From positions 5,704,001 through 5,768,000 of the forward strand of contig NZ_CP019420.1 of the NCBI RefSeq assembly GCF_001984215.1: a DNA stretch of 64,000 nucleotides, written 5' to 3'. Under the pieces are notes generated by a model that made no database searches, was not told where the DNA came from, and saw nothing but the letters and a program-made list of their open reading frames with translations. Origin of the DNA: Mycobacterium sp. MS1601. GTDB lineage: Bacteria; Actinomycetota; Actinomycetes; Mycobacteriales; Mycobacteriaceae. The position numbers and the translations under genes are program-made. Each line of letters starts with the position of its first letter. Position 1 is the stretch's first letter. Below, one piece after another: positions 1 to 64,000 of this stretch.

Positions 1-620
1 ACGATCGCGGTGTCGACGTACCGGGCCAGGATGTCCAGGGCGTCGTCGACCGTTTCGGCGCGGGTGTACCCGAGCGCCTCGACATCGTTGACGATGACGA
101 CGTCGACATCGCGGAGGCGATCGAGCAGGCGTTGCGACCATTCACCGGAGGCGTCCCAACCAACCCCGCCGACCAGGGTGGTTCCGTTGCGCCGGAGGTC
201 AACGGCCCAGCCGGGCAGGTCTCCGGCCAAGCCCAGATGTGCGACCCGGCAGGGGCGGTCTGCGGGCCATTCCGGTAGGTCGCCGTCGGCTTGGTAGGTG
301 ACGAAGGCACGGTCGTGGCCGTCGGTGATGGCAACCGAAATGGAGATCTGATGGCCGGGACGAGTTGCGGTGGCGCTCAGGTCGAGGCCGCATTCGTCAT
401 GCAGGCTGCGCTGGACGATGGAGCCGATGGGGTCGTCACCGAACTCGCTGAGCAGTGCGGTGTCAGCACCAAGGCGGGCGGCCGCGACGGCTCGGTTGGC
501 CGCGCCGCCGGGGGAGATCGTGAAACCGTCGGCCAGCACCTCGGCCCCGGGAGCGGGGGCGTGGACACCGGTGAAGATCAGGTCGCTGTAGATGCGCCCG
601 ACCACCAGGACGTCTGTCAA
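1..620 (-). CDS. PfkB/ribokinase-family carbohydrate kinase (C-terminus outside window)
   Basis: The protein begins with a TTG codon at 620-618, placed nine bases after a strong AGGAGG, and reads (M)TDVLVVGRIYSDLIFTG, followed by the PfkB sugar-binding glycine motif (SPGGAANRAVAAARLGA) and GDDPIG. These are N-terminal hallmarks of PfkB sugar kinases, which phosphorylate a sugar or sugar phosphate with ATP in the cytoplasm. About 206 codons are present; the DTxGAGD ATP/anion-hole motif lies beyond the window edge. It is divergent from a DeoR regulator and a glycosidase/NagB operon, so it probably acts on the same sugar. The exact substrate cannot be read from this part. Confidence 0.85.
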   Translation of the reverse strand, partial: MTDVLVVGRIYSDLIFTGVHAPAPGAEVLADGFTISPGGAANRAVAAARLGADTALLSEFGDDPIGSIVQRSLHDECGLDLSATATRPGHQISISVAITDGHDRAFVTYQADGDLPEWPADRPCRVAHLGLAGDLPGWAVDLRRNGTTLVGGVGWDASGEWSQRLLDRLRDVDVVIVNDVEALGYTRAETVDDALDILARYVDTAI

Positions 621-795
621 ACTCGCTCACCTCCTATCAAAGTTGACTGAGTTTGATCGTTTGATGAGTGCAACTCTGGAGCCCATGGATGTCAATCATG
701 TTTCATCAGGGTCACTCGCGGGTTATTTTGAGGAAATTCGTCAGAAGTAGTCAGAGTCATGCAAAGTCGAGCAAGTTCGGTATACGATCGACGGC
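621..795. promoter_or_regulatory. Divergent promoter region of PfkB kinase and DeoR operon
   Basis: This 175-bp spacer holds both promoters. TTTGAT occurs twice 8 bp apart (652-657 and 660-665) and GTCAGA twice 10 bp apart (740-745 and 750-755). Short direct repeats are plausible DeoR binding half-sites, but this is inference from position only. Confidence 0.4.
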
Positions 796-1572
796 ATGTT
801 CTTCGCCGAGCGTCACGAACGGATCCTGGCCGCACTCGCCGGTGGTGGTCAGACCGTCGGCAACCTTGCCGAATCCCTGGGCGTCAGTGAGTCGACCATT
901 CGCCGCGACTTGGACATCCTCGCCAGGGCAGGCCGTCTGGAGCGGATGTATGGCGGCGCCATCCTCACCACCGGCAGTCGAGCCAACATCACCGACTCCG
1001 GCGTGATCGAAGACCCGCTGCGAACCGATGCGTCTCCTGACGCCGATCTGCGACAGCGGATGGCCCATCAAGCTGCGGAACTGGTGTCCGACGGCGAGGT
1101 CGTGGTGCTCGATATCGGATCCACCACACCGTTGGTGGCCCGCGCGCTTCGGGGCCGCCCGGTTACCGTCATCACCTCGAACCTGGCGGTTTTTGATGAG
1201 CTCCGCGACGATGACGCCGTCGAACTGGTGCTGCTGGGCGGGGTGTTGCGGCGTAACTACCAGTCGTTGGTCGGTCCGCTGGCCGAGCAGGTCATCGGCC
1301 AACTCAGCGCCGACACCATGTTCCTGAGCTGCACCGGTGTCCGCGGGGGACGAGTGGTGGACAACATGGCGGTGGAAGCGCCGATCAAGCAAGCGCTGAT
1401 CGCGGCGTCACAACGCATTGTGCTGCTGGCCAGCGAACTCAAATTCCCCGGGACCGGCGCCATGCGCCTGTGCGCCCTCGACGAAGTAGACGTACTGATC
1501 ACGACACCGGGAGCACCCGCACAAGAACTCGAAAACAGCCGGGAAGCCGGCAGAAAGGTGATCATCGCATGA
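796..1572 (+). CDS. DeoR-family transcriptional regulator
   Basis: This 258-residue protein has the DeoR layout: an N-terminal winged helix-turn-helix (about residues 6-57, recognition helix SESTIRRDLDILAR) and a C-terminal sugar-phosphate sensing domain with DIGSTT at 106-111. DeoR proteins usually repress adjacent sugar-catabolic genes and release DNA on binding a phosphorylated sugar. Its stop overlaps the start of the GH4 gene by 4 bp (ATGA), so it is the first gene of the operon and likely autoregulated together with the divergent kinase. Family assignment is secure; the effector is unknown. Confidence 0.92.
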   Translation: MFFAERHERILAALAGGGQTVGNLAESLGVSESTIRRDLDILARAGRLERMYGGAILTTGSRANITDSGVIEDPLRTDASPDADLRQRMAHQAAELVSDGEVVVLDIGSTTPLVARALRGRPVTVITSNLAVFDELRDDDAVELVLLGGVLRRNYQSLVGPLAEQVIGQLSADTMFLSCTGVRGGRVVDNMAVEAPIKQALIAASQRIVLLASELKFPGTGAMRLCALDEVDVLITTPGAPAQELENSREAGRKVIIA

Positions 1573-2939
1573 AGCTCACTATCCTCGGCGGCGGCGGATT
1601 CCGGACCCCCTACGTGTGGCAGGCGCTCGTCCGCGACCAAGGTTTCCCGCGGGTGACCGAGGTGGCGCTCTATGACGTCGACGAGTCCCGGCTGGCCACG
1701 ATGACGGCGATCCTCGGCCAACTCTCCGAAGGGTTTGCCGATGTGCCGGTGCTGAGCACGCACACCCAACTCGAACCCGCCCTTGCCGGTGCACAATTCG
1801 TCTTCGCCGCAATCCGGGTGGGTGGCGTCGAAGGACGTTGCTGCGACGAGCACGTTGCGCTGGACCTCAACGTCCTCGGCCAGGAGACCACCGGCCCCGG
1901 CGGAATCGCCTACGCGCTGCGCACCGTACCGGTGATGCTGGACATCGCCGACGTGGTGCGCCGTGTCGCACCGGAAGCGTACTTCCTGAACTTCACCAAC
2001 CCCGCCGGCATCATCACCGAGGCGCTGCAGAGCGTGCTCGGCGACCGCGCGCTGGGCATCTGCGACACACCGTCGGGGCTGGGTCGCCGGGTCGCCAAAG
2101 CGCTCGGCCACGACCACACCCGGGTGCAGATGGACTACGTGGGGCTCAATCACCTCGGCTGGATGCGCCGCGTCCTGGTCGGTGGCCGCGACGTGCTCCC
2201 CGAACTCCTCGCCGACGAACCCCGATTGAGTCGGATGGAGGAAGCACTGGTCTTCGGGACCGACTGGATCCGGGAGTTGGGTCTGATCCCCAACGAATAC
2301 CTGTACTACTACTACTTCAACCGCGACGCGGTGCAGCGCATCCTGGAATCCCCCCAGACCCGTGGAGACTTCCTGCTGGAGTCGCAGAGCAGGTTCTTCG
2401 ACGAGGCCGCCGCGGCCGGTCCGAACGCCGCCCGGGTGTGGTCGGCCGCCGTCGACGAGCGCGGTGCCAGCTACATGGCTGAGGCCAAGGGCGGGGTACA
2501 AGGTGCCCCGTCCACCGAGCGCGAGCACGAGGCCGACCCGGCCCACCTCGGTTATGCGGGCGTCGCGCTCGGGGTGATGACCTCGATCGCGCGCAACGAG
2601 AAGGCCACCATGATCCTCAACGTCCGCAACCGCGGCACCGTCGCCGGTCTGCCCGAGGACGCTGTCGTCGAAGTGCCCACCATGGTCGACGCCAACGGAG
2701 TGCACCCGTTGTCGCTGTCCAGTCAGCCAGACCTGCACCAGCTCGGGCTCATGCAGCAGGTCAAGGCGGTCGAGCGGCACGCGATCGCGGCGGCGGTCAG
2801 CGGTTCGCCCGCCGAGGCGCTCAAGGCGTTCGCGCTACATCCGTTGGTGGACTCTGTGACGGTGGCCCGTCAGTTGCTCGACGGCTACACGGCGGCAAAT
2901 CCGGCGATCGCCGCGGTGCTCGGCATGGTTCCTGCATGA
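1569..2939 (+). CDS. GH4 family glycosidase (6-phospho-beta-glucosidase-like)
   Basis: The 456-residue product starts at ATG 1569, which overlaps the DeoR stop. It has the NAD-binding loop GGGGFRTP at residues 7-14 and the GH4 motifs NFTNPAGI (about 140), CDTPSG (about 163, with the metal-binding Cys) and NHLGW (about 193, metal-binding His). GH4 enzymes hydrolyse phosphorylated glycosides by an NAD- and Mn-dependent redox mechanism. Length matches the family. The tight linkage with a NagB-like deaminase (4-bp overlap) suggests an amino-sugar-containing phospho-disaccharide, but the family also includes cellobiose- and arbutin-phosphate hydrolases, so the substrate remains open. Confidence 0.88.
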   Translation: MKLTILGGGGFRTPYVWQALVRDQGFPRVTEVALYDVDESRLATMTAILGQLSEGFADVPVLSTHTQLEPALAGAQFVFAAIRVGGVEGRCCDEHVALDLNVLGQETTGPGGIAYALRTVPVMLDIADVVRRVAPEAYFLNFTNPAGIITEALQSVLGDRALGICDTPSGLGRRVAKALGHDHTRVQMDYVGLNHLGWMRRVLVGGRDVLPELLADEPRLSRMEEALVFGTDWIRELGLIPNEYLYYYYFNRDAVQRILESPQTRGDFLLESQSRFFDEAAAAGPNAARVWSAAVDERGASYMAEAKGGVQGAPSTEREHEADPAHLGYAGVALGVMTSIARNEKATMILNVRNRGTVAGLPEDAVVEVPTMVDANGVHPLSLSSQPDLHQLGLMQQVKAVERHAIAAAVSGSPAEALKAFALHPLVDSVTVARQLLDGYTAANPAIAAVLGMVPA

Positions 2940-3661
2940 CCAGTCCCACCAGGACCATCGACATCGCGCCGGACTCCGCGGCGGTCGGTGAACGGGTTGC
3001 CGCGCGGATCGCTGCTGTCATCGAGGACAAACCGGAGGCAGTGATAGGTGTGGCCACCGGCTCGTCACCGGAACCGGTCTACCTGGCGTTGGCCCGACGT
3101 GTCCGTGCGGGCCTGGATGTGTCCGCGGTCCAGTGGTACGCGCTCGACGAATACCTGGGTCTGCCGGTAGGACATCCCCAGAGTTATCGTTCGGTGCTGC
3201 AGCGAGTGCTCATCGCACCGCTGGGTGCAGATCCGGCGACTCTGCATGTTCCCGAGGGCCCGGTACACGACTACGAGGCCGCTGTCACCGCGGCCGGGGT
3301 CGACATTCAACTTCTCGGCATCGGGGAGAACGGGCACATCGGGTTCAACGAACCGGGCACGTCCTTCGCTGCGATCACGCACCGTGCCACACTCGCCGAC
3401 TCCACCCGCCGCGCGAACGCCCGCTTCTTCAGCTGCCTGGAAGACGTCCCCACCGAATGCCAGACGCAGGGGCTCGCGACGATCATGCGCGCCGCGCGGA
3501 TCGAGTTGGTCGCCATCGGTGGGCGCAAGGCCGCAGCGGTGGCCGCCATGCTGGGTGAGGTCACCGAATCGTGCCCGGCAAGCATCTTGCAGCGGCACCC
3601 GGATGTCCACATCACCCTCGATCCGACCGCCGCCGCGGAGCTGAGCACCGAACGCCGGTGA
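2936..3661 (+). CDS. nagB: Glucosamine-6-phosphate deaminase/isomerase family protein (NagB-like)
   Basis: The 241-residue protein has the NagB signatures: ATGSSP near residue 41 (phosphate loop), ALDEY near 70, and GIGENGHIGFNEPG near 129-142 with the catalytic Asp/His environment. NagB converts glucosamine-6-phosphate to fructose-6-phosphate and ammonia, feeding glycolysis. It overlaps the GH4 stop by 4 bp and the permease start by 4 bp, so all are translationally coupled. The related 6-phosphogluconolactonase family shares the fold, but the FNEPG motif and the LDEY motif favour NagB. Confidence 0.88.
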   Translation: MTSPTRTIDIAPDSAAVGERVAARIAAVIEDKPEAVIGVATGSSPEPVYLALARRVRAGLDVSAVQWYALDEYLGLPVGHPQSYRSVLQRVLIAPLGADPATLHVPEGPVHDYEAAVTAAGVDIQLLGIGENGHIGFNEPGTSFAAITHRATLADSTRRANARFFSCLEDVPTECQTQGLATIMRAARIELVAIGGRKAAAVAAMLGEVTESCPASILQRHPDVHITLDPTAAAELSTERR

Positions 3662-5058
3662 ATTCGACAACCGGTGTTGTGGCCGTCTGGTGTACAGGCA
3701 TTGCGGCGTACACCGTGTCGATCACCAGCCGCACCTCACTGGCCGCGCTGGGGCTGGACACCGCCGGGCACTTCGCAGTCGATCCCGCGACGCTGTCGTT
3801 GTTCGCGGTCCTGCAGCTTGCCGTCTACGGGGTAATGCAGATTCCGGCCGGACTCGCGCTGGACCGGTTCGGGCCACGGGTGGTGCTGACGGTCGGGATG
3901 ACACTGCTGGCCTTCTCGTCGGTGGTACTGGCGTTGGCGCCCAACGTTGCCGTTGGCATCGCAGCGCGGGTGGTACTCGGCGCCGGTGACGCGATGATCT
4001 TCCCCAGCGTGCTGCGAGTCATCGGGATCCGTTTCCCGCGCCGGTTCGCACCGGTCGCGGTGCAGGCCACCGGCCTGCTGGGGCAGTTCGGCCAACTCAT
4101 CAGCGTCATCCCGTTCGCGGCACTGGTGCACGTCGCCGGGTGGGCCAGTGGCTTCTTGGCGCTGGCCGGCACGTCGGCACTGGTGGCGGTACTGGTGTTC
4201 GTCGTGGTGCGCGAGAACCGCCACGAGCGAGTCCAGGCGGTCCCCATGCGAACTCGGCTGTCGCAGGCATGGGCGGCACGCGGAACCCGGCTGGCATTCT
4301 GGACGCACTTCGTCACACCGTTCGCCGGCAATACCTTCGCGGTGCTGTGGGGCTACCCGTTCCTGGTGGGTGGGCTCGGGCTGGCCAGCACAACCGCCCA
4401 GGGGCTGTTCACGGTCTACGTCCTGGTGGGCATCCTGGCCGCGCCGCTCATCGGCGGGTTGTCGGCGCGATGGCCGCACCGGCGAGTGGCTCTGGTCGGC
4501 GTCGTGGTAGCCGTGCAGGTCGCAGCCTGGCTGGCCGTGCTCGGCAGTTCCGGGCCGGCGCCGTTGACGTTGTTGGTGCTGCTTGCGGCCGCCCTGTGTG
4601 TCGGCGGCCCCGGATCGATGGTGGCCTTCGACATCGCTCGCGATCACAATCCGCCATACCGGCTGAGCACCGCAACCGGCATCGTCAACGGAGCCGGTTT
4701 TCTGTCCAGCGTTCTTGTCATCCTGCTCATGGGCTGGGCGTTGCGACTGCAGTCCCATGGCGGTGACGACTACACCCTGGAAGCCTTTCGGTGGGCGGAA
4801 CTGGTGCAGGTGCCGTTCTGGGTGCTCGGTATGGCGATGGTGATCCGAGAAGGGCGACGTACCAGTGCCGCCCGCGCGTCGGAATTGTTAGACGGCGATC
4901 GCGATGGTCGAACACGGCGTCCTCACCCGTTCCGTCAGATTTCGGATCTGAGCCACGGCGTCGGGGCGAGTGCGAATCCCGCGGCGCTCGAGGAGGGGAA
5001 CAACGTCGTGCGCCAAGAGGGTCAACATCGTGACCGAGTCCGGGATGGCCGGCCGTAG
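3658..5058 (+). CDS. MFS transporter
   Basis: Translation probably begins at GTG 3658, which overlaps the nagB stop (GTGA). The product has about twelve hydrophobic segments and the MFS loop motif DRFGPRVVL between TM2 and TM3. As the last gene of the operon it is the likely uptake system for the sugar handled by the GH4 enzyme and NagB. The final roughly 60 residues are charged and non-hydrophobic, and their codons overlap by 171 bp the convergent gene at 4888-5418. The functional protein probably ends near residue 405, and the tail may be a read-through after loss of the original stop. Confidence 0.85.
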   Translation: MNSTTGVVAVWCTGIAAYTVSITSRTSLAALGLDTAGHFAVDPATLSLFAVLQLAVYGVMQIPAGLALDRFGPRVVLTVGMTLLAFSSVVLALAPNVAVGIAARVVLGAGDAMIFPSVLRVIGIRFPRRFAPVAVQATGLLGQFGQLISVIPFAALVHVAGWASGFLALAGTSALVAVLVFVVVRENRHERVQAVPMRTRLSQAWAARGTRLAFWTHFVTPFAGNTFAVLWGYPFLVGGLGLASTTAQGLFTVYVLVGILAAPLIGGLSARWPHRRVALVGVVVAVQVAAWLAVLGSSGPAPLTLLVLLAAALCVGGPGSMVAFDIARDHNPPYRLSTATGIVNGAGFLSSVLVILLMGWALRLQSHGGDDYTLEAFRWAELVQVPFWVLGMAMVIREGRRTSAARASELLDGDRDGRTRRPHPFRQISDLSHGVGASANPAALEEGNNVVRQEGQHRDRVRDGRP

Positions 5059-5418
5059 TGTCACCCCGTCGGCCACCCCTGCGATGCCGATATCTGCGAT
5101 CAACCCCGCCAAGCCGGCCGCGGTGCCGACATAGGTGACGCCATCGGAAATGGTTGACACAGCTTCACTTATCTGCCGCCGGGCAGCTCTGGCGCTCTCG
5201 GCAACATGAACGGTGATATCGAGCATTGCTGACGCCGGTTCTTCGAACTTGGCTCTGAATTCTTGGAGCAGGCGCCGCGACTCGCGCTGGGCCTGTTGTA
5301 AGTCCTTGGCTTGCACGCTGATCGTTTTCGCCGCGACGACGGGATCGGTGAGCTCCAGCACCCCGATGACAAGGCGGGGATGATCAAGAGTGACACGGCA
5401 AGCAAGTGATCTGGACAT
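4888..5418 (-). CDS. Short protein resembling the C-terminal half of NtaA-type luciferase-like monooxygenases
   Basis: ATG 5418 follows AGGAGG at close spacing and opens a 176-residue protein. Its C-terminus (YVGTAAGLAGLIADIG, then GVADGVTL, PDSVTM, VVPLLERRG) lines up with the end of the NtaA-like protein encoded at 6042-7481 (MVGTPEMIADELERW, GVDGVNM, PDSYRDF, VIPVLQERG). The middle also matches the region after its HPVLYQAG-like strand. The N-terminal half of the barrel, which carries most FMN contacts, is absent. It follows the flavin reductase by 46 bp in the same operon. It could be a remnant of a duplicated monooxygenase or a functional accessory subunit; the intact frame and ribosome site favour expression. 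Confidence 0.5.
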   Translation of the reverse strand: MSRSLACRVTLDHPRLVIGVLELTDPVVAAKTISVQAKDLQQAQRESRRLLQEFRAKFEEPASAMLDITVHVAESARAARRQISEAVSTISDGVTYVGTAAGLAGLIADIGIAGVADGVTLRPAIPDSVTMLTLLAHDVVPLLERRGIRTRPDAVAQIRNLTERVRTPCSTIAIAV

Positions 5419-5464
5419 GATCCTCCTGGGAACAGTCGGAGATTCTGACGGACACGGAAGTGAG

Positions 5465-5986
5465 TTATTCGGCAGGGGCGAGAGTGCGCAGTGACGAGCC
5501 GTGCCACACCAGCGGATTGGTGTCGGGGTAGTGGCGCATTCCCGCAACTTGCAGTAGGACGATCGTGTGATCGCCTGCTTGAATCTCGGCATTGAGGTGA
5601 CATTCGAAATGTACTGCGGCGCCGTCGATCAGATGAGCGCCCGATGCTGTGGTGGTGGTCGCGACACCTGCAAACCGATCAGCCACGGTGCGGGAACTCA
5701 ACTGATGTACGACGCCGCGGTGCTTCTCGGCCAGAACGGACACTCCGACACGAGGAGCGAGCCGAAGCTTCGGCCAACTCGTTGATGTGTGCTGCACAGC
5801 GAACATCACCAGTGGCGGCTGCGCCGAAATGCCGACTTGGAAGGAGGATGCCACCACAATTCGTGGCTCTGCGTCGATGATGGCTGATAGCGCGGCGATA
5901 CCGGACGGGAAGTGAGCGAAGGTTTCCCGGAGGTTGACGTCGTCCTGCGTGCAGTCGATCAGATCGAGAAAAGCTGTGTTCGGCAT
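5465..5986 (-). CDS. Flavin reductase (HpaC/NtaB-like)
   Basis: The 173-residue protein shows the flavin reductase-like fold: FAHFPSGIAALSA near the N-terminus, ASSFQVGISAQPPLVMFAVQHTS (written in parts: ASSFQVG, SAQPPLVMF), and a C-terminal HTIVLLQV GMRHY strand. Such proteins reduce FMN or FAD with NAD(P)H and release it to a partner monooxygenase. It lies 55 bp downstream of the NtaA-like gene, giving the usual two-component monooxygenase pair. Start ATG 5986 gives a family-typical length. Confidence 0.88.
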   Translation of the reverse strand: MPNTAFLDLIDCTQDDVNLRETFAHFPSGIAALSAIIDAEPRIVVASSFQVGISAQPPLVMFAVQHTSTSWPKLRLAPRVGVSVLAEKHRGVVHQLSSRTVADRFAGVATTTTASGAHLIDGAAVHFECHLNAEIQAGDHTIVLLQVAGMRHYPDTNPLVWHGSSLRTLAPAE

Positions 5987-6041
5987 CGGTGGCCCATCGA
6001 GTCGAAGTGTGTATTCAGTGGGGGATGGCTCGATGCGGCGC

Positions 6042-7481
6042 CTAGACAGCGGCTTTCGACCAGTTAACGCCTGTGCTGGTGGCGTTCTTCTCGTCGGAGC
6101 GCTCGAAGGCCCCGCGGTAGGACGCGGCCGTGTGGCGGTCAGGCAGTCGAGGACCGATCTCGGGGAAAAGCCGCTCTCGAAGAGTGCCGTCGCTGTACTC
6201 GCGTTGGGCCAGCCCGCGTTCTTGCAGGACCGGGATCACGTGCTCGATGAAGTCTCGGTAGGAGTCTGGGAAGTACTGAGCAATCATGTTGACACCATCG
6301 ACACCGGCGTCCTGCCATCTTTCCAGCTCGTCGGCGATCATCTCCGGGGTGCCAACCATGCGGGTGTTGTAGGACAGGGCGCCCACCAGATCCGACACTT
6401 TGGCCTTCTTGCCGGGATTCGCGTCCTCGAACATGCGGGCATAGCCTTGGACACCGGACGCGTCGGTCTGTTCGATCGGCATGTCGGGATCGAAAGCGCC
6501 CAGATCGATGCCCATGTCACGGCTGATGTGCGCGGCCAGACCGTCATAACTGACCATCTCATCGATCGCCGCCGACTTGCGCCAGGCTTCCTCTTCAGTG
6601 CTACCGACGACAAACGAAAAGCCTTGGATGAACTTGAGATCAGTCGCTCGGCGACCGGCCGCCTCGGCGAGGGCTCGCTGTTCCGCAATGCCCTTGCGGG
6701 CCCCTTCAACCGATGGAAACACCACAAAGGTCCCCTCGGCATGGCGCGCTGCGAAATCACGGCCGGCTTTGGAGGAACCAGCCTGATACAGCACGGGAGT
6801 CCGTTGCGGGGACGGCGAGGTCAGATGAGGTCCGAGCACTTGGTATCGCTGGCCCTCGTGGTAGATGCGATGGATCTTCGATGCATCTGCGTAGACACCG
6901 TTTGCCCGGTCGGCCAAGACAGCGCCGTCGTCCCAGGAACCCTCCCAGAGCTTGTAGACAACCTTCATGTACTCGTCGGCCCACTCGTAACGTGAGTCAT
7001 GCGAGACGATCTCGTCGAACCCGTAGTTCTGTGCCGCATTGTGCGACACACTGGTGACGATGTTCCAGCCGATGCGCCCTTTGCTGAGATGGTCCATGGT
7101 GGCCACTTTGCGTGCGAAGGTGAACGGATGCTCGGCCAGAATCGAACTGGTGAAGGTCAACCCGAGATGTTCGGTCACTCCGATCAGGGCCGAACACAAC
7201 GCGCTGGGGTCGTTGCACGGTATCTGTAGACCTTCCTTGACGTAGGTGTCCCAGCTGCCGTTGTAGGCGGGGTCGATTCCGATCACGTCGGCAAGAAACA
7301 ACGCGTCGAATTTCCCGGCTTCCAAGATCTTGGCCAACTCCACCCACGTGGACAGGTCGTCGAAGTTCATCTGAGTCGTTCTCGGATCCCGCCACAGACC
7401 GTGATAGATGTGCGAGACCACGTTCATCGAGAACGCGTTGAAAATGAGTCTCTTACGGGGAGCTCCTGCATCGTGCGCCAT
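6042..7481 (-). CDS. LLM class flavin-dependent monooxygenase, NtaA/SnaA/DszA family
   Basis: The 479-residue product begins MAHDAGAPRKRLIFNAFSMN after an AAGGAAG ribosome site. It has the family motifs: HGLWRDPR (about 27), LFLADVIG (about 62), GWNIVTS (about 138), NYGF and RYEWADEY (about 152-170), VLYQAGSS in the second half, and PVLQERGL near the C-terminus. NtaA-type enzymes use reduced FMN from a separate reductase to oxidise substrates such as nitrilotriacetate, dibenzothiophene sulfone or dimethyl sulfide. The adjacent reductase supports this. Substrate cannot be predicted here. An AraC regulator lies on the far side of the IS21 element and may originally have been its divergent activator. 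Confidence 0.9.
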   Translation of the reverse strand: MAHDAGAPRKRLIFNAFSMNVVSHIYHGLWRDPRTTQMNFDDLSTWVELAKILEAGKFDALFLADVIGIDPAYNGSWDTYVKEGLQIPCNDPSALCSALIGVTEHLGLTFTSSILAEHPFTFARKVATMDHLSKGRIGWNIVTSVSHNAAQNYGFDEIVSHDSRYEWADEYMKVVYKLWEGSWDDGAVLADRANGVYADASKIHRIYHEGQRYQVLGPHLTSPSPQRTPVLYQAGSSKAGRDFAARHAEGTFVVFPSVEGARKGIAEQRALAEAAGRRATDLKFIQGFSFVVGSTEEEAWRKSAAIDEMVSYDGLAAHISRDMGIDLGAFDPDMPIEQTDASGVQGYARMFEDANPGKKAKVSDLVGALSYNTRMVGTPEMIADELERWQDAGVDGVNMIAQYFPDSYRDFIEHVIPVLQERGLAQREYSDGTLRERLFPEIGPRLPDRHTAASYRGAFERSDEKNATSTGVNWSKAAV

Positions 7482-7723
7482 GGCAGATCTTCCTTCATAC
7501 GTGAGCCATCAATGTTGTGGGCATCGGTCCCAACGGGCGTCCTTCGACCGCGGGCCGAGCCCTTCAGCCACTGCGTCGTGCCTGTCGGCTGGGCCGATAC
7601 GTAAATCGTCCGTGCGTGACCAGAGTCACGCTTGGATCGATGCGACAGGTCTCTTGGACCAGCGCGCCAGATGTACTTTCTCGTTGCCAGGCAGTTCCGC
7701 GGGCGTGAACTGCAGTGTCAGCT

Positions 7724-7766
7724 CCGGTCGAAAAGTGAGCAGGTAGTTCCGGTCGAAAAGTGAGCA
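7724..7766. repeat. IS21 left-end tandem transposase-binding repeats
   Basis: CCGGTCGAAAAGTGAGCA occurs at 7724-7741 and again, identical, at 7749-7766, giving a 25-bp period. The inner copy overlaps the first possible istA start codon (GTG 7760), which suggests transposase binding could repress its own expression. Confidence 0.85.
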
Positions 7767-7786
7767 CTTCACCTTTCGATTGGAGA

Positions 7787-9825
<2,039 letters not shown>

Positions 9826-9828
9826 ACC

Positions 9829-9871
9829 TGCTCACTTTTCGACCGGAGCAGGCTGCTCAGAATTCAACCGG
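9829..9871. repeat. IS21 right-end tandem transposase-binding repeats
   Basis: TGCTCACTTTTCGACCGG at 9829-9846 is the exact complement of the left-end motif. A diverged copy, TGCTCAGAATTCAACCGG, lies at 9854-9871, again with a 25-bp period. Together with the left copies this defines the inverted multi-repeat termini of the element. Confidence 0.85.
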
Positions 9872-10014
9872 AGCCGACACTGCAGGTCACCGGGCCCGCA
9901 CATCCATAAGTCGAAACGCGTGCGGAAAGCCGAACCTTGCGGTAACAATGCGAAACCACGGCGCCAAGAGCGCCTGGAATCGTGTGCGGGGGAGGTTGGC
10001 GGGAGGAGGTTGAG

Positions 10015-11022
10015 ATGGGCTACTGGACAACCGAGGGGTTGACGGCCGACGACCAATCCAACTACTGGGCGGACGTGGTTTGCCAAGCCTTCACCAAGCT
10101 GCAACCGACTCGCCGCTCTGCGCACCGCGAAGGCAGCTCATCGCCCGTCGGAGTGCCGGGTTGGGTCAGATCCTCTGCACTCGGCACCGTGAACACAGCT
10201 GAGATCGAATCGTGTACCCAGCTGTTGAGCCATGGCCGCCGTGAGATAGCGAGAGCCAATGACGACGTTCTGTTCGTGAATCTGCAGGTGGCCGGCTCTT
10301 GTCTGGTGGAGCAGGACGACAGGAGGTCCATCGTCGGCCCAGGTTCTTTCAGCCTCGTTGATGCCAGACGTCCGTTCACCCAGGAGTACCGCGAGACCGA
10401 GACGGGGCAGCCCTGGCGGGTCCTGTCGTTTCGAATACCTCATTCGCAGTGGTCGGAAGCGTCGCAGACGAAAGCACAGACGGCCGTACCCATCAGCGGA
10501 ACCAAGGGTGACGGCGCTGCTGTCGGCAGCTTGATGACCACGCTGTGGGCCGAGCGCGACGAACTCAGCGAAGAAGCCGCCCGAATTCTTGGCGTGGCTT
10601 TTGCGCATACGCTGGCTGGCTCCGTTGCCGAGCAGGTCAGTGCCGGCAATCTGATCGACGGAGTTGGTGTCAATCCTGCGGTGGTGCGGGCATCACGTGC
10701 ATACATCCGCGAGGCATTGCCGTTCGGACGGGTGGCCGCCGCCGAGGCCGCCCGTCGACTCTCCATATCAGTGCGCACGCTGCACCGGGCTTTTGAAAGT
10801 GAGGGTGTGACCTTCGCCGGTTGCGTCCAACAGGAGAGGCTCCTGGGCGCCCGTGCCGATCTCGAGACCCCCGGCAGCTTGCGTTCCCTGTCCGACATCG
10901 CCGCGCGGTGGGGCTACTGCGACAGCTCGCATATGACCAGGACATTCAAGCGTGAGTTAGGTTGTACGCCAACGGAATATCGGCTTGCCGCAGGCGATGG
11001 CAGCGTCCGTTCGTCCTTCTGA
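10015..11022 (+). CDS. AraC-family transcriptional regulator
   Basis: ATG 10015 follows GGAGGAGG and opens a 335-residue protein. The N-terminal two thirds resemble the AraC-binding-like domain found in NitR/FeaR-type regulators (LFVNLQVAGSCLVEQDDR, then GPGSFSLVDARRPF). The C-terminus has two helix-turn-helix units (VAAAEAARRLSISVRTLHRAF and LSDIAARWGYCDSSHMTRTFKRELGCTP, quoted here by position near residues 240-260 and 290-320). It likely activates a catabolic operon. The nearest candidate is the NtaA-like operon (start 7481), now separated from it by the IS21 element. Confidence 0.9.
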   Translation: MGYWTTEGLTADDQSNYWADVVCQAFTKLQPTRRSAHREGSSSPVGVPGWVRSSALGTVNTAEIESCTQLLSHGRREIARANDDVLFVNLQVAGSCLVEQDDRRSIVGPGSFSLVDARRPFTQEYRETETGQPWRVLSFRIPHSQWSEASQTKAQTAVPISGTKGDGAAVGSLMTTLWAERDELSEEAARILGVAFAHTLAGSVAEQVSAGNLIDGVGVNPAVVRASRAYIREALPFGRVAAAEAARRLSISVRTLHRAFESEGVTFAGCVQQERLLGARADLETPGSLRSLSDIAARWGYCDSSHMTRTFKRELGCTPTEYRLAAGDGSVRSSF

Positions 11023-11033
11023 TCGGTGAGTAC

Positions 11034-11612
11034 TCACGCCAACCGAGGCACGGTGACGGACCGAAGCGCGTCGAATGCCTGCCGCAGCGTGATGGTTTCG
11101 CCGTCGAAACGTCGATGGATGTTGAGGCCCAGCGTCATCGCCCGCAGCGCGGTGGCCGCGTCGACGGGCTGCACACCTTGTGACACCAGACCGTAGCGGC
11201 CGATGTAGTCGGCGTACAGGTCGCGAATTCGCCTGTGTCCCTCGACGAATGCCTCCGCCACCGGCCCTTTTTCGGTGACGGTTTCCAGCGCGAGCGTACC
11301 GAAGATGCGGAACCGATCGTCGCTGAGCACGACTGACTGCGCGTCGAGCACCGCATCCCAACCGCGCGGACCTGGCGACTCGAAAACAGCGCAGATGTTC
11401 TCTGCCAGAACGTCGAACGCGTTGTTGACCACGGCGACGATCAGACCCTCTTTGGATCCGAAGTGCCAGCTGATGGAGCCGCGGCTGATACCGGCGCGTT
11501 CGGAGACGGCCTGCACCGTCGTCGCTCGGGATCCGCCCTCGGCGAGCAACTCCCAGGCGGCGGTCAACAGCCGTGACCGGCTTTCAGCGCTGATCTCGGC
11601 TTGACGGCTCAT
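11034..11612 (-). CDS. TetR-family transcriptional regulator
   Basis: The 192-residue protein carries a standard TetR helix-turn-helix at about residues 10-55 (TTVQAVSERAGISRGSISWHFGSKEGL) followed by an all-helical ligand domain. It is the last gene of a minus-strand run (GAP protein, HSL hydrolase, amidohydrolase, TetR), 66 bp after the amidohydrolase, and probably controls that group. The ligand is unknown. Confidence 0.9.
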   Translation of the reverse strand: MSRQAEISAESRSRLLTAAWELLAEGGSRATTVQAVSERAGISRGSISWHFGSKEGLIVAVVNNAFDVLAENICAVFESPGPRGWDAVLDAQSVVLSDDRFRIFGTLALETVTEKGPVAEAFVEGHRRIRDLYADYIGRYGLVSQGVQPVDAATALRAMTLGLNIHRRFDGETITLRQAFDALRSVTVPRLA

Positions 11613-11678
11613 CGAGTAACCATAACTGAGGCGATACCCACCTCCGGTCGTCGGACAGTGGAGTCGGACTGCGAGGAT

Positions 11679-13289
11679 TCAACCCGCGAGCTGGTCGACT
11701 ACCGATCGAATTTCGTCGCGCGCGATGAAACGACCGGCGCGTACCACCGCCGCGATCCGTGTGAGATTGTCAGCGGATATCAGCGGATCAGCGTCAAGCA
11801 GAAGGAAGTCCGCCTTGAACCCCACGTCGACCGCTCCCAGATCGCGCGTCCGGTCGAGGTAGGCCGCCGGCACGGTGGTCGCCGACCGAAGCACATCGAG
11901 TGGTCGCAGTCCGGCGGCTGCAAGCTCCCGGAATTCTGAGGCCATGTCCTGTCCCGGCGATGCGCTCGGGCCGTCAGTACCCGCCATGATGGGGACCCCG
12001 GCGGCATGCAGTATCCCCACCAACCGCACTGACATGTCATAACAGTCGTGGTAGGTGGCCCGAGTGTCGGGGGGAAGGTCGAGGAATCGGCGACGTGTCT
12101 CGTCAAAGTCGCGACGGTCCTGGTCGTCGAGCAGCGAAAGCCATGGGTGGTCGGCGTATTCCGGGTCGTCTGCTCGATACTGGGTGCGCAGTCGGACCAG
12201 AGTTGGTGTGTGCCAGGTCTTGTGGCGCACAAAGACGCTGGCGAGGTGCTGAGCGGCCACCTCGTCGAAGGAGTCGAGCGCTCGCTGCAGCAGCGAGACT
12301 GCCTGTGCTGAATCCAGCAATGCAGGGTTGAGGAGCATCTTCTTGGTGCGTTGTTGGATGAAGTCGGTGGAAAAAAGTTGTTCAGCGAACGGCAACCGGC
12401 TGAGCCATCCCGGGATGCGCCCTGTGCCGGCCTCGTCGGCCTTGATACGTAGGGCAGCACCGTCGGCCGACGTCTCGAACCACACATTGCCGCCGGTGCC
12501 GAGGTGCTCGATGCAGTCCATACCTGCCCTGGCCGCCTCCGTGGGTGTCACCGACGGGGGAAGATGTCCCGCGATGCGCATCCCGTTGTCATGTGCAGCG
12601 TTGACGGCGGCGAAGAACACGTCACGATGGACGTCGACGACCTTGATGAAATCAGCACCCCGCCGCTTCTGTTCGGCGATCAGGTGTTCGACGTCCTCGA
12701 CGCTGCCAGCATTGAACGGCATCAACAGTGCCCCAGGCATGGCCAGCAAGGCCGGCGCGTAGCTGGTCAGCTCCTGCCGCCGCGGTGCGTGACTGTCGAG
12801 CAGATCGTCACTTCCGGCCATCTGGCGCATACCTGTTGTGCCGTCGGCAAGCATTGTGGCCAGAAAGAATTCGGGGTCGTGATCCTGTAGTACGTGGGTG
12901 TGCATGTTGTTGTATCCCGGTACGACGAACCGGCCACCACCGTCCACAGCCCACTCGCCTCCGTTGTCCGCTTCGACACCGCCAGAGGGGACAACGGAGG
13001 TGATGGACCCATCGCGCACGCGGATGGAGACGTCGAGCCGCCGGCTTCCGTCCCGCGGGTCGACAACGGTCACGTGATCGATCCGCAGAGGGGCCGCCAT
13101 AGCTACCGTGACGGGGCGCCGAGGTGGCTGCTTACCCAGCGAATGTCCGACAACCGCTGCGCCACCGAGTGCCGTCAGTCCTGCAACCCCGATGCCGGCG
13201 CGACGCAAGATCATGCGTCGCGTCACCGAACCGCGGGATCGCGGCGCCTCTTCGGCAGCGGGTTCAACACTCGCTCCGTGTTTGTCCAT
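11679..13289 (-). CDS. Amidohydrolase-superfamily protein with twin-Arg-like N-terminus
   Basis: The 536-residue protein has the metal-dependent amidohydrolase pattern: VPGYNNMHTHVLQDHD (about residue 120, HxH), FIKVVDVH and AGHLPPS (about 210-240), ECIEHLG-like CIEHLG, and MAGTDGPSASPG near 430 with the final metal Asp. The family hydrolyses amide, ester or imidazolone bonds. The N-terminus reads TRRMILRRAGIGVAGL, an Arg-rich stretch before a hydrophobic segment, so export or membrane anchoring is possible. It lies between a hydrolase and a TetR in the same direction. Substrate is not predictable. Confidence 0.85.
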   Translation of the reverse strand: MDKHGASVEPAAEEAPRSRGSVTRRMILRRAGIGVAGLTALGGAAVVGHSLGKQPPRRPVTVAMAAPLRIDHVTVVDPRDGSRRLDVSIRVRDGSITSVVPSGGVEADNGGEWAVDGGGRFVVPGYNNMHTHVLQDHDPEFFLATMLADGTTGMRQMAGSDDLLDSHAPRRQELTSYAPALLAMPGALLMPFNAGSVEDVEHLIAEQKRRGADFIKVVDVHRDVFFAAVNAAHDNGMRIAGHLPPSVTPTEAARAGMDCIEHLGTGGNVWFETSADGAALRIKADEAGTGRIPGWLSRLPFAEQLFSTDFIQQRTKKMLLNPALLDSAQAVSLLQRALDSFDEVAAQHLASVFVRHKTWHTPTLVRLRTQYRADDPEYADHPWLSLLDDQDRRDFDETRRRFLDLPPDTRATYHDCYDMSVRLVGILHAAGVPIMAGTDGPSASPGQDMASEFRELAAAGLRPLDVLRSATTVPAAYLDRTRDLGAVDVGFKADFLLLDADPLISADNLTRIAAVVRAGRFIARDEIRSVVDQLAG

Positions 13290-13496
13290 GGGCGCACCTC
13301 ACTCACAGATCTGGTGGTCGGTACTCCTTCTGTCACCTCCCGGCCACCGGGCCGGGCTGCAGCAGATATCGAGCACGCTATCAACTCCTATGCTGAGCGT
13401 CCAATGCTACGTCGCCCGTACAAGTGCGATCTCGATCCCGCCGACCGCGGCGAGGCGTCCATGCGCACCGGTTCAGCCGTCCTCTCAGCGTGTCGA

Positions 13497-14393
13497 TCAT
13501 CGACCGCCCAGGGCTGAGCCTACGAAGGACGATATGTGCCGCCTGGCTTCCTTCGATTCCGGTGCAGGCAACAGGATGAAACCATGGAATCCACCGGCTA
13601 TTTCGACAAGTGTGGCGTCCACACCGGCGGCACGCATGCGGGTAGCGACGGTGCGGGAGTCGTCGAGGAGACAGTCATGGGTACCGACGACGATCAGCGT
13701 GGGGGGAAAGTCGGCGAATGAGCCGTAGAGTGGCGACACCAGCGGCATCCTCACATCGCAGTCGCCGGCATAGGCCACTGCGCTACGTGAAAGGCCACCG
13801 CGGGAGAGCAGATCTCGATGTTCATTCCGCTCGAAGCTCTCGGAGCTGTTGGACAGGTCTGCCCAGGGAAACATGGTCACGAGACCTTTCGGTGGGTGAC
13901 CACCCCGGTCCAGCACTCGTCGTACCAGCGACATGGCCAGACCACCTCCCGCGGATTCCCCGACGATGACGGTAGGCCGGTCGCGCGCAACCTCCGAGTA
14001 GACCGTCCACACATCATCCAGGGCCGCGGGGAACGGATGTTCTGGCGCAAGTCGGTAGTCGACACTCACCAATTCCGCGCCGTGGCGACTGGCCAGCCTG
14101 CTGTGGGCACGGGCCGCCAAGGAACTGCCGGCGACGAAGGCCCCGCCGTGTACGTGGAAGATGAGGCCCGCGCCCGCCCGGTCCGGGCGGAACCATCGAA
14201 CGGGCACCCCGGCCACCTTGTCGGTGGACTCCTGGACTCCGCGTGCCCGTCGCTGTCGCGATTCCATCAATCGGGTGATCCTGCGCGTCTTTCCCACGTC
14301 TTGAACACCGCCAGACCGTGGGGTCGCCAACAGCATGAGCTTTTGGAGGGTGAGCAGCCGTCGACTCGGACGGTGAGAATTGGTTACCGGCAT
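13497..14393 (-). CDS. Alpha/beta hydrolase of the hormone-sensitive lipase (HSL/LipH-like) family
   Basis: The 298-residue enzyme has the HSL oxyanion motif HVHGGAF (about residue 80), the nucleophile elbow GESAGG (about 143), an acid Asp in VGTHDCLLDD and the catalytic His in GGFHGF (about 268). It should hydrolyse short- to medium-chain acyl esters in the cytoplasm or at the membrane. It is 33 bp downstream of the GAP protein gene and upstream of the amidohydrolase. This is the type of enzyme found in many copies in mycobacteria. Confidence 0.9.
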   Translation of the reverse strand: MPVTNSHRPSRRLLTLQKLMLLATPRSGGVQDVGKTRRITRLMESRQRRARGVQESTDKVAGVPVRWFRPDRAGAGLIFHVHGGAFVAGSSLAARAHSRLASRHGAELVSVDYRLAPEHPFPAALDDVWTVYSEVARDRPTVIVGESAGGGLAMSLVRRVLDRGGHPPKGLVTMFPWADLSNSSESFERNEHRDLLSRGGLSRSAVAYAGDCDVRMPLVSPLYGSFADFPPTLIVVGTHDCLLDDSRTVATRMRAAGVDATLVEIAGGFHGFILLPAPESKEARRHISSFVGSALGGR

Positions 14394-14426
14394 GAGCTTT
14401 CCTTCACATCATCGGTGGTATGGGCA

Positions 14427-15071
14427 TCACGCTGCTTGAACCAACAACATCACCCCCACGGCACAGAGAACCACCGCCAGGATGGCGGCATTGTGGCGCT
14501 CCAGCGCGACTTTGAGCCGCCGTAGGGGTTCGCTCATGCGCTCGCGCCAGATGGCATAGCCCAGCACCGGCAGTATCACTGTCGCACTGGCGAGCAGCGC
14601 GAAGACGGTGACATCACCCCACTGGGCCAGGCTGGTATGCGCGGTGGCCGCGATGCTGAAACCTGCTGCAGCACAGGCGGAGAGCACTTTGGGATTCACG
14701 GCTGCCAGAACCGGCGCGGCCGCCAGTGCCCGCCACGCGGTGACGGAGTCCAGCGCCCGCAGCCATACCGGTGCACGTTCGCTGCGTCCTCTGCGCATCC
14801 AGGTGGCGAGGCCGGCGAGGATCAGGAACACGGCCAGCACCATCGTTGCGGGCCGGATCCATTCTGGCGGTGGACCGCCGGCATCAGGCAATCGCCCGGC
14901 GATGCCGACAAAAAGCCAGGTTGTGGCTGCCACGGAGAGCGTCCAGCCGGCGGCGTACGCCCATCCAGCCGCCAGGGGGCGGGGGGTGTGCAGCATCAGG
15001 ATCGCTGGAACCACCGAGGCCGGTGACACCGCGATGACGAGTGCCAAGGACGCCAGCTCTACCTGAATCAC
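14427..15071 (-). CDS. GAP-family (Gap/Sap) polytopic membrane protein
   Basis: GTG 15071 with AAGAAGG nine bases upstream is preferred over the longer frame, which would run through the divergent promoter. About six membrane helices are visible, with the loop NPKVLSACAAAG typical of this group. In mycobacteria GAP proteins assist export or surface display of glycopeptidolipids and sulfolipid-1. The divergent TetR gene and the nearby arylsulfatase make a role with a sulfated or esterified envelope lipid attractive, but that is inference. Confidence 0.78.
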   Translation of the reverse strand: MIQVELASLALVIAVSPASVVPAILMLHTPRPLAAGWAYAAGWTLSVAATTWLFVGIAGRLPDAGGPPPEWIRPATMVLAVFLILAGLATWMRRGRSERAPVWLRALDSVTAWRALAAAPVLAAVNPKVLSACAAAGFSIAATAHTSLAQWGDVTVFALLASATVILPVLGYAIWRERMSEPLRRLKVALERHNAAILAVVLCAVGVMLLVQAA

Positions 15072-15101
15072 GCAACCAAACCTTCTTGTCGCCCGACGAA
15101 C

Positions 15102-15118
15102 TAATGAAGACTCATTAT
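15102..15118. promoter_or_regulatory. Putative TetR operator, copy 1 (TAATG-N5-TCATTAT)
   Basis: The sequence TAATGAAGACTCATTAT contains the inverted repeat TAATG-N6-CATTA and lies midway between the divergent GAP and TetR genes. The same fixed positions recur in front of the arylsulfatase at 18116-18132. Confidence 0.65.
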
Positions 15119-15151
15119 ATCCTGCCTTCGGGAAATGCGTACCATCAGGCA

Positions 15152-15855
15152 ATGCCCTCGCAGTCAGACCGCACTCGGGAAGAGGCGCGCAAACGCGGAC
15201 GCAACAGCAGCGGAGAAGCGACGCGTCTGAAGCTCATCGCCGTCGCGGAGGCGATGTTCGCCGACCGTGGGATCGCAGCTGTGAGTCTCAACGAAATCAG
15301 ACTCGCCGCCGGACAAAGCAACGCCGCGGTGGTGAACTACCACTTCGGTTCCAAAGATGACCTGATCAAGGCCATACTCGAAGATCGTCTGGTACGAATC
15401 GATGAAGACCGGGGACGGTTACTCGAGCAGGCGGTGTCGGGCGATCACCCAGCCGAGCTCAGACGCCTCCTTGCAGCCTTGATACTCCCACAGGTGAGTA
15501 GCGCCGAGCGGGGGAGCGACACGTCGAACTGGTGGCTCACTTGCTGTTTCACGGATATGGCGAACCAGGCGGGCACGCATGGATTTTGGCCGACCCGTCG
15601 TTGACCGGGCACGGCCAGAAACTCAATCAGCTTATTTGGGAGCATCTTTCACATCTCCCTGAAGCCGTCGCCACGGCCAGGCTTCGTTTTGTCTACACGA
15701 GTTGCCTGAACGCGGTGGCCGACCACCAGCGGCAACGAGCAACCGCAACCAACGCGCCGCCCACGGCGATGTTCGTATCCGACCTCATCGATTCGCTGAC
15801 TGCGGTCATTCACGCGCCGACCTCTGCGGAAACCCTGGAGGCACTGCGCCCGTGA
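15152..15855 (+). pseudogene. TetR-family regulator, frameshifted
   Basis: ATG 15152 opens a normal TetR N-terminus (AEAMFADRGIAAVSLNEIRL, then NYHFGSKDDLIKAIL). The frame stays TetR-like to about 15535 and then closes at 15604. A second frame continues with a plausible TetR C-terminus (ADPSLTGHGQKLNQLIW, then LRFVYTSCLNAVADHQ) to a stop at 15855. Joined, the two pieces give about 234 residues, the normal family length, so a short indel near 15500-15590 is inferred. The truncated product would keep the DNA-binding domain but lose the ligand/dimer domain. The putative operator sits directly upstream. Confidence 0.65.
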
Positions 15856-15865
15856 CGCGGTCAAC

Positions 15866-18043
15866 TCAGTCGGACTTGAGCGCAGCCTCGAGTAGGTCCC
15901 GACCGGGTAGCACCTGCAGGTCGGATTCCACTGTCACCGAATGCAACCCACCGTTCCACGCGAACGGTGGTCGATAGTCGTCGCACACCGGCAACCCGCG
16001 GTCTCGACCCAAGAGCAACGATGTCCCGCCATGCTGCCAAACATGGGGCAGCGTCACCGGTGCCACCGCAGAGCCGACAACCATGTTGTCGATCACCGCT
16101 TCCACTCGGGTCCCGCCGCCGAGGCGGTGTAACCGACAGCCTGCGCTGTGGCGGCCTTCCGTCAGCAGGCAATCTGCTCGCACCCGGATGTTGCCGCCCG
16201 GGGCTGCGACGGCAATGTGCAGTCTGGCATCGATCACGAATGCCGCCAGCCCTCCGGTCCAGTTGCCGATGGCAAACAACACACCGTTGGCACCCTCAGC
16301 CGCGACGTCGACGTCTGCGACCAACCGGCTGTACAGCAAGGGCAGGGCCTCATCGGCAACCGGCCCACCCGAAGGCCGCAACACCACGCGCTGCCCGGGC
16401 GGGAAATGGGGCCACACCATCTCCGCCGCTCGTGCCACCAGCGAATCGGTCAGCGGGAGCACGTTGTAGCGGGCGGCTTCGGCTGCCCACAGCTCGGTCA
16501 TTCGCGCCACCACGTCGGGGTGATTCGCCGACACGTCGTGCGCTTCGGAGAAGTCGTCGGCCCGAAACAGCGACCATCGATCAGCGGCGAAGTCCCGGCT
16601 ACCAACAAGCAGCGCTTCCTCGTCCATCACGCCTTGGGCCACGTGATCCGTCGTGGCTTTCCAGCCGTCGGCGATGATAGATCGAGAACCCACGACTTCG
16701 AAGTATTGAGTGGACCGGGGTGCAGGCGCCGCGGCGTCGTTGAATGTCGGCAACAAGCTGGCTCCGTGAACGGCGCTGCCGGCGGCTTCAGCAGAGGGCG
16801 ACTGCTGCCGAACCCCGCAGGCTTCCAACACTGTTGGCATGACGTCGATGGCGTGCGCAAACTGTGAACGCACAGCGCCTCCGTCGTCGATACCGCGCGG
16901 CCAGTGCACGATCAACGGTACGCGGGTGCCGCCCAACCAGGCGTACCTCTTCCACAGGCGGAAAGGAGTATTGCCGGCCCATGCCCAGCCCCACGCATAG
17001 TGCGGGTACCCCGCCGTGCCACCCCAGTCCGGCAGGCGATCGAGGTTGTCGGTCAACAACTCTGGCACCCGATGAGTGAAGCGGTGTTCGTTACTGGTTC
17101 CCGCGACGCCCCCTTCTGCACTGGCACCGTTGTCAGACATGACCAGGACAAGCGTGTTGTCGAGGACGTCGAGTTCCTCCAGGGTGCGGATCAATCGATC
17201 GATCTGGCTGTCGGTATGGCTCAGAAAGCCCGCGTACACCTCGTGCATTCGCGCGTACACGGCCCGTTCGTCTGCCGTCAGGGTGGCCCAGGCCGGAACC
17301 CAATCAGGTCGCTCGGTGATCGTGGTGCCTGCGGGCACCACACCCTCGGCAAGTTGGCGTGCAAACACCGCGTCTCGCCAAGCGTCCCAACCGATGTCGA
17401 ACTGACCCGCGTAGGCGTCGGCCCAGCTCCTGTGCACGTGGTGGGGTGAGTGCATGGCCCCGGTGGCAAAGTAGAGGAAGAACGGCTTGCCAGGTGCTGA
17501 CTGCTGTTGGCTGACCACCATCCTGATCGCCTCATCGGTGAGGTCCTCGGTCAAGTGGTAGCCGGCTGGGCGCACATCAGGTCCGTCCAGATACGTGTTG
17601 TCGCGTACCAACTGCGGGTCCCAGTGATTGGCGTCGCCGAGCAGAAAGCCGTAGTAGCGCTCGAACCCCAGCCCTAATGGCCAGCGAGTGAACGGACCAG
17701 CACTCGTCCGTTCACCGCGCGGCGCGAGATGCCATTTACCGACGGCCATCGTGCTCCAGCCGGAATCTCGCAGTAAGCGTGGCAGCGTCGGCACTGAGGT
17801 GGGAATCTTGCCGGTGTAACCCGGGTGGGCAGTCGGGATATCGGCCAGGAAGCCCATGCCCACCGAGTGGTGGTTTCGACCGGTGAGCAATGCAGCTCGT
17901 GTCGGCGAGCACAGGCCGGTGACGTGAAAGCGGTTGTATCTGAGTCCGTTACGGGCAAGGCGATCGATGGCTGGTGTCTGGATGTCTGACCCGTAGCAGC
18001 CCAACTGGGCGTAGCCGAGGTCGTCCAGCACGATCATCACCAC
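15866..18043 (-). CDS. Type I arylsulfatase (AtsA-like)
   Basis: The 725-residue enzyme has metal-binding DD at residues 7-8, the formylglycine motif LCSPTRAALLTG with the modified Cys at 45, KWHLAPRG near 104 and the second metal site MSDNGAS near 306. Long sulfatases of this type hydrolyse sulfate esters. The frame opens only with GTG 18043, giving VVMIVLDD directly at the first metal ligand, whereas relatives have a leader ending in RPN or similar. The upstream codons do read RSPN, but an in-frame stop precedes them. A well-placed ribosome site and ATG at 18084 lie in another frame. Either the start is GTG 18043 or a one-base indel has broken the leader. Confidence 0.88.
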   Translation of the reverse strand: MVMIVLDDLGYAQLGCYGSDIQTPAIDRLARNGLRYNRFHVTGLCSPTRAALLTGRNHHSVGMGFLADIPTAHPGYTGKIPTSVPTLPRLLRDSGWSTMAVGKWHLAPRGERTSAGPFTRWPLGLGFERYYGFLLGDANHWDPQLVRDNTYLDGPDVRPAGYHLTEDLTDEAIRMVVSQQQSAPGKPFFLYFATGAMHSPHHVHRSWADAYAGQFDIGWDAWRDAVFARQLAEGVVPAGTTITERPDWVPAWATLTADERAVYARMHEVYAGFLSHTDSQIDRLIRTLEELDVLDNTLVLVMSDNGASAEGGVAGTSNEHRFTHRVPELLTDNLDRLPDWGGTAGYPHYAWGWAWAGNTPFRLWKRYAWLGGTRVPLIVHWPRGIDDGGAVRSQFAHAIDVMPTVLEACGVRQQSPSAEAAGSAVHGASLLPTFNDAAAPAPRSTQYFEVVGSRSIIADGWKATTDHVAQGVMDEEALLVGSRDFAADRWSLFRADDFSEAHDVSANHPDVVARMTELWAAEAARYNVLPLTDSLVARAAEMVWPHFPPGQRVVLRPSGGPVADEALPLLYSRLVADVDVAAEGANGVLFAIGNWTGGLAAFVIDARLHIAVAAPGGNIRVRADCLLTEGRHSAGCRLHRLGGGTRVEAVIDNMVVGSAVAPVTLPHVWQHGGTSLLLGRDRGLPVCDDYRPPFAWNGGLHSVTVESDLQVLPGRDLLEAALKSD

Positions 18044-18115
18044 ATTCGGGCTGCGGGATGCGCTTCCACATCACAGGTGCCCATTGGCGCTCCTCGGCTC
18101 GAGAGAAATCAATAT

Positions 18116-18132
18116 TAATGCTTCCTCATTAT
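18116..18132. promoter_or_regulatory. Putative TetR operator, copy 2 (TAATG-N5-TCATTAT)
   Basis: TAATGCTTCCTCATTAT upstream of the arylsulfatase matches the site at 15102-15118 at all twelve fixed positions while the five-base centre differs, which is what a shared protein-binding site would look like. Confidence 0.62.
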
Positions 18133-18219
18133 TAACACACTGCCACTGTCCGCACACAAACCCGTGCCGAGACCTCGAGATCGGGGCGCTCAGGTGGCGC
18201 CGCCGGATCGACGCGTGGC

Positions 18220-19890
18220 CTTAGCCTCGATCCGTGGACTGACCTGATGGATGTGGTTCTGAGGTGATGGCGCCGGTCGGTCGTTGTGCTGGCAGCGGGT
18301 AGCTGCTGGTCTGCCCAGCTTTTCCTGTGTGCTCCGGTAGGGCCTGTTCGGCGGGGTGGTCAGGGTGTTGCTGGTAGCGGTGGGCTGTGTCCGATGGTGT
18401 TGCGCCACAATGTGAGCCAGTGTTGTGTCCAGGGCCAGTGGCTGGGAAGGTGCAGGATCGGTCGTCGTTGGGGTCGGGCCAGCCGGGCCGGGATGTTGAC
18501 GATGCGTCGTCGCAACGTGGCCCCTCTGGCGACGGCGTTGGTGGCGCCGCCGGCCAGGACGCCAGCGGCGCGCAGCAGATTGTGGGAGATCGCGGCGCAC
18601 AGGATCCAGGCCGAGTTCGCCCCGAACTGGCCTGAGGGCATGTGGGCCAGGGGTCCGTCGATGAGGTCGGCGAAGACGGTTTCGATGATCGCGTGGCGGC
18701 GGTGGGTGATGTCGGCAGCGTCGGCCGGTTCGTCGGTATCGGTGAAGAACGGGTGATACCGCCATACCGGGAACAGTGCGTCGGGGAATCGGGCGTCTTT
18801 GACGCGCCGCACGATCAACCGCGCGGTGACGGGCCGGTTGGTGGAACTGAAGGCGGTGTAGGTGGTTTCAGCGACTTCGGCGTCCGAGATCCATCCGCCG
18901 GTGTCGGGGTCACGCACCGCGCCGGGATACTTGACCGGGATCCAGTCGTGGTCGCTGATGGAGTCAATGGCTGCGGCGACGGTGGCCGACTTGGTGAGTA
19001 CCAGCGAGAACTGGGCACCGGCGCGACGGCAGGCGGCCACGACGGTGCTGTTGCCGTAGGCAGAGTCGCCGCGCACCAGGACCTGTCCGGTGACTCCGGC
19101 GGCACGGGCGGTGGCGACCGCTTGGGCGATCATCCGGGCCGCGCCTTTGCCGGAGTTGGTCTTGCCTGCCCGCAACCTGGCTCCGGCGATCACCGGGGCG
19201 CTGTGATCGGTGCTGATGGTGGTGATCAACGGGGACAGGCCTTTGCGCAGGATCTGTTTCCCGGCGATCTTGGTGTGTCCGTAGGAGGCGCCTTGTTTGG
19301 CGTGGCCATAGACTGGGCGCAGCAGTGAATCGATATCGATGAACGCCCGCTCGTTGGCGCCGGGCAACACCTCGACGCGCTGACACAAGCTGCCCAGATG
19401 CTCCCGTAGGACGGACTCGAGTTGGCGGGCGTGCCCGAAGGTGAACTCACGCAGCAAGGTTCCGACCGTCGATGGGGCGTACACGCCGCCGAAGAGGGTT
19501 TTCATCCCGCCGGCACGCACGATGTCGAGGTCATCGATGCAGTCAGCGCCGGCACACATCGCGGCGATCAGGGTGGTCAGCTTCGGCGACGGATTGGCTG
19601 ACCCGGACTTGATCCGCGGTGCCGCGATGCGAATCTTGTTGCCCAGCAGGTCAGACAGCCCGGTCTGGCTGGCCAGCGTCATCACCGGTACCAACCCGGC
19701 ACACGACACGAGATGCTCATCATCGAACAGCGCCGACGCGGCCAAGAAATTGTGCGAGACTTGCACCGGAAGTGCCTTTCTTGCCGGACATGATTGTTGC
19801 GTAGAGAACACCAATCATTCCAGTTCAGAGGGCACTTTCCTCATTCCGACACCCCATGACCAGCCAATTCATCGGTGGATCGAGGCTTAG
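18220..19890 (-). mobile_element. IS1380-family insertion sequence
   Basis: The element carries one transposase and ends in imperfect 14-bp inverted repeats: CTTAGCCTCGATCC at 18220-18233 and, read on the other strand, CTAAGCCTCGATCC at 19877-19890. Flanking four-base sequences are TGGC and CGGC, so no clean target duplication is visible. It sits between the arylsulfatase promoter and an alpha/beta hydrolase, and interrupts no recognisable gene. Confidence 0.82.
18360..19766 (-). CDS. IS1380-family transposase
   Basis: GTG 19766, preceded by GAAAGG, gives the family-typical opening VQVSHNFLAASALFDDEHLV. The roughly 468-residue protein has the DDE regions of IS1380 transposases: AFIDIDSLLRPVYGHAKQ, LVRGDSAYGN with the second Asp, and the C-terminal RHAIIETVFADL with the Glu. 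No internal stop is seen, so it appears intact. Codons 5' of 19766 are in frame but unlike the family. Confidence 0.9.
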   Translation of the reverse strand: MQVSHNFLAASALFDDEHLVSCAGLVPVMTLASQTGLSDLLGNKIRIAAPRIKSGSANPSPKLTTLIAAMCAGADCIDDLDIVRAGGMKTLFGGVYAPSTVGTLLREFTFGHARQLESVLREHLGSLCQRVEVLPGANERAFIDIDSLLRPVYGHAKQGASYGHTKIAGKQILRKGLSPLITTISTDHSAPVIAGARLRAGKTNSGKGAARMIAQAVATARAAGVTGQVLVRGDSAYGNSTVVAACRRAGAQFSLVLTKSATVAAAIDSISDHDWIPVKYPGAVRDPDTGGWISDAEVAETTYTAFSSTNRPVTARLIVRRVKDARFPDALFPVWRYHPFFTDTDEPADAADITHRRHAIIETVFADLIDGPLAHMPSGQFGANSAWILCAAISHNLLRAAGVLAGGATNAVARGATLRRRIVNIPARLARPQRRPILHLPSHWPWTQHWLTLWRNTIGHSPPLPATP

Positions 19891-19991
19891 CGGCGATTCG
19901 GATGTGCCGGGGGGCCGACCTGTTCCCCCCGTTCGCGGGGACGATGGGGTGACACTGGCGACGAGCATGCAGACAGAAGAGGCGAGAGAAC

Positions 19992-20900
19992 ATGATCACA
20001 GCACGCGATGTCGACGTCCACCACGGCCGAGCGTGGGTTGATGCGGATGAGTCGGTTCGTATCGGCTACACGGTCGTCAGTCCAGCTGAACCGACGATGA
20101 CGGTCGTGCTTCTTCACGGCGCGCCGCAAACGCGCTACGAGTGGCGCAAGGTCATGATGCCGCTGGCGACCGCGGGCTATCGGGTGATCATGCCTGACTA
20201 TCGCGGTGCCGGCGCCTCGGACAAACCTCGTGACGGTTACGACAAATGGACCATGGCTGCTGATATCCACAGTCTGGTGCGCGACGTGCTGGGGGTAGGG
20301 GAGTCCATCTCGCTTGTCGGGCACGATCTTGGGTCGACCCTGGCTCTGAGTTTCGCGCTGCGCTACCGCGATGATGTCGTGAGCGCCACGTTCATGGAAG
20401 CTCCACTGCCGGGCACGGCCTATTACGACTGGCGCATGGCTCAGAAATCGGCGTGGCAGTTCTCCTTTCATGCCAATCCAGACATCGCGGTCTACCTCAC
20501 CCATGGCCGCGAACGTTGGTACATCAACCGATTCTTCGACGATCTGGCCTACCAACCGGATGCGATCTCCAATGCCGACCTCGACGTTTACGCCCGCGCA
20601 TACGAGGCTCCCGGAGCCATGCGGGCGATGTGTGAGATCTACCGGGAACTCGACCGCGACGCCCACGACAACCGCACCGCGCTGCAGCAACAGGGAAAGC
20701 TCACCATCCCGGTGTTGGCTTCGGGCGGCGCTTCCAATCCTCTTGCCGGACGTTTCCGGGCTATGTGTGAAGAGGTCGCAGACTCGGTGACCGATCACCT
20801 TGTCCCGGACTGCGGCCATTGGGTGGCCGAGGAGCAGCCGGAGTATTTCACCAGGATGTTCTGCGAGTTCGACGCAGCCGCTCGGAGCAGGACTGAATAG
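19992..20900 (+). CDS. Alpha/beta hydrolase, epoxide hydrolase/haloacetate dehalogenase-like
   Basis: The 302-residue enzyme has HGAPQTRYEW (oxyanion, about residue 43), YRGAGASDKP, a nucleophile elbow GHDLGS with Asp as nucleophile (about 114) and CGHWVAEEQPE with the catalytic His near the end. An Asp nucleophile points to epoxide hydrolases or dehalogenases rather than esterases. It stands alone, downstream of the IS1380 element and 162 bp before an aldo/keto reductase gene. Which substrate it uses cannot be read. Confidence 0.85.
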   Translation: MITARDVDVHHGRAWVDADESVRIGYTVVSPAEPTMTVVLLHGAPQTRYEWRKVMMPLATAGYRVIMPDYRGAGASDKPRDGYDKWTMAADIHSLVRDVLGVGESISLVGHDLGSTLALSFALRYRDDVVSATFMEAPLPGTAYYDWRMAQKSAWQFSFHANPDIAVYLTHGRERWYINRFFDDLAYQPDAISNADLDVYARAYEAPGAMRAMCEIYRELDRDAHDNRTALQQQGKLTIPVLASGGASNPLAGRFRAMCEEVADSVTDHLVPDCGHWVAEEQPEYFTRMFCEFDAAARSRTE

Positions 20901-21062
20901 ACGCCGACGCGGCGGCACCGGTTTATTCCCGAAGTGAGGGGGTGTATCACCACCCCCGAACGCCCACCGGATGGCACCTACCGTGGTAGCGGAGGCACTG
21001 GTCGCCCCGGAAGTACAAGGGCCCATACCCAGTGGATACGCAGTGAAGTGGAGGTAATCGTC

Positions 21063-21971
21063 ATGGCGAACATGAACCCGCAGACAATCAGTCTTGCCGG
21101 AAAGAAAGTGTCGCGCTTGGGATTCGGCTCGATGAGGTTCACCGGCCGCGGAATCTGGGGTGATCCCCAAGACCGCGACGAGTGTATCGCCGTGGCCCGT
21201 CGAGCGGTCGAGCTCGGAGTGCAGTTCATCGACACCGCCGACTCCTACGGCCCGCACGTCGCCGAACAGATCTTGCGTGAGGCGCTGCATCCATACCCTG
21301 AGGACGTCATCATCGCGACCAAGGCGGGCTTGACCCGAAACGGACCTGATGTCATCGACACTGACGCCGGACCCAAACGGCTCGGCCCTGCGGCGTGGCC
21401 ACCGGTCGGACGACCCGAATACCTGCGGCAGCAGGTATTGATGAGCATGCGCCGCTTGGGGGTGGATCAGATCGATCTGTTACAGCTGCACCGGGTGGAT
21501 CCGAAAGTGCCATTGGCAGATCAGATTGGTGAGCTCAAGGCGCTCCAGGATGAGGGCAAGATCCGCGAGATCGGCATGTCGCAATGCACCGTCGCCCAGC
21601 TCGACGAGGCGCGGCAGATCGCCGAGATCGTCAGTGTCCAAAGCCGGTTCAACGTCATGGACCGGAGCGCCAACGACATGTTGGAGGTGTGCGAGCGCGA
21701 TGGGCTGGCGTTCATTCCCTGGGCGCCGGTGGCGCAGGGTGGGCTCGCCGCGGCCCACCAGGCACTCTCCGACATCGCCCTGGCTCACCAGTGCACTGTG
21801 GGCCAGGTGGCAATCGCCTGGCTGTTGCATCTCTCACCGGCGATGCTTCCCATCCCCGGCACATCGCGGCGGGCCCATCTGGAAGAGAACATGGCTGCCG
21901 CTGACGTGCAACTGACACCAGAACAAATCGACCTACTCAGCGCGGCTACGCCGACGGCGTCACCGGCGTAA
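21063..21971 (+). CDS. Aldo/keto reductase
   Basis: ATG 21063 follows GTGGAGG and opens a 302-residue TIM-barrel protein. The catalytic tetrad is visible as DTADSYG (Asp, Tyr), ATKAG (Lys) and LLQLHRVDP (His). NADPH-binding residues lie in the C-terminal IPGTSRRAHLEENM segment. Such enzymes reduce aldehydes and ketones. Its 3' end overlaps the convergent XRE regulator gene by 26 bp. Confidence 0.92.
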   Translation: MANMNPQTISLAGKKVSRLGFGSMRFTGRGIWGDPQDRDECIAVARRAVELGVQFIDTADSYGPHVAEQILREALHPYPEDVIIATKAGLTRNGPDVIDTDAGPKRLGPAAWPPVGRPEYLRQQVLMSMRRLGVDQIDLLQLHRVDPKVPLADQIGELKALQDEGKIREIGMSQCTVAQLDEARQIAEIVSVQSRFNVMDRSANDMLEVCERDGLAFIPWAPVAQGGLAAAHQALSDIALAHQCTVGQVAIAWLLHLSPAMLPIPGTSRRAHLEENMAAADVQLTPEQIDLLSAATPTASPA

Positions 21972-22797
21972 GCGCTTTCAGCAACGCGACAGCGTCCGGA
22001 GACGACGCGTTCTCGAGCGGACAGTACACAAACAACCGCTGGTCAGGCGCGCCCGCCACCTCGAGCGCCTCGAAATGAAGGCGTAACTCGCCCACTCGCG
22101 GATGGTGGAACACTTTGTCCTCACTGGAGCGTGGACGTACGTCGTGGGTGGCCCACAGTTCGGCGAAAACTGAACTGCGTGCGGAGATCTCATCGACCAC
22201 CTCGGCAACGCGGTCGTCATTCGGGAATCGCGTCAAGCCTGACCGGAGGTTGCCGACGACCTGAGTGGCCACCTGGTGCCAATCTGTGTAGAAATCTCGG
22301 GCGGCCGGGTCGAGGAACACCATGCGGGCAAGGTTGTCAGTGTCGCCGAAGCCGCTGTACATCGCACGACCAGCCGAGTTGATCGCAAGGATATTGAGAC
22401 CGACATCGACGACGATGGCCGGTACACGCAAGCCGGAATCGAGGAGAAGCTGGACCCCCGCCGAGACCATGGTGGCGCGAGCCGGCATCGGGAGGGGGAG
22501 GGGATGGACAAGCGAGATGAGGTAGGCAGTTGCGTGCGTATCGAGCCGTAGCGCGCGTGCGAGCGCACGAAGCACCTGTAGCGACGGTCGGTGCTCTCGG
22601 CCCTGTTCGAGCCGTCGGTAGTAGTCGGTGCTCAATCCGGCAAGCAGAGCCAGCTCTTCTCGACGAAGCCCCCGAACCCGCCGACCGTCGCCGGGTACAA
22701 GGCCGACGTCCTGTGGCGTCACTGCTTCACGCCTTGCCCGTAAAAACGAGCTGAGCTCTGCCGATCGATCTGCCATGACCCTATCCATAACGGACAT
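21946..22797 (-). CDS. XRE-family regulator with MmyB-like ligand domain
   Basis: The helix-turn-helix (VRGLRREELALLAGLSTDYY followed by RLEQGREHRPS) and the C-terminal MmyB-like domain (ILAINSAGRAMY, MVFLDPAARDFYTDWHQVA in parts) are clear. Possible starts are ATG 22797, 22788 or 22776; none has a strong ribosome site. The longer open frame to 23013 overlaps the GGDEF gene and is unlikely to be used. Regulators of this type often control adjacent SDR or AKR genes; the convergent aldo/keto reductase is the nearest candidate. Confidence 0.85.
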   Translation of the reverse strand: MSVMDRVMADRSAELSSFLRARREAVTPQDVGLVPGDGRRVRGLRREELALLAGLSTDYYRRLEQGREHRPSLQVLRALARALRLDTHATAYLISLVHPLPLPMPARATMVSAGVQLLLDSGLRVPAIVVDVGLNILAINSAGRAMYSGFGDTDNLARMVFLDPAARDFYTDWHQVATQVVGNLRSGLTRFPNDDRVAEVVDEISARSSVFAELWATHDVRPRSSEDKVFHHPRVGELRLHFEALEVAGAPDQRLFVYCPLENASSPDAVALLKALTPVTPSA

Positions 22798-22903
22798 CCA
22801 CTCAGCTGGCAAGGCCGCGCCCTGCTCACTGGCACTTTCGTCCGATGCATGGCCCGCCATGTCGGTCGGCGCACTGCGGGCGTTCGGAGTTTCAGAGGTT
22901 GTA

Positions 22904-24027
22904 TCACCGCGGGGTGTCATCGAGGACCGAGCGTGCTCCACCCTGGCGCTTGGCTTTGTACATCGCGCTGTCTGCGCGGCGTAGCAGAACGTCGAAGTCG
23001 AAGTTCTCGTCATCGATTGCCGCCCAGGCGATCCCGATACTTATTCCGATAGGCGTCGGGGTGGCGTGCAGGCGAGCACAGCGCTGGAGGAAACCGGGTA
23101 GGCCGCTGCTGCTGTCGAGGTTGGCAACGACGACGAATTCGTCTCCGCCGGTACGTGCGACCAGATCGCGCCTCTCGCGGACGATCGAGCGTAGATTGCG
23201 GGCAGTTTCGAGCAACGCGGCGTCACCGGCTGTGTGCCCCTCGGTGTCGTTGAGTTGAGTTGCTTGAATCGGTCGAGATCGATGACGGCCACAACCATCA
23301 GTTCCGACGAAACCTGTGTGTCGAGCGTTGAGCGGACGGTGTTGTGCATGCCGCGCCTATTGAGCAATCCGGTCAGCGGGTCGCGGATGGCTTCGCGCGC
23401 GGTGCGTCGGATGGTTCGTCTGGCGGCTTCGATGACGGCTTGAAGGATGACGGGCAGCAGAATGACCGTCGTCAGGGCCGGGCTGTAGTAGATGAACAGG
23501 TCGAGCAGCGTGCCGCGCCCGTTGAGGATCGCAGCCGCAGTCATCCCGAAGATCACCGCAGACGCGAAGGCGCAGTGGACGGCCAGCACTCGCCAGCCCA
23601 GCAAGAATGCCGCGAACACCCCGACCAGTCCCATGTGAATCGTGGTGTTGATCTGGGCGGCAGGTCCTGCCAACACGATGCCGCAGACCGCGATACTGAC
23701 GTCCGCCCAGGCAACGAATCCCAACGCACTGCGATGGCTTGGCCACGGCCCGAAGATCCACAACGGACCGACCACGAGTGCCGTGGCGGCGACGACGGCG
23801 TGCAACACCCGCAAGTGCGGGGTGGGTGGCCCCAGTGGATGAAATTGCACCAGAATGGCAAGCGCCAGCATGGACAGGCACATCACACCGATCGCCGTCT
23901 TGAGCACTCCCAGGTAGCCGGATGCGCGCAGCGCCTCGGTGAGGGAGGCGTACTCGTGGCGCCCCCACTGTGATCGCCTTGGCGCACCACGGTGGCGAAA
24001 ACGGTGTGGTCGGGGGATCGACAGCAT
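22904..24027 (-). pseudogene. Membrane-anchored diguanylate cyclase (GGDEF), frameshifted by a 5-bp duplication
   Basis: The first frame, from ATG 24027 (AGGAAGG six bases upstream), encodes about six membrane helices and then the GGDEF start (RDPLTGLLNRRGM, IDLDRFKQLN). After that it is nonsense. The second frame continues LLETARNLRSIVRERRDL, then ARTGGDEFVVVANL, GISIGIAW and RADSAMYKAKRQG to 22904. The break lies where TTGAG is tandemly duplicated (23250-23254 and 23255-23259, plus strand). Removing one copy restores QLNDTEGHTAGDAALLETA. The intact gene would synthesise cyclic di-GMP in response to a membrane signal. Confidence 0.85.
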
Positions 24028-24187
24028 TCCCATCCTTCCTACACCCCTCGGCATCGTCGCTTCCAGGTTTGTCAGCGTTCGGCGGCGGTCTAGACACGCA
24101 GTCGGAGCGCACTTCTCCGCACGCTGAGCTGGCCAACCAGACCCGGCCTTGACCACTAGCGGCACGCTTCGATGCGCGTACAAGCAA

Positions 24188-25162
24188 CTATCCCGGTTCA
24201 GACCGGCGAGGCAAATAGGGGCGGCCAAGCAGATTTGCCCACAGTCGTTGGAGACTGTCCATGCCGCCCGCTGTCGAACTGAACAAGGTGGCGTCGCCCA
24301 CGATCAGGTCGCCGGCGAAGACCCCGGGACGCGATTGCAGAAGCGCATCAAACGTCCACTGTCCGTGCTCAGTGAACGGATGCGGTGGTGCCTGCCGGTC
24401 GATTCGCTGTCTGGCCAGCACCTCGAGTTTGCCGACCGCCTGTTCGACGCGTTCTAGGTGCGGAAGGTGCGGGTGGAGGTTGAAGGTCTGCACGCCGTCG
24501 AGCAGACCGAGTCGGTCCAGGGCAGTCTCGGTGATGATCGGTTCGGGTGACCCGGTAGTGGTCTGTGCCGGACGCAGACCGAAGCGGTTCTGCACCGGGA
24601 CATCGAGCCCCGCGAGGACGGATCGCGCGAATCCACCGAAGCGCTGCTCCGGTGGGATGGTCTTATCGCCGTGATGGCGGAATTCGACTTCGGGCACGTC
24701 GCCGATGTCATGGTGCGGTGCCACGACGAGCAGATTGCCGGGCACGTCGAGGAAGCGACGCAGACTACTCAGCTCACCTTGTTGAACGTTCTGGGCAGTG
24801 CGCCTCGAATCGAAGCTGATCACGATCAGGGTGTCCAGGCCGGTGACGAAATCGTCGTCTATCGCAACGAACGTCCCGTCGTCGCTGACCCGCTCGGTCT
24901 CGATCACCGGGCTCCCGCTCGCTGCTCGCGCCGTCTCGCAGAACCTGTCGAAGTTGCGGCGCAGGATGTGGTCGAGAAATCCGGATATCCCTTGGTCGTA
25001 GCGCTGGTCATCGGCCAGGTCGGTATGGGCCGGGTAGAGCATCCGTCTGGTTTCGAACAAGGCTGGAAAGCGGTTCTCAATGACCCTTAGCGGCGATGTG
25101 ATCTCCTGTAGCCGGTCCCACGAGTAATACACACCGACGCGGCGTCCCGTCGTCATCGGCAT
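24188..25162 (-). CDS. Conserved protein of unknown function
   Basis: I do not recognise this 324-residue protein. It has no signal peptide or membrane helix. A central segment (TLIVISFDSR, FLDVPGNLLVVAPHHDIG) alternates hydrophobic strands with polar loops like a Rossmann-type or class I amidotransferase-like fold, but no catalytic triad can be assigned. It is the last gene of the VOC/SRPBCC/YWTD/DUF427 operon, 40 bp after the DUF427 gene, so it probably shares that pathway. Confidence 0.6.
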   Translation of the reverse strand: MPMTTGRRVGVYYSWDRLQEITSPLRVIENRFPALFETRRMLYPAHTDLADDQRYDQGISGFLDHILRRNFDRFCETARAASGSPVIETERVSDDGTFVAIDDDFVTGLDTLIVISFDSRRTAQNVQQGELSSLRRFLDVPGNLLVVAPHHDIGDVPEVEFRHHGDKTIPPEQRFGGFARSVLAGLDVPVQNRFGLRPAQTTTGSPEPIITETALDRLGLLDGVQTFNLHPHLPHLERVEQAVGKLEVLARQRIDRQAPPHPFTEHGQWTFDALLQSRPGVFAGDLIVGDATLFSSTAGGMDSLQRLWANLLGRPYLPRRSEPG

Positions 25163-25201
25163 TCCTTTTCTGTTGGGGCGCCTGGCGTTTGCCCTTCAGG
25201 C

Positions 25202-25981
25202 TCAGGCGAAGTGTGTGCGCGGGCGCGCAAGTGCGACGCCGTCGACGGTGATGTCGAGCTTCTCGTTGAAGAACCCCACCATCCTGGCGATAGGGGCCAC
25301 CTCCGGCAACGGGTAGTCATACGCCCAGGCGACGTCTGGCTGCACCCCGGCCGGCGTCTGTGCTGACCAGTACTGTGTGGTCACGCCCTTGTACGGACAC
25401 AACGAGGTGCTATCACTGGGCTGCAGATGTTCCATCACCAGGTCAGAGCGGTCGATATAGTAACGCGTCGGCAGTCCCGTCTCGAAAAGCAACACCGGGC
25501 AGTGCGTTTCGGCGAGCAGCACGCTGTCCAGCGCCACCGTGACGTGCCGGTGCGAGCGCAGCGCGTCGATGCGCACATACGGGTTGCGGGGATGCCCGAC
25601 GATCGGCTCGTCCTCCTCGTACCACTCAATGGCGTCCCATTCGAAGCTCGCCAACCCGGCGGCCGGCCCGCCGCCGTCGGCATCGAACATTCGCACCACC
25701 GAGGGCTGGATTCGCCCACCGGCGCTCAGCGAGTACAACCGCGACGGGCCGAACTGGACATTCTGTTGATGGTCCTCGTCGATCAACAGTTCCCGGCGGA
25801 CATCGACGATCGGCACGTAGTAGGTGGGATAAAACGCGTTCTCCCACAGATACTTTGCGTTGGTGGTGTCGAATACGACCTGCCCGGCGACGAATCCGCG
25901 TACTCGCCGCGGCACCGGTTCGATGTGTCCGCGACCGACCGGCACCAACGGGTAGTCACGGACTTCAGTGATGGGTTCCAT
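25202..25981 (-). CDS. DUF427 domain-containing protein (two DUF427 repeats)
   Basis: The 259-residue protein contains two copies of the DUF427 pattern. The first is RRVRGFVAGQVVFDTTNAKY followed by YYVP; the second is VTVALDSVLLAETHCPVLLF followed by TRYYIDRSDL and CPYKGVTTQYWS. The function of DUF427 is not established. The start is four bases after the stop of the upstream YWTD gene, so the two are translationally linked. Confidence 0.85.
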   Translation of the reverse strand: MEPITEVRDYPLVPVGRGHIEPVPRRVRGFVAGQVVFDTTNAKYLWENAFYPTYYVPIVDVRRELLIDEDHQQNVQFGPSRLYSLSAGGRIQPSVVRMFDADGGGPAAGLASFEWDAIEWYEEDEPIVGHPRNPYVRIDALRSHRHVTVALDSVLLAETHCPVLLFETGLPTRYYIDRSDLVMEHLQPSDSTSLCPYKGVTTQYWSAQTPAGVQPDVAWAYDYPLPEVAPIARMVGFFNEKLDITVDGVALARPRTHFA

Positions 25982-25984
25982 GGA

Positions 25985-26866
25985 TCAATTGTGCGTTCGG
26001 GCGTAGGCGATGCCGGTCAGATTGCCCTGGGCCTGCAGCAGTGTCGTCTTATCGGACCCGTCGAGCGCCGCACGGTAGACCGTGCCCGCGAAGTCGGTGA
26101 CGAACATACGGTCACCAGCGACGTCAAGAGCCAAGCCGATGCCCTCCATCAGATGGTCGACGACAATCTCGGGTTCGGGCCGGCCATCGGGCCCGGGGTC
26201 CAATGGCGCCCGGTTGACGGTGTTTCCGCGTGGCGGGTCACCACGGTCAGTCCAGTACAGCGTCCGTGTGCCGTGGTCGATGTCGAGGTCGATCGGCTCG
26301 GGGAGCCCGTCGTAGACCACCTCGATGTCGGTGCGCTCGGCCGGCGTCTGCCCGGCGGGGACGTCGATGCCGGCGCGCAGGATGCGACCGTGGCCGGAGT
26401 CGTCGGCGCCCTTCTGCGTCCAATAGATCTTGCCGCCCACGCGGTCAACGGCGATGCCGACGCACCAGTTGCGCTGGTCCTTGCGGTCGGTATCGCCGAA
26501 CCCTGTCTGGACCAGCGTCTCGACAGCAGACCCATTGGCAGCGGCGCGCATCACGCGCATGCCCTCCCGGTCCGACCAGTACAGTGTCCCGTCTTCGAAC
26601 TGGATCTGCTTCGGCGTGAACGTGGCGCCCGCCGCCACGATCGTGGTGCGGTTGAGGCCGTCGAGGTCTATGCGTTCGATCGACCCGTCGTTGCCGTCCG
26701 GGTCGCCCATATTCGTCCAGTACAGGTGCCCGCCTTCGGTGTCGGCGATGATCCCGTCGGGATGGCCGGTGAGCCCGGCCAGCAGCGTTCGCGGGTCGGA
26801 GCCGTCGGGGTTCACCGCGACGATTCTTCCGCCGCTGAGATCAAGGAAGTACAACCGTCCGGTCAT
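25985..26866 (-). CDS. YWTD-repeat beta-propeller protein
   Basis: ATG 26866 overlaps the upstream SRPBCC stop by 4 bp and starts MTGRLYFLDLSGGRIVAVNP. The 293 residues hold at least four LDL-receptor-type YWTD blades (HLYWTNMG, TLYWSDRE, KIYWTQKG, TLYWTDRG). No signal peptide is visible, so it is likely cytosolic. Actinobacterial members are sometimes labelled 3-hydroxyacyl-CoA dehydrogenase, but no Rossmann motif is present here and I would not transfer that name. A binding or lactonase-like role is possible. Confidence 0.8.
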   Translation of the reverse strand: MTGRLYFLDLSGGRIVAVNPDGSDPRTLLAGLTGHPDGIIADTEGGHLYWTNMGDPDGNDGSIERIDLDGLNRTTIVAAGATFTPKQIQFEDGTLYWSDREGMRVMRAAANGSAVETLVQTGFGDTDRKDQRNWCVGIAVDRVGGKIYWTQKGADDSGHGRILRAGIDVPAGQTPAERTDIEVVYDGLPEPIDLDIDHGTRTLYWTDRGDPPRGNTVNRAPLDPGPDGRPEPEIVVDHLMEGIGLALDVAGDRMFVTDFAGTVYRAALDGSDKTTLLQAQGNLTGIAYARTHN

Positions 26867-27345
26867 GGCTGACTGGCTCCTGTCGCGTCGTCGTGGCCGA
26901 GGCGATCGGCATAGGCCTTCAACGCCGCCAACGTACGGGCGCTTTCCACCCGGAACGATCGCACGAAGATCGGTTTGAGCAGCGCGAGGTGGGAGGGCAC
27001 AGTCAGCGTGCACACCCGATGGACATGGGTGCCCCCGTCACAAGGGGTCAGCGTGTAACGCAGCACCACGCCGAGCGTGCCGAGGTGCCACTTGAGTGTC
27101 ATCGGCTGATCAAAGGTGATGCGTGTCGGCGGGTCGAACTCGGTGACGACGCCGTTGCGCACCCCGATCGGACCCGGTTCACGATAGGTGGTGCCCAGTT
27201 GAACCGGATCGGTGGAGATCTCGACGGTCCCTTTGAATGCCGACGATTCCGAGAGCCACCGGCCCTCGCCTTTCAGGTCGATAATGATGTCGAAGATCGT
27301 CGATGCCGGGCAGGCGATATCAGCATCGGAGGGCAGTTCGGGCAT
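26863..27345 (-). CDS. SRPBCC-family (START/polyketide cyclase-like) protein
   Basis: ATG 27345, one base after the VOC stop, opens MPELPSDADIACPASTIFDI, typical of SRPBCC proteins, which bind hydrophobic ligands in a deep pocket. The about 160-residue length and the strand pattern (GVVTEFDPPTRITF, then VVLRYTLTPCDGGTHV) fit. It may bind or modify the operon's substrate. Upstream in-frame codons lie inside the VOC gene and are not needed. Confidence 0.8.
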   Translation of the reverse strand: MPELPSDADIACPASTIFDIIIDLKGEGRWLSESSAFKGTVEISTDPVQLGTTYREPGPIGVRNGVVTEFDPPTRITFDQPMTLKWHLGTLGVVLRYTLTPCDGGTHVHRVCTLTVPSHLALLKPIFVRSFRVESARTLAALKAYADRLGHDDATGASQP

Positions 27346-27346
27346 C

Positions 27347-27703
27347 TCAGGCCTGCGCTGAGTGGATTGTGACGCCGTTGCCTTCGGAATCGACGATGAG
27401 AGCGAAGAAGCCGTTTTCCCCGCGCTGCTCGGTCGGCTCGATGACACGGCCGCCGCCGCGGGTCACACGCTCCAGCACCGTCGCGAGAGGCTCATCAACA
27501 TCAAAGTAGGGCAGCGAGCCCTCGGTCGTCGGCGTGAAGCCGGCGGTCTGGTTCAGCGAGACGCTCGGAGTTCCCGGCAAGATGGAGATGCGCCTCACGC
27601 CCTGGTCGATGATGTCGCCAGGAGCGTGGCCGAAAACGCTGGCGTAAAAGGCGATTGCACGCTCAAGGTCGGTAGCGGGCAGTTCGACCCAAATGGTCTG
27701 CAT
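27347..27703 (-). CDS. VOC-family (glyoxalase/bleomycin resistance-like) protein
   Basis: The start ATG 27703 gives MQTIWVELPATDLERAIAFY, the first beta-alpha unit of a vicinal oxygen chelate fold. The second half (FDVDEPLATVLERVTRGGG, GFFALIVDSEGN) completes the fold within 118 residues. Possible metal ligands are the Glu of WVEL and Glu/Asp of DSEGN. It is the first gene of a five-gene operon divergent from a LysR regulator. Confidence 0.85.
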   Translation of the reverse strand: MQTIWVELPATDLERAIAFYASVFGHAPGDIIDQGVRRISILPGTPSVSLNQTAGFTPTTEGSLPYFDVDEPLATVLERVTRGGGRVIEPTEQRGENGFFALIVDSEGNGVTIHSAQA

Positions 27704-27822
27704 GGTGAGGCTTTCTCTTGGTTGGTGTGAGCTCACTCATCATCAGCGGCGCAACGTATTCGCCGCCAATGCCGATGTTGACGAATCTCATGCCGGAGCG
27801 GCATGAGGGCTACGATCGGCGG
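27704..27822. promoter_or_regulatory. Divergent promoter region of VOC operon and LysR gene
   Basis: This 119-bp spacer separates the operon's first gene from the LysR gene, the usual arrangement in which the LysR protein binds between its own gene and its target. No T-N11-A box is clear enough to name. Confidence 0.4.
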
Positions 27823-28707
27823 GTGGATCTTGATCTGCGTCGACTGCGATACTTCGTGGAAGTCGCCGACGAACTCAGCTTCGTGCACGCTGCGGCCAAG
27901 CTACACATGACCCAGCCGGCATTGAGCCGACAAATCGCCGCTCTGGAAAAGAGCTGGGGTGTACAGCTTTTCGCGCGCTCACGCAGCGGCACCAACCTCA
28001 CCGAAGCCGGCGCGACATTACTGGCGCGGGCGCGGGTGCTGTTGTCGGATGCCGCTACGTTCGAGCGTGACGCCCGGCTGATGGGCCGCGCGCCGGCACG
28101 TTTCGTTGTGGGGTTCATGCCCGGTGTCGACGCCGGGGCGTTGATCGCGGCGTTTCGGATGCTGCGGCCCGACGTGGACGTCACACCGATCTTCACATCG
28201 ACGACCGCACAGGCCCCCTTTCTCCGCGACGGCCGCGCCGACGTAGTGTTCTGCCGACCGCCGATCCGGGTGGACGGCGCACACGTCGAGGACCTGTTCG
28301 AGGAACCCGTCGTTGCCGCGGTGCGCCACGATCATCCGCTGGCGTCTCGGCACTGGCTACAGTTGGCCGACCTCGACAGCCTTGCCGAACCGGTGCTGCA
28401 GCGTCCGAGTGCCAACGCCGGCGACGACGTCTTCGATCCGCAGGATGCGGTATTGGCGGTGTCTGCCGGGCAGGCTGTCGCGCTGTTACCCGCCGGCATC
28501 GCGGCGTTCTACGTCGACGCAAGTGTGCGGTGCATCCCGGTCAGGGATGCACCGCTACAAACGGTTGCGTTGGCGTACAACAAGAATCGGATCATGCCGC
28601 ACATCGACGCATTCACCACGTTGTGCCGGGAAGAACTCGGCCCTCGGGTGCGGGACCTGCCTCGACGACTGGCGGTCGGCGAACGGGCGTCCGGTTCAGC
28701 GCTGTGA
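27823..28707 (+). CDS. LysR-family transcriptional regulator
   Basis: GTG 27823 gives VDLDLRRLRYFVEVADELSF, the standard LysR N-terminus; the helix-turn-helix follows (HMTQPALSRQIAALEKSWGV). The C-terminal periplasmic-binding-like sensor runs from about residue 90 (FVVGFMPGVDAGALIAAF). Length 294 residues is normal. Likely activates the divergent VOC-to-unknown operon (27703-24188) in response to a pathway metabolite. Confidence 0.9.
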   Translation: MDLDLRRLRYFVEVADELSFVHAAAKLHMTQPALSRQIAALEKSWGVQLFARSRSGTNLTEAGATLLARARVLLSDAATFERDARLMGRAPARFVVGFMPGVDAGALIAAFRMLRPDVDVTPIFTSTTAQAPFLRDGRADVVFCRPPIRVDGAHVEDLFEEPVVAAVRHDHPLASRHWLQLADLDSLAEPVLQRPSANAGDDVFDPQDAVLAVSAGQAVALLPAGIAAFYVDASVRCIPVRDAPLQTVALAYNKNRIMPHIDAFTTLCREELGPRVRDLPRRLAVGERASGSAL

Positions 28708-28861
28708 GTGTCAAACCACAAGCCTGTGACGGAACAACACCAGAAGCCAGGCCGCGGGGATCTTGATGCCAGGGAGGGGGAGACCCAGACGTTGCGATCC
28801 TCGGCGGCCCGCGTGATCGACAAGGACGAGTCGCTGGTGCTGGCCGTTCATCCCCGGCAAG

Positions 28862-29755
28862 CTACGCAGCCTGTCGAATCCAAGTGGTCATCGAATGGTG
28901 TTTTGGCCGCCAGTTGAGTTCGGCTCGAGCCCGTTTGGCAACGACTCGGCAGTTGGAGCCAAAGATGTATGCGTAGACGGCTCCGCATTGCGCTGCGGCT
29001 TCATCGACAGACCACGACTGCGGCGGTGCCAGTTGTAGGCGTTGGCTGATGGCCTCGGCGATGTCTGCGAACGAGGATTCGCCGTTCTCGACCAGATAGG
29101 CATTTCCCCCCGGTGCTTTCGCCGCGGCGAGGAGGTAGAGGTCCACGACGTCGTCGATGTGCACATTGGACCACTTGTTTTGGCCCTTGCCGATGTAGCG
29201 TGCCACCCCGTCCGCACGGGCCTGCTTCATCAGCCAGGGCACCATGATGCTCTCCTGGTGCAGACCCTGACCGTGCCCGTAGATACAGGTGTTGCACAGC
29301 GCGACTGACCGAATACCGCGGTTGACGGCTGCGGTGACGAGTTCGTCGATCTCGGCGCGACTTCGGTGGGCGTCGTCGACTGCCGACAGATACGGGCTGT
29401 CGTCATCGAGGAGGCGATCGGAGACGCCGCCTCCGGTGTCCTGGGCGAGCATTCCGGTTCCGCTCGTGTGCAGCAACGGCTTTCCGGATCCGGCGAGGCC
29501 CTCGATGAGCGCCTCCACTGCGCCACGGTGATCGCTGTCGGCGGCGTTGATCACCATTTCGGATTGATGGGCCTCGCAGGCCAGTAACTCGGTGTCGTCC
29601 AGACTGCCAAACACCGGGGTGATTCCGGCATCGCTGAGTTGTCGTGCCTTTTCGTCGGTGCGAACCAGGCCTCGGACTTCTCGTTCGGACTGGATCAATC
29701 GGGCTGCAATGGCCCCGCCGATGTAGCCGGCTGCGCCTGTCACGAAGATGGCCAA
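28862..29755 (-). CDS. NAD-dependent epimerase/dehydratase-family (extended SDR) protein
   Basis: The 297-residue protein starts with the Rossmann motif VTGAAGYIGGAIAARL and has a C-terminal substrate domain (NVHIDDVVDLYLLAA). The usual YxxxK is not obvious; the place of Tyr is near CIYGHGQG, so catalytic activity may be atypical as in NmrA-like or atypical SDRs. It is 68 bp downstream of the FAD monooxygenase in the same direction, forming a two-gene operon controlled by the TetR at 31028. Confidence 0.82.
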   Translation of the reverse strand: MAIFVTGAAGYIGGAIAARLIQSEREVRGLVRTDEKARQLSDAGITPVFGSLDDTELLACEAHQSEMVINAADSDHRGAVEALIEGLAGSGKPLLHTSGTGMLAQDTGGGVSDRLLDDDSPYLSAVDDAHRSRAEIDELVTAAVNRGIRSVALCNTCIYGHGQGLHQESIMVPWLMKQARADGVARYIGKGQNKWSNVHIDDVVDLYLLAAAKAPGGNAYLVENGESSFADIAEAISQRLQLAPPQSWSVDEAAAQCGAVYAYIFGSNCRVVAKRARAELNWRPKHHSMTTWIRQAA

Positions 29756-29823
29756 GGGTTCTCCTTAGGCGTTGGTAGACAGCGGGTGTCGGGTGTCTGC
29801 GTTGCTGGCGGCGACGGCGCTCG

Positions 29824-30951
29824 TTACGCCTGGGCGCCAGCGGTGTAGAAGTCCGCGAGGGAGTGTGGGGCGCGGTCGCCCAGCATGAGGTCGACGATCG
29901 TGTCGGCGAACTGCGCGGCCTGCTCGCTGCGCGGGAACAGTTCTTGTTCGTAGGCGGTGAACGCCGCCTCCAGATCCTCTGGGTATGCCGCGATGGCCTT
30001 GCCGAGTTCGGCGCCGTCGACCATCGCCATGTTCGCGCCATCTCCTGACGGGGCGGTCACGTGTGCGGCGTCGCCGAGCAGCGTCACCCCCGGTACGCGG
30101 TTCCATCGGTGACCGTTGGGCAGCGCGAAGATGGGGCGGGGAATGAGCGGGGTGTCGGTGTCGGTGATCAAGCTCGTGAGTTGCGGCGCCCATCCCTCAT
30201 ACTCGGCTGCGATTCGGGTACGGGCGAACGGGGGATCGGCGAAGTCGACTCCGTCGACGAAGCCAGCGGAGCACCGTATTTGAGCGTAGGTATGGATGAC
30301 GTCGGGTTCGCGATGAGCGACGATCCCGCGGCCAGGCGCCAGAGCGAACATGGCACCGTCGCCGACTGTTGCGGCCGCCTCCGGATGGCGTGTGTCCGGA
30401 TCGTAGAGATAGGCCTCGAAGTAGGTGGCGCCAGTGTAGTGCGGCGTGGCCGTTGAGAGCAGGGGGCGCACCTTGGACCACGCGCCGTCGGCACCGACGA
30501 GTGCCTGAGTGGTCACGGTCGAACCGTCTGTGAACGTCAGGCGCTGCTCGCCGTCGCCCAGCGACTCGACGGCGCTGACCTTGCGGCCCCACGCCACCGT
30601 CCCGTCGGGTACTGAGTCGAGCAGAATCCTTCGCAAGTCGCCTCGAAGTACCTCCGGACGGCCGCCGGTGCCGTCGTCGGGTTCATCGAGAAGCACCGCG
30701 CCGTGTCGATCGAGCACGCGCGAGGCCTCCGCCCCCTGGTGGATGATCGCGCGAAACTCGCTCATGAGGTCGGCGGCGTGCAGGGCTACCTGCCCCTCGT
30801 TGTGATGGATGTCGAGGTGACCTCCCTGGGTGCGGGCTTCTGCCGAGGCCTCTGCCTCGTACACCGTGGCGCGGATGCCGTTTACGTGCAGAACCCGTGC
30901 CAGCGTGAGACCGCCCAGCCCGGCGCCGACGATCGTGATTGTTGATGGCAT
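29824..30951 (-). CDS. FAD-dependent monooxygenase (TetX/PHBH-like)
   Basis: ATG 30951 follows TAGGAG by seven bases and starts MPSTITIVGAGLGGLTLARV, the FAD GxGxxG motif. GADGAWSKVR and the second FAD motif GVTLLGDAAHVTAPSGDGAN complete the class A flavoprotein monooxygenase pattern. The protein is 375 residues. It probably hydroxylates an aromatic or polyketide-like compound, possibly a xenobiotic, using NAD(P)H. The divergent TetR with twin operators suggests substrate-inducible expression. Confidence 0.88.
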   Translation of the reverse strand: MPSTITIVGAGLGGLTLARVLHVNGIRATVYEAEASAEARTQGGHLDIHHNEGQVALHAADLMSEFRAIIHQGAEASRVLDRHGAVLLDEPDDGTGGRPEVLRGDLRRILLDSVPDGTVAWGRKVSAVESLGDGEQRLTFTDGSTVTTQALVGADGAWSKVRPLLSTATPHYTGATYFEAYLYDPDTRHPEAAATVGDGAMFALAPGRGIVAHREPDVIHTYAQIRCSAGFVDGVDFADPPFARTRIAAEYEGWAPQLTSLITDTDTPLIPRPIFALPNGHRWNRVPGVTLLGDAAHVTAPSGDGANMAMVDGAELGKAIAAYPEDLEAAFTAYEQELFPRSEQAAQFADTIVDLMLGDRAPHSLADFYTAGAQA

Positions 30952-30967
30952 CGTCTCACTCCTAATT

Positions 30968-31007
30968 TGGAACCACATTCCAGTGATGATTTTGGAGCGC
31001 CGTTCCA
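30968..31007. promoter_or_regulatory. Twin TetR operators between FAD monooxygenase and TetR genes
   Basis: TGGAACCACATTCCA (30968-30982) is a perfect 5-bp-arm inverted repeat. TGGAGCGCCGTTCCA (30993-31007) repeats it with one mismatch, 25 bp centre to centre. Both have T-rich flanks (TTTGGA, TTCCAGT). They cover the divergent promoters. Confidence 0.65.
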
Positions 31008-31027
31008 GTTGTGTCAAACTGGCTTTC

Positions 31028-31708
31028 ATGGCGACTAGGAGTCGACGAGGCCGACCGCGCGGTGACGCGCTGTCCAGGGAGCGGATTGTGGCGGCGGCCA
31101 TCGAGATGCTCGACGAGGAGGGCGAGGGCGCGCTGACCTTCCGTCAGCTCACCGCTCGCCTCGGAACGGGCAGCGGCGCAATCTACTGGCACGTCGCCGA
31201 CAAGGAGGAACTATTGGCGGCGGCGGCCGACGTCGTCGTCGCTCGCGCCGTGGCCGGCGCCGCCGCCGACCTGGAACCGAGGGAGAGTATCCGTGCCGTC
31301 GCCCTCGGGGTGTTCGATGCGTTCAACGCACACCCGTGGCTGGGCGCCCAGCTGGCCCGAGTGCCATGGCAACCGGCGGTGCTGCATCTCTTCGAAGGCG
31401 TCGGCTTGCCCCTGCAGGCTCTCGGAGTGCCTTACGCTGCGCAGTTCAACGCCGCTACCGCGCTCGTCAGCTACTTTGTTGCCTTGGCTGCGCAACACGC
31501 TGCGGCCACCCGGTTGCAGCTGCGCGAGACGGACCGACCGACCTTCCTGGCGGCCATCGCCGCGCAATGGTCGGCGCAGTACGACTCGAGCACCCACCCG
31601 TTCGTGCACCACCTTGCCGAACAGCTGGCCGAGCATGACGACCGTGAGCAGTTCATCGCCGGACTCGAACTCATTCTTGCGGGAATCGACACACTCCGCG
31701 AGGAGTGA
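31028..31708 (+). CDS. TetR-family regulator (TetR_C-type ligand domain)
   Basis: ATG 31028 opens MATRSRRGRPRGDALSRERI, then the helix-turn-helix LTFRQLTARLGTGSGAIYWH and VADKEELL. The rest is a helical ligand domain of the TetR_C_1 type. At 226 residues it is full length. It likely represses itself and the divergent FAD monooxygenase/SDR pair through the twin operators at 30968-31007. Confidence 0.9.
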   Translation: MATRSRRGRPRGDALSRERIVAAAIEMLDEEGEGALTFRQLTARLGTGSGAIYWHVADKEELLAAAADVVVARAVAGAAADLEPRESIRAVALGVFDAFNAHPWLGAQLARVPWQPAVLHLFEGVGLPLQALGVPYAAQFNAATALVSYFVALAAQHAAATRLQLRETDRPTFLAAIAAQWSAQYDSSTHPFVHHLAEQLAEHDDREQFIAGLELILAGIDTLREE

Positions 31709-32050
31709 AGTCGCCGCGCCAGATCAGAATGTTGAGCTCGGCCAGCACTGCTAGAGGGTCGAAATACGTTCACTGACTGCGCAACCGGGCACCGTGGATG
31801 CCGTGTGTAGCACCATTCGCACCGACTGCCGGAGAACGCGGCGAGGCAATGATTCATCCGATGCGATGTGCAGTGGCTTACTGGCAACCCGCCATATTCG
31901 ATCTCGTCGTTCTCCACCCGGTCTCAAGCGATACGTCAAGGTCGGCACAGCTTCACGGGGTCGCGCTGATGGCAATCTTCGGGTAGCTCAGGGGCTTGGA
32001 TGTTGTTTGCCGTCTCCGCCGATCTAACTGTCCGGCCGCCTAGAATTTGC
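31709..32050. other. Non-coding spacer with left copy of a 24-bp repeat
   Basis: No credible gene was found on either strand. The stretch contains the left copy (31879-31902) of a 24-bp direct repeat that recurs after the MazEF genes. Confidence 0.5.
31879..31902 (+). repeat. 24-bp direct repeat, left copy
   Basis: TACTGGCAACCCGCCATATT plus CGAT; it matches 32645-32668 at 23 of 24 bases. The pair brackets the MazEF module. Confidence 0.7.
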
Positions 32051-32066
32051 GTTACATGTAACATGT
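32051..32066. promoter_or_regulatory. Palindromic operator of the MazEF module
   Basis: GTTACATGTAAC (32051-32062) is a perfect 12-bp palindrome, and ACATGT recurs immediately at 32061-32066. It ends five bases before the antitoxin start codon, the expected place for autorepression by an antitoxin. Confidence 0.6.
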
Positions 32067-32070
32067 TGGC

Positions 32071-32277
32071 GTGGCAGTGAGGGAAAGGGTCGGCGAGTAT
32101 CGACGGCGGATGCGGGAGCGGGGCCTGCGGCCGCTGCAGGTCTGGGTGCCTGACGTGCGCACCGAGAGTTTTGCCGCCGAAGCACATCGTCAGGCTTCGT
32201 TAGTCGCACGAGCGGACGAAGGCACAGATGACCAGGACTTCATTGAGGCCATCTCGACGCCGTGGGACGAGGAGTGA
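32071..32277 (+). CDS. MazE-type antitoxin
   Basis: GTG 32071 opens a 68-residue acidic-tailed protein ([20 protein letters not shown], then [13 protein letters not shown], and a DEGTDDQDF acidic tail). The N-terminus fits the actinobacterial MazE-family antitoxins ([14 protein letters not shown] is a recurring pattern), and the Asp/Glu-rich C-terminus would wrap the toxin. The next gene is a MazF toxin, overlapping by 4 bp. The palindrome just upstream is its probable binding site. Confidence 0.85.
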
Positions 32278-32606
32278 ACAGAGGGGAGATCTGGACCGTG
32301 GCGGGGGGCGTCTACGCGACCAAACCGCGTCCCGCGGTGATTGTTCAGGATGACCTTTTTGATGCCACGAGTTCCGTCACTGTTGCTCCCATGTCCAGCA
32401 CGCTGCTGGATGCGCCTTTGATGCGCATCCGGATAGCCGGCGGAGACGGCCGGTTGTCCGGACTCGATCACGACAGTGACGTGATGATCGACAAGCTCAC
32501 AACCGTCAAAAGGTCGAACGTCCACGCCCGAGTCGGTCGGCTGACAGCGGAGCAAGTCGTCGAGGTCGAGCGAGCGATGATGGCATTCCTCGGCCTTGCC
32601 CGATAG
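32274..32606 (+). CDS. MazF/PemK-type mRNA interferase toxin
   Basis: GTG 32274 overlaps the antitoxin stop (GTGA). The 110-residue protein has the MazF core: [11 protein letters not shown] (Arg/Glu of the active site), [17 protein letters not shown] and a C-terminal [15 protein letters not shown] helix. MazF toxins cut RNA at short sequence motifs when the antitoxin is degraded. No sign of decay, so the pair is probably functional. Confidence 0.88.
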
Positions 32607-32644
32607 GCGAGAACCGTTGAGCAGCAGGGCAATACAGCGCACTC

Positions 32645-32668
32645 TACTGGCAACCGGCCATATTCGAT
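32645..32668 (+). repeat. 24-bp direct repeat, right copy
   Basis: TACTGGCAACCGGCCATATT plus CGAT; it differs from 31879-31902 only at the twelfth base. It lies 39 bp after the MazF stop. Confidence 0.7.
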
Positions 32669-32877
32669 TCCGCCGTATTCTTACCGGTGGTCTGCGCCGC
32701 CGTGCTCGTGATAAGCGGCCAGCACCTCGCCTCAGTGGGGGTTTCGGTCCTTGGCACTGATCGCCGACGTCCGCCACATCGTCGTTTCACCATATTGAGT
32801 GGACGCCATCGGACTGTGGCAGTATTTGGGCGTGCGGTAGCCCACAGTGCGCGTGTCCCAAGTTGGGAGGGTGGCGA

Positions 32878-33270
32878 ATGCCAATTCCGAAGTCGGTGGC
32901 CCGGTTGAATCGAGTGGGCCTCAATAAAATCACCCAACGCATTGCGCCCTGGGCACCCGGGTTTGGGCTGGTGATTCACCAGGGTCGCAGCTCCGGGCGA
33001 AGCTATAAAACCCCCGTCAATGTCTTTCGGACGCCAACCGGGGTACGCATCGCCCTCACCTACGGCGCCGATAGCCAATGGGTGAAGAATGTCGTCGCGG
33101 CACAGGGTTGTACGCTGCGAACCCAGGGCCGCACGCTGACCTTATCCGAGCCGCGGATCGTCCACGACCCAGAGCGCACGAGCATCAGACCACTCGAGCG
33201 ACGGGTACTGGGCATGTTGGCGGTTGACGACTTCCTCGACCTGAACGAGTGCCACGAATCAGCCGGATAA
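32878..33270 (+). CDS. Deazaflavin (F420)-dependent nitroreductase-family protein
   Basis: ATG 32878 follows GGGAGG. The 130-residue protein has the DDN-family pattern: WAPGFGLVIHQGRSSGRSYK with the cofactor-phosphate-binding Gly/Ser/Arg cluster, TPVNVF, and ALTYGADSQWVKNVVAA. The family uses the mycobacterial cofactor F420 for reduction of quinones or nitro compounds. It is isolated between two toxin-antitoxin loci. Confidence 0.88.
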   Translation: MPIPKSVARLNRVGLNKITQRIAPWAPGFGLVIHQGRSSGRSYKTPVNVFRTPTGVRIALTYGADSQWVKNVVAAQGCTLRTQGRTLTLSEPRIVHDPERTSIRPLERRVLGMLAVDDFLDLNECHESAG

Positions 33271-33450
33271 CGCCGCCAGGCTCGGACGCGGGTGGCTCGA
33301 TGTCGACACGTTACAGGCTTCCGATCCCCATCAAACCCCCTCATTTGCACTGCTTTTCACTTCCAGTTGCTTCGATCTGTCGTCTTCCCAGCGGCCGTGA
33401 GTTGTGCTGCTGACCACCGAGAAAGTGCCAGCAGCCCCTTTGGCCTCATC

Positions 33451-33721
33451 TCCGATGAATCGGCGGTCAGCGCGATCACGCTGGCTGAGCTATCCGTGCG
33501 TCCAAACGTCGCCAACGACGATGCAGAGCGCCCGCGCGTTTCAAGCCGTGGCCGCGGCGCTTCGCGCGTCGGGCCGCAAGCCGGCTGCGCGCGCCTACGT
33601 CGCAGTCATAGCGGCCGGTGCAATCGCACATGGAATGCCGCTGCACACGTGCAACCCCGCCGACTTCACGGGAATCCCGCGACTGGAACTACGACCAGTC
33701 ACGCACCCACATCACCGATAG
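33451..33721 (+). pseudogene. vapC (PIN-domain toxin) relic
   Basis: One frame from 33451 reads SDESAVSAITLAELSVRPNV followed by DDAER, the middle of a VapC toxin. From about 33520 a different frame reads SARAFQAVAAALRASGRK, then ARAYVAVIAAGAIAHG and HTCNPADFTGIPRLELRPV, the VapC C-terminus, ending at 33721. The N-terminal LDTS-type strand and a central segment are missing, and the catalytic Asp normally found in RAYDALIA is Val. It is a dead gene. Confidence 0.8.
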
Positions 33722-34075
33722 GGAAACACTGTCCGTTCCCAGTCAGCTTGGTGGTTCGCCGCAGAGAACTGCCAGCTTGAATGAGACTTGATCGTCCGTC
33801 TCACACGGACGTGGGTGTCAAAGTCTCAGATAGGTTGTCTTCCAACAGTGGTGGCCGGCAAGCAGACAGGCCACTACACCGCCCCAGCGATCGCGACGCC
33901 AGGCTTCCCGCGGCCGGTGACCGTCACGTGGATCCTGTCGGAATCGTCGGCACTTTCGTGGCCATGGTCACCACCGCTTCAGCGGCCCTGGATCAGCCGT
34001 AGGAGCTATGCCGGCGCAACCACCTGAGACTCATGCGCGACGCTGAACCCCGCTGGGGCGCAGCCACTCCCGTAG
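33722..34075. other. Non-coding spacer
   Basis: Short open frames here have no recognisable content. Nothing else was seen between the vapC relic and the MFS transporter stop. Confidence 0.5.
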
Positions 34076-35296
34076 CTAGACGTAGCGGTTGCGTCCGGCG
34101 ACGGCGCCGGTGGCCATCTGCACGGCGTAGACCACGAGGAACAGGCTCCACGGCACCGTCCAGCCACCGCTGACGTCGTGGAGCACGCCGAACAGCAGGG
34201 GCCCGGTACCGGCGATCAGGTAGCCCAGTCCCTGGGCCATCCCGGACAGTTGCGCAGTTTCCTCCGCGGTCCGGGCGCGCAGTGCGATCACGGCGAGAGC
34301 CAAAGCGAAGACGCTCTGCCCGATGCCGATGAGCACACTCCACAGCACCGGCTGGGCCGCCGGCGCCAGCATGACGCCGAGAATGCCCACCACTCCGAAC
34401 AGGCCGAGCCCGACGATCCACTCGCTCTGACTCCCGCGGCGAGCGGCCACGGGGGCGACCACCAGCGCGATCGGCACACCGATGAGCGAGGCCAGGCCTA
34501 CCAGGACACCGGCCTGCACCTTGGGCACCCCGTTGTCGATGAACACCTCGGGCAACCAACCCATCACGATGTAGGCCATGAAGGCCTGGCACCCGAAGAA
34601 CACGGTGACAGTCCACGCCAGGCGGTTGCGCAGCAGCGAACGTGGCGGCTCGGCGTGTTCGATCCGTCGGACCCAGGCCGCGCCATGGCGCCGGGAGACC
34701 GGCACCCACACGGCCAGGGCGATCAGTGCCAGCGCCGCCCACACCGCCAGCGCCGGCCGCCAGCCGCCCAGCGGCCCCTCGAGACCGGGCGTGACCGCCG
34801 ACCCCAAGGCCCCACCTGCTTGCAGCGCAGCGGTGTAGATACCGGTCATCAGGCCGATCCGGGCCGGGAACGACCCTTTGATCACGACGGGGATCAGCAC
34901 GTTGACCAAGGCAATACCGGCACAGGCGACGAGGCTGGCGCCCAGCACCACGGTGGATCCGCCGGCGGCGCGGATGAGCAGGCCTGCCGCGATGATCAGC
35001 AGCGACAGTGACACCGTGCGCCCCAGCCCGATCCGGGCCGACAGCCGTGGGGCGGTCAGTCCGGCGGCGGCGAAACATAGCGCGGGCAAGGTGGTGAGGA
35101 GACCGGCCCAGGTGGCCGAGGCGCCAAATTCCTCGCGCATCTCACCCAGCAGTGGCGCGACGCTGGTCACCGCGGGCCGCAGGTTCAGCGCGGTGAGTAC
35201 CACCGCCACCGCCAGTAGTGCACCCCCGGCGACAACCGAGACAGGCTTCTCCCGGAGATTCGACGGTGAAACGTCCTGATGATTGGATTGTTTCAT
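34076..35296 (-). CDS. MFS transporter, CynX/NimT-like
   Basis: ATG 35296 gives a 406-residue protein with twelve hydrophobic segments. LTALNLRPAVTSVAPLLGEM near the N-terminus is characteristic of the CynX/NimT (cyanate or 2-nitroimidazole) transporter group, as are the ARIGLMTG and QGLGYLIAGTGPLL segments. It is divergent from a GntR regulator whose likely operators lie in the shared 65-bp promoter region, so transport is probably induced by the substrate. Confidence 0.88.
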   Translation of the reverse strand: MKQSNHQDVSPSNLREKPVSVVAGGALLAVAVVLTALNLRPAVTSVAPLLGEMREEFGASATWAGLLTTLPALCFAAAGLTAPRLSARIGLGRTVSLSLLIIAAGLLIRAAGGSTVVLGASLVACAGIALVNVLIPVVIKGSFPARIGLMTGIYTAALQAGGALGSAVTPGLEGPLGGWRPALAVWAALALIALAVWVPVSRRHGAAWVRRIEHAEPPRSLLRNRLAWTVTVFFGCQAFMAYIVMGWLPEVFIDNGVPKVQAGVLVGLASLIGVPIALVVAPVAARRGSQSEWIVGLGLFGVVGILGVMLAPAAQPVLWSVLIGIGQSVFALALAVIALRARTAEETAQLSGMAQGLGYLIAGTGPLLFGVLHDVSGGWTVPWSLFLVVYAVQMATGAVAGRNRYV

Positions 35297-35349
35297 CCAT
35301 GTTTCGGCTCGCACGACTGCTATGGTCGCATACATCCCATGATTGGATG
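35284..35349. promoter_or_regulatory. Putative GntR operators
   Basis: TGGATTGTTTCATCCA (35284-35299, 5-bp arms) and CATCCCATGATTGGATG (35333-35349, 5-bp arms) are two inverted repeats built from the same half-sites GGAT/ATCC. The first overlaps the MFS start; the second precedes the GntR start. Confidence 0.5.
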
Positions 35350-35361
35350 AAAGGACGAGCT

Positions 35362-36030
35362 GTGCCGTTGACCACCACGCGTCGCACCGGCCTCGTTGAT
35401 CAGGTGATCGAACAACTGCGGAGCTCGGTGAACACTGGGGAGTGGCCGGTGGATGAGCGCATCCCCAACGAGTCCGTACTCGTCGAACACCTCGGGGTGG
35501 GCCGCAACACCGTCCGCGAGGCCGTCCGCGCCCTGGCTCACGCCGGGATCTTGGAAGTCCGCCAGGGCGACGGCACCTACGTGCGCGCCACCAGCGAGGT
35601 ATCCGGTGCGCTCCGACGACTGTGCGGCAGCGAGCTGCGTGAGATCCTGCAGGTCCGGCGGGCCCTTGAGGTCGAAGGTGCCCGGCTGGCAGCGCTCAAC
35701 CACACCGCCGACGAACTCGGTGAACTGCGCGCGCTGTTGGCCAGAAGCCAGGATTGTCTACTTTCTGGGGAGGAGGAATTCGCGCGCGCCGACGCCGACT
35801 TCCATCTCGCCGTGGTGCGGTGTTCCCACAACGCGATCCTGATCGAGCTCTACCGCGGCCTGCTGGAGACCATTGCCGCCAGCGTGGCGGCCACCACCAA
35901 GACTTTCGCCAAGGCGCTGGCCGTCGACCACAGCAACGTGGTGGCGCACATCGCCGCCGGCGACGAGCACGCAGCCGCGCAAGCGGCGGGGCGGCTCTTC
36001 GATCACCTGCTCGGCGACGCAGGCCCTTAA
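35362..36030 (+). CDS. GntR-family regulator, FadR subfamily
   Basis: GTG 35362, six bases after AAAGGA, starts VPLTTTRRTGLVDQVIEQLR. The winged helix (IPNESVLVEHLGVGRNTVRE, GILEVRQGDGTYV) and a helical FCD domain (LREILQVRRALEVEGARLAA, ADADFHLAVVRCSHN) identify the FadR/FCD group. The FCD metal ligands would include the Asp and His of ADFHLAV. Length 222 is normal. Probable target is the divergent MFS gene. Confidence 0.88.
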   Translation: MPLTTTRRTGLVDQVIEQLRSSVNTGEWPVDERIPNESVLVEHLGVGRNTVREAVRALAHAGILEVRQGDGTYVRATSEVSGALRRLCGSELREILQVRRALEVEGARLAALNHTADELGELRALLARSQDCLLSGEEEFARADADFHLAVVRCSHNAILIELYRGLLETIAASVAATTKTFAKALAVDHSNVVAHIAAGDEHAAAQAAGRLFDHLLGDAGP

Positions 36031-36754
36031 GGTCGCGCAGAAGTTCGACGATGTACCTCCGCTGCGCTGCGGCACCGTGTGCCCGGTTTCAGTGCACTGC
36101 CACTCCACAGGTCACGACGTCTCGGCCGCGATGAGCCGGTCCATGGTAGTGCGCAGGCAAGCACAAAGATTCGGCCGGTCGCCGAGCATGGCGAGGGTGC
36201 CGACTAGTTCGCCGACGGAGCGCCCGAGCGCCTTCAGAAGCGGTCCAACCCCGAGCTGCAAATCCACCCTGCGTTGGCAGCACGGGCCACCGAATGTCGA
36301 CCGCCATCTTTATTGCGAAAGCTGCCAGGTGCAGTGAGGCCGAACAGCAGCATCGTCATCGATCGCCGAAAGCGACGGGAGGAGTTCTGGTCCGCAAGCA
36401 AGCGGCCAGGCTTTGATTCACCCGATGCAGTATGCAGTATGCAGTATCTTACTTGACATAATGTAGATTATCGGCAATACGCTACGCTGAGTTGCTTACA
36501 TGAAAGAGCTCGCAACCCTTGACAATTCGGCCTGGTGGCAGGCGCAAACTCACCCGGCGCGCCCCCGGCGCGCCGACCGGTATTCGCGAATCGGTTGCAG
36601 ACAAGCGTCGATGCCGGCGTACGTTTCAATCACTTAATGAATGATTGGGACGTCAGCTAAAACGTTGCGAGCTGCGACGGTGGTCTGGCGACATCTGGCC
36701 GGTGCGAGTCGCTTCGAGCCCCCTATCTGACGGCCGCCCCACACCGCGTCATTG

Positions 36755-36767
36755 CGTCACAGTGACG
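36755..36767. repeat. Palindrome CGTCACAGTGACG, left of integrase-like relic
   Basis: CGTCACAGTGACG is followed by AATTGCGCTGT. The complement of the right copy reads CGTCACAGTGAC then AGAATGGCTGT, so similarity extends past the palindrome. Confidence 0.5.
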
Positions 36768-36840
36768 AATTGCGCTGTGCCGCAGGGATGCTCGATGAGT
36801 GCATGTGGCCGGTGGCCAGTCGCTTGAACCGAGCGGCGGG

Positions 36841-37130
36841 CCCGTCGCCATGGCTGAAGAGCTACCGGGGTTTCAGTTCTCAGGTCCCGCGTCGCGAAAA
36901 TGTTTCGCTGCGATGATAGATGGCTGGCGGGCTCAGATGCTGGCTCGAGGGCTCGACGTCAATGCGAGCAAGCCCGCCGGTTCCCAACGCGGACCTTTCC
37001 GCACTCTGCGATTTTCGACTGCCGCGCCAACCTCGGAGCTGTCACCGTTCACCGTCTGCGTCGCCCTGGTTCTCGGCAGTCGGCCAACCGCAGGGCTCAC
37101 CTACTGCGAGCACGGTAAACACCCAGTGTG
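36841..37130 (+). pseudogene. Degenerate tyrosine-recombinase-like segment
   Basis: The frame reading ELPGFQFSGPASRKCFAAMI followed by DGWRAQMLARGL resembles the N-terminal core-binding region of actinobacterial phage-type integrases. A later CEHGKHPVCN segment is reminiscent of a cysteine-containing stretch in the same proteins. No catalytic Arg/Tyr domain follows. This is a weak, memory-based match. Confidence 0.3.
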
Positions 37131-37150
37131 CAACAACTTACAGCCATTCT

Positions 37151-37161
37151 GTCACTGTGAC
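37151..37161. repeat. Palindrome GTCACTGTGAC, right of integrase-like relic
   Basis: GTCACTGTGAC is the exact complement of the core of the left copy at 36756-36766, making the pair inverted about 400 bp apart. Confidence 0.5.
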
Positions 37162-37267
37162 GAAACATGGGTTGCGGTTGCGCAGCTGTCTGGTCAGCCG
37201 TCCGTCACAACCCGGGGTTCATCGGTGATACACCAAACGAGCTTTACGCATATAGATCGGGGTTGGC

Positions 37268-37410
37268 GTGACGAAACGGTTGATCGACTGGACGATGACC
37301 TTTTGGCGGCAGCCCAGCGCGAGCTCAAGACCGCTGGCGTTTCTGACACTGTTCGGATGGCGCTGCAGCAGGCGGCGGCCACCTCGGCGCGGAGCCGCCA
37401 GGTCGCATGG
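37268..37410 (+). pseudogene. vapB-type antitoxin relic, frameshifted
   Basis: GTG 37268 starts VTKRLID in one frame. The continuation [20 protein letters not shown], then [21 protein letters not shown], is in another. Inserting one C after ATCGAC rebuilds the typical VapB ribbon-helix-helix start. No toxin gene follows, so the locus is dead. Confidence 0.75.
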
Positions 37411-37648
37411 TCTCCAGAACTTGATCCAGACTCACCCGGTGGGTGCCGTCGCCGCGCAGCGCCATCCGGGCTGCGTTGATGGCTTTGCCCGCTGAGATGG
37501 CATTGCGTTCGATGCAGGGCAACCTCGACCAGGCCGGCGATGGCTCCATGACGATCTCGGCGGCATTCTCGCTCTGTTGCGCTGTGTCGCCGAGGATTTC
37601 GGCCAGGCCGGCGGCGGCCATGGATGCGGCCGACCCGACCTCGGGTTA
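37403..37648 (-). pseudogene. L-serine dehydratase (sdaA) 3'-end relic
   Basis: On the minus strand the frame [20 protein letters not shown] followed by [11 protein letters not shown] matches the conserved alpha domain of L-serine ammonia-lyase. After a deletion and a one-base insertion it continues IAGLVEV (other frame) and [20 protein letters not shown] then [19 protein letters not shown]. The gene's 5' part and the FeS-cysteine context are missing. It would have converted serine to pyruvate and ammonia. Confidence 0.78.
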
Positions 37649-37817
37649 CGTGCCAGCTACGACCCGGCATCACCCGAATCGCCGTGCAGTAGTCCCGAGC
37701 CACTTAGCAACAGGCCCCTACCCATTGTCGACGGTGGCGATAGCTAGTCCGAAGGCAACTACGCCATAGTTGTGACGCCTGAGACGAACTGGGCTGAGCT
37801 CTGGCTACCGGTCTTCG

Positions 37818-38462
37818 CTACCGTATCGTCGAGGGTGCTTCGAACATGTTTCGCAGAGCGGACTCGTCGCCCTGAATGTCGACGAGCGCTCTGACGTCTT
37901 CCAGAGACAACGCGCTCGCAGCGAGCCCCAGGACAAGATGGGCGTCGGCGGTGAGAACGGCGTCGAACTCTTGTCCGTCCGGATTGCCGACGGCGATCCC
38001 GGACTCGGTGGCCCGCAATTGGGCCGTCACGCCATCGACCACGATCCCCACCGTCGCCGGGTGCTCGGTGGGCACACGCCCTTCGAACAAGGCGGGAAGC
38101 GCCACCAAGAGCCATTCGGGGCGGAACTCGTCGTTTTCGGGTCCGCGGATCATCAATGGCGTGGACCAGCGGACCAGCGCATAGATGGGCTCGCGCAGCT
38201 GGGCGCCCCACTCAGTCAGTGCGTAGGTGATGGCACTGGAGTCGCCGGACAGCTGCCGCTCGATCACGCCGGCGGTTTCGAGGTCGCGAAGCCGGTCAGT
38301 CAGCAGGTTCGTCGCGACGCCGGACAGCCCTTGACGCAGTTCCCCATACCGAGCCGGTCCCATCAGAAGCTGGCGGACAATCAACAGATTCCACCGATCC
38401 CCCACCACATCCAGGGACCGGGCCAGTCCGCAGTACTGACCATAGTCTCGACTCATCGCCAC
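37818..38462 (-). CDS. HxlR-family regulator with C-terminal SCP2-like domain
   Basis: The N-terminus (YCGLARSLDVVGDRWNLLIV followed by RQLLMGPARYGELRQGL) is a clear HxlR winged helix, and residues 120-214 form an SCP2-like ligand pocket region. Two-domain HxlR proteins of this size (214 residues) are common in mycobacteria. It is divergent from a DUF1761 protein and dehalogenase-like gene and overlaps the first operator candidate at 38463. The preferred start may be ATG 38456 (MSRDYGQY). Confidence 0.88.
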   Translation of the reverse strand: MAMSRDYGQYCGLARSLDVVGDRWNLLIVRQLLMGPARYGELRQGLSGVATNLLTDRLRDLETAGVIERQLSGDSSAITYALTEWGAQLREPIYALVRWSTPLMIRGPENDEFRPEWLLVALPALFEGRVPTEHPATVGIVVDGVTAQLRATESGIAVGNPDGQEFDAVLTADAHLVLGLAASALSLEDVRALVDIQGDESALRNMFEAPSTIR

Positions 38463-38497
38463 CTACTTGCTATTTTAAAGTAGACTTGATTATATCA
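38463..38497. promoter_or_regulatory. Putative HxlR operators
   Basis: CTACTT-N9-AAGTAG (38463-38483) is a perfect 6-bp-arm inverted repeat, followed by TGATTATATCA (38487-38497). Both lie in an unusually AT-rich stretch abutting the HxlR start codon. Confidence 0.55.
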
Positions 38498-38540
38498 GTC
38501 ATAGCACACGGGCGGTTCGGGAGCTGGGAGGGCTTGCAGG

Positions 38541-38786
38541 GTGGAACTCGACTGGCTGGCCGTCGTTATCGCCACTGTGGTCGGAATGGCCGTGGCAGGC
38601 GCCTGGTACGGCACGGTGTTCACGACGATGTGGTCGACGGTGACGGGGGAAGCCGCGGAGGACTCCGCGCAGGCCAGCCGACGGAACATGGCCCAGCTGC
38701 CGGTCACCAACAGTATTACGGCAGTGGGGCTGGCGGCCGCGCTCATGTTGTTTCTCGACATGGCGCTGACGATCGGGCTGGTGTAA
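38541..38786 (+). CDS. Small membrane protein, DUF1761-like (short)
   Basis: GTG 38541 follows GGGAGG. The 81 residues include two membrane helices (WLAVVIATVVGMAVAGAWYG near the start; ITAVGLAAALMLFLDMAL at the end). The N-terminal part resembles DUF1761 proteins, which are usually about 130 residues, so this one is shortened. It precedes the dehalogenase-like gene by six bases and is co-transcribed. Function unknown. Confidence 0.65.
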   Translation: MELDWLAVVIATVVGMAVAGAWYGTVFTTMWSTVTGEAAEDSAQASRRNMAQLPVTNSITAVGLAAALMLFLDMALTIGLV

Positions 38787-38792
38787 ACACCG

Positions 38793-39674
38793 ATGGCAAT
38801 CACAGAGCGGCCCGCCTGGGTCGATGACGAATTGTTCCCGTTCGCGAGCCAGTTCCTCGACATCGACGGGCACCGCGTGCATTACGTGGACGAAGGCGCG
38901 GGTCCGACGTTGCTGTTCCTGCACGGGAACCCGACCTGGTCGTTTGACTACAGCGTGGTCATCACACACCTGAAAGCGGAGTTTCGTTGCATCGCAGTGG
39001 ATTACCCAGGATTCGGGCTTTCGACGGCAGCGCCGGGCTACCGGTACCTACCCACCGAACACGCAGAGATCGTCGGTCGGTTTGTGGAGATGCTCGGGTT
39101 GAGAAACGTCACGCTGGTGGGCCATGACTGGGGCGGACCGATCGGGCTGGCCGTCGCGCAACAGCGCCCTGAAACCTTCGACCGGCTGGTTCTCACCAAC
39201 ACCTGGGCATGGCCGGTCAGCGACCCGCTCATACAAGTTATGTCGCACGTGATGGGCAGCCCCATCGGGCGGCTGCTCATCCGCCAACTCAACCTGTTCG
39301 TCAACCAGATGATCCCGATAGGACATCGTTTGACCACACCCACCAGCGCACAGATGGACCACTACCGCAACGCTCTCGACAGCCCCGCTCGCCGGGAGGG
39401 ATCGGCGGTGTTCCCCCGCGAGATCACCTCCAGCCGGGCATTTCTCGCCGACATCGAGGCGGGGCTCAAGGTTATGGAAGCATTGCCGACACTGATCATC
39501 TGGGGTGACGGCGACTTCGCCTTCGGTGACAAGGAACTGCGGCGATGGCAGCAAATCTTCACCGATAACGAGGCCGTCATCGTCAGCGGTGCCGGCCATT
39601 TCGTTCCCTCCGACGCTCCCGAGCAATTCGCCGCGGCGATCCGCCGCTGGCACAACCAACCTGGCTCCCGATGA
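38793..39674 (+). CDS. Haloalkane dehalogenase-like alpha/beta hydrolase
   Basis: The 293-residue enzyme has the dehalogenase pattern: HGNPTWSFDY with the halide-stabilising Asn, VGHDWGGP with nucleophile Asp followed by Trp (about residue 112), acid Asp in WGDGDFAF and catalytic His in GAGHFVPSDAPEQ. An Asp-Trp nucleophile with HGNPT distinguishes it from epoxide hydrolases. Family members hydrolyse carbon-halogen bonds to alcohols; natural substrates are often unknown. It is controlled, by position, by the divergent HxlR protein. Confidence 0.85.
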   Translation: MAITERPAWVDDELFPFASQFLDIDGHRVHYVDEGAGPTLLFLHGNPTWSFDYSVVITHLKAEFRCIAVDYPGFGLSTAAPGYRYLPTEHAEIVGRFVEMLGLRNVTLVGHDWGGPIGLAVAQQRPETFDRLVLTNTWAWPVSDPLIQVMSHVMGSPIGRLLIRQLNLFVNQMIPIGHRLTTPTSAQMDHYRNALDSPARREGSAVFPREITSSRAFLADIEAGLKVMEALPTLIIWGDGDFAFGDKELRRWQQIFTDNEAVIVSGAGHFVPSDAPEQFAAAIRRWHNQPGSR

Positions 39675-39711
39675 CCTGCGATCCGCGGACTCCCCCGCCC
39701 CGTCCGCGAAC

Positions 39712-40383
39712 CTAGTTGGCGAGTCCGGCCTTCGCCTCGCGGGTCTTACCGTCGGCAAGTACCTCTCGCGCACCGGCGAACAAACCATCGAGCGCCATGG
39801 TGGCCACCACAGCGGGATCGATCTTCTGATCCGCGGGAATGTAGGTCACCATGTCGGTGTCCATGTATCCGACATGCAGTGCGGTGACAGTGATTCCCTT
39901 GGGTGCCAGTTCTTCTCGTACGGCGTCGGTCATAGCCCACGCTGCCGCCTTGGCCGAGGCGTAGGCACCGCTGGTGGACGGATGCAGCCACGACAGTAGC
40001 GAGAGCACGTCCAGGATGGCTCCGCCGCCGTTGCGTTCGATGACGGGTGTGAACGCCCGGATCACCTGCAACGTACCGAAGTAATGTGTCTCCATCTCCA
40101 GCCGGATGTCCTCGAGCGGGCTGCCGAGCAAGGTCGCTCGCGTCGATACACCCGCGTTGTTCACCAGGACATTCACATCGGTTGCGATCTCGGCCGCACG
40201 ACGGATCGAGGCAGGGTCGGTGATGTCGAGCTGGATAGGAATTACACCGGGGATGTCGACGCTCTCCGGCCGCCGCGCCGCGGCGTACACCGTAGCGCCG
40301 CGCGCAACGAGTTCGAGGGCGAATCGCCGTCCGAGTCCCCGGTTGGCTCCGGTCACCAATGCGGTGACATGTGTTGTGTTCAT
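39712..40383 (-). CDS. Short-chain dehydrogenase/reductase
   Basis: ATG 40383 follows GAGGAG. The 223-residue protein has the classical SDR signatures: TGANRGLGR (NAD(P) site), NNAGVS, a catalytic Ser near LSLLSW and YASAK (Tyr-x3-Lys). It is convergent with the dehalogenase-like gene and stands alone. Substrate unknown. Confidence 0.9.
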   Translation of the reverse strand: MNTTHVTALVTGANRGLGRRFALELVARGATVYAAARRPESVDIPGVIPIQLDITDPASIRRAAEIATDVNVLVNNAGVSTRATLLGSPLEDIRLEMETHYFGTLQVIRAFTPVIERNGGGAILDVLSLLSWLHPSTSGAYASAKAAAWAMTDAVREELAPKGITVTALHVGYMDTDMVTYIPADQKIDPAVVATMALDGLFAGAREVLADGKTREAKAGLAN

Positions 40384-40837
40384 TGGATTCTCCTCTGTGA
40401 TTGATGTTCTCAGCGACCTGGTGCGAGTTCGGTGATCTCCTGCATCACCCAGGCCGCGTCGACGTCCGAAACCGGCAAAACCACGACGTCGAGTTCTGTG
40501 TCCATAACCCCAGAAACGGAGCCCCAACGGCGACAATTCCCTCTCCTGCAGGGATTCCGGTTAGCCACCATGCGCCATTGCGGCCACCAGTACTACGGGT
40601 TCCGGCCATGTCCGCATTGCGGGGCGATCGCCGGACTCTCGCGCGGCAGATCTCCACCGCTCCCCCTGGCTCTATGCCCAGTTTGACGTCGAAATGTTCC
40701 CGGATACGGGGATCACCGACTCAAGGCCGCCGGCTCACCGGTCACAGCAGGTCCTTGCCATCATCAGATCTGTTAGCACAAACAAGCCACCCCTTCATCC
40801 GTCCCCAAGCTGAGCGCTGCTGCCAGAACCTGTACGA
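40384..40837. other. Spacer without a confident gene
   Basis: No long supported frame was found. One short plus-strand frame from ATG 40570 contains CGHQYYGFRPCPHCG, a zinc-ribbon-like spacing, over about 39 codons. No ribosome site supports it. Confidence 0.4.
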
Positions 40838-41086
40838 CTACCCGCCAGCAACTGGTGGCAGCACCGTGACTTCGGATGACGGACCGAGAGGTGTGATCAC
40901 TCCCGGTTCGGGCGGACTCCCGTCGACCCATACCCTCGAGATATTCAGAACTCGGGTAAATGGTTCGCCGAAACGCTCTGTCGCCGAGGTCATGAGCTCC
41001 TCGAGCGTCTGATCAGAGAAGTTGGCACGAGAGGTTCCGGCAACTTCGCGAGCCTTGCCGAACATCAGAAGAATGGGCAAGTTCAA
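40838..41086 (-). CDS. moaD: Molybdopterin synthase small subunit MoaD
   Basis: TTG 41086 overlaps the moaA stop. The 82-residue ubiquitin-like protein ends in the essential VLPPVAGG, whose C-terminal glycine becomes the thiocarboxylate that donates sulfur to precursor Z. LLMFGKAREVAGTSR is the usual MoaD N-terminal strand. It is the last of three genes, moaE-moaA-moaD. Confidence 0.9.
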   Translation of the reverse strand: MNLPILLMFGKAREVAGTSRANFSDQTLEELMTSATERFGEPFTRVLNISRVWVDGSPPEPGVITPLGPSSEVTVLPPVAGG

Positions 41087-42102
41087 CCTCCGATGAAGGA
41101 CATCTCGATTTTCTTGTGCGGACTGTTGTCTCCACCCGCACTCCTGAGTTCAGAGTATCGATCGCTACGCTGTGCCCACCGGGTCCGGATGGCTTGTTGG
41201 AGATCATCGTCACTACGTTGTCCGCGGACGATGCTTCGCAGGTCCAGTCCGGCTGTGGAGAACAGACAGGTGTGCAGTTGGCCGGTGGCGCTGAGCCGAG
41301 CGCGGGTGCAACTGCCACAGAACGGCTCTGTTACCGAAGCGATTACGCCGATCTCGCCAGAACCGTCGTGATAGCGGTAGCGGCGGGATACTTCACCGTC
41401 GTAGGACGGGGCTATGGCCTCCAGAGGCGTTTCTCGGTTGATCCGGGCGACGATCCAGTTCGCGTCAACAACCTGACCGCGGTCCCATCGGTTGGTCGTG
41501 CCGACATCCATGTATTCGATGAACCGAATGATGTGGCCGGTTCCGCGAAAGTACTGGGCCAGTTCGGCAATCAAGTGATCGTTGACTCCGAACTGAACAA
41601 CCACGTTGATCTTGATGCCCGCGAAACCGGCGCGATCGGCCGCCTCGATCCCTGCCAGGACATCCGCGACATGGAACCTACTGTCGGTCATGGCCCGAAA
41701 AGTAAGCTCATCGAGGGAATCCAGCGAGATGGTGAGCCGGTCCAGGCCAGCCGCCCGCAGATCCACAGCGTACTGTGACAACAACACTCCATTAGTGGTC
41801 ATCGCGAGGTCGACATCGGGTGCGGCACGACGCAGATCGGTTACCAGGTCCACGATTCCGTTGCGCAGCAGAGGTTCACCACCGGTCAGCCTTACCTTCT
41901 CGATACCGAGCACCAGGAACGCCGACACTATTTCGGTGATCTCCTCGAAGGCAAGAAGATCGTGTTGGGTAGCGAACCGATGCCCGCGTCCGAATGATTC
42001 GCGGGGCATACAGTATCGGCAGCGAAAATTGCAGCGATCGGTGACCGAGACTCGTAGGTCGCGGAGTCGGCGCCCTCTCGCGTCATACATCGGAGACGTC
42101 AT
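41083..42102 (-). CDS. moaA: GTP 3',8-cyclase MoaA
   Basis: The 339-residue radical SAM enzyme has the N-terminal cluster C24-x3-C28-x2-C31 (TDRCNFRCRYC), the GGEPLLR motif and the C-terminal cluster FCGSCTRARLSATGQLHTC, and ends in Gly-Gly as required for activity. It converts GTP to the first molybdenum cofactor intermediate together with MoaC, which is not encoded in this window. ATGA overlaps on both sides couple it to moaE and moaD. Confidence 0.95.
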   Translation of the reverse strand: MTSPMYDARGRRLRDLRVSVTDRCNFRCRYCMPRESFGRGHRFATQHDLLAFEEITEIVSAFLVLGIEKVRLTGGEPLLRNGIVDLVTDLRRAAPDVDLAMTTNGVLLSQYAVDLRAAGLDRLTISLDSLDELTFRAMTDSRFHVADVLAGIEAADRAGFAGIKINVVVQFGVNDHLIAELAQYFRGTGHIIRFIEYMDVGTTNRWDRGQVVDANWIVARINRETPLEAIAPSYDGEVSRRYRYHDGSGEIGVIASVTEPFCGSCTRARLSATGQLHTCLFSTAGLDLRSIVRGQRSDDDLQQAIRTRWAQRSDRYSELRSAGGDNSPHKKIEMSFIGG

Positions 42103-42650
42103 ATGGCCACTGTCTCACCGTTTGGGCAACGCCTCCGCCAACTGCCTACTGCCGTAGATACGGGCACGATGTCGGTCGTACATGCGCTCCAAGCCGTGGC
42201 GGAAGCACTGTGTTCGAGTTTCCAAACCGGCATAACCTGTTTGATCAGATCAATCATGAACTCGGCCGCCGCAAAAGCTGTGGCTCTGTGCGGTGCCGCA
42301 CAGCCTACAAGGACACTCGTTGCCCCCAGCGGTACGTCGCCGAAGCGGTGGAGCATCGAGACCTTCACAGCGTCGCTCCAGCGTGCGTGCGTGGCTGTCG
42401 CAATCTCAGAAAGTTGTCTCATGGCAAGACTGTGGTGCACCTCGTACCGAATTGACCGGACGTCCTGGTGCCCCGGCGAGTTCACTCGGACCGTTCCAGC
42501 GAAGATGACGACGGCTCCGCACGCTGGGTGTGTCAACCACTTCCGCACTTCAGTCTCTTGTATGGGCTCAGCTGTGAGCGCCAGCCAATCAGAGTCATCG
42601 CGGTGAATGGCACCAATGCACGATGTGTCGAGAGCATCGGCTTCAGCCAT
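42099..42650 (-). CDS. moaE: Molybdopterin synthase large subunit MoaE
   Basis: ATG 42650 after GGGAGG opens a 183-residue protein. GAVVIFAGTVR, MLHRFGDVPLG and MPVWKLEH with the catalytic Lys are MoaE hallmarks. The C-terminal extension beyond WKLEH (about 35 residues) is longer and more basic than usual. MoaE joins MoaD thiocarboxylate to precursor Z to make molybdopterin. Divergent from the histidine kinase at 42815. Confidence 0.9.
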   Translation of the reverse strand: MAEADALDTSCIGAIHRDDSDWLALTAEPIQETEVRKWLTHPACGAVVIFAGTVRVNSPGHQDVRSIRYEVHHSLAMRQLSEIATATHARWSDAVKVSMLHRFGDVPLGATSVLVGCAAPHRATAFAAAEFMIDLIKQVMPVWKLEHSASATAWSACTTDIVPVSTAVGSWRRRCPNGETVAI

Positions 42651-42814
42651 CTCGAACCTCCCAGGGACTGTGCGTTCAGCTGACCAGCTGCACGTTAACG
42701 ACGTAAGCACCTGGGCAGAACCTGCGAATGCTGGTCACCGAGTGATCGCGGAAATGCGAGCACCACCCTCTAGGGATAGTCTGCAGCCCGGGATTTGTCG
42801 TGGAGGAGGTTGTC
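42651..42814. promoter_or_regulatory. Divergent promoter region of moaEAD and the redox operon
   Basis: This 164-bp spacer must carry both promoters of the Mo island. A short palindrome CGTTAACG lies inside it and is a candidate binding site for the locally encoded response regulator. This is positional inference. Confidence 0.4.
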
Positions 42815-43999
42815 GTGTGCTACGGCATTGAGGACATCGAGGACGTCAGGGCTTTGGCGAAATCGGTCCGCGATATGACTCGACTCAGTGATCCGGACGC
42901 CTTGTTCATGCGCATCTGCCGCGCGGTTCTCGAATTGACGGATTTTTCCTGGACCGTACTTGGCCTGGTCGACCACGATGACGCGATTCGACCGGTGGCA
43001 GCCTTAGGTCACGCGCAACGATACGTCGACACGGTGGTTCCATGGGGTGAAGGTCTCGGCGGATCTGCTGTCCGCGAAAGGGAGTCGCAGCTCTGTGATG
43101 GCGGGTGGGCTGTCGAGAATGAAAACTTGACCCTGATCGAGCAATATCCAGGCTGCCGAGTCCCCGTGACCAGCCTCGAGCGGTTTGTTCCGCCGGAAGG
43201 TGCCGCCGTTGCCCACCCGATCGAGCATGCGGGAATGGTCGTCGCGATTCTCTACGCTGGCCGGGCTAGCTCCCTGCACAGGCACGAGCCGTTGGCCATG
43301 GTGTCGGAATTGGCCACTTTCATCGCGCCATTGATCGTGTCGGTGATCCGGGCATCGGACCTCGAAGTTCTTGCAAAGGCCGAGGAACGGCAACGTATCG
43401 TCCGTCATTTGCACGACACATCGCTGCAATTGCTCTTCAACATCTCCCTGGCTGCGCAACGACTGGCACGCGACCCTGTGCTCTCCCGGCAAAGCCGGGC
43501 TCTCGCCGTAACAATCAACGACGATGCGCGTTCGGCTAGTGCATGTCTGCGCAACACCTTTCGAGCGAACCTCCCGAGGGCCCGGAGCCTCGAAGTTGCC
43601 ATGCGTGAGCTGACCAAGGCGTTCACTACCAGGACGATGATTCCCGCCGAAGTGACTACTCTTGGCGCCCCACGCGAGTGCCCGGAGGCGGTGGACCGTG
43701 CGTTGCTGTCCACCGCCCGCGAAATCCTCCACAACATCGAAAAGCACGCACAGGCTAGGTCGGTAATGGTGGGATTGGCGTTTGGCGAATCCGACCTCAC
43801 ATTGGTCATCCAAGATGATGGCATCGGCCTGCAAAGTGACCACGCGACTCTAGCGCCACGATCGTCGGATTCGCCGGGACTGGGAATGCGGAACATGCAT
43901 GCAGTAGCCGCCACGGTGGGCGGACAGGTGCACTGGTCTGCAAACGAGGACGGCGGATTGACAACGCGAGTACAGGTGCCACTCAACGGCGTAGCGTGA
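42815..43999 (+). CDS. GAF-domain sensor histidine kinase (NarL-partner type)
   Basis: GTG 42815, after GGAGGAGG, is preferred over GTG 42800. The 394-residue soluble protein has an N-terminal GAF domain (about residues 25-180; VLGLVDHDD, VPWGEGLGGSAV), a HisKA_3 dimerisation box RIVRHLHDTSLQLLFN with the phospho-acceptor His near 200, and a HATPase_c domain (REILHNIEKHA, QDDGIG, GLGMRNM). It lacks membrane segments, so it senses an intracellular signal, perhaps redox or a small ligand bound by GAF. Partner: response regulator at 44369. Confidence 0.88.
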   Translation: MCYGIEDIEDVRALAKSVRDMTRLSDPDALFMRICRAVLELTDFSWTVLGLVDHDDAIRPVAALGHAQRYVDTVVPWGEGLGGSAVRERESQLCDGGWAVENENLTLIEQYPGCRVPVTSLERFVPPEGAAVAHPIEHAGMVVAILYAGRASSLHRHEPLAMVSELATFIAPLIVSVIRASDLEVLAKAEERQRIVRHLHDTSLQLLFNISLAAQRLARDPVLSRQSRALAVTINDDARSASACLRNTFRANLPRARSLEVAMRELTKAFTTRTMIPAEVTTLGAPRECPEAVDRALLSTAREILHNIEKHAQARSVMVGLAFGESDLTLVIQDDGIGLQSDHATLAPRSSDSPGLGMRNMHAVAATVGGQVHWSANEDGGLTTRVQVPLNGVA

Positions 44000-44078
44000 G
44001 CAGAGACCTCCGTTTGCGGGTGTCATCGAAGTTGGGAGGGCGCCACGATGAAGTGACTCCCAACGCAGAGGACCGCCC

Positions 44079-44372
44079 ATGCCTTATGTGATCACCAGCG
44101 GATGCCTGGACATCATGGACCGTAACTGTATGGACCAGTGCCCGGTTGACGCCATTTACGCCGGTCAACGAATGGCGTACATCCATCCCGACGAATGTAT
44201 CGATTGCGGAGCGTGCGTACCGGCTTGTCCGCAATCTGCGATCTTCCTTGCTGACCATGTTCCGGACGAGGAGCGACAGTTCGTCGAAATCAACTCAGAC
44301 GTGTTTGCTAGCGGAGTCATGCAAACCCCAGAGGGGCCCAACCCCGACCACCCGACGGTCGCGCACAAATGA
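44079..44372 (+). CDS. fdxA: Seven-iron (3Fe-4S/4Fe-4S) ferredoxin
   Basis: The 97-residue ferredoxin has Cys 9, 17 and 21 for the 3Fe-4S cluster and Cys 40-x2-43-x2-46-x3-50 for the 4Fe-4S cluster (DECIDCGACVPACP), as in mycobacterial FdxA. It lies between kinase and response regulator and overlaps the latter by 4 bp. Together with the FprA-type reductase at 48845 it would supply or accept electrons of the molybdenum enzyme. Confidence 0.9.
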   Translation: MPYVITSGCLDIMDRNCMDQCPVDAIYAGQRMAYIHPDECIDCGACVPACPQSAIFLADHVPDEERQFVEINSDVFASGVMQTPEGPNPDHPTVAHK

Positions 44373-45043
44373 CCCTTCAGGTGGCCACGATGAAAGCCCT
44401 CCGACCCACCCGGGTCGTGCTTGTCGACGACCATGCTGTTGTACTGCTCGGTGTCAAGGCCCTGGTCGACGATTCTCCCGATTTTCGCGTGGTCGGCGAA
44501 TTCTGCGACGGCACAAGCGCATTGAGGGGCATCAGTGAGCTACAACCCGACTTGGTGCTATTGGACTTACGACTTGGTAGCGAACTCGCCCCGGAGACCT
44601 GCAGGAGCATTCTTCGGGAATGTCCCGAGGCCAAGGTCGTGATCCTCACCGGTTTCATGGAAGCGCCACTGCTGCATGCTTGTTTGCACGAAGGTGCAGC
44701 CGGAGTTCTGTTGAAATCATCCGAGCAAGTCGATCTGCTGGACGGGATGCGACGGGTGATGCGCGGCGAATTGGCACTCGATCCACAACTCAGCCAGCAA
44801 GACAACGGCACATGCCACAGCGTTCGGGTGGAATCGCAGGGTGTACTGGTGGCCGAGTTGCGTGCCAGCGAGTACCGGGTACTTCGCCTTCTGGCACAAG
44901 GCTTCTCCACGGCACAGATCCAGAACGACTTGAATCTGTCGGCCAACACCGTCCGGTCTTACATTCAGGCAGTATTGGAAAAACTCGACGCCCACACCCG
45001 AGTACAAGCTGTGGTCAAAGCGCGTGCCCTGAACATACTTTGA
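44369..45043 (+). CDS. NarL/LuxR-family response regulator
   Basis: The receiver domain has acidic pair D20-D21 (VLVDDHAV), phospho-acceptor D66 (LVLLDLRLG) and the Lys of VLLKSSEQ near 115. The C-terminal LuxR helix-turn-helix is RASEYRVLRLLAQGFSTAQI then NLSANTVRSYIQAVLEKL. At 224 residues it is full length. Start ATG 44369 overlaps the ferredoxin stop. Cognate kinase at 42815; the likely targets are the two divergent Mo-island promoters. Confidence 0.9.
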   Translation: MTLQVATMKALRPTRVVLVDDHAVVLLGVKALVDDSPDFRVVGEFCDGTSALRGISELQPDLVLLDLRLGSELAPETCRSILRECPEAKVVILTGFMEAPLLHACLHEGAAGVLLKSSEQVDLLDGMRRVMRGELALDPQLSQQDNGTCHSVRVESQGVLVAELRASEYRVLRLLAQGFSTAQIQNDLNLSANTVRSYIQAVLEKLDAHTRVQAVVKARALNIL

Positions 45044-45065
45044 TGAATCAGGACTGTGAGTCCTG

Positions 45066-46241
45066 GTGAAATCACCTAGTCAGTACAGCCGCGAACTCTC
45101 GGGGTTGATACCCCGGTGCTCCGTCGAGAGTACGGACACCGGGGAGACTTTGGGCCGGGTTCTCGCGTCACCCGTGAGATCTCAAACCGATGTTCCTGCA
45201 TTCGACAACGCTGCGATGGACGGCTTCGCGGTCTCCGCGACCGTTGTCGCACAGTTGACGTATGGACCGGTCGATATTCGAGTCGTGTCCGAGGTTCCGG
45301 CTGGGGCCGAGCCCCCTTATGAGCCGGCCGGCTTCGATGCACATCAGACGATGACTGGCGGTCCTGTCCACCCACGCACCGCCGCGGTGATACCCGTCGA
45401 ACGCTCCAGCGGGTACGGTTCACCAGGCTCCATGGTGAGACTCGACGGCCAGCGCGTCACCGCAACAAACATCAGGCGTCAAGGTGAGGACGTCAAGGCC
45501 GGCCAGCAGCTTCTGGCCGGCGGCACCCTGATGACACCGGCTAAGCTGGCCGCGCTCAGCGCAGCTGGCCATGCACGCGCTCAGGTTATCGGCAAGCTCC
45601 GAACAGTCGTCGTCGCCTCGGGCAACGAACTCGTACCTGCTTCCTCGCTGCGTCGCCCCGGTCAAACATACGAATCGAACGCCGGGATGATCGCGGGTCT
45701 CCTGACCGACAGCGGATGCCAAGTCCGAGCGGTCGAGATCGTCGGTGATGATGTGCAGGATTTCCGCGCCACTTGCCGCCGCTACATCGAGGGCACAGAC
45801 CTTTTCGTCACCATTGGCGGCATCAGCGCGGGAACGCGTGAGGTGGTGCGTCAGTCCTTGTCCGAGGGAGTATTTCAACACATTGCTATGAGGCCGGGCG
45901 CTGCGCAGGGATTCGGCCATTTCGGTGACCGTCCGGTGATCTGTCTACCCGGCAACCCTGTCAGTGCTTTCGTGTCGTTCGTTGTGTTGGTGGAGGAATC
46001 CCTGCGGGCCAGGCACGGGCTGGCCGGGCGGCAGCGCACCTTCGTGAGGCTCATGGAGGATGCACCTGTCGAGTCGCACCGAGATGTTCTTCTGCTCGGC
46101 AGGAAAACGCCACAAGGCCGCATCGAAGCGCTCGGCCAGGGACGATCAGCCTCGATCAACGCGCTTGCCGGAGCCGATCACCTGGTCAAAGTGCCCGCGG
46201 GCCACTTCGGTCGATCCGGCTTCGAGGCATACCGACTGTAG
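45066..46241 (+). CDS. moeA: Molybdopterin molybdenumtransferase MoeA
   Basis: GTG 45066 gives a 391-residue protein with the MoeA pattern: FDNAAMDGFAV (substrate loop), MTGGPVHP, IRRQGEDVKAG, a MoCF domain with TIGGISAGTRE and the LPGNPVSAFVSF segment. MoeA inserts molybdate into adenylylated molybdopterin. It is 22 bp after the response regulator and upstream of the oxidoreductase, fitting a dedicated cofactor supply. Confidence 0.92.
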   Translation: MKSPSQYSRELSGLIPRCSVESTDTGETLGRVLASPVRSQTDVPAFDNAAMDGFAVSATVVAQLTYGPVDIRVVSEVPAGAEPPYEPAGFDAHQTMTGGPVHPRTAAVIPVERSSGYGSPGSMVRLDGQRVTATNIRRQGEDVKAGQQLLAGGTLMTPAKLAALSAAGHARAQVIGKLRTVVVASGNELVPASSLRRPGQTYESNAGMIAGLLTDSGCQVRAVEIVGDDVQDFRATCRRYIEGTDLFVTIGGISAGTREVVRQSLSEGVFQHIAMRPGAAQGFGHFGDRPVICLPGNPVSAFVSFVVLVEESLRARHGLAGRQRTFVRLMEDAPVESHRDVLLLGRKTPQGRIEALGQGRSASINALAGADHLVKVPAGHFGRSGFEAYRL

Positions 46242-46331
46242 CGCCATCAGACCTGCACCTGCGGGTGTGAACCGCATTGTTCGGGGCTGAGACTCTAACT
46301 CGAGACCAGCCCCTCCGACGAAAGGCCCTGA

Positions 46332-48446
46332 GTGGACATCGAAGCGCAGCGCTCGCTGACGGTCCTGGGATCGTGTCATCACGACTGCCCCGATACCTGT
46401 TCCGTCCTGACGACGGTGGTGGATGGCGTGGCTGTTGGTGTTCGAGGCAATCCTGCTCATCCCTTCACTCGCGGCGGGCTGTGCGCCAAGGTGAACGATT
46501 TCGAGAAACGCGTTTATCACCCTGAGAGGCTCAAGTACCCGATGAAGCGGACTGGCCCGAAGGGATCCGGCGAGTTTGCTCGAATCTCCTGGGACGAGGC
46601 CGTCGACACCATCTGCACTCGGTTCAAGCAAATCTCTGCCGACCACGGTTCCGAAGCAATTCTGCCGACCGGATATCTGGGCAACGAGCACATTCTCAAT
46701 GGGCTCAACGTGATGGACCCCTTCATGCATCGGCTTGGCGCGTCGGTAATCGAGCGAACCTTCTGCACGTCGGTTCGCGGACTCGCCTACAACCTCGTGT
46801 ACGGCCCAGCCGTCACCGACCCCGAAGGAATCGTCCACGCGAAGTACATCATCGCGTGGGGCCACAACCCGATGACGTCCAACATCCATCTGATGCCCTT
46901 CATAATCAAGGCACAGAAGGCCGGCGCAAAACTGGTGGTCATCGATCCGTACCGCAGTCGAACCGCGAAGCGTGCCGACTGGCACCTGCAAATCAAACCT
47001 GGCACCGACGGTGCACTGGCTCTCGGGTTGATGAACGTCATCATCAACGAAGGACTGACCGATGACGCCTTCATCAACGACCACACCGACGGCTTCGACG
47101 AGCTCGCCGAACGCGCCATGGCCTTTCCGCCTGAGCGCGTCGCAGCAATCACTGGGCTGACGGTCGAGGATGTCCAGACCCTGGCGCGCGAATACGCCAC
47201 CGCTGAATCGTCCAGTATCCGCGTCGGGACCGCGTTGGAGAACAAACGGCAGGGAGGTCAAACGTTCCGCTTGGTCTACTCCCTGCCAGCGCTAACCGGC
47301 GCCTGGCGCAAGCCTGGAGGAGGCACGCACGAACTGACCCTCTTCGAATTTCCCATTCAGTGGGATTTGCTTTCACAGGTGGAGTGGAGAAAGCCGAACC
47401 CGCAGACCGTCAACGGAATTCAGCTTGGTCGGGCACTGACAGGAGAGTTGCCGCTCGCCGTTCCGATCAAAGCTCTGATGGTCATGAATGGCAATCCGAT
47501 GGTGACGGTTCCCGAACAGGACAAGATCCGCGCAGGGCTGAGCCGCGAGGATCTGTTCACCGTCGTCTCCGACCACTTCATGACCGACACCGCTCGCTAT
47601 GCCGACATACTGCTCCCTGCGACCACGTTTCTCGAGCACTTCGACTTGGCGTTCTCTTGGGGGCATGTCTATCTCGGCGCCAATAATCCAGCGATCGATC
47701 CGGTGGGTGAGTCGGTGCCCAACGTCGAGGTTTTCCGGCGCCTGGCCAAAGGCATGGGATTTGACGACCCTTGGTTCTCACTAACCGACGAAGAGATGGC
47801 TCGGTTGGCGCTGAATTGGGCGGCACCCCAGCTTTCCGGCATCTCACTCGAGGAACTCCGCAAAACCGGATGGGCGCGGCTCAACGTCTCGGGCCCCGAT
47901 GAGGCACCCTTCGCCGCAGGCGGCTTCCCTACGCCGAATGGGAAGGCCCAATTGGCCACGCATGGCGTCGAGGACGGTGTTGCCGGGGTGTTCCGGCAAG
48001 GATACTCGGAAAACCAAGGCGGCAAAATGATTCCGGACGTTCCGGACTACCTGGAAGAACCGGTGTCGGAGCACTATCCGCTGCGCATGATTACGCCCCG
48101 AGGACACCACTTCATCAGTTCTCAATACGCGAACGTTGATCGACAGCGGTTGGCGGAAGGATGCCAGTCGGTCACGGTGAATCCAGAAACGGCGCAATCC
48201 CGTGGACTCCAGGCAGGACAGCAGGTGACTGTCTTCAACGAACTCGGGCGGTTCTCAGCAGAGTTGAAGATCGACGACTCGTTACAACGGGACACAGTCG
48301 TCGCGCCATACGGATTCTGGCCCTCCCGGAGTCTGGGCTCCAATACGGTTGCCGCAGTTATCTCCGCAGAACTCACCGACATAGGTCGCGGGGGGCTCTA
48401 TCAGGACGCCCGTGTCGACATCGAGGCAAACCCAGCGATGACCTGA
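46332..48446 (+). CDS. DMSO-reductase-family molybdopterin oxidoreductase
   Basis: The 704-residue protein begins with a 4Fe-4S motif, C15-x3-C19-x3-C23 and C51 (SCHHDCPDTC, GGLCAKV), followed by the molybdopterin domains (AWGHNPMTSNIHLMPF, VVIDPYRSRTAK, MNGNPMVT) and a C-terminal dinucleotide-binding domain (RMITPRGHHF, SVTVNPETAQSRGLQAGQQV). There is no twin-Arg leader, so it works in the cytoplasm. The Mo ligand should lie near TFCTSVRG (residues 143-150), where both Cys145 and Ser147 are candidates. It resembles the broad group annotated as formate dehydrogenase-like or BisC-like; the substrate is unknown. Neighbouring ferredoxin and FprA suggest NADPH/ferredoxin coupling. Confidence 0.88.
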   Translation: MDIEAQRSLTVLGSCHHDCPDTCSVLTTVVDGVAVGVRGNPAHPFTRGGLCAKVNDFEKRVYHPERLKYPMKRTGPKGSGEFARISWDEAVDTICTRFKQISADHGSEAILPTGYLGNEHILNGLNVMDPFMHRLGASVIERTFCTSVRGLAYNLVYGPAVTDPEGIVHAKYIIAWGHNPMTSNIHLMPFIIKAQKAGAKLVVIDPYRSRTAKRADWHLQIKPGTDGALALGLMNVIINEGLTDDAFINDHTDGFDELAERAMAFPPERVAAITGLTVEDVQTLAREYATAESSSIRVGTALENKRQGGQTFRLVYSLPALTGAWRKPGGGTHELTLFEFPIQWDLLSQVEWRKPNPQTVNGIQLGRALTGELPLAVPIKALMVMNGNPMVTVPEQDKIRAGLSREDLFTVVSDHFMTDTARYADILLPATTFLEHFDLAFSWGHVYLGANNPAIDPVGESVPNVEVFRRLAKGMGFDDPWFSLTDEEMARLALNWAAPQLSGISLEELRKTGWARLNVSGPDEAPFAAGGFPTPNGKAQLATHGVEDGVAGVFRQGYSENQGGKMIPDVPDYLEEPVSEHYPLRMITPRGHHFISSQYANVDRQRLAEGCQSVTVNPETAQSRGLQAGQQVTVFNELGRFSAELKIDDSLQRDTVVAPYGFWPSRSLGSNTVAAVISAELTDIGRGGLYQDARVDIEANPAMT

Positions 48447-48497
48447 TTCCCAAGTCCGTCAATTCCGCATCGACAAGTACAACCAGGAGAAGATCTC

Positions 48498-48845
48498 ATG
48501 ACTGAAGTTGCAGTGCCCGTGGACAGATCAGCTGTCGACGCTGATAGCTACGAACCATTCATCGTCGACGACGAAGCGGTTGGCGAGGTGCACTGGATTC
48601 GCAGGTCCGACATCGGCGGAAACGGTCTCACGGTGGGGTTGTGGCGCGCCGAACCAATGGAATTTGCGTACCCGTTCACCGAAGACGAGACAATCCACGT
48701 ACTCGAGGGGCGGGTCGAGATCACGCTCACAGCTGGGTCGACAATCGTGCTCGAGCCGGGCGACATCGCCTCGTTCGCCAAGGGCACTGACTCGACATGG
48801 AAAATCGTCACGGCGTTCAAAAAACTCTTCGTCAGCATTGGCTGA
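48498..48845 (+). CDS. Cupin-domain protein (DUF861-like)
   Basis: This 115-residue single cupin carries FAYPFTEDETIHVLEGRVEI and LEPGDIASFAKGTDSTWKI, which fit the (S)-ureidoglycine aminohydrolase-type cupin group (DUF861). Metal ligands of the first cupin motif are reduced (Glu and His present). It sits 51 bp after the oxidoreductase and overlaps the FprA gene by one base, so it belongs to the operon. It could process the product of the Mo enzyme or act as a ligand-binding protein. Confidence 0.85.
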   Translation: MTEVAVPVDRSAVDADSYEPFIVDDEAVGEVHWIRRSDIGGNGLTVGLWRAEPMEFAYPFTEDETIHVLEGRVEITLTAGSTIVLEPGDIASFAKGTDSTWKIVTAFKKLFVSIG

Positions 48846-50164
48846 TGGCGCCACCCAGTGACATGAGTGGGTCCGTCCACCATATTGCAGTGGTGGGCGC
48901 TGGGCCCTCCGGCCTGTTCACAGTAGCGGAGATCTCACGACGGGCGCCCAGCTTCCTGATCGACGTCTATGACCGTGATCCGACCCCGTTCGGGTTACTA
49001 CGGCACGGCGTTGCTCCAGATCATCTGAAGATCAAGTCGTTGGCAGGATCATTTGAAAAGACGTTGCGTTTGCCGAACGTACAGTTCTTCGGAAACATCT
49101 TGGTAGGCGACAGGATTCAGTTCGAGGAACTTCTCGATGCCTACGATGCGGTGATCGTAGCGACGGGAGCGGGCACCACGAAAGTACTGTCGGTTGACGG
49201 CATCGACTTGGCCATACCGGCAAGCGATGTAGTGCACTGGTACAACGGTCATCCCGACGGCCCCGCCGTGGCACCGCTCGATCTGCCCGTCACGCACGCC
49301 ACCATCATCGGTGGCGGGAACGTCGCACTGGATGTGGGCCGGATATTGTTGAAAGGTTCCGAAGGGCTGGCACATACAGACATGACTGCCACTGCGCTGT
49401 CCGCCTTGAGCGGCGGCGCTCAGAACGTCACGCTGCTCATCCGAGGCGGCATAGCGCAGGCCAAGTTCACACTCGCCGAACTCCTCGAGTTCGACAATCT
49501 CGACGGGGTGGCGCCAGTGGTCGACGGCGACGACATCCGGATCTCAAGCGAAGAAGAGGCGCTTATCGCAGCATCACCCCACCTCAAGCAAACCGTTGAC
49601 GTACTGACGAACTGGGCTTCGCGGCCGCGCTGCCGACATCCGCGAAGGGTGCACTTTCGGTTCTACTCGACTCCACAGCGCGTGGTGGGCCGATATCGCG
49701 AAGTCGAGGCCATCGATGTGTTGCGAACAGATGGCCAAGCAGGCTATCGGCTCAACACGCACGCAGTGATCTCGGCCGCCGGTTACCGAACAAGGGGTCT
49801 GGCCGGGGTTCCGTTTGATGAAGTGGCCAACCATGTCCCGAATGAAGCCTCACGCGTCACCGGTCTGCCGCGGGTCTACGTCGTCGGTTGGGCCAAACGT
49901 GGGCCACGCGGGGTCATCGGGACAAACAAGGCGTGCGCCCGCAACACCGTCGACGCCCTCTTCAAAGACATAGAGATGGGGTTGGTGGTGCCTAGAACAC
50001 TGTGCCGACGACCCTTTCGCGACACTTCGAGCCTCGGCGCCGTGACTGCTGAAGCATGGTCTCGAATTGACCAACACGAGATCGCCACAGGCAGGGCGCA
50101 AGGCCGGGCACGTGCCAAGATCGGGTCACGACGCGATCTGCTTGAGATTGCCGGCGTTCTATAG
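48845..50164 (+). CDS. Ferredoxin-NADP+ reductase, FprA type
   Basis: ATG 48845 overlaps the cupin stop. The about 439-residue flavoprotein has an N-terminal FAD motif VVGAGPSGLFTVAEI, the FprA/adrenodoxin-reductase signature FGLLRHGVAPDHLKIK, an NADP motif IIGGGNVALDVGRIL and the C-terminal VVGWAKRGPRGVIGTNK. FprA proteins pass electrons between NADPH and the 7Fe ferredoxin, which is also encoded in this operon. A later start at ATG 48863 is possible. Confidence 0.92.
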   Translation: MAPPSDMSGSVHHIAVVGAGPSGLFTVAEISRRAPSFLIDVYDRDPTPFGLLRHGVAPDHLKIKSLAGSFEKTLRLPNVQFFGNILVGDRIQFEELLDAYDAVIVATGAGTTKVLSVDGIDLAIPASDVVHWYNGHPDGPAVAPLDLPVTHATIIGGGNVALDVGRILLKGSEGLAHTDMTATALSALSGGAQNVTLLIRGGIAQAKFTLAELLEFDNLDGVAPVVDGDDIRISSEEEALIAASPHLKQTVDVLTNWASRPRCRHPRRVHFRFYSTPQRVVGRYREVEAIDVLRTDGQAGYRLNTHAVISAAGYRTRGLAGVPFDEVANHVPNEASRVTGLPRVYVVGWAKRGPRGVIGTNKACARNTVDALFKDIEMGLVVPRTLCRRPFRDTSSLGAVTAEAWSRIDQHEIATGRAQGRARAKIGSRRDLLEIAGVL

Positions 50165-50205
50165 AGCATCGCTCCCCCGTCCCCGTCCCCAAGTACTGTG
50201 CAGTC

Positions 50206-50631
50206 ATGCGTGCTCGCCTGATCCCGGCCGCCGTCACCGCGCTGGCGGCAGGCCAGCTCAGCCTCGGCATCCCGGCCGCCGGTGCCACCCCCGTCATCAC
50301 CACCATCCCCGAGGTGCAGGCACCGTCCGGTCAAACCGTCTTCACCGACAACTCGGCCGTCGTCGACCCGCATCCTCAGTCCATCGACTCCTGGAGCCGG
50401 GTGGCGGAGACCGATTCCTCGATTGCCGTGCACTTCACCACCGGGACGCCGGAGTGTTTCGGCGTCACCGCCGAGGTCCAGGAAACCGTCGACATCGTGG
50501 CGGTGAAACTGCGCGGCGGCACGCGGCCGGAAGCACTGGACCGGGCCTGCATCATGCTCGCGGTCTTCGGCACGTTGACGGTGCCCCTGTCGGCACCTGT
50601 CGGGGACCGCGCCGTCGTGAGCATCACCTGA
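50206..50631 (+). CDS. Small secreted protein of unknown function
   Basis: The 141-residue product has a signal peptide (RARLIPAAVTALAAGQLSLG, cleavage probably after AAGA near residue 28). The mature part is Thr/Val-rich with two Cys residues (about 86 and 115) that could form a disulfide, suggesting a small beta-sandwich. I do not recognise the family. It is 38 bp upstream of the PhoD-like gene in the same direction. Confidence 0.7.
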   Translation: MRARLIPAAVTALAAGQLSLGIPAAGATPVITTIPEVQAPSGQTVFTDNSAVVDPHPQSIDSWSRVAETDSSIAVHFTTGTPECFGVTAEVQETVDIVAVKLRGGTRPEALDRACIMLAVFGTLTVPLSAPVGDRAVVSIT

Positions 50632-50668
50632 GCAGACCCGCCAGGGCGGATGCCCCTACGCTGGATCG

Positions 50669-52297
50669 GTGACTCTTCTGCTGGGCCCGGTTCTGCGCCA
50701 CGTCGCCGACACCACAGCCATGGTCTGGGTACAGACGGAAAACGCCGCAGAAGTGGAGATCCTCGGCTGCACGGCACGGACCTTCCAAGTGCAGGACCGC
50801 CACTACGCGCTGGTTCCCGTCGAAGGACTGACACCGAGTTCCTCCATCGAGTACGAGGTACGCATCGACGGCGCCAAGGTGTGGCCGGAAGCCGACTCCG
50901 ACTTCCCTCCGAGCGTGATCCGCACCAGGGGTCCGCAGACCGCGGACCGGATGCGGATGATCTTCGGCTCATGCCGCTACCCGAAGACCGGCGATCCGAA
51001 GATCGACGACAAACTGGGCCAGGATGCGCTGGACTGCTACGCCGATCGGTTGACCAACGTCCCCATGGACGAATGGCCCGACGTGTTGATCCTGCTGGGC
51101 GATCAGGTGTATGCCGATGAGCTGACTCCGGAGGCCCGTCGCAAGCTGGCCGGCCGCCGCAGCCACACCTCGAAGAAGCGGCCACCGGATGAGGTGGTGA
51201 CGTTCAACGAGTACGAGAGTCTCTACCGGCACACCTGGGGCGATCCCGAGATCCGCTGGATACTGTCAACAGTGCCGACGGCCATGATCTTCGACGACCA
51301 TGACATCCGCGACGACTGGAACACCTCCGCGGCGTGGCGCGCCGAGATCAACCAGAAGCCGTGGTGGCGCGATCGCATCCGGGCGGGACTCGCGTCCTAC
51401 TGGGTGTATCAGCACATCGGCAACCTGAGCCCGCAACAACTGGCCGCCGACGCCGAATACCAGAAAGTGCTCGCCACCGAAGGTGACGTCTGGCCACAGC
51501 TGGTTGACCTGGCAGACCGTGCGGACCGGGAAGTGGACGGCGAGAAGGGATTGCGGTTCAGCTTCCGCTGGGACGTCGGCCGCAGCAGGCTCATCATGAT
51601 CGATTCGCGAAACTCCCGCATCCTCGACGGCGGCGAACGGAAGATGCTGGGCGACCGCGAGTTCGACTGGCTGGAACAGCAGGTCGATGACGGATTGGCC
51701 GACTTGGACCACCTCGTTCTCGCGTCCTCACTGCCCTGGCTGCTGCCACCGGTGATCGGCGACATCCAATCCGTCAACGAGCGCGCTGCCACCCATTCCG
51801 GGCTGCGTGGCACTGTCGCCGAAAAGATCCGGCAGGCAGCGGATCTGGAGCACTGGCCCGCGTTCTTCAGTTCCTTTCTCCGGCTCAGCGAGCTCATCAT
51901 CGGGGTGGCCAACCGCTCCGGTGACGGGCCAGCCACCGTATTGGTGCTCTCCGGAGACGTCCACCACAGTTACGCCGCCAGGGCACAGTTCCCCGGTAAG
52001 TCGACGACGCAGGTGTACCAGCTGGTCTGTTCACCGGTGCACAACTACGTGCCGACGTTCATGAGGCCGGTGTTCAAGCTGGGATGGTCACCCACCGTGG
52101 CATCGCTGACGCGCCGCTGGGCCAATCGCCTCGGCGTTCCGGAGCTACCGATGTCGTGGCGCAACCTCAGCGGGCCGCTGTACGGCAACACCATCGCCAC
52201 GCTCGAAACCTCCGGTCGCGACGCTGAAGTGAGATTCGAACAGCCGCAGGACAACTCTGAGTTGGCCACTGCGGCGTCAATTGCACTCACCGAATGA
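50669..52297 (+). CDS. PhoD-like metallophosphatase
   Basis: GTG 50669 gives a 542-residue protein with the PhoD/metallophosphatase pattern: FGSCRYPK, LLGDQVYADE (metal Asp), FDDHDIRDDWN (metal Asp/His), SFRWDVGRSRLIMID and VLSGDVHHSYAAR (metal His pair). No leader peptide is visible, unlike secreted PhoD. It probably hydrolyses phosphodiesters with a Fe/Ca-type metal centre. Neighbour of a secreted protein; no regulator adjacent. Confidence 0.88.
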   Translation: MTLLLGPVLRHVADTTAMVWVQTENAAEVEILGCTARTFQVQDRHYALVPVEGLTPSSSIEYEVRIDGAKVWPEADSDFPPSVIRTRGPQTADRMRMIFGSCRYPKTGDPKIDDKLGQDALDCYADRLTNVPMDEWPDVLILLGDQVYADELTPEARRKLAGRRSHTSKKRPPDEVVTFNEYESLYRHTWGDPEIRWILSTVPTAMIFDDHDIRDDWNTSAAWRAEINQKPWWRDRIRAGLASYWVYQHIGNLSPQQLAADAEYQKVLATEGDVWPQLVDLADRADREVDGEKGLRFSFRWDVGRSRLIMIDSRNSRILDGGERKMLGDREFDWLEQQVDDGLADLDHLVLASSLPWLLPPVIGDIQSVNERAATHSGLRGTVAEKIRQAADLEHWPAFFSSFLRLSELIIGVANRSGDGPATVLVLSGDVHHSYAARAQFPGKSTTQVYQLVCSPVHNYVPTFMRPVFKLGWSPTVASLTRRWANRLGVPELPMSWRNLSGPLYGNTIATLETSGRDAEVRFEQPQDNSELATAASIALTE

Positions 52298-52543
52298 CGG
52301 TCGTCACGTGGCAGGACTGCCACCACCTCGATCAGGCTGCCCCACATACACCACCAATACGAGCAACCGCGTTCTTGCGTGTCATGCCCTCGACGTTAGG
52401 ACACCGACGCGTCGATGTGGGGCCTACGAATGGCCGATGTCGCCGGATGTGGACAACCAGCAAAATTGGCGGATCAGTCAATACTGCAACGGAATTCGCC
52501 ACTGAACAGCCATCCGCCACATGCCACCGTGCCCTGAGCGCGT

Positions 52544-53503
52544 TTATCGCAACCCCGGGTCGAGGCTCGAACTCAGGTATCCACCGCCATGCTTGAAGTA
52601 CGCCATCGCACTGTGATCGACCCCGTCATCGGTGCGGACGACGTCGAGCACCAGGCCGGGTGACTCACCCCGGTGTGCATCGGCTCCCGCCACGATGACC
52701 ATGCCGCCGTCCTCCTCGATGAACACCCGTCCCGGTGTGCCACCGTAGCGGCATCGGGAGACCCTCGCGGAGATCAGGCGGAGTCTCTGACCACGAAAGT
52801 AAGTGTAGGCGTTGGGGTATGGATCTGACAGGGCACGGATCAGCCTTTCGATGTCTTGAGCTGGCCAGTTCCAGTCCACCTGGCCGTCGCGTTCGCAGCG
52901 TTTATGGAAAAACGTGCGGCGGCTGAGGTCCTGAGGAACCGGCTTGGCAGTGCCGAACTCCAGCTGGTCAAGAGCCTCGTTGAGTACGCCGGGCACCAGA
53001 TCCAAAGTGGCCAGTACCAAACTGGTTCCGGTGCTGGTGGGCGTGATCTCCACGGAATGCTGCACCAGCACATCGCCGGTGTCGAGTTCACCGTCCATCA
53101 GATGGGCCGTCAGACCAGTATGGCTGGCCCCGCTGATCAGAGACCAGATCACCGGCGAGAATCCGGTGAACGCCGGCAACAAGGAATCGTGAAGATTCAC
53201 AGTCCCGTGCTTGGGGATACGAAACAGCTCCTCCGGCAATCGAGTACGCCAATTGTTGGCCACCATGACATCTGGCTGGACGTCCTTGACACGCTCGACC
53301 AGCTCCGATGTGGGCCTCTTGGCGAGAAGTACCTCGATGCCCTCGTTGCGGGCCAGGTCTTCCACAGAATCCGCCCAAATTGATTCATAGGCATGCTCGC
53401 TCACAGGGTGAGTCGCCACGAGAACCACCTCGTGACGGGATTTGAGCAGGGCCTGGAGGGTACGGTGCCCCCAGGTCTGATACCCGAACATCGCTACACG
53501 CAC
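52544..53503 (-). CDS. fxbA: FxbA-like formyltransferase (siderophore)
   Basis: The 319-residue protein has the formyltransferase fold of methionyl-tRNA formyltransferases: MRVAMFGYQTWGHRTLQALL, the catalytic NLHDSLLPAF with HxSLLP-like order, and GLTAHLMDGELDTGDVL. Its C-terminal domain is FMT-C like. It faces MbtH, an ABC exporter pair and an NRPS, and matches the arrangement of the exochelin locus, where FxbA formylates hydroxyornithine. A housekeeping tRNA role is unlikely in this setting. Divergent from mbtH across an IdeR-like box. Confidence 0.85.
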   Translation of the reverse strand: MRVAMFGYQTWGHRTLQALLKSRHEVVLVATHPVSEHAYESIWADSVEDLARNEGIEVLLAKRPTSELVERVKDVQPDVMVANNWRTRLPEELFRIPKHGTVNLHDSLLPAFTGFSPVIWSLISGASHTGLTAHLMDGELDTGDVLVQHSVEITPTSTGTSLVLATLDLVPGVLNEALDQLEFGTAKPVPQDLSRRTFFHKRCERDGQVDWNWPAQDIERLIRALSDPYPNAYTYFRGQRLRLISARVSRCRYGGTPGRVFIEEDGGMVIVAGADAHRGESPGLVLDVVRTDDGVDHSAMAYFKHGGGYLSSSLDPGLR

Positions 53504-53532
53504 AGCAACCTCCCAGCTTCACAGCGCCAAAA

Positions 53533-53551
53533 TATGGTTAGGCTTCCCTTT
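53533..53551. promoter_or_regulatory. IdeR-like iron box
   Basis: TATGGTTAGGCTTCCCTTT matches the IdeR consensus TTAGGTTAGGCTAACCTAA at 13 of 19 positions, with one half-site GGTTAGGCT complete. It lies between the fxbA start (53503) and the mbtH start (53673), where it can repress both directions when iron is plentiful. Confidence 0.7.
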
Positions 53552-53672
53552 GATAACACGCTGGGGAGCGTGAGCATCATCGCCCACGAGGGCACCTGAC
53601 CGGCACAGCGGCCGACTGGATATCGGCTGCCGCACGAATGCCGTGTTCAGTCGACGTTACGGGAGGAATGCA

Positions 53673-53912
53673 TTGTCCAGCAACCCTTTTGATGATCCGG
53701 ACGGCCGATTCTTCGTCCTCGTCAACGACGAGGAACAGCATTCGCTGTGGCCGACCTTCGCTGAGGTTCCCGCCGGATGGAGCGTAGTGTTCGGAGATCC
53801 GGACGGTTGCGACCGGGAGAGCGCCCTGCGCTACGTCGACGAGAACTGGACCGACATGCGGCCGCTGTCGCTACGCCAGAAAATGGCCTCCGACACCGCT
53901 TCCCGAGGTTGA
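53673..53912 (+). CDS. MbtH-family NRPS accessory protein
   Basis: TTG 53673, six bases after GGGAGG, gives a 79-residue protein with the complete MbtH signature: [31 protein letters not shown] and [16 protein letters not shown]. MbtH proteins bind NRPS adenylation domains and are often needed for their activity. It is the first gene of the exochelin-type operon downstream of the iron box and overlaps the first ABC gene by 4 bp (TTGA). Confidence 0.93.
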
Positions 53913-55594
53913 GCCGGGCGGAACCGAGCGCTCTCACCGGCGCTCGGGTTCTGCGCCGCACCGTCGTGCGGAACCTGCGCTGGCTAGCGCCCGGCTCGGG
54001 TTTGATTGCGGCGCATCAATTGTGCGAGGTGGCAGTACCAGTGCTGATCGGCGTCATCGTCGACCGCGCGGTGGCGACGGGGAGCGTGGGTGCCATCGTC
54101 GGCTGGATCGGCGCGCTGGCCGCGCTGTTCCTGGTTCTGACCACTGTGTACCGCTTCGGTGCCCGGCTGCTGATGTTCGCGATCGCCAGAGAGTCACACC
54201 TGCTGCGAATCGAGTTGAGCCGCAAGATCGTCGACCCGCTGGGTATCCGCACCGACTATCAGGTTGGTGAACTGTTGTCGATCTCGTCCACCGACGCCGA
54301 CGAGACGTCCTATGTCCTGGACTATGTGCCTCGGGTGACCGGCGCCGTGGTCGCCACCGTGGCGTGCGGCGTGGTGCTGTTGACGGTGGATCTGGCACTG
54401 GGCTTGATGGTCCTGATCGGGGTGCCGATCGTGGTGGCCGGTTTGCAACTGACCGCACCGCTGATAGCGCGACGCGTCGAGGAGCAGCAGAGCCAGATCG
54501 GCCGCACCGCGGCCCTGGCGACAGACCTTGTCAGTGGGCACCGTCCACTGGCCGGAATCGGCGCACAGGGCAACGCCGCAGCCCGGTATCGCGTGGCCAG
54601 CGGCCGCGCTCTAACTGCCGCCTTGAGGGCCGCACGCATCCAGAGCGTGCACGCCGGTGCGGCAGCCGCCGCCGGTGCCGTCGCCGCGATGTCGGTGGCT
54701 GTCGCAGCGGCCTACTTCGCTGTGCAGGGCGATCTGACCGTGGGTCAGCTGATCACGGTGATCGGGTTGGCGCAATTCCTCATCGAGCCGTTCTCGCTTC
54801 TGGCCATCGTGCCGAGTTGGGTCGCCGAGGCCAGGGCGTCTGCCAATCGGGTGGCCACCGTGTTGTCAGCGGACACCCGACATCGGTCCCACAGTGACCC
54901 GGGGGCCGACATCGACGAACCGGTTGGATCGCTGTCACTGTCCGGCGAGCCCGCACTCTCGGTGGGCCCGGGCGAGTTGGTCGCGGTCGTGACAGCCGAC
55001 CCCAAGGATGCCAGCCTGCTGGTCGACACCCTGTCGGGGCAGATCCGCGACGCCGGCGTGGTGCGGGTGGGCGGCCGGTGGATCGGCAACATCCCAGCCG
55101 GTGAGCGGCATCGGCTACTGCTGGTCGACCACCACAACAGCGATCTGTTCAGCGGCACACTGCAATCCAATCTCGGTTCGGTACCCGACGACGACATCGT
55201 GCAGGCAGCTCTCACCGCATCCTGCGCCGTGGACGTCGTGGGTCTACACACCGACGGGCTGGCGCATCCCGTCACCGAACGCGGGGCCAACCTCTCGGGT
55301 GGTCAGCGCCAGCGCTGGACTCTGGCCCGGGCACTGGTCACCGACCCCGACGTGCTGGTCTTGCACGATCCCACCACCGCGGTCGACGCGGTGACCGAAC
55401 AGGCCATCGCCGACGGTCTGCGACGGCTGCGTCGCGACGCCGGCCGAACCACCGTGGTCTTCACCACCAGCCCGGCACTGCTGGCCGCGGCCGACCGCGT
55501 GGTGCTCATCGCCGACGGCCACGTGCGCGCCCAGGGTGCGCACCACAGGCTCATGGAAACCGATGCCGACTACCGGGAGTTGGTGAGCCGATGA
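53909..55594 (+). CDS. ABC exporter half with degenerate Walker motifs (ExiT-like, N half)
   Basis: TTG 53909 overlaps the mbtH stop. The 561-residue protein has six membrane helices in an ABC exporter domain (about residues 20-290) and an ATPase domain. The Walker A position reads [13 protein letters not shown], without GxxGxGKS/T. Walker B reads [12 protein letters not shown], with the Asp-Glu pair replaced by His-Asp. The signature LSGGQRQRW (about 461) is intact. It pairs with the next gene and should supply only the signature half of the ATP site. Probably exports the siderophore. Confidence 0.88.
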
Positions 55595-57360
55595 GCGTCG
55601 GTGAATCCGTCACCAGGCCGGTGCTTCCGGTGGCCGCCGCCCGCCGCACCGCAACGTGGCTGCGCACCGAATTGCGAAGCCGAAGTACAAGCGTCACCGC
55701 CGCCGTGGTCGTTGGGCTCGGCGCGGCAGCGGCGGCCACGGTGCCCATCTATCTGCTCGGAGCGCTGATCGACCGCGTCGATCAACACGATTCTGCAACG
55801 GGGCTGACGTGGTTGGTGGTGGCCATCGGCGTCACCGCAGTGCTCGGCGGACTAGGCACCGGTTTGTCCACCTACCTGATCACCCGGCTGGGTGAGCAGG
55901 CCGTGGCAGACCTTCGTGAGGATGTCCTCGACCGCGCACTGCACCTGCCGGCGACCACCATCGAGGAGAGCGGTCGCGGTGACCTGCTGTCGCGCGTGGG
56001 CGCCGATGTCTCCACGGTGGCCAAATCGGCCTCCGAAGTGCTGCCCACCATCCTCAACGCCTTCTTCCTCGGTGTTGTCACCCTGGTCGGAATGTCCAGT
56101 CTGGACTGGAGGCTGGGGCTCGCCGGAGCGCTGTGCATCCCCGCCTACATCGCCGGGCTGTGGTGGTACCTACCGCGTTCGGCGCCGATGTATGCCGACG
56201 AGCGCGTCGCCATCGCCGCACGTGCTCAGGTCACCGTCGAATCAATCCAGGGTGTCAAGACCATTGACGCCTACGAGACCCACCAGCAGCACCGCAGCGA
56301 CATCGAAGACGCCTCGGCGCGCGCGCGTGACATCTCGATCGCGGTGTTCACGCTGTTCACCCGTCTGGTCGGACGAGTCAACCGGGCCGAATTCATCGGT
56401 CTGGCAGCTACTCTGGTGGTCGGCTTCCTACTGGTGAAATCCGGTTCCGCAACAGTAGGTCAAACCACCGCCGCGGCATTGATGTTCCATCGGCTGTTCA
56501 ATCCGATCGGCATGTTGATGTACACCTTCGACGAGGCGCAGGCAGCCGGTGCCAGTCTGGCCCGACTGGTCGGCGTGTTGGATATGCGCACTTCGGTGAA
56601 CGAGGTGGTGCGCTCTGCGGTGCCGCGGGGTTCCGACGTGCTCGTCGAAGGTGTGTCCTTCTCCTACCACACCGGACCCGTTGTGCTGCACGATGTTTCT
56701 CTCCACATCCCGGCGGGCACCAGGTGTGCACTGGTGGGAACCACCGGGGCCGGTAAGTCTTCCCTGGCGGCACTTGTCGCAGGGTTGCTGTCCCCGACAT
56801 CGGGCCGGATTCGCATCGGTGGGGTCGACATCGCCGACATCGATCCCGACGAGTTACGGCGCCGCGTCGCCAGCATCACCCAGGAGGTCCATGTGTTCTC
56901 GGGACCGCTGATCGACGACCTTCGGCTGGTCTCACCGCAGGCCGGCCACGAGGAGATCTGGTCCGCTCTGCACCAGGTCGGCGCAAGCCGATGGGTAGAA
57001 GCTCTCGAGGACGGGTTGGACACCGTGGTGGGCGAACACGGGGCGATGCTCACCGCCGCCCAGGCACAACACATCGCCATGGCGCGACTTGTGCTGGCGG
57101 ACCGGCAGGTGGTGATCCTCGACGAAGCCACCGCAGAGGCCGGTAGCGCGCACGCAGGGGAACTCGAATCCGCTGCCGATGCGGCCACCAAGGGCCGCAC
57201 CACCCTGGTGGTCGCGCATCGACTCACCCAAGCCGCCAGTGCCGACCAAATCGCCGTCATGGACGGCGGCCGCATCGTCGAATGCGGCACCCACACCGAA
57301 CTGCTGGGACGCGACGGCCGTTACGCACGGCTGTGGCGGGCCTGGAGCAGCCACCACTGA
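55591..57360 (+). CDS. ABC exporter half with canonical Walker motifs but degenerate signature (ExiT-like, C half)
   Basis: ATG 55591 overlaps the previous stop. The 589-residue protein has six membrane helices and an ATPase domain with canonical Walker A GTTGAGKSSLA (about 382) and Walker B VVILDEATAEAG (about 506), but the signature is LTAAQAQ instead of LSGGQ (about 487). It therefore complements the partner: one composite ATP site is complete, the other is not. Together they are the likely exochelin exporter. Confidence 0.88.
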   Translation: MSVGESVTRPVLPVAAARRTATWLRTELRSRSTSVTAAVVVGLGAAAAATVPIYLLGALIDRVDQHDSATGLTWLVVAIGVTAVLGGLGTGLSTYLITRLGEQAVADLREDVLDRALHLPATTIEESGRGDLLSRVGADVSTVAKSASEVLPTILNAFFLGVVTLVGMSSLDWRLGLAGALCIPAYIAGLWWYLPRSAPMYADERVAIAARAQVTVESIQGVKTIDAYETHQQHRSDIEDASARARDISIAVFTLFTRLVGRVNRAEFIGLAATLVVGFLLVKSGSATVGQTTAAALMFHRLFNPIGMLMYTFDEAQAAGASLARLVGVLDMRTSVNEVVRSAVPRGSDVLVEGVSFSYHTGPVVLHDVSLHIPAGTRCALVGTTGAGKSSLAALVAGLLSPTSGRIRIGGVDIADIDPDELRRRVASITQEVHVFSGPLIDDLRLVSPQAGHEEIWSALHQVGASRWVEALEDGLDTVVGEHGAMLTAAQAQHIAMARLVLADRQVVILDEATAEAGSAHAGELESAADAATKGRTTLVVAHRLTQAASADQIAVMDGGRIVECGTHTELLGRDGRYARLWRAWSSHH

Positions 57361-57371
57361 CGAGGAGTTAC

Positions 57372-60300
57372 GTGACCGCGAACCCGCTGGACATCGCCGA
57401 ACTGCTGGAGGAATGGAACAACCACTCGACGCCGGAGTCCACTTCGACTGTCCCCGAGTTGTTCGCGGCCCAGTGTGTCGCCACCCCGAATCGGTGGCGG
57501 TGGTCCACGGCACCCGCAGCCTGACCTACCGCGAGCTGGCACAGCGGGTGTCGACATTGGCTCACGCATTACAGGCCCTCGATCCGCGGCCCGAGGCCGT
57601 GATCGCCGTCGGGGTCCCCCGCTCTGCGGAGATGGTGGTGTGTGTGCTTGCCGCGATGGTCGCCGGCGCCGCGTTCGTGCCGTTGGACCCCAGCTGGCCA
57701 ATGCACCGCCGCAACCAGGTGCTGGCCGACTCGGGCGCGGTGGCTGCGTTGGTGTCCCGCGGCGACGACACCGAGTGGGATGTTCCCACCGTGGTGGTGG
57801 ACCTGGACCGGTGGGCGTTCGACGACGGGCCCACGCGGACCGCGGAGATCCAGCCCGCCCAGTTGGCGTACGTCATCTTCACCTCCGGTTCCACCGGGAA
57901 GCCCAAAGGCGCGATGATCCGCCACGAAGCCATCGCCGAACGGCTGCTCTGGCAGCGTGATCAGATCCTGATGTTCGGCGGCGACGACGCCGCGCTGTTC
58001 AAAGCACCACTGTCCTTTGATATCTCGGTCAACGAGATCCTGTTGCCTCTCATCGCGGGCGGGCGGGTGGTGGTGGCCGACCCCGGTGGCGAGAAGGATC
58101 CCGACTACCTGCTCGAGCTGATCCACGCCCAGCGGGTGACCTTCGTCTATCTGGTGTCGTCGATGCTGGACACCCTCCTCGAGCTGGACCGTGCGGTCAC
58201 CGACCAGGGGGCGCCCAGTGCGCTGGAGTCGCTGCGGCACGTCTGGTGCGGCGGTGAGGTGCTCACCCCCGGTCTGTTCGCCCGCTTTCGCCGCCAACTG
58301 ACCACCACGCTCTATCACGGATACGGTCCGGCCGAAGCGACCATCGGGGTGTCGCATGTGATCTACCGGGACAACGCCGAACGCATCGCCACGTCGATCG
58401 GCAGACCCAACCCGCACACCCAGCTCTACGTCCTCGACGACAGCATGCAGCCGGTGCCACCTGGCGTCGGCGGCGAACTCTACGCTGCCGGTTTTCTGTT
58501 GGGTCGCGGATACGTCAATGCCGCAGCGCTGACCGCATCGCGGTTCGTGGCCAACCCCTTCGACCCCCACGGTGCACGTATGTACCGCACCGGCGATCTG
58601 GCGCGCTGGACCGACAGCGGGACACTGGAATTCCTGGGCCGTGCGGACAACCAGGTCAAGATCCGAGGCCGGCGCATCGAACTGGAGGAGATCGAATCCC
58701 AGCTCGCCGAACACCCGGCGATCCGGCAGGCCGTCGTCGACGTCCACCGCGACAACCTGGTCGGATACCTGGTCACCCACGACGGCCACACCGATGCTGC
58801 CGCCCTGCACACTCAGATCAGCCACTGGGCACACTCCAGGCTGCCCGACTACATGGTGCCCACGTGGTTCGTCGCACTCGAGACGGTACCGCTGACGCCC
58901 AACGGCAAAACCGACCGGCGCGCACTGCCCGCACCGCAGATTGCCGACACCGCGACCATCACCGCGCCGCGAACCCCGCGGGAGACACTGCTGTGCACGG
59001 CTTTCGCCGAGGCGCTGGACCTGGACGCGATCGGTGTGGACACCGACTTCTTCCACGCCGGCGGTGACAGCATCGTCGCCATCAAAGTGGTGAGCAAGCT
59101 GCGCGCTCAGGGGTTGTCGTTGCGCCCGCGGGACATGTTCACCCACCGCACCGCGGCGGCATTGGCTCCGCTGCTGGTACAGACCGAAGCGTCGGCACCG
59201 CCGACCATCGGCGCCACCGGCACCGCCGTGGCCACCCCGATTCTGCGTTGGCTCGCCGAGATCGACACCGCGCCGACCGGTTCGGCGCTGGACGGCTTCT
59301 TCCAGGGCATCGTGCTGCGCACGCCCGCCGACCTGACCGAAGAGGTGTTGCGCTCCACGCTGTCGGCGGCCGTCTCCCGGCATCCGGTGCTGTGGGCGGC
59401 CACCGGCGCCGACGCTGCGACACTGACCATCGCACCCGCGCCACCACCGCTCGCCTTGACCACCGTCACCATCAGCGACCGGGACATGGCCTCCGCGATA
59501 GGTGAACTACGAGACGACCTGGTCTCACTGTTGGATCCCGCGGCGGGGATCATGATCGGATTCGCCTGGGTACGAGTGCCTTCGGGACAGGGCCGTCTGC
59601 TTGTGATCGCCCATCACGTCGTCGTCGACGGGGTCTCTCTCCGAATTCTGGCCGACGACATCGCCGCCGCCCACCATGGCGTCCTGCCTGCCGAGGAGAC
59701 GTCGTGGCGCGCCTGGGCAGCCGGGCTCACAGCGGCGACCGAGAGCGGGCAGTTCGACGCCGACCTGACCTACTGGGAACACACGTGCGCGGTGACCGAG
59801 ACACCGTGGGGGAACCGACCACTGGATCCGGCTCTCGACACCGTGTCCACGGAACACCGCTGTACCGTCGAACTGCCGCCGCAGGTCAGCGAGGCCGTGC
59901 TGACCCGGGTGCCGCAACAGATCCACGGCCACGTCAACGATGCCATGGTGGCGGCGCTGTATCTGGCGCTGCGGCAATGGCGCCGTGACTCATACCCCGA
60001 CGACATCAACCCCCACGACCTCGACCCTGATGCGCTGCTGATCGAGATGGAGGGCCACGGCCGCGAACCCCAATACGTCGGCGACGTGGATCTCTCCGGT
60101 ACCGTCGGCTGGTTCACCACGTTGTACCCGGTAGCGCTGCGTGATCGCGACTTCGATTGGCGTGCAGCATCTTCGGGCGGTCCCGAACTGGGTGCGGCGG
60201 TGCGCTCCATCAAGGATCAGCTGCGCGCGGTCCCGTCGCACGGGCTCAGCTACGGTGCGCTGAGGTATCTGCTTGGGGCTCCGTTGAATTCAGCGCCGCA

Positions 60301-63300
60301 GGTACTGTTCAACTACCTCGGCCGATTCGACACCTCCCCGCGGGACTGGGGTGTCGCCGATGACACCCATGCCGTCCTGGAAGACCGCGATCCAGCCATG
60401 CCGTTGCCGCGGCTGTTGGAGGTCAACGCCGAAGCGGTGTCCTGCGGCTCCGACACGCTCCTGCGAGCGACGTTCAGCTGGCCTGCCGGTGCAGTGGCCG
60501 ACGCCGACGTCGCCCGACTGGCCGACCTGTGGGCGCAGACACTGACCACCATCGCCACCTCCGAGGACGTCGCCGGCCACAGCCCCAGCGACTTCGCGGG
60601 CGTAGCGCTCTCCCCCGCCGACACCCTCGAACTCGAGCGCCGCTACCCAGGTCTGCGGGATGTGGTGCCGTTGACCTCGACACAGACCGGCATCTACTTC
60701 CACTCCACCTTCAACCGTCACCATGACCCCTATGTGGTGCAGCAGATCATCAACATCACCGGTCCCCTGGACCACGATCTGTTCCAACGGGCCACCGAGA
60801 CCGTCGCCCGTCGCCACAACGCGCTGACCGCGGCCTTCACCACCATCGGCGACGGCACGCCGGTGGCGGTGTACGCAGGCGCGGTGGCACCGGACTTCGA
60901 CGTGGTGGACGCCCGAGGGCACGCCGACCCGGACACCGTGGTGGCTCAGCGCGCCCGATACGAACGCGAACGCCGGTTCGATCTGGCTGCCCCACCGCTG
61001 ACCCGCTACACCTTGGTGCGCCGTACCGACAACCTGCACACCATGATCCAGACGGTGCATCACATCGTGGCCGACGGCTGGTCGGTCCCGGTGGTGCTCG
61101 ACGATCTGCTCACGGCGTACGCCGGCGACGATTTCGACAGTCCGGCCGCACAATTCGACAGATTCGTGGACTGGCAGCGGAGCCGGGGCCAGGAGCACGA
61201 CGCTGACCGTGCCGCCTGGACACACATGCTGGCGGGGGTGGGCGAACCGACTCTGGTCTCGTCGGTCGACGGCGGCCGCAAGAGCTCCGGGTACGGCACT
61301 CGCCGCACCGATGCCGGGTCTCGGAACACGCTGGCCCAGGCGGCCTCTCGGATGTCGGTCACAGTCAGCACCCTGCTGCACGCCGCATGGGGTGTGACAC
61401 TCGGGCGCCTCGCCGGTTGCGGCGACGTGCTCTTCGGCACCGTGGTGTCCGGCCGCGACGCCGACGTCGCCGGGATCGAATCGATGGTGGGTCTGCTGGT
61501 CAACACCATTCCGGTGCGGGTGCAGTGGTCGGCTGACCACACCGCGGCGCAGGTGGCCAGGGAACTGGCGGCACGGGAGTCAGCAGTGATGGAACACCAT
61601 CATCTGCCGCTGGTCGACGCCCGCGAGATCGTCGGTGGCGACCAGCTGTTCGATTCGCTGATGGTGATCGAGAACCTGGGGTCGCAGGCCGGTCGCGGCG
61701 GCGAGATCACCTTCGGCGACATCGACGTCATCGAAGCCCCGCACTACCCCCTGACCGTCATGATCGCCGTTCACGACACGGTCAGCGTCACTGTCACCAA
61801 TGACCGCAGCCAGGCCAGCGACACGTTCGCCGATGCGGTGACCGCCACCTTCCTGGAGGTACTGGCGGCCATGGTGCAGGACCCGTCGACTCCTTGCGGC
61901 CGCATCGAAGTGCGTGCACCCGAACAACTCTCTCCCGCCGCCTCGACGGGCACCGTGACCGAACTGCTGCGCGGTGCCGCCGACACCCATCACGACCTCA
62001 CCGCACTGGTGGTCGGTGATACCCACGTCAGCTTCGCCGGTCTCGAGGCGAGGGCCCGCGCACTCTCGGCGCAACTGGCGGCCTTCGGGGTCCGGCACGG
62101 TGACATCGTCGCGCTGGCGCTGCCCCGCGGAGCGGATGCCGTGGCATCGATCTGGGCGACGCTGGCCGCCGGCGCGGCCTACCTCCCGCTGGATCTGTCG
62201 TACCCGCCGGCACGGCTGGAGTTCATGCTCAGCCACGCGCGTCCCGCGGTGGTGCTGGTGGACGGAACCACCGGTCTCGCTGTCCCTGCGGGGTCACAGG
62301 TGGTCGACGTCAACGCCGAAACTCCGGAACGCCCCGCCTGGCCGTCGGTCGACGTAGCGCCGCTGGATGCGGCGTCCGTGCTCTTCACGTCCGGCTCGAC
62401 GGGTGCGCCCAAAGCCGTGGTGGGAACCCATGGTGCGCTGGCCAACCGCCTGTCCTGGGCCCGCGACCGATGGCCCGCCGCAACCCGGCTGGCCAAGAGT
62501 TCGCTGTCCTTCATCGACGGCACCACCGAGCTGTTGGCCGGGTTGGTGTCCGGGGCATGCACCATCCTGGCCGACGACTCCGCGGCCCGCGACGGCGCGC
62601 AGCTGGCCGGATTGGTACGCGAGCACGGGGTGACACAACTGCTGGCAGTGCCGTCGCTGGCAGCCATGCTGGTCGAGGAGCACCCTGACCACTTCGGGTC
62701 ACTGAACCGCTGGATCGTCAGCGGTGAGGATCTGCGCACCACGCAACTGGCGCAGCTCGCACGCACCTGCCCGCAGGCCGCGGTGGTGAACTCCTACGGC
62801 TCCTCCGAGGTGACCGGGGACGTTCTCACCGCGGTGCAGTCATCGGGCGAGATCATCTTGGGCGCACCGGTTCCCGGTGCAGGTGTGCACATCCTCGACC
62901 GGACTCTGCGAACACTTCCCGACGGTGTGATCGGCGAGATCTACGTCTCCGGTTGCCAACTGGCCCGCGGCTACCTCAACGCCCCGGCCGCCACCGCAAC
63001 ACGTTTCGTCGCGGCCGCGGGCGGAGGCCGGCTGTACCGCACGGGCGACCTCGGTGCCCGCCTGCCCGACGGCAGCGTGGTCTTCGCAGGCCGCGCCGAT
63101 GATCAACTGACGATCAACGGCCACCGGGTGGAACCCGGCGAGGTGGAAAGCGCGCTGCTCGAGCACAACGGTGTCCATGCGGCTGCCGTGGTGAGCGCCG
63201 GGTCGGGCCTCGCTGCATTCGTCACCGGCGACTGCGCCGACACCGCAGCGCTTCGCGCCATGCTTGTTGCACGGCTCCCCCGCCATCTGGTGCCGGCAAC

Positions 63301-64000
63301 CATCCAGATGATCGACGCGATTCCGTTGCTGCCCAACGGAAAAAAGGACAGTGCGGCACTGCGCGCCTCCGTGCGACAGGACACCACGACCACCGCAGTA
63401 GCACCTGAAAACGAGGTGCAGCGGCTGATCGTGACCACCATGGCCGACGTACTGGGCCGACCCACGATGTCGGCCGACGCCGACTTCTTCGCCGCCGGTG
63501 GTGACAGCATCTCCGCCATCCGGCTCACCAGCCGGCTGGCCCGGGCAGGTTTACGCGTCACCACCGAGGACGTGTTCCGGCACCGAGACGCCTTCGGCCT
63601 GTCCACCGCTGCAACTGTGGACTCCGTCACCGCCGCCGCACCGATCCCCCGATTCGGGACCTCGCCCCTGTCCCCCGCTGCCACCTACCGGCTGGCGGAG
63701 GAACCAGACGTGGAGGACATCTGGGCGATGTCGCCTCTGCAGCAGGGGGTCTACTACCAGAGCACCCTGTCCGACGGCGCCGGAACCTACCTCGCGCAGA
63801 ACATCTTCGACTTCGACCGACCGATCAGCATCCCCACCATGCGGATCGCCTTCGACGCTTTGCTGCGGCGCCATCCGCAGTTACGGGCCGGCTTCCACAG
63901 CATCGACGACGGTGACACCACCGCGCTGGCACAGGTGATCCGCCGAGTCGAGCACCCCGACATCCAGGTTGTCGACATCCGTGACGGGGACCCCGAAACT
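57372..64000 (+). CDS. Siderophore NRPS, FxbB-like (A-T-E-C-A-T-C..., frameshifted near 57488, 3' end outside window)
   Basis: GTG 57372 after GAGGAG starts VTANPLDIAELLEEWNNHST, but after QCVATP this frame closes at 57524. All later NRPS sequence, from ESVAVVHGTRSLTYREL on, is one base out. A G missing at CCCCG/AATCG would explain it; GTG 57473 is the first start in the main frame. Domains: A1 (TSGSTGKPKG at 57880, YRTGD, PNGKTDRRALP), carrier GGDSIVAIK (about 59060), epimerase HHVVVDG (59610) with GRFD, condensation HHIVADGWS (about 61056), A2 (TSGSTGAPKA, 62390; PNGKKDSAAL), carrier GGDSISAIR (63497) and a second condensation start (MSPLQQGV, 63727). No stop follows to the window end. A1 selectivity residues read DINYWGGIGK; A2 has Ile/Asp at positions 235/236. 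Confidence 0.9.

Follow-up and report, generated by a model that had tools for sequence, protein, structure and literature searches.

A block of ten genes in the genome of Mycobacterium sp. MS1601 brings a molybdenum enzyme together with cofactor genes, electron carriers and a two-component system. This raises the question whether these genes work as one unit and, if so, in which direction electrons would move through it. The block was analysed within a 64-kb stretch of DNA (hereafter the window) and compared with related loci in other genomes.

Gene content and composition of the block

The ten genes listed in the initial annotation were all confirmed, each reading frame being open at its position and matching the family that had been named.

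40838..50164, both strands: whole island, GC 60.0%, the lowest-GC 9.3-kb stretch in the window
40838..41086, minus strand: moaD, small subunit of MPT synthase (ThiS family PF02597 23.7 bits, cut-off 22.5; under the cut-off of TIGR01682)
41083..42102, minus strand: moaA, GTP 3',8-cyclase (TIGR02666 364 bits, equivalog cut-off 284)
42099..42710, minus strand: moaE (PF02391, 5.2e-31); the start may be ATG 42650
42815..43999, plus strand: cytoplasmic sensor histidine kinase whose N-terminal part is GAF-like (HisKA_3 and HATPase_c above cut-off; GAF_2 22.2 bits, under the Pfam cut-off of 28.6)
44079..44372, plus strand: 7Fe-type ferredoxin (Fer4 above cut-off; FdxA_Actino NF045480 115.7 bits, cut-off 125)
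44369..45043, plus strand: NarL/LuxR-type response regulator (receiver PF00072 and LuxR HTH PF00196 above cut-off)
45066..46241, plus strand: moeA, molybdotransferase (PF03453 and PF00994 above cut-off; NF050098 292 bits, cut-off 560)
46332..48446, plus strand: MopB (Mo-bis-PGD) enzyme, 704 aa (PF04879, PF00384, PF01568)
48498..48845, plus strand: DUF861 cupin, 115 aa (PF05899, Cupin_3, 56.5 bits, cut-off 23.5)
48845..50164, plus strand: FprA-type NADPH:ferredoxin reductase (best solved relative 1lqt FprA, 1.1e-81)

The kinase frame opens at 42800, and its start is probably GTG 42815, which is preceded by GGAGGAGG; the N-terminus read from this codon (M/V-C-Y...I-E/D-D-V-R) is common to seven aligned related kinases. 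The reductase frame opens also at 48797, but its start is probably ATG 48845, which overlaps the cupin stop by one base. Most of the genes had been described as joined by overlapping stops and starts. This holds for four of the eight same-strand junctions (moaE/moaA, moaA/moaD and ferredoxin/regulator by 4 nt each, cupin/FprA by one base), but at the remaining four the genes are separated by 79, 22, 90 and 51 nt.

A composition scan of the window showed that the fall in GC coincides exactly with the ten-gene block, the island having 60.0% against 64.7% in the remaining window and 63.0% in the next lowest non-overlapping stretch. The island thus seems to be foreign-looking and horizontally acquired. 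No tRNA gene was found in the 64-kb window. An empty insertion site was sought in relatives by means of the right-hand neighbour, a PhoD-like gene, and could not be demonstrated; besides the PhoD-like gene, this search returned only weak matches, namely to the regulator and, at 25-28%, to a dehalogenase-like gene. A search of the intergenic stretches of the island for a common regulator site gave only a single 9-nt stretch shared by positions 44015 and 46260, and a near-palindrome at 42673.

The molybdenum enzyme and its metal ligand

All three domains of the MopB enzyme score above cut-off (Molybdop_Fe4S4 PF04879 34.8, Molybdopterin PF00384 165.6 and Molydop_binding PF01568 65.7 bits), placing it in the MopB/DMSO-reductase superfamily. 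Its cluster cysteines are C15, C19, C23 and C51 with the spacing CX3CX3C, and it is predicted to carry Mo-bis-PGD with the molybdenum bound by Cys145. The initial annotation had regarded the ligand as unusual, either Cys145 or Ser147. This view was not borne out, as Cys145 is invariant, occurring in all 54 aligned members of the family, and lies in register with the ligand cysteines of acetylene hydratase (Cys141 in PDB 2e7z), polysulfide reductase and HDCR FdhF, whereas Ser147 is present in 50 of the 54. Judged by its sequence, the enzyme is a member of a soluble, Cys-ligated subfamily. The position after the ligand is Thr146 here, and 52 of the 54 members have Asp, Thr, Ser, Gly or Ile at this place. 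Pro20 is invariant in all 54, and Asp18 and Asp21 are invariant acids.

The structure model of the enzyme has a pLDDT of 91.3. When its fold was compared with solved structures, formate dehydrogenase, Nap, perchlorate reductase and acetylene hydratase all fell within about 3.5 Z units, and the modelled fold singles out no one function. Among single PDB entries, acetylene hydratase matches best (1.4e-49), on a par with HDCR FdhF (2.5e-49), and the latter outscores the former in a family-profile search. Relatives of the enzyme amount to at least 8,000 candidates, near and distant together, the closest ones, at 57-72%, lying outside the comparison of loci given below, and the tree was built from 119 chosen sequences with frames longer than 550 aa. 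No characterised member of the subfamily or the system was found in the open-access literature or in the family table of PMC10100899.

Recurrence of the gene set and of the electron carriers

A gene-neighbourhood check of the kind proposed in the initial annotation found the set conserved beyond this genome. In a locus from another genus of the same family (L133) all ten gene families are present in a rearranged order. The DUF861 cupin adjoins MopB both in L133 and in six genomes of Pseudonocardia, and its tie to the enzyme is real; in all six of these Pseudonocardia genomes, which have a cupin at least 55% identical, the kinase and the regulator also adjoin MopB, and four of the six have a moeA match. 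Downstream of MopB, four proteobacterial plasmids carry genes for a ferredoxin and an FprA-like reductase together with either moaA or moeA, and this plasmid-borne operon spans three proteobacterial orders. The surroundings were compared in 6 of 59 plasmid records matching MopB, and the plasmid copies of Bradyrhizobium CB82 and Streptomyces NBC_01216 gave no ferredoxin or reductase match. Gene order varies by lineage, and many MopB relatives have an AraC gene only or no partner at all.

The wider comparison covered 67 loci found by similarity to this MopB, a sample that is not unbiased because it holds several loci per genus and some loci taken in after a short piece had already revealed a ferredoxin; 7 of 75 genome-contig loci, of 6,000 bases or less, were left out. 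Within 8 kb of MopB, at least one molybdenum-cofactor gene is present in 20 of the 67 loci and a ferredoxin gene in 23, and every one of these 23 also has a reductase gene, FprA-type in 6 (the window included) and thioredoxin-reductase-like in 17. In Rhodococcus and others the thioredoxin-reductase-like flavoprotein occupies the place of FprA. The chain from NADPH through FprA and ferredoxin to molybdenum, earlier put forward as plausible, is strengthened by the fact that, depending on the lineage, one or the other of two different flavoprotein reductases adjoins the enzyme-ferredoxin pair. The other 44 loci, among them the 15 Mycobacterium paralogue loci and all six cupin loci of Pseudonocardia, have no ferredoxin gene within 8 kb; therefore either the host supplies a ferredoxin in these cases or the chain is not a general one.

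The ferredoxin of the island has the cysteine pattern CX7CX3C plus CX2CX2CX3CP, and the reductase belongs to the FprA/adrenodoxin reductase family, its match to 1lqt_A spanning residues 12-435 of 439. Mycobacteria are known to have FprA-ferredoxin-P450 electron chains. These share the reductase family and probably the ferredoxin class with the island, but here the gene neighbour is a molybdoenzyme and not a P450.

A proposed reductase module and competing explanations

The reading of the initial annotation as a self-contained molybdenum island with its own cofactor genes and two-component pair is upheld, and its overall interpretation is partly supported. We consider it rather probable that the island is an acquired, self-sufficient, two-component-controlled and ferredoxin-driven molybdenum reductase module. 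For the regulation, the direction of electron flow, the substrate class and the role of the cupin we infer the following. The cytoplasmic histidine kinase and the NarL-type regulator would turn the module on upon a signal, and MoaA, MoaE, MoaD and MoeA would supplement the host's own supply of molybdenum cofactor. Electrons would pass from NADPH to the FprA-type flavoprotein and the 7Fe ferredoxin, and from there through the Fe4S4 cluster of MopB to the Cys145-bound molybdenum, which would reduce a small cytoplasmic substrate. The cupin could handle the substrate or product, or be a small accessory protein.

The same components could work in the opposite direction, MopB being a dehydrogenase for a small substrate whose electrons it delivers through ferredoxin and the reductase to NADP+. 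The enzyme is near to cytoplasmic formate dehydrogenases in sequence and fold, and ferredoxin reductases are reversible, FprA also being able to work towards NADP+. However, electrons in FprA-type enzymes usually flow from NADPH towards ferredoxin, and the hosts are aerobes that would have other oxidants at hand, which leaves this direction unlikely. If the enzyme were specifically a formate dehydrogenase, as its fold and profile resemblance to FdhF-type enzymes could suggest, the characteristic residues should be recognisable. In formate dehydrogenases the ligand Sec or Cys has a His after it, and the loop RGQNNVQG contains a functional Arg. In comparison with the cytoplasmic enzymes (E. coli FdhF and HDCR FdhF; PDB 1fdi, 7qv7), MopB has Thr146 where HDCR FdhF has His, no His is among the five commonest residues at this position in the family, the loop of the two formate dehydrogenases is inserted sequence for which the family has no counterpart, and the TIGR01591 score is 272 bits against a cut-off of 666. 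We set this identity aside as scarcely credible.

Acetylene hydratase, the tied best PDB match, shares the Cys ligand, and a Mo-dependent, air-tolerant hydratase of this kind would not drive any net reduction; NADPH, FprA and ferredoxin would only keep the molybdenum reduced, and so catalytic in air. Asp13 of acetylene hydratase, which adjoins the second cluster Cys, is essential for catalysis. In MopB this residue falls on the invariant Pro20, which lowers the likelihood of such an activity; in addition HDCR FdhF scores higher with the family profile, no aldehyde-dehydrogenase gene was recognised within the island, and the CX3CX3C cluster spacing and the FprA, 7Fe ferredoxin, cupin and cofactor-gene partners set the island apart. 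The reading is kept open by the literature, according to which the acetylene hydratase of R. opacus is Mo-dependent, nearly all acetylene hydratase genes adjoin Fe-S protein genes, and no enzyme of aerobic acetylenotrophs had been characterised (PMC7858054). On balance a hydratase is very unlikely, and equally little weight is given to the possibility that the island encodes, for example, the acetylene hydratase of aerobic mycobacteria and rhodococci, with Asp18 or Asp21 substituting for Asp13. An assembly of redox and molybdenum genes by chance, without a common function, could account for the lineage-dependent gene order and for the many relatives without partners. It is highly improbable, because the set is found again in other genera and phyla, with ten families together in L133, the cupin beside MopB in six of six genomes and the plasmid operon in three orders, and because the block is the lowest-GC stretch of its size in the window.

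Other known systems were also compared. Assimilatory nitrate reductases (NarB/NasA/NasC) share with MopB the cytoplasmic location, one Fe4S4 cluster and the Cys ligand, and cyanobacterial NarB draws its electrons from ferredoxin; however, MopB scores 218 bits with the NasC model NF047855 (cut-off 1100) and the island has no nitrite reductase gene, and nitrate reductase was set aside. An S- or N-oxide reductase was rejected on a bisC_fam score (TIGR00509) of 167 bits against a cut-off of 1017 and on a Cys where a Ser ligand is required. Metallopterin ergothioneine synthase has, according to PMC9516567, a MopB module akin to acetylene hydratase with a Cys ligand, as here, but its fused cysteine desulfurase domain is absent from the island enzyme, and it was likewise rejected. 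In Rhodococcus loci a kinase about 27% identical and a regulator adjoin mno-like alcohol-dehydrogenase genes (named by eye); this pair is more likely of the MnoSR type, going by PMC11303327, and was not counted as an island partner.

For a large group of molybdoenzymes, the proposed reductase module supplies an electron chain that can be tested, defines the metal ligand and names the partners, and a soluble system of few components makes direct expression and screening possible. Molybdenum-cofactor genes travel with the enzyme-ferredoxin pair in actinobacteria and proteobacteria, and this, together with the use of either of two flavoprotein reductases, suggests a complete portable kit that aerobes need for the reaction. 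The moaA of the island is 55-59% identical to that of L133 and of ferredoxin-type loci, and 38% identical to a second moaA elsewhere in the genome, which also has three further FprA homologues.

Layout and composition of the island

The window occupies C1:5704001-5768000 of a 6.83 Mb genome. All ten genes assigned to the island (40838..50164) by the initial annotation are present, and the ORF and family-profile check placed them in the families as stated. The moaE-moaA-moaD genes are directed leftward, and those for the kinase, ferredoxin, regulator, moeA, MopB (the 704-residue molybdenum enzyme, 46332..48446, + strand), the DUF861 cupin and the FprA-type reductase rightward. Most of the genes had been described as joined by overlapping stops and starts; this holds for four of the eight same-strand junctions, but the other four are gaps of 22-90 nt. 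The Mo ligand of MopB is Cys145 by alignment, and the earlier remark that this ligand is unusual is not supported.

The GC content of the island is 60.0% as compared to 64.7% in the rest of the window. It is the lowest-GC stretch of that size in the window, the next lowest non-overlapping one being at 63.0%. A second moaA (38% identity to that of the island) and three more FprA homologues (42, 35 and 36% identity) exist elsewhere in the genome, and thus the island duplicates functions which the host already has. The moa and moe genes of the island could be supplying additional cofactor. Immediately to the left of the island (38793-39674) lies an ORF which, named by eye, resembles a haloalkane-dehalogenase-type alpha/beta hydrolase.

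The initial annotation knew of no characterised system with this gene set, and paper searches in an open-access library gave no description of it, as judged by titles and abstract openings. The table of MopB lineages in PMC10100899 names none like this enzyme. According to PMC7858054, the acetylene hydratase of R. opacus is Mo-dependent and no such enzyme of aerobic acetylenotrophs had been characterised.

Recurrence of the cupin, kinase and regulator

Neighbourhoods of MopB were compared in 67 loci (66 fetched loci and the window), and six further loci were fetched for the cupin. The pairing of MopB with the cupin in actinobacteria, for which a neighbourhood search had been suggested, recurs in L133, a locus from another genus of the family, and in six Pseudonocardia genomes. 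In L133 the cupin, kinase, regulator, FprA, ferredoxin, moaE and moaD genes follow in succession, MopB and moaA are directed away from this row, and moeA is more distant, beyond an ORF that looks UvrA-like by eye; these genes show 34-59% identity to those of the window. A cupin match was found in 7/62 Pseudonocardia genomes. The six cupins with 55-60% identity all lie no more than 450 bases from a MopB match, together with kinase and regulator, and four of these loci have a moeA match; neither ferredoxin nor FprA gave a match in any of the six. The seventh cupin (41% identity) has no MopB nearby. Within the genus of the window, the cupin was matched in 2 of 294 genomes, namely its own and G033 (51% and 34%); no MopB was seen near the latter matches, both of which are close to contig ends. 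Alignment revealed an N-terminal Cys-Tyr start common to all eight kinase sequences. The two-component pair may induce the island, and the cupin would have a handling or accessory role.

Ferredoxin and reductase as partners of MopB

A ferredoxin gene lies within 8 kb of MopB in 23 of the 67 loci, and at least one Mo-cofactor gene within the same distance in 20. A reductase is present in every one of the 23 ferredoxin loci, six of them (window included) with an FprA-type protein and 17 with a thioredoxin-reductase-like one, in a sample that is biased as it consists of similarity hits, several per genus, some fetched after a short piece showed ferredoxin. At L149, a locus without a ferredoxin match, an FprA-like match lies at a distance of 7 kb. 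Within the limits of this biased sample, the comparison gives good support to the reductase-ferredoxin-Mo chain suggested initially. Electrons would pass from NADPH through FprA, ferredoxin and Fe4S4 to Mo, and the outcome of the MopB reaction would be a reduction.

The operon was also found on plasmids of Allorhizobium ampelinum S4, Agrobacterium tumefaciens 15-1187-1-2a, Methylophaga pinxianii and Thioclava, in the order MopB, ferredoxin, FAD reductase and then moaA (three plasmids) or moeA/glp (one), with an AraC gene upstream in three of the four. The FAD reductases show 28-37% identity to FprA of the window. The plasmid moaA genes (35-38% identity) are no closer to the island moaA than is the second moaA of the host, which suggests that cofactor genes have been recruited repeatedly. 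On Thioclava plasmid p4 (L206) the MopB-ferredoxin-reductase-glp operon is flanked by two IS6-family transposase genes, like a composite mobile unit. MopB with ferredoxin, a thioredoxin-reductase-like flavoprotein and AraC is found in Rhodococcus, Nakamurella flava, some Pseudonocardia and others; in Rhodococcus and two other genera moaE, moaA, moaD and moeA come next, with varying completeness.

Distribution of MopB and loci without the partners

Protein search gave at least 20 clusters of MopB relatives at 57-72% identity among the matches listed (P0002-P0020, P0022), the named ones coming from Rhodococcus, Pseudonocardia and a Sporichthyaceae MAG. Apart from that of the window, every MopB copy in the genomes searched has at most 54% identity. 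The counts of genomes with a MopB match are as follows.

MopB matches by genome set (the sets overlap one another)
Genus of the window: 17/297, own included (E up to 1e-150)
Order of the window: 19/397, own included (E up to 1e-150)
Family of the window: 17/401, own included (E up to 1e-200)
Pseudonocardia (genus of G465): 42/62, at the threshold used
Rhodococcus (genus of G863): 9/37, at the threshold used
Genus of G941: 1/59, at the threshold used

The genome of the window itself has a second family member (C1:6248368), 48% identical to MopB. In P0152 (Pseudofrankia, named MFS transporter) a single chain of 944 aa has both MopB and MFS domains, either a true fusion or an annotation artefact, and three MAG contigs labelled Bifidobacterium breve (L016, L023, L070) have 38-43% relatives; their label is doubtful.

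In a tree of 119 sequences, MopB of the window clusters with P0002 and P0003. This rare clade joins, with a support of 0.59, a group in which the Mycobacterium paralogues are found together with L133, the Methylophaga copy and three of the Pseudonocardia cupin loci; the other proteobacterial copies attach next, with weak support. Elsewhere are AraC-only loci and loci with the thioredoxin-reductase-like protein. This placement, with deep supports that are weak (down to 0.09), puts the ferredoxin-FprA pairs on the side of the window and the other reductase on the opposite side.

At many further loci MopB is accompanied by an AraC gene only. None of the partner genes was seen at the 15 Mycobacterium paralogue loci (L152-L166). 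A further 68, more remote loci, many of them short and most at 35-43% identity, gave no ferredoxin match, one thioredoxin-reductase-like match and one regulator match. A 39% relative on a plasmid of Streptomyces sp. NBC_01216 (L207, 9992-12061) is surrounded by dapF, a 2OG-Fe dioxygenase, an iron-containing redox enzyme, an aminotransferase and an ornithine cyclodeaminase, and looks like part of a natural-product cluster. In L139 (8434-19078) a NarG-sized molybdopterin oxidoreductase of 1242 aa (Pfam) comes after a MopB of 48% identity, and the ORFs beyond it resemble, by eye, the remaining genes of a nar operon together with an MFS transporter.
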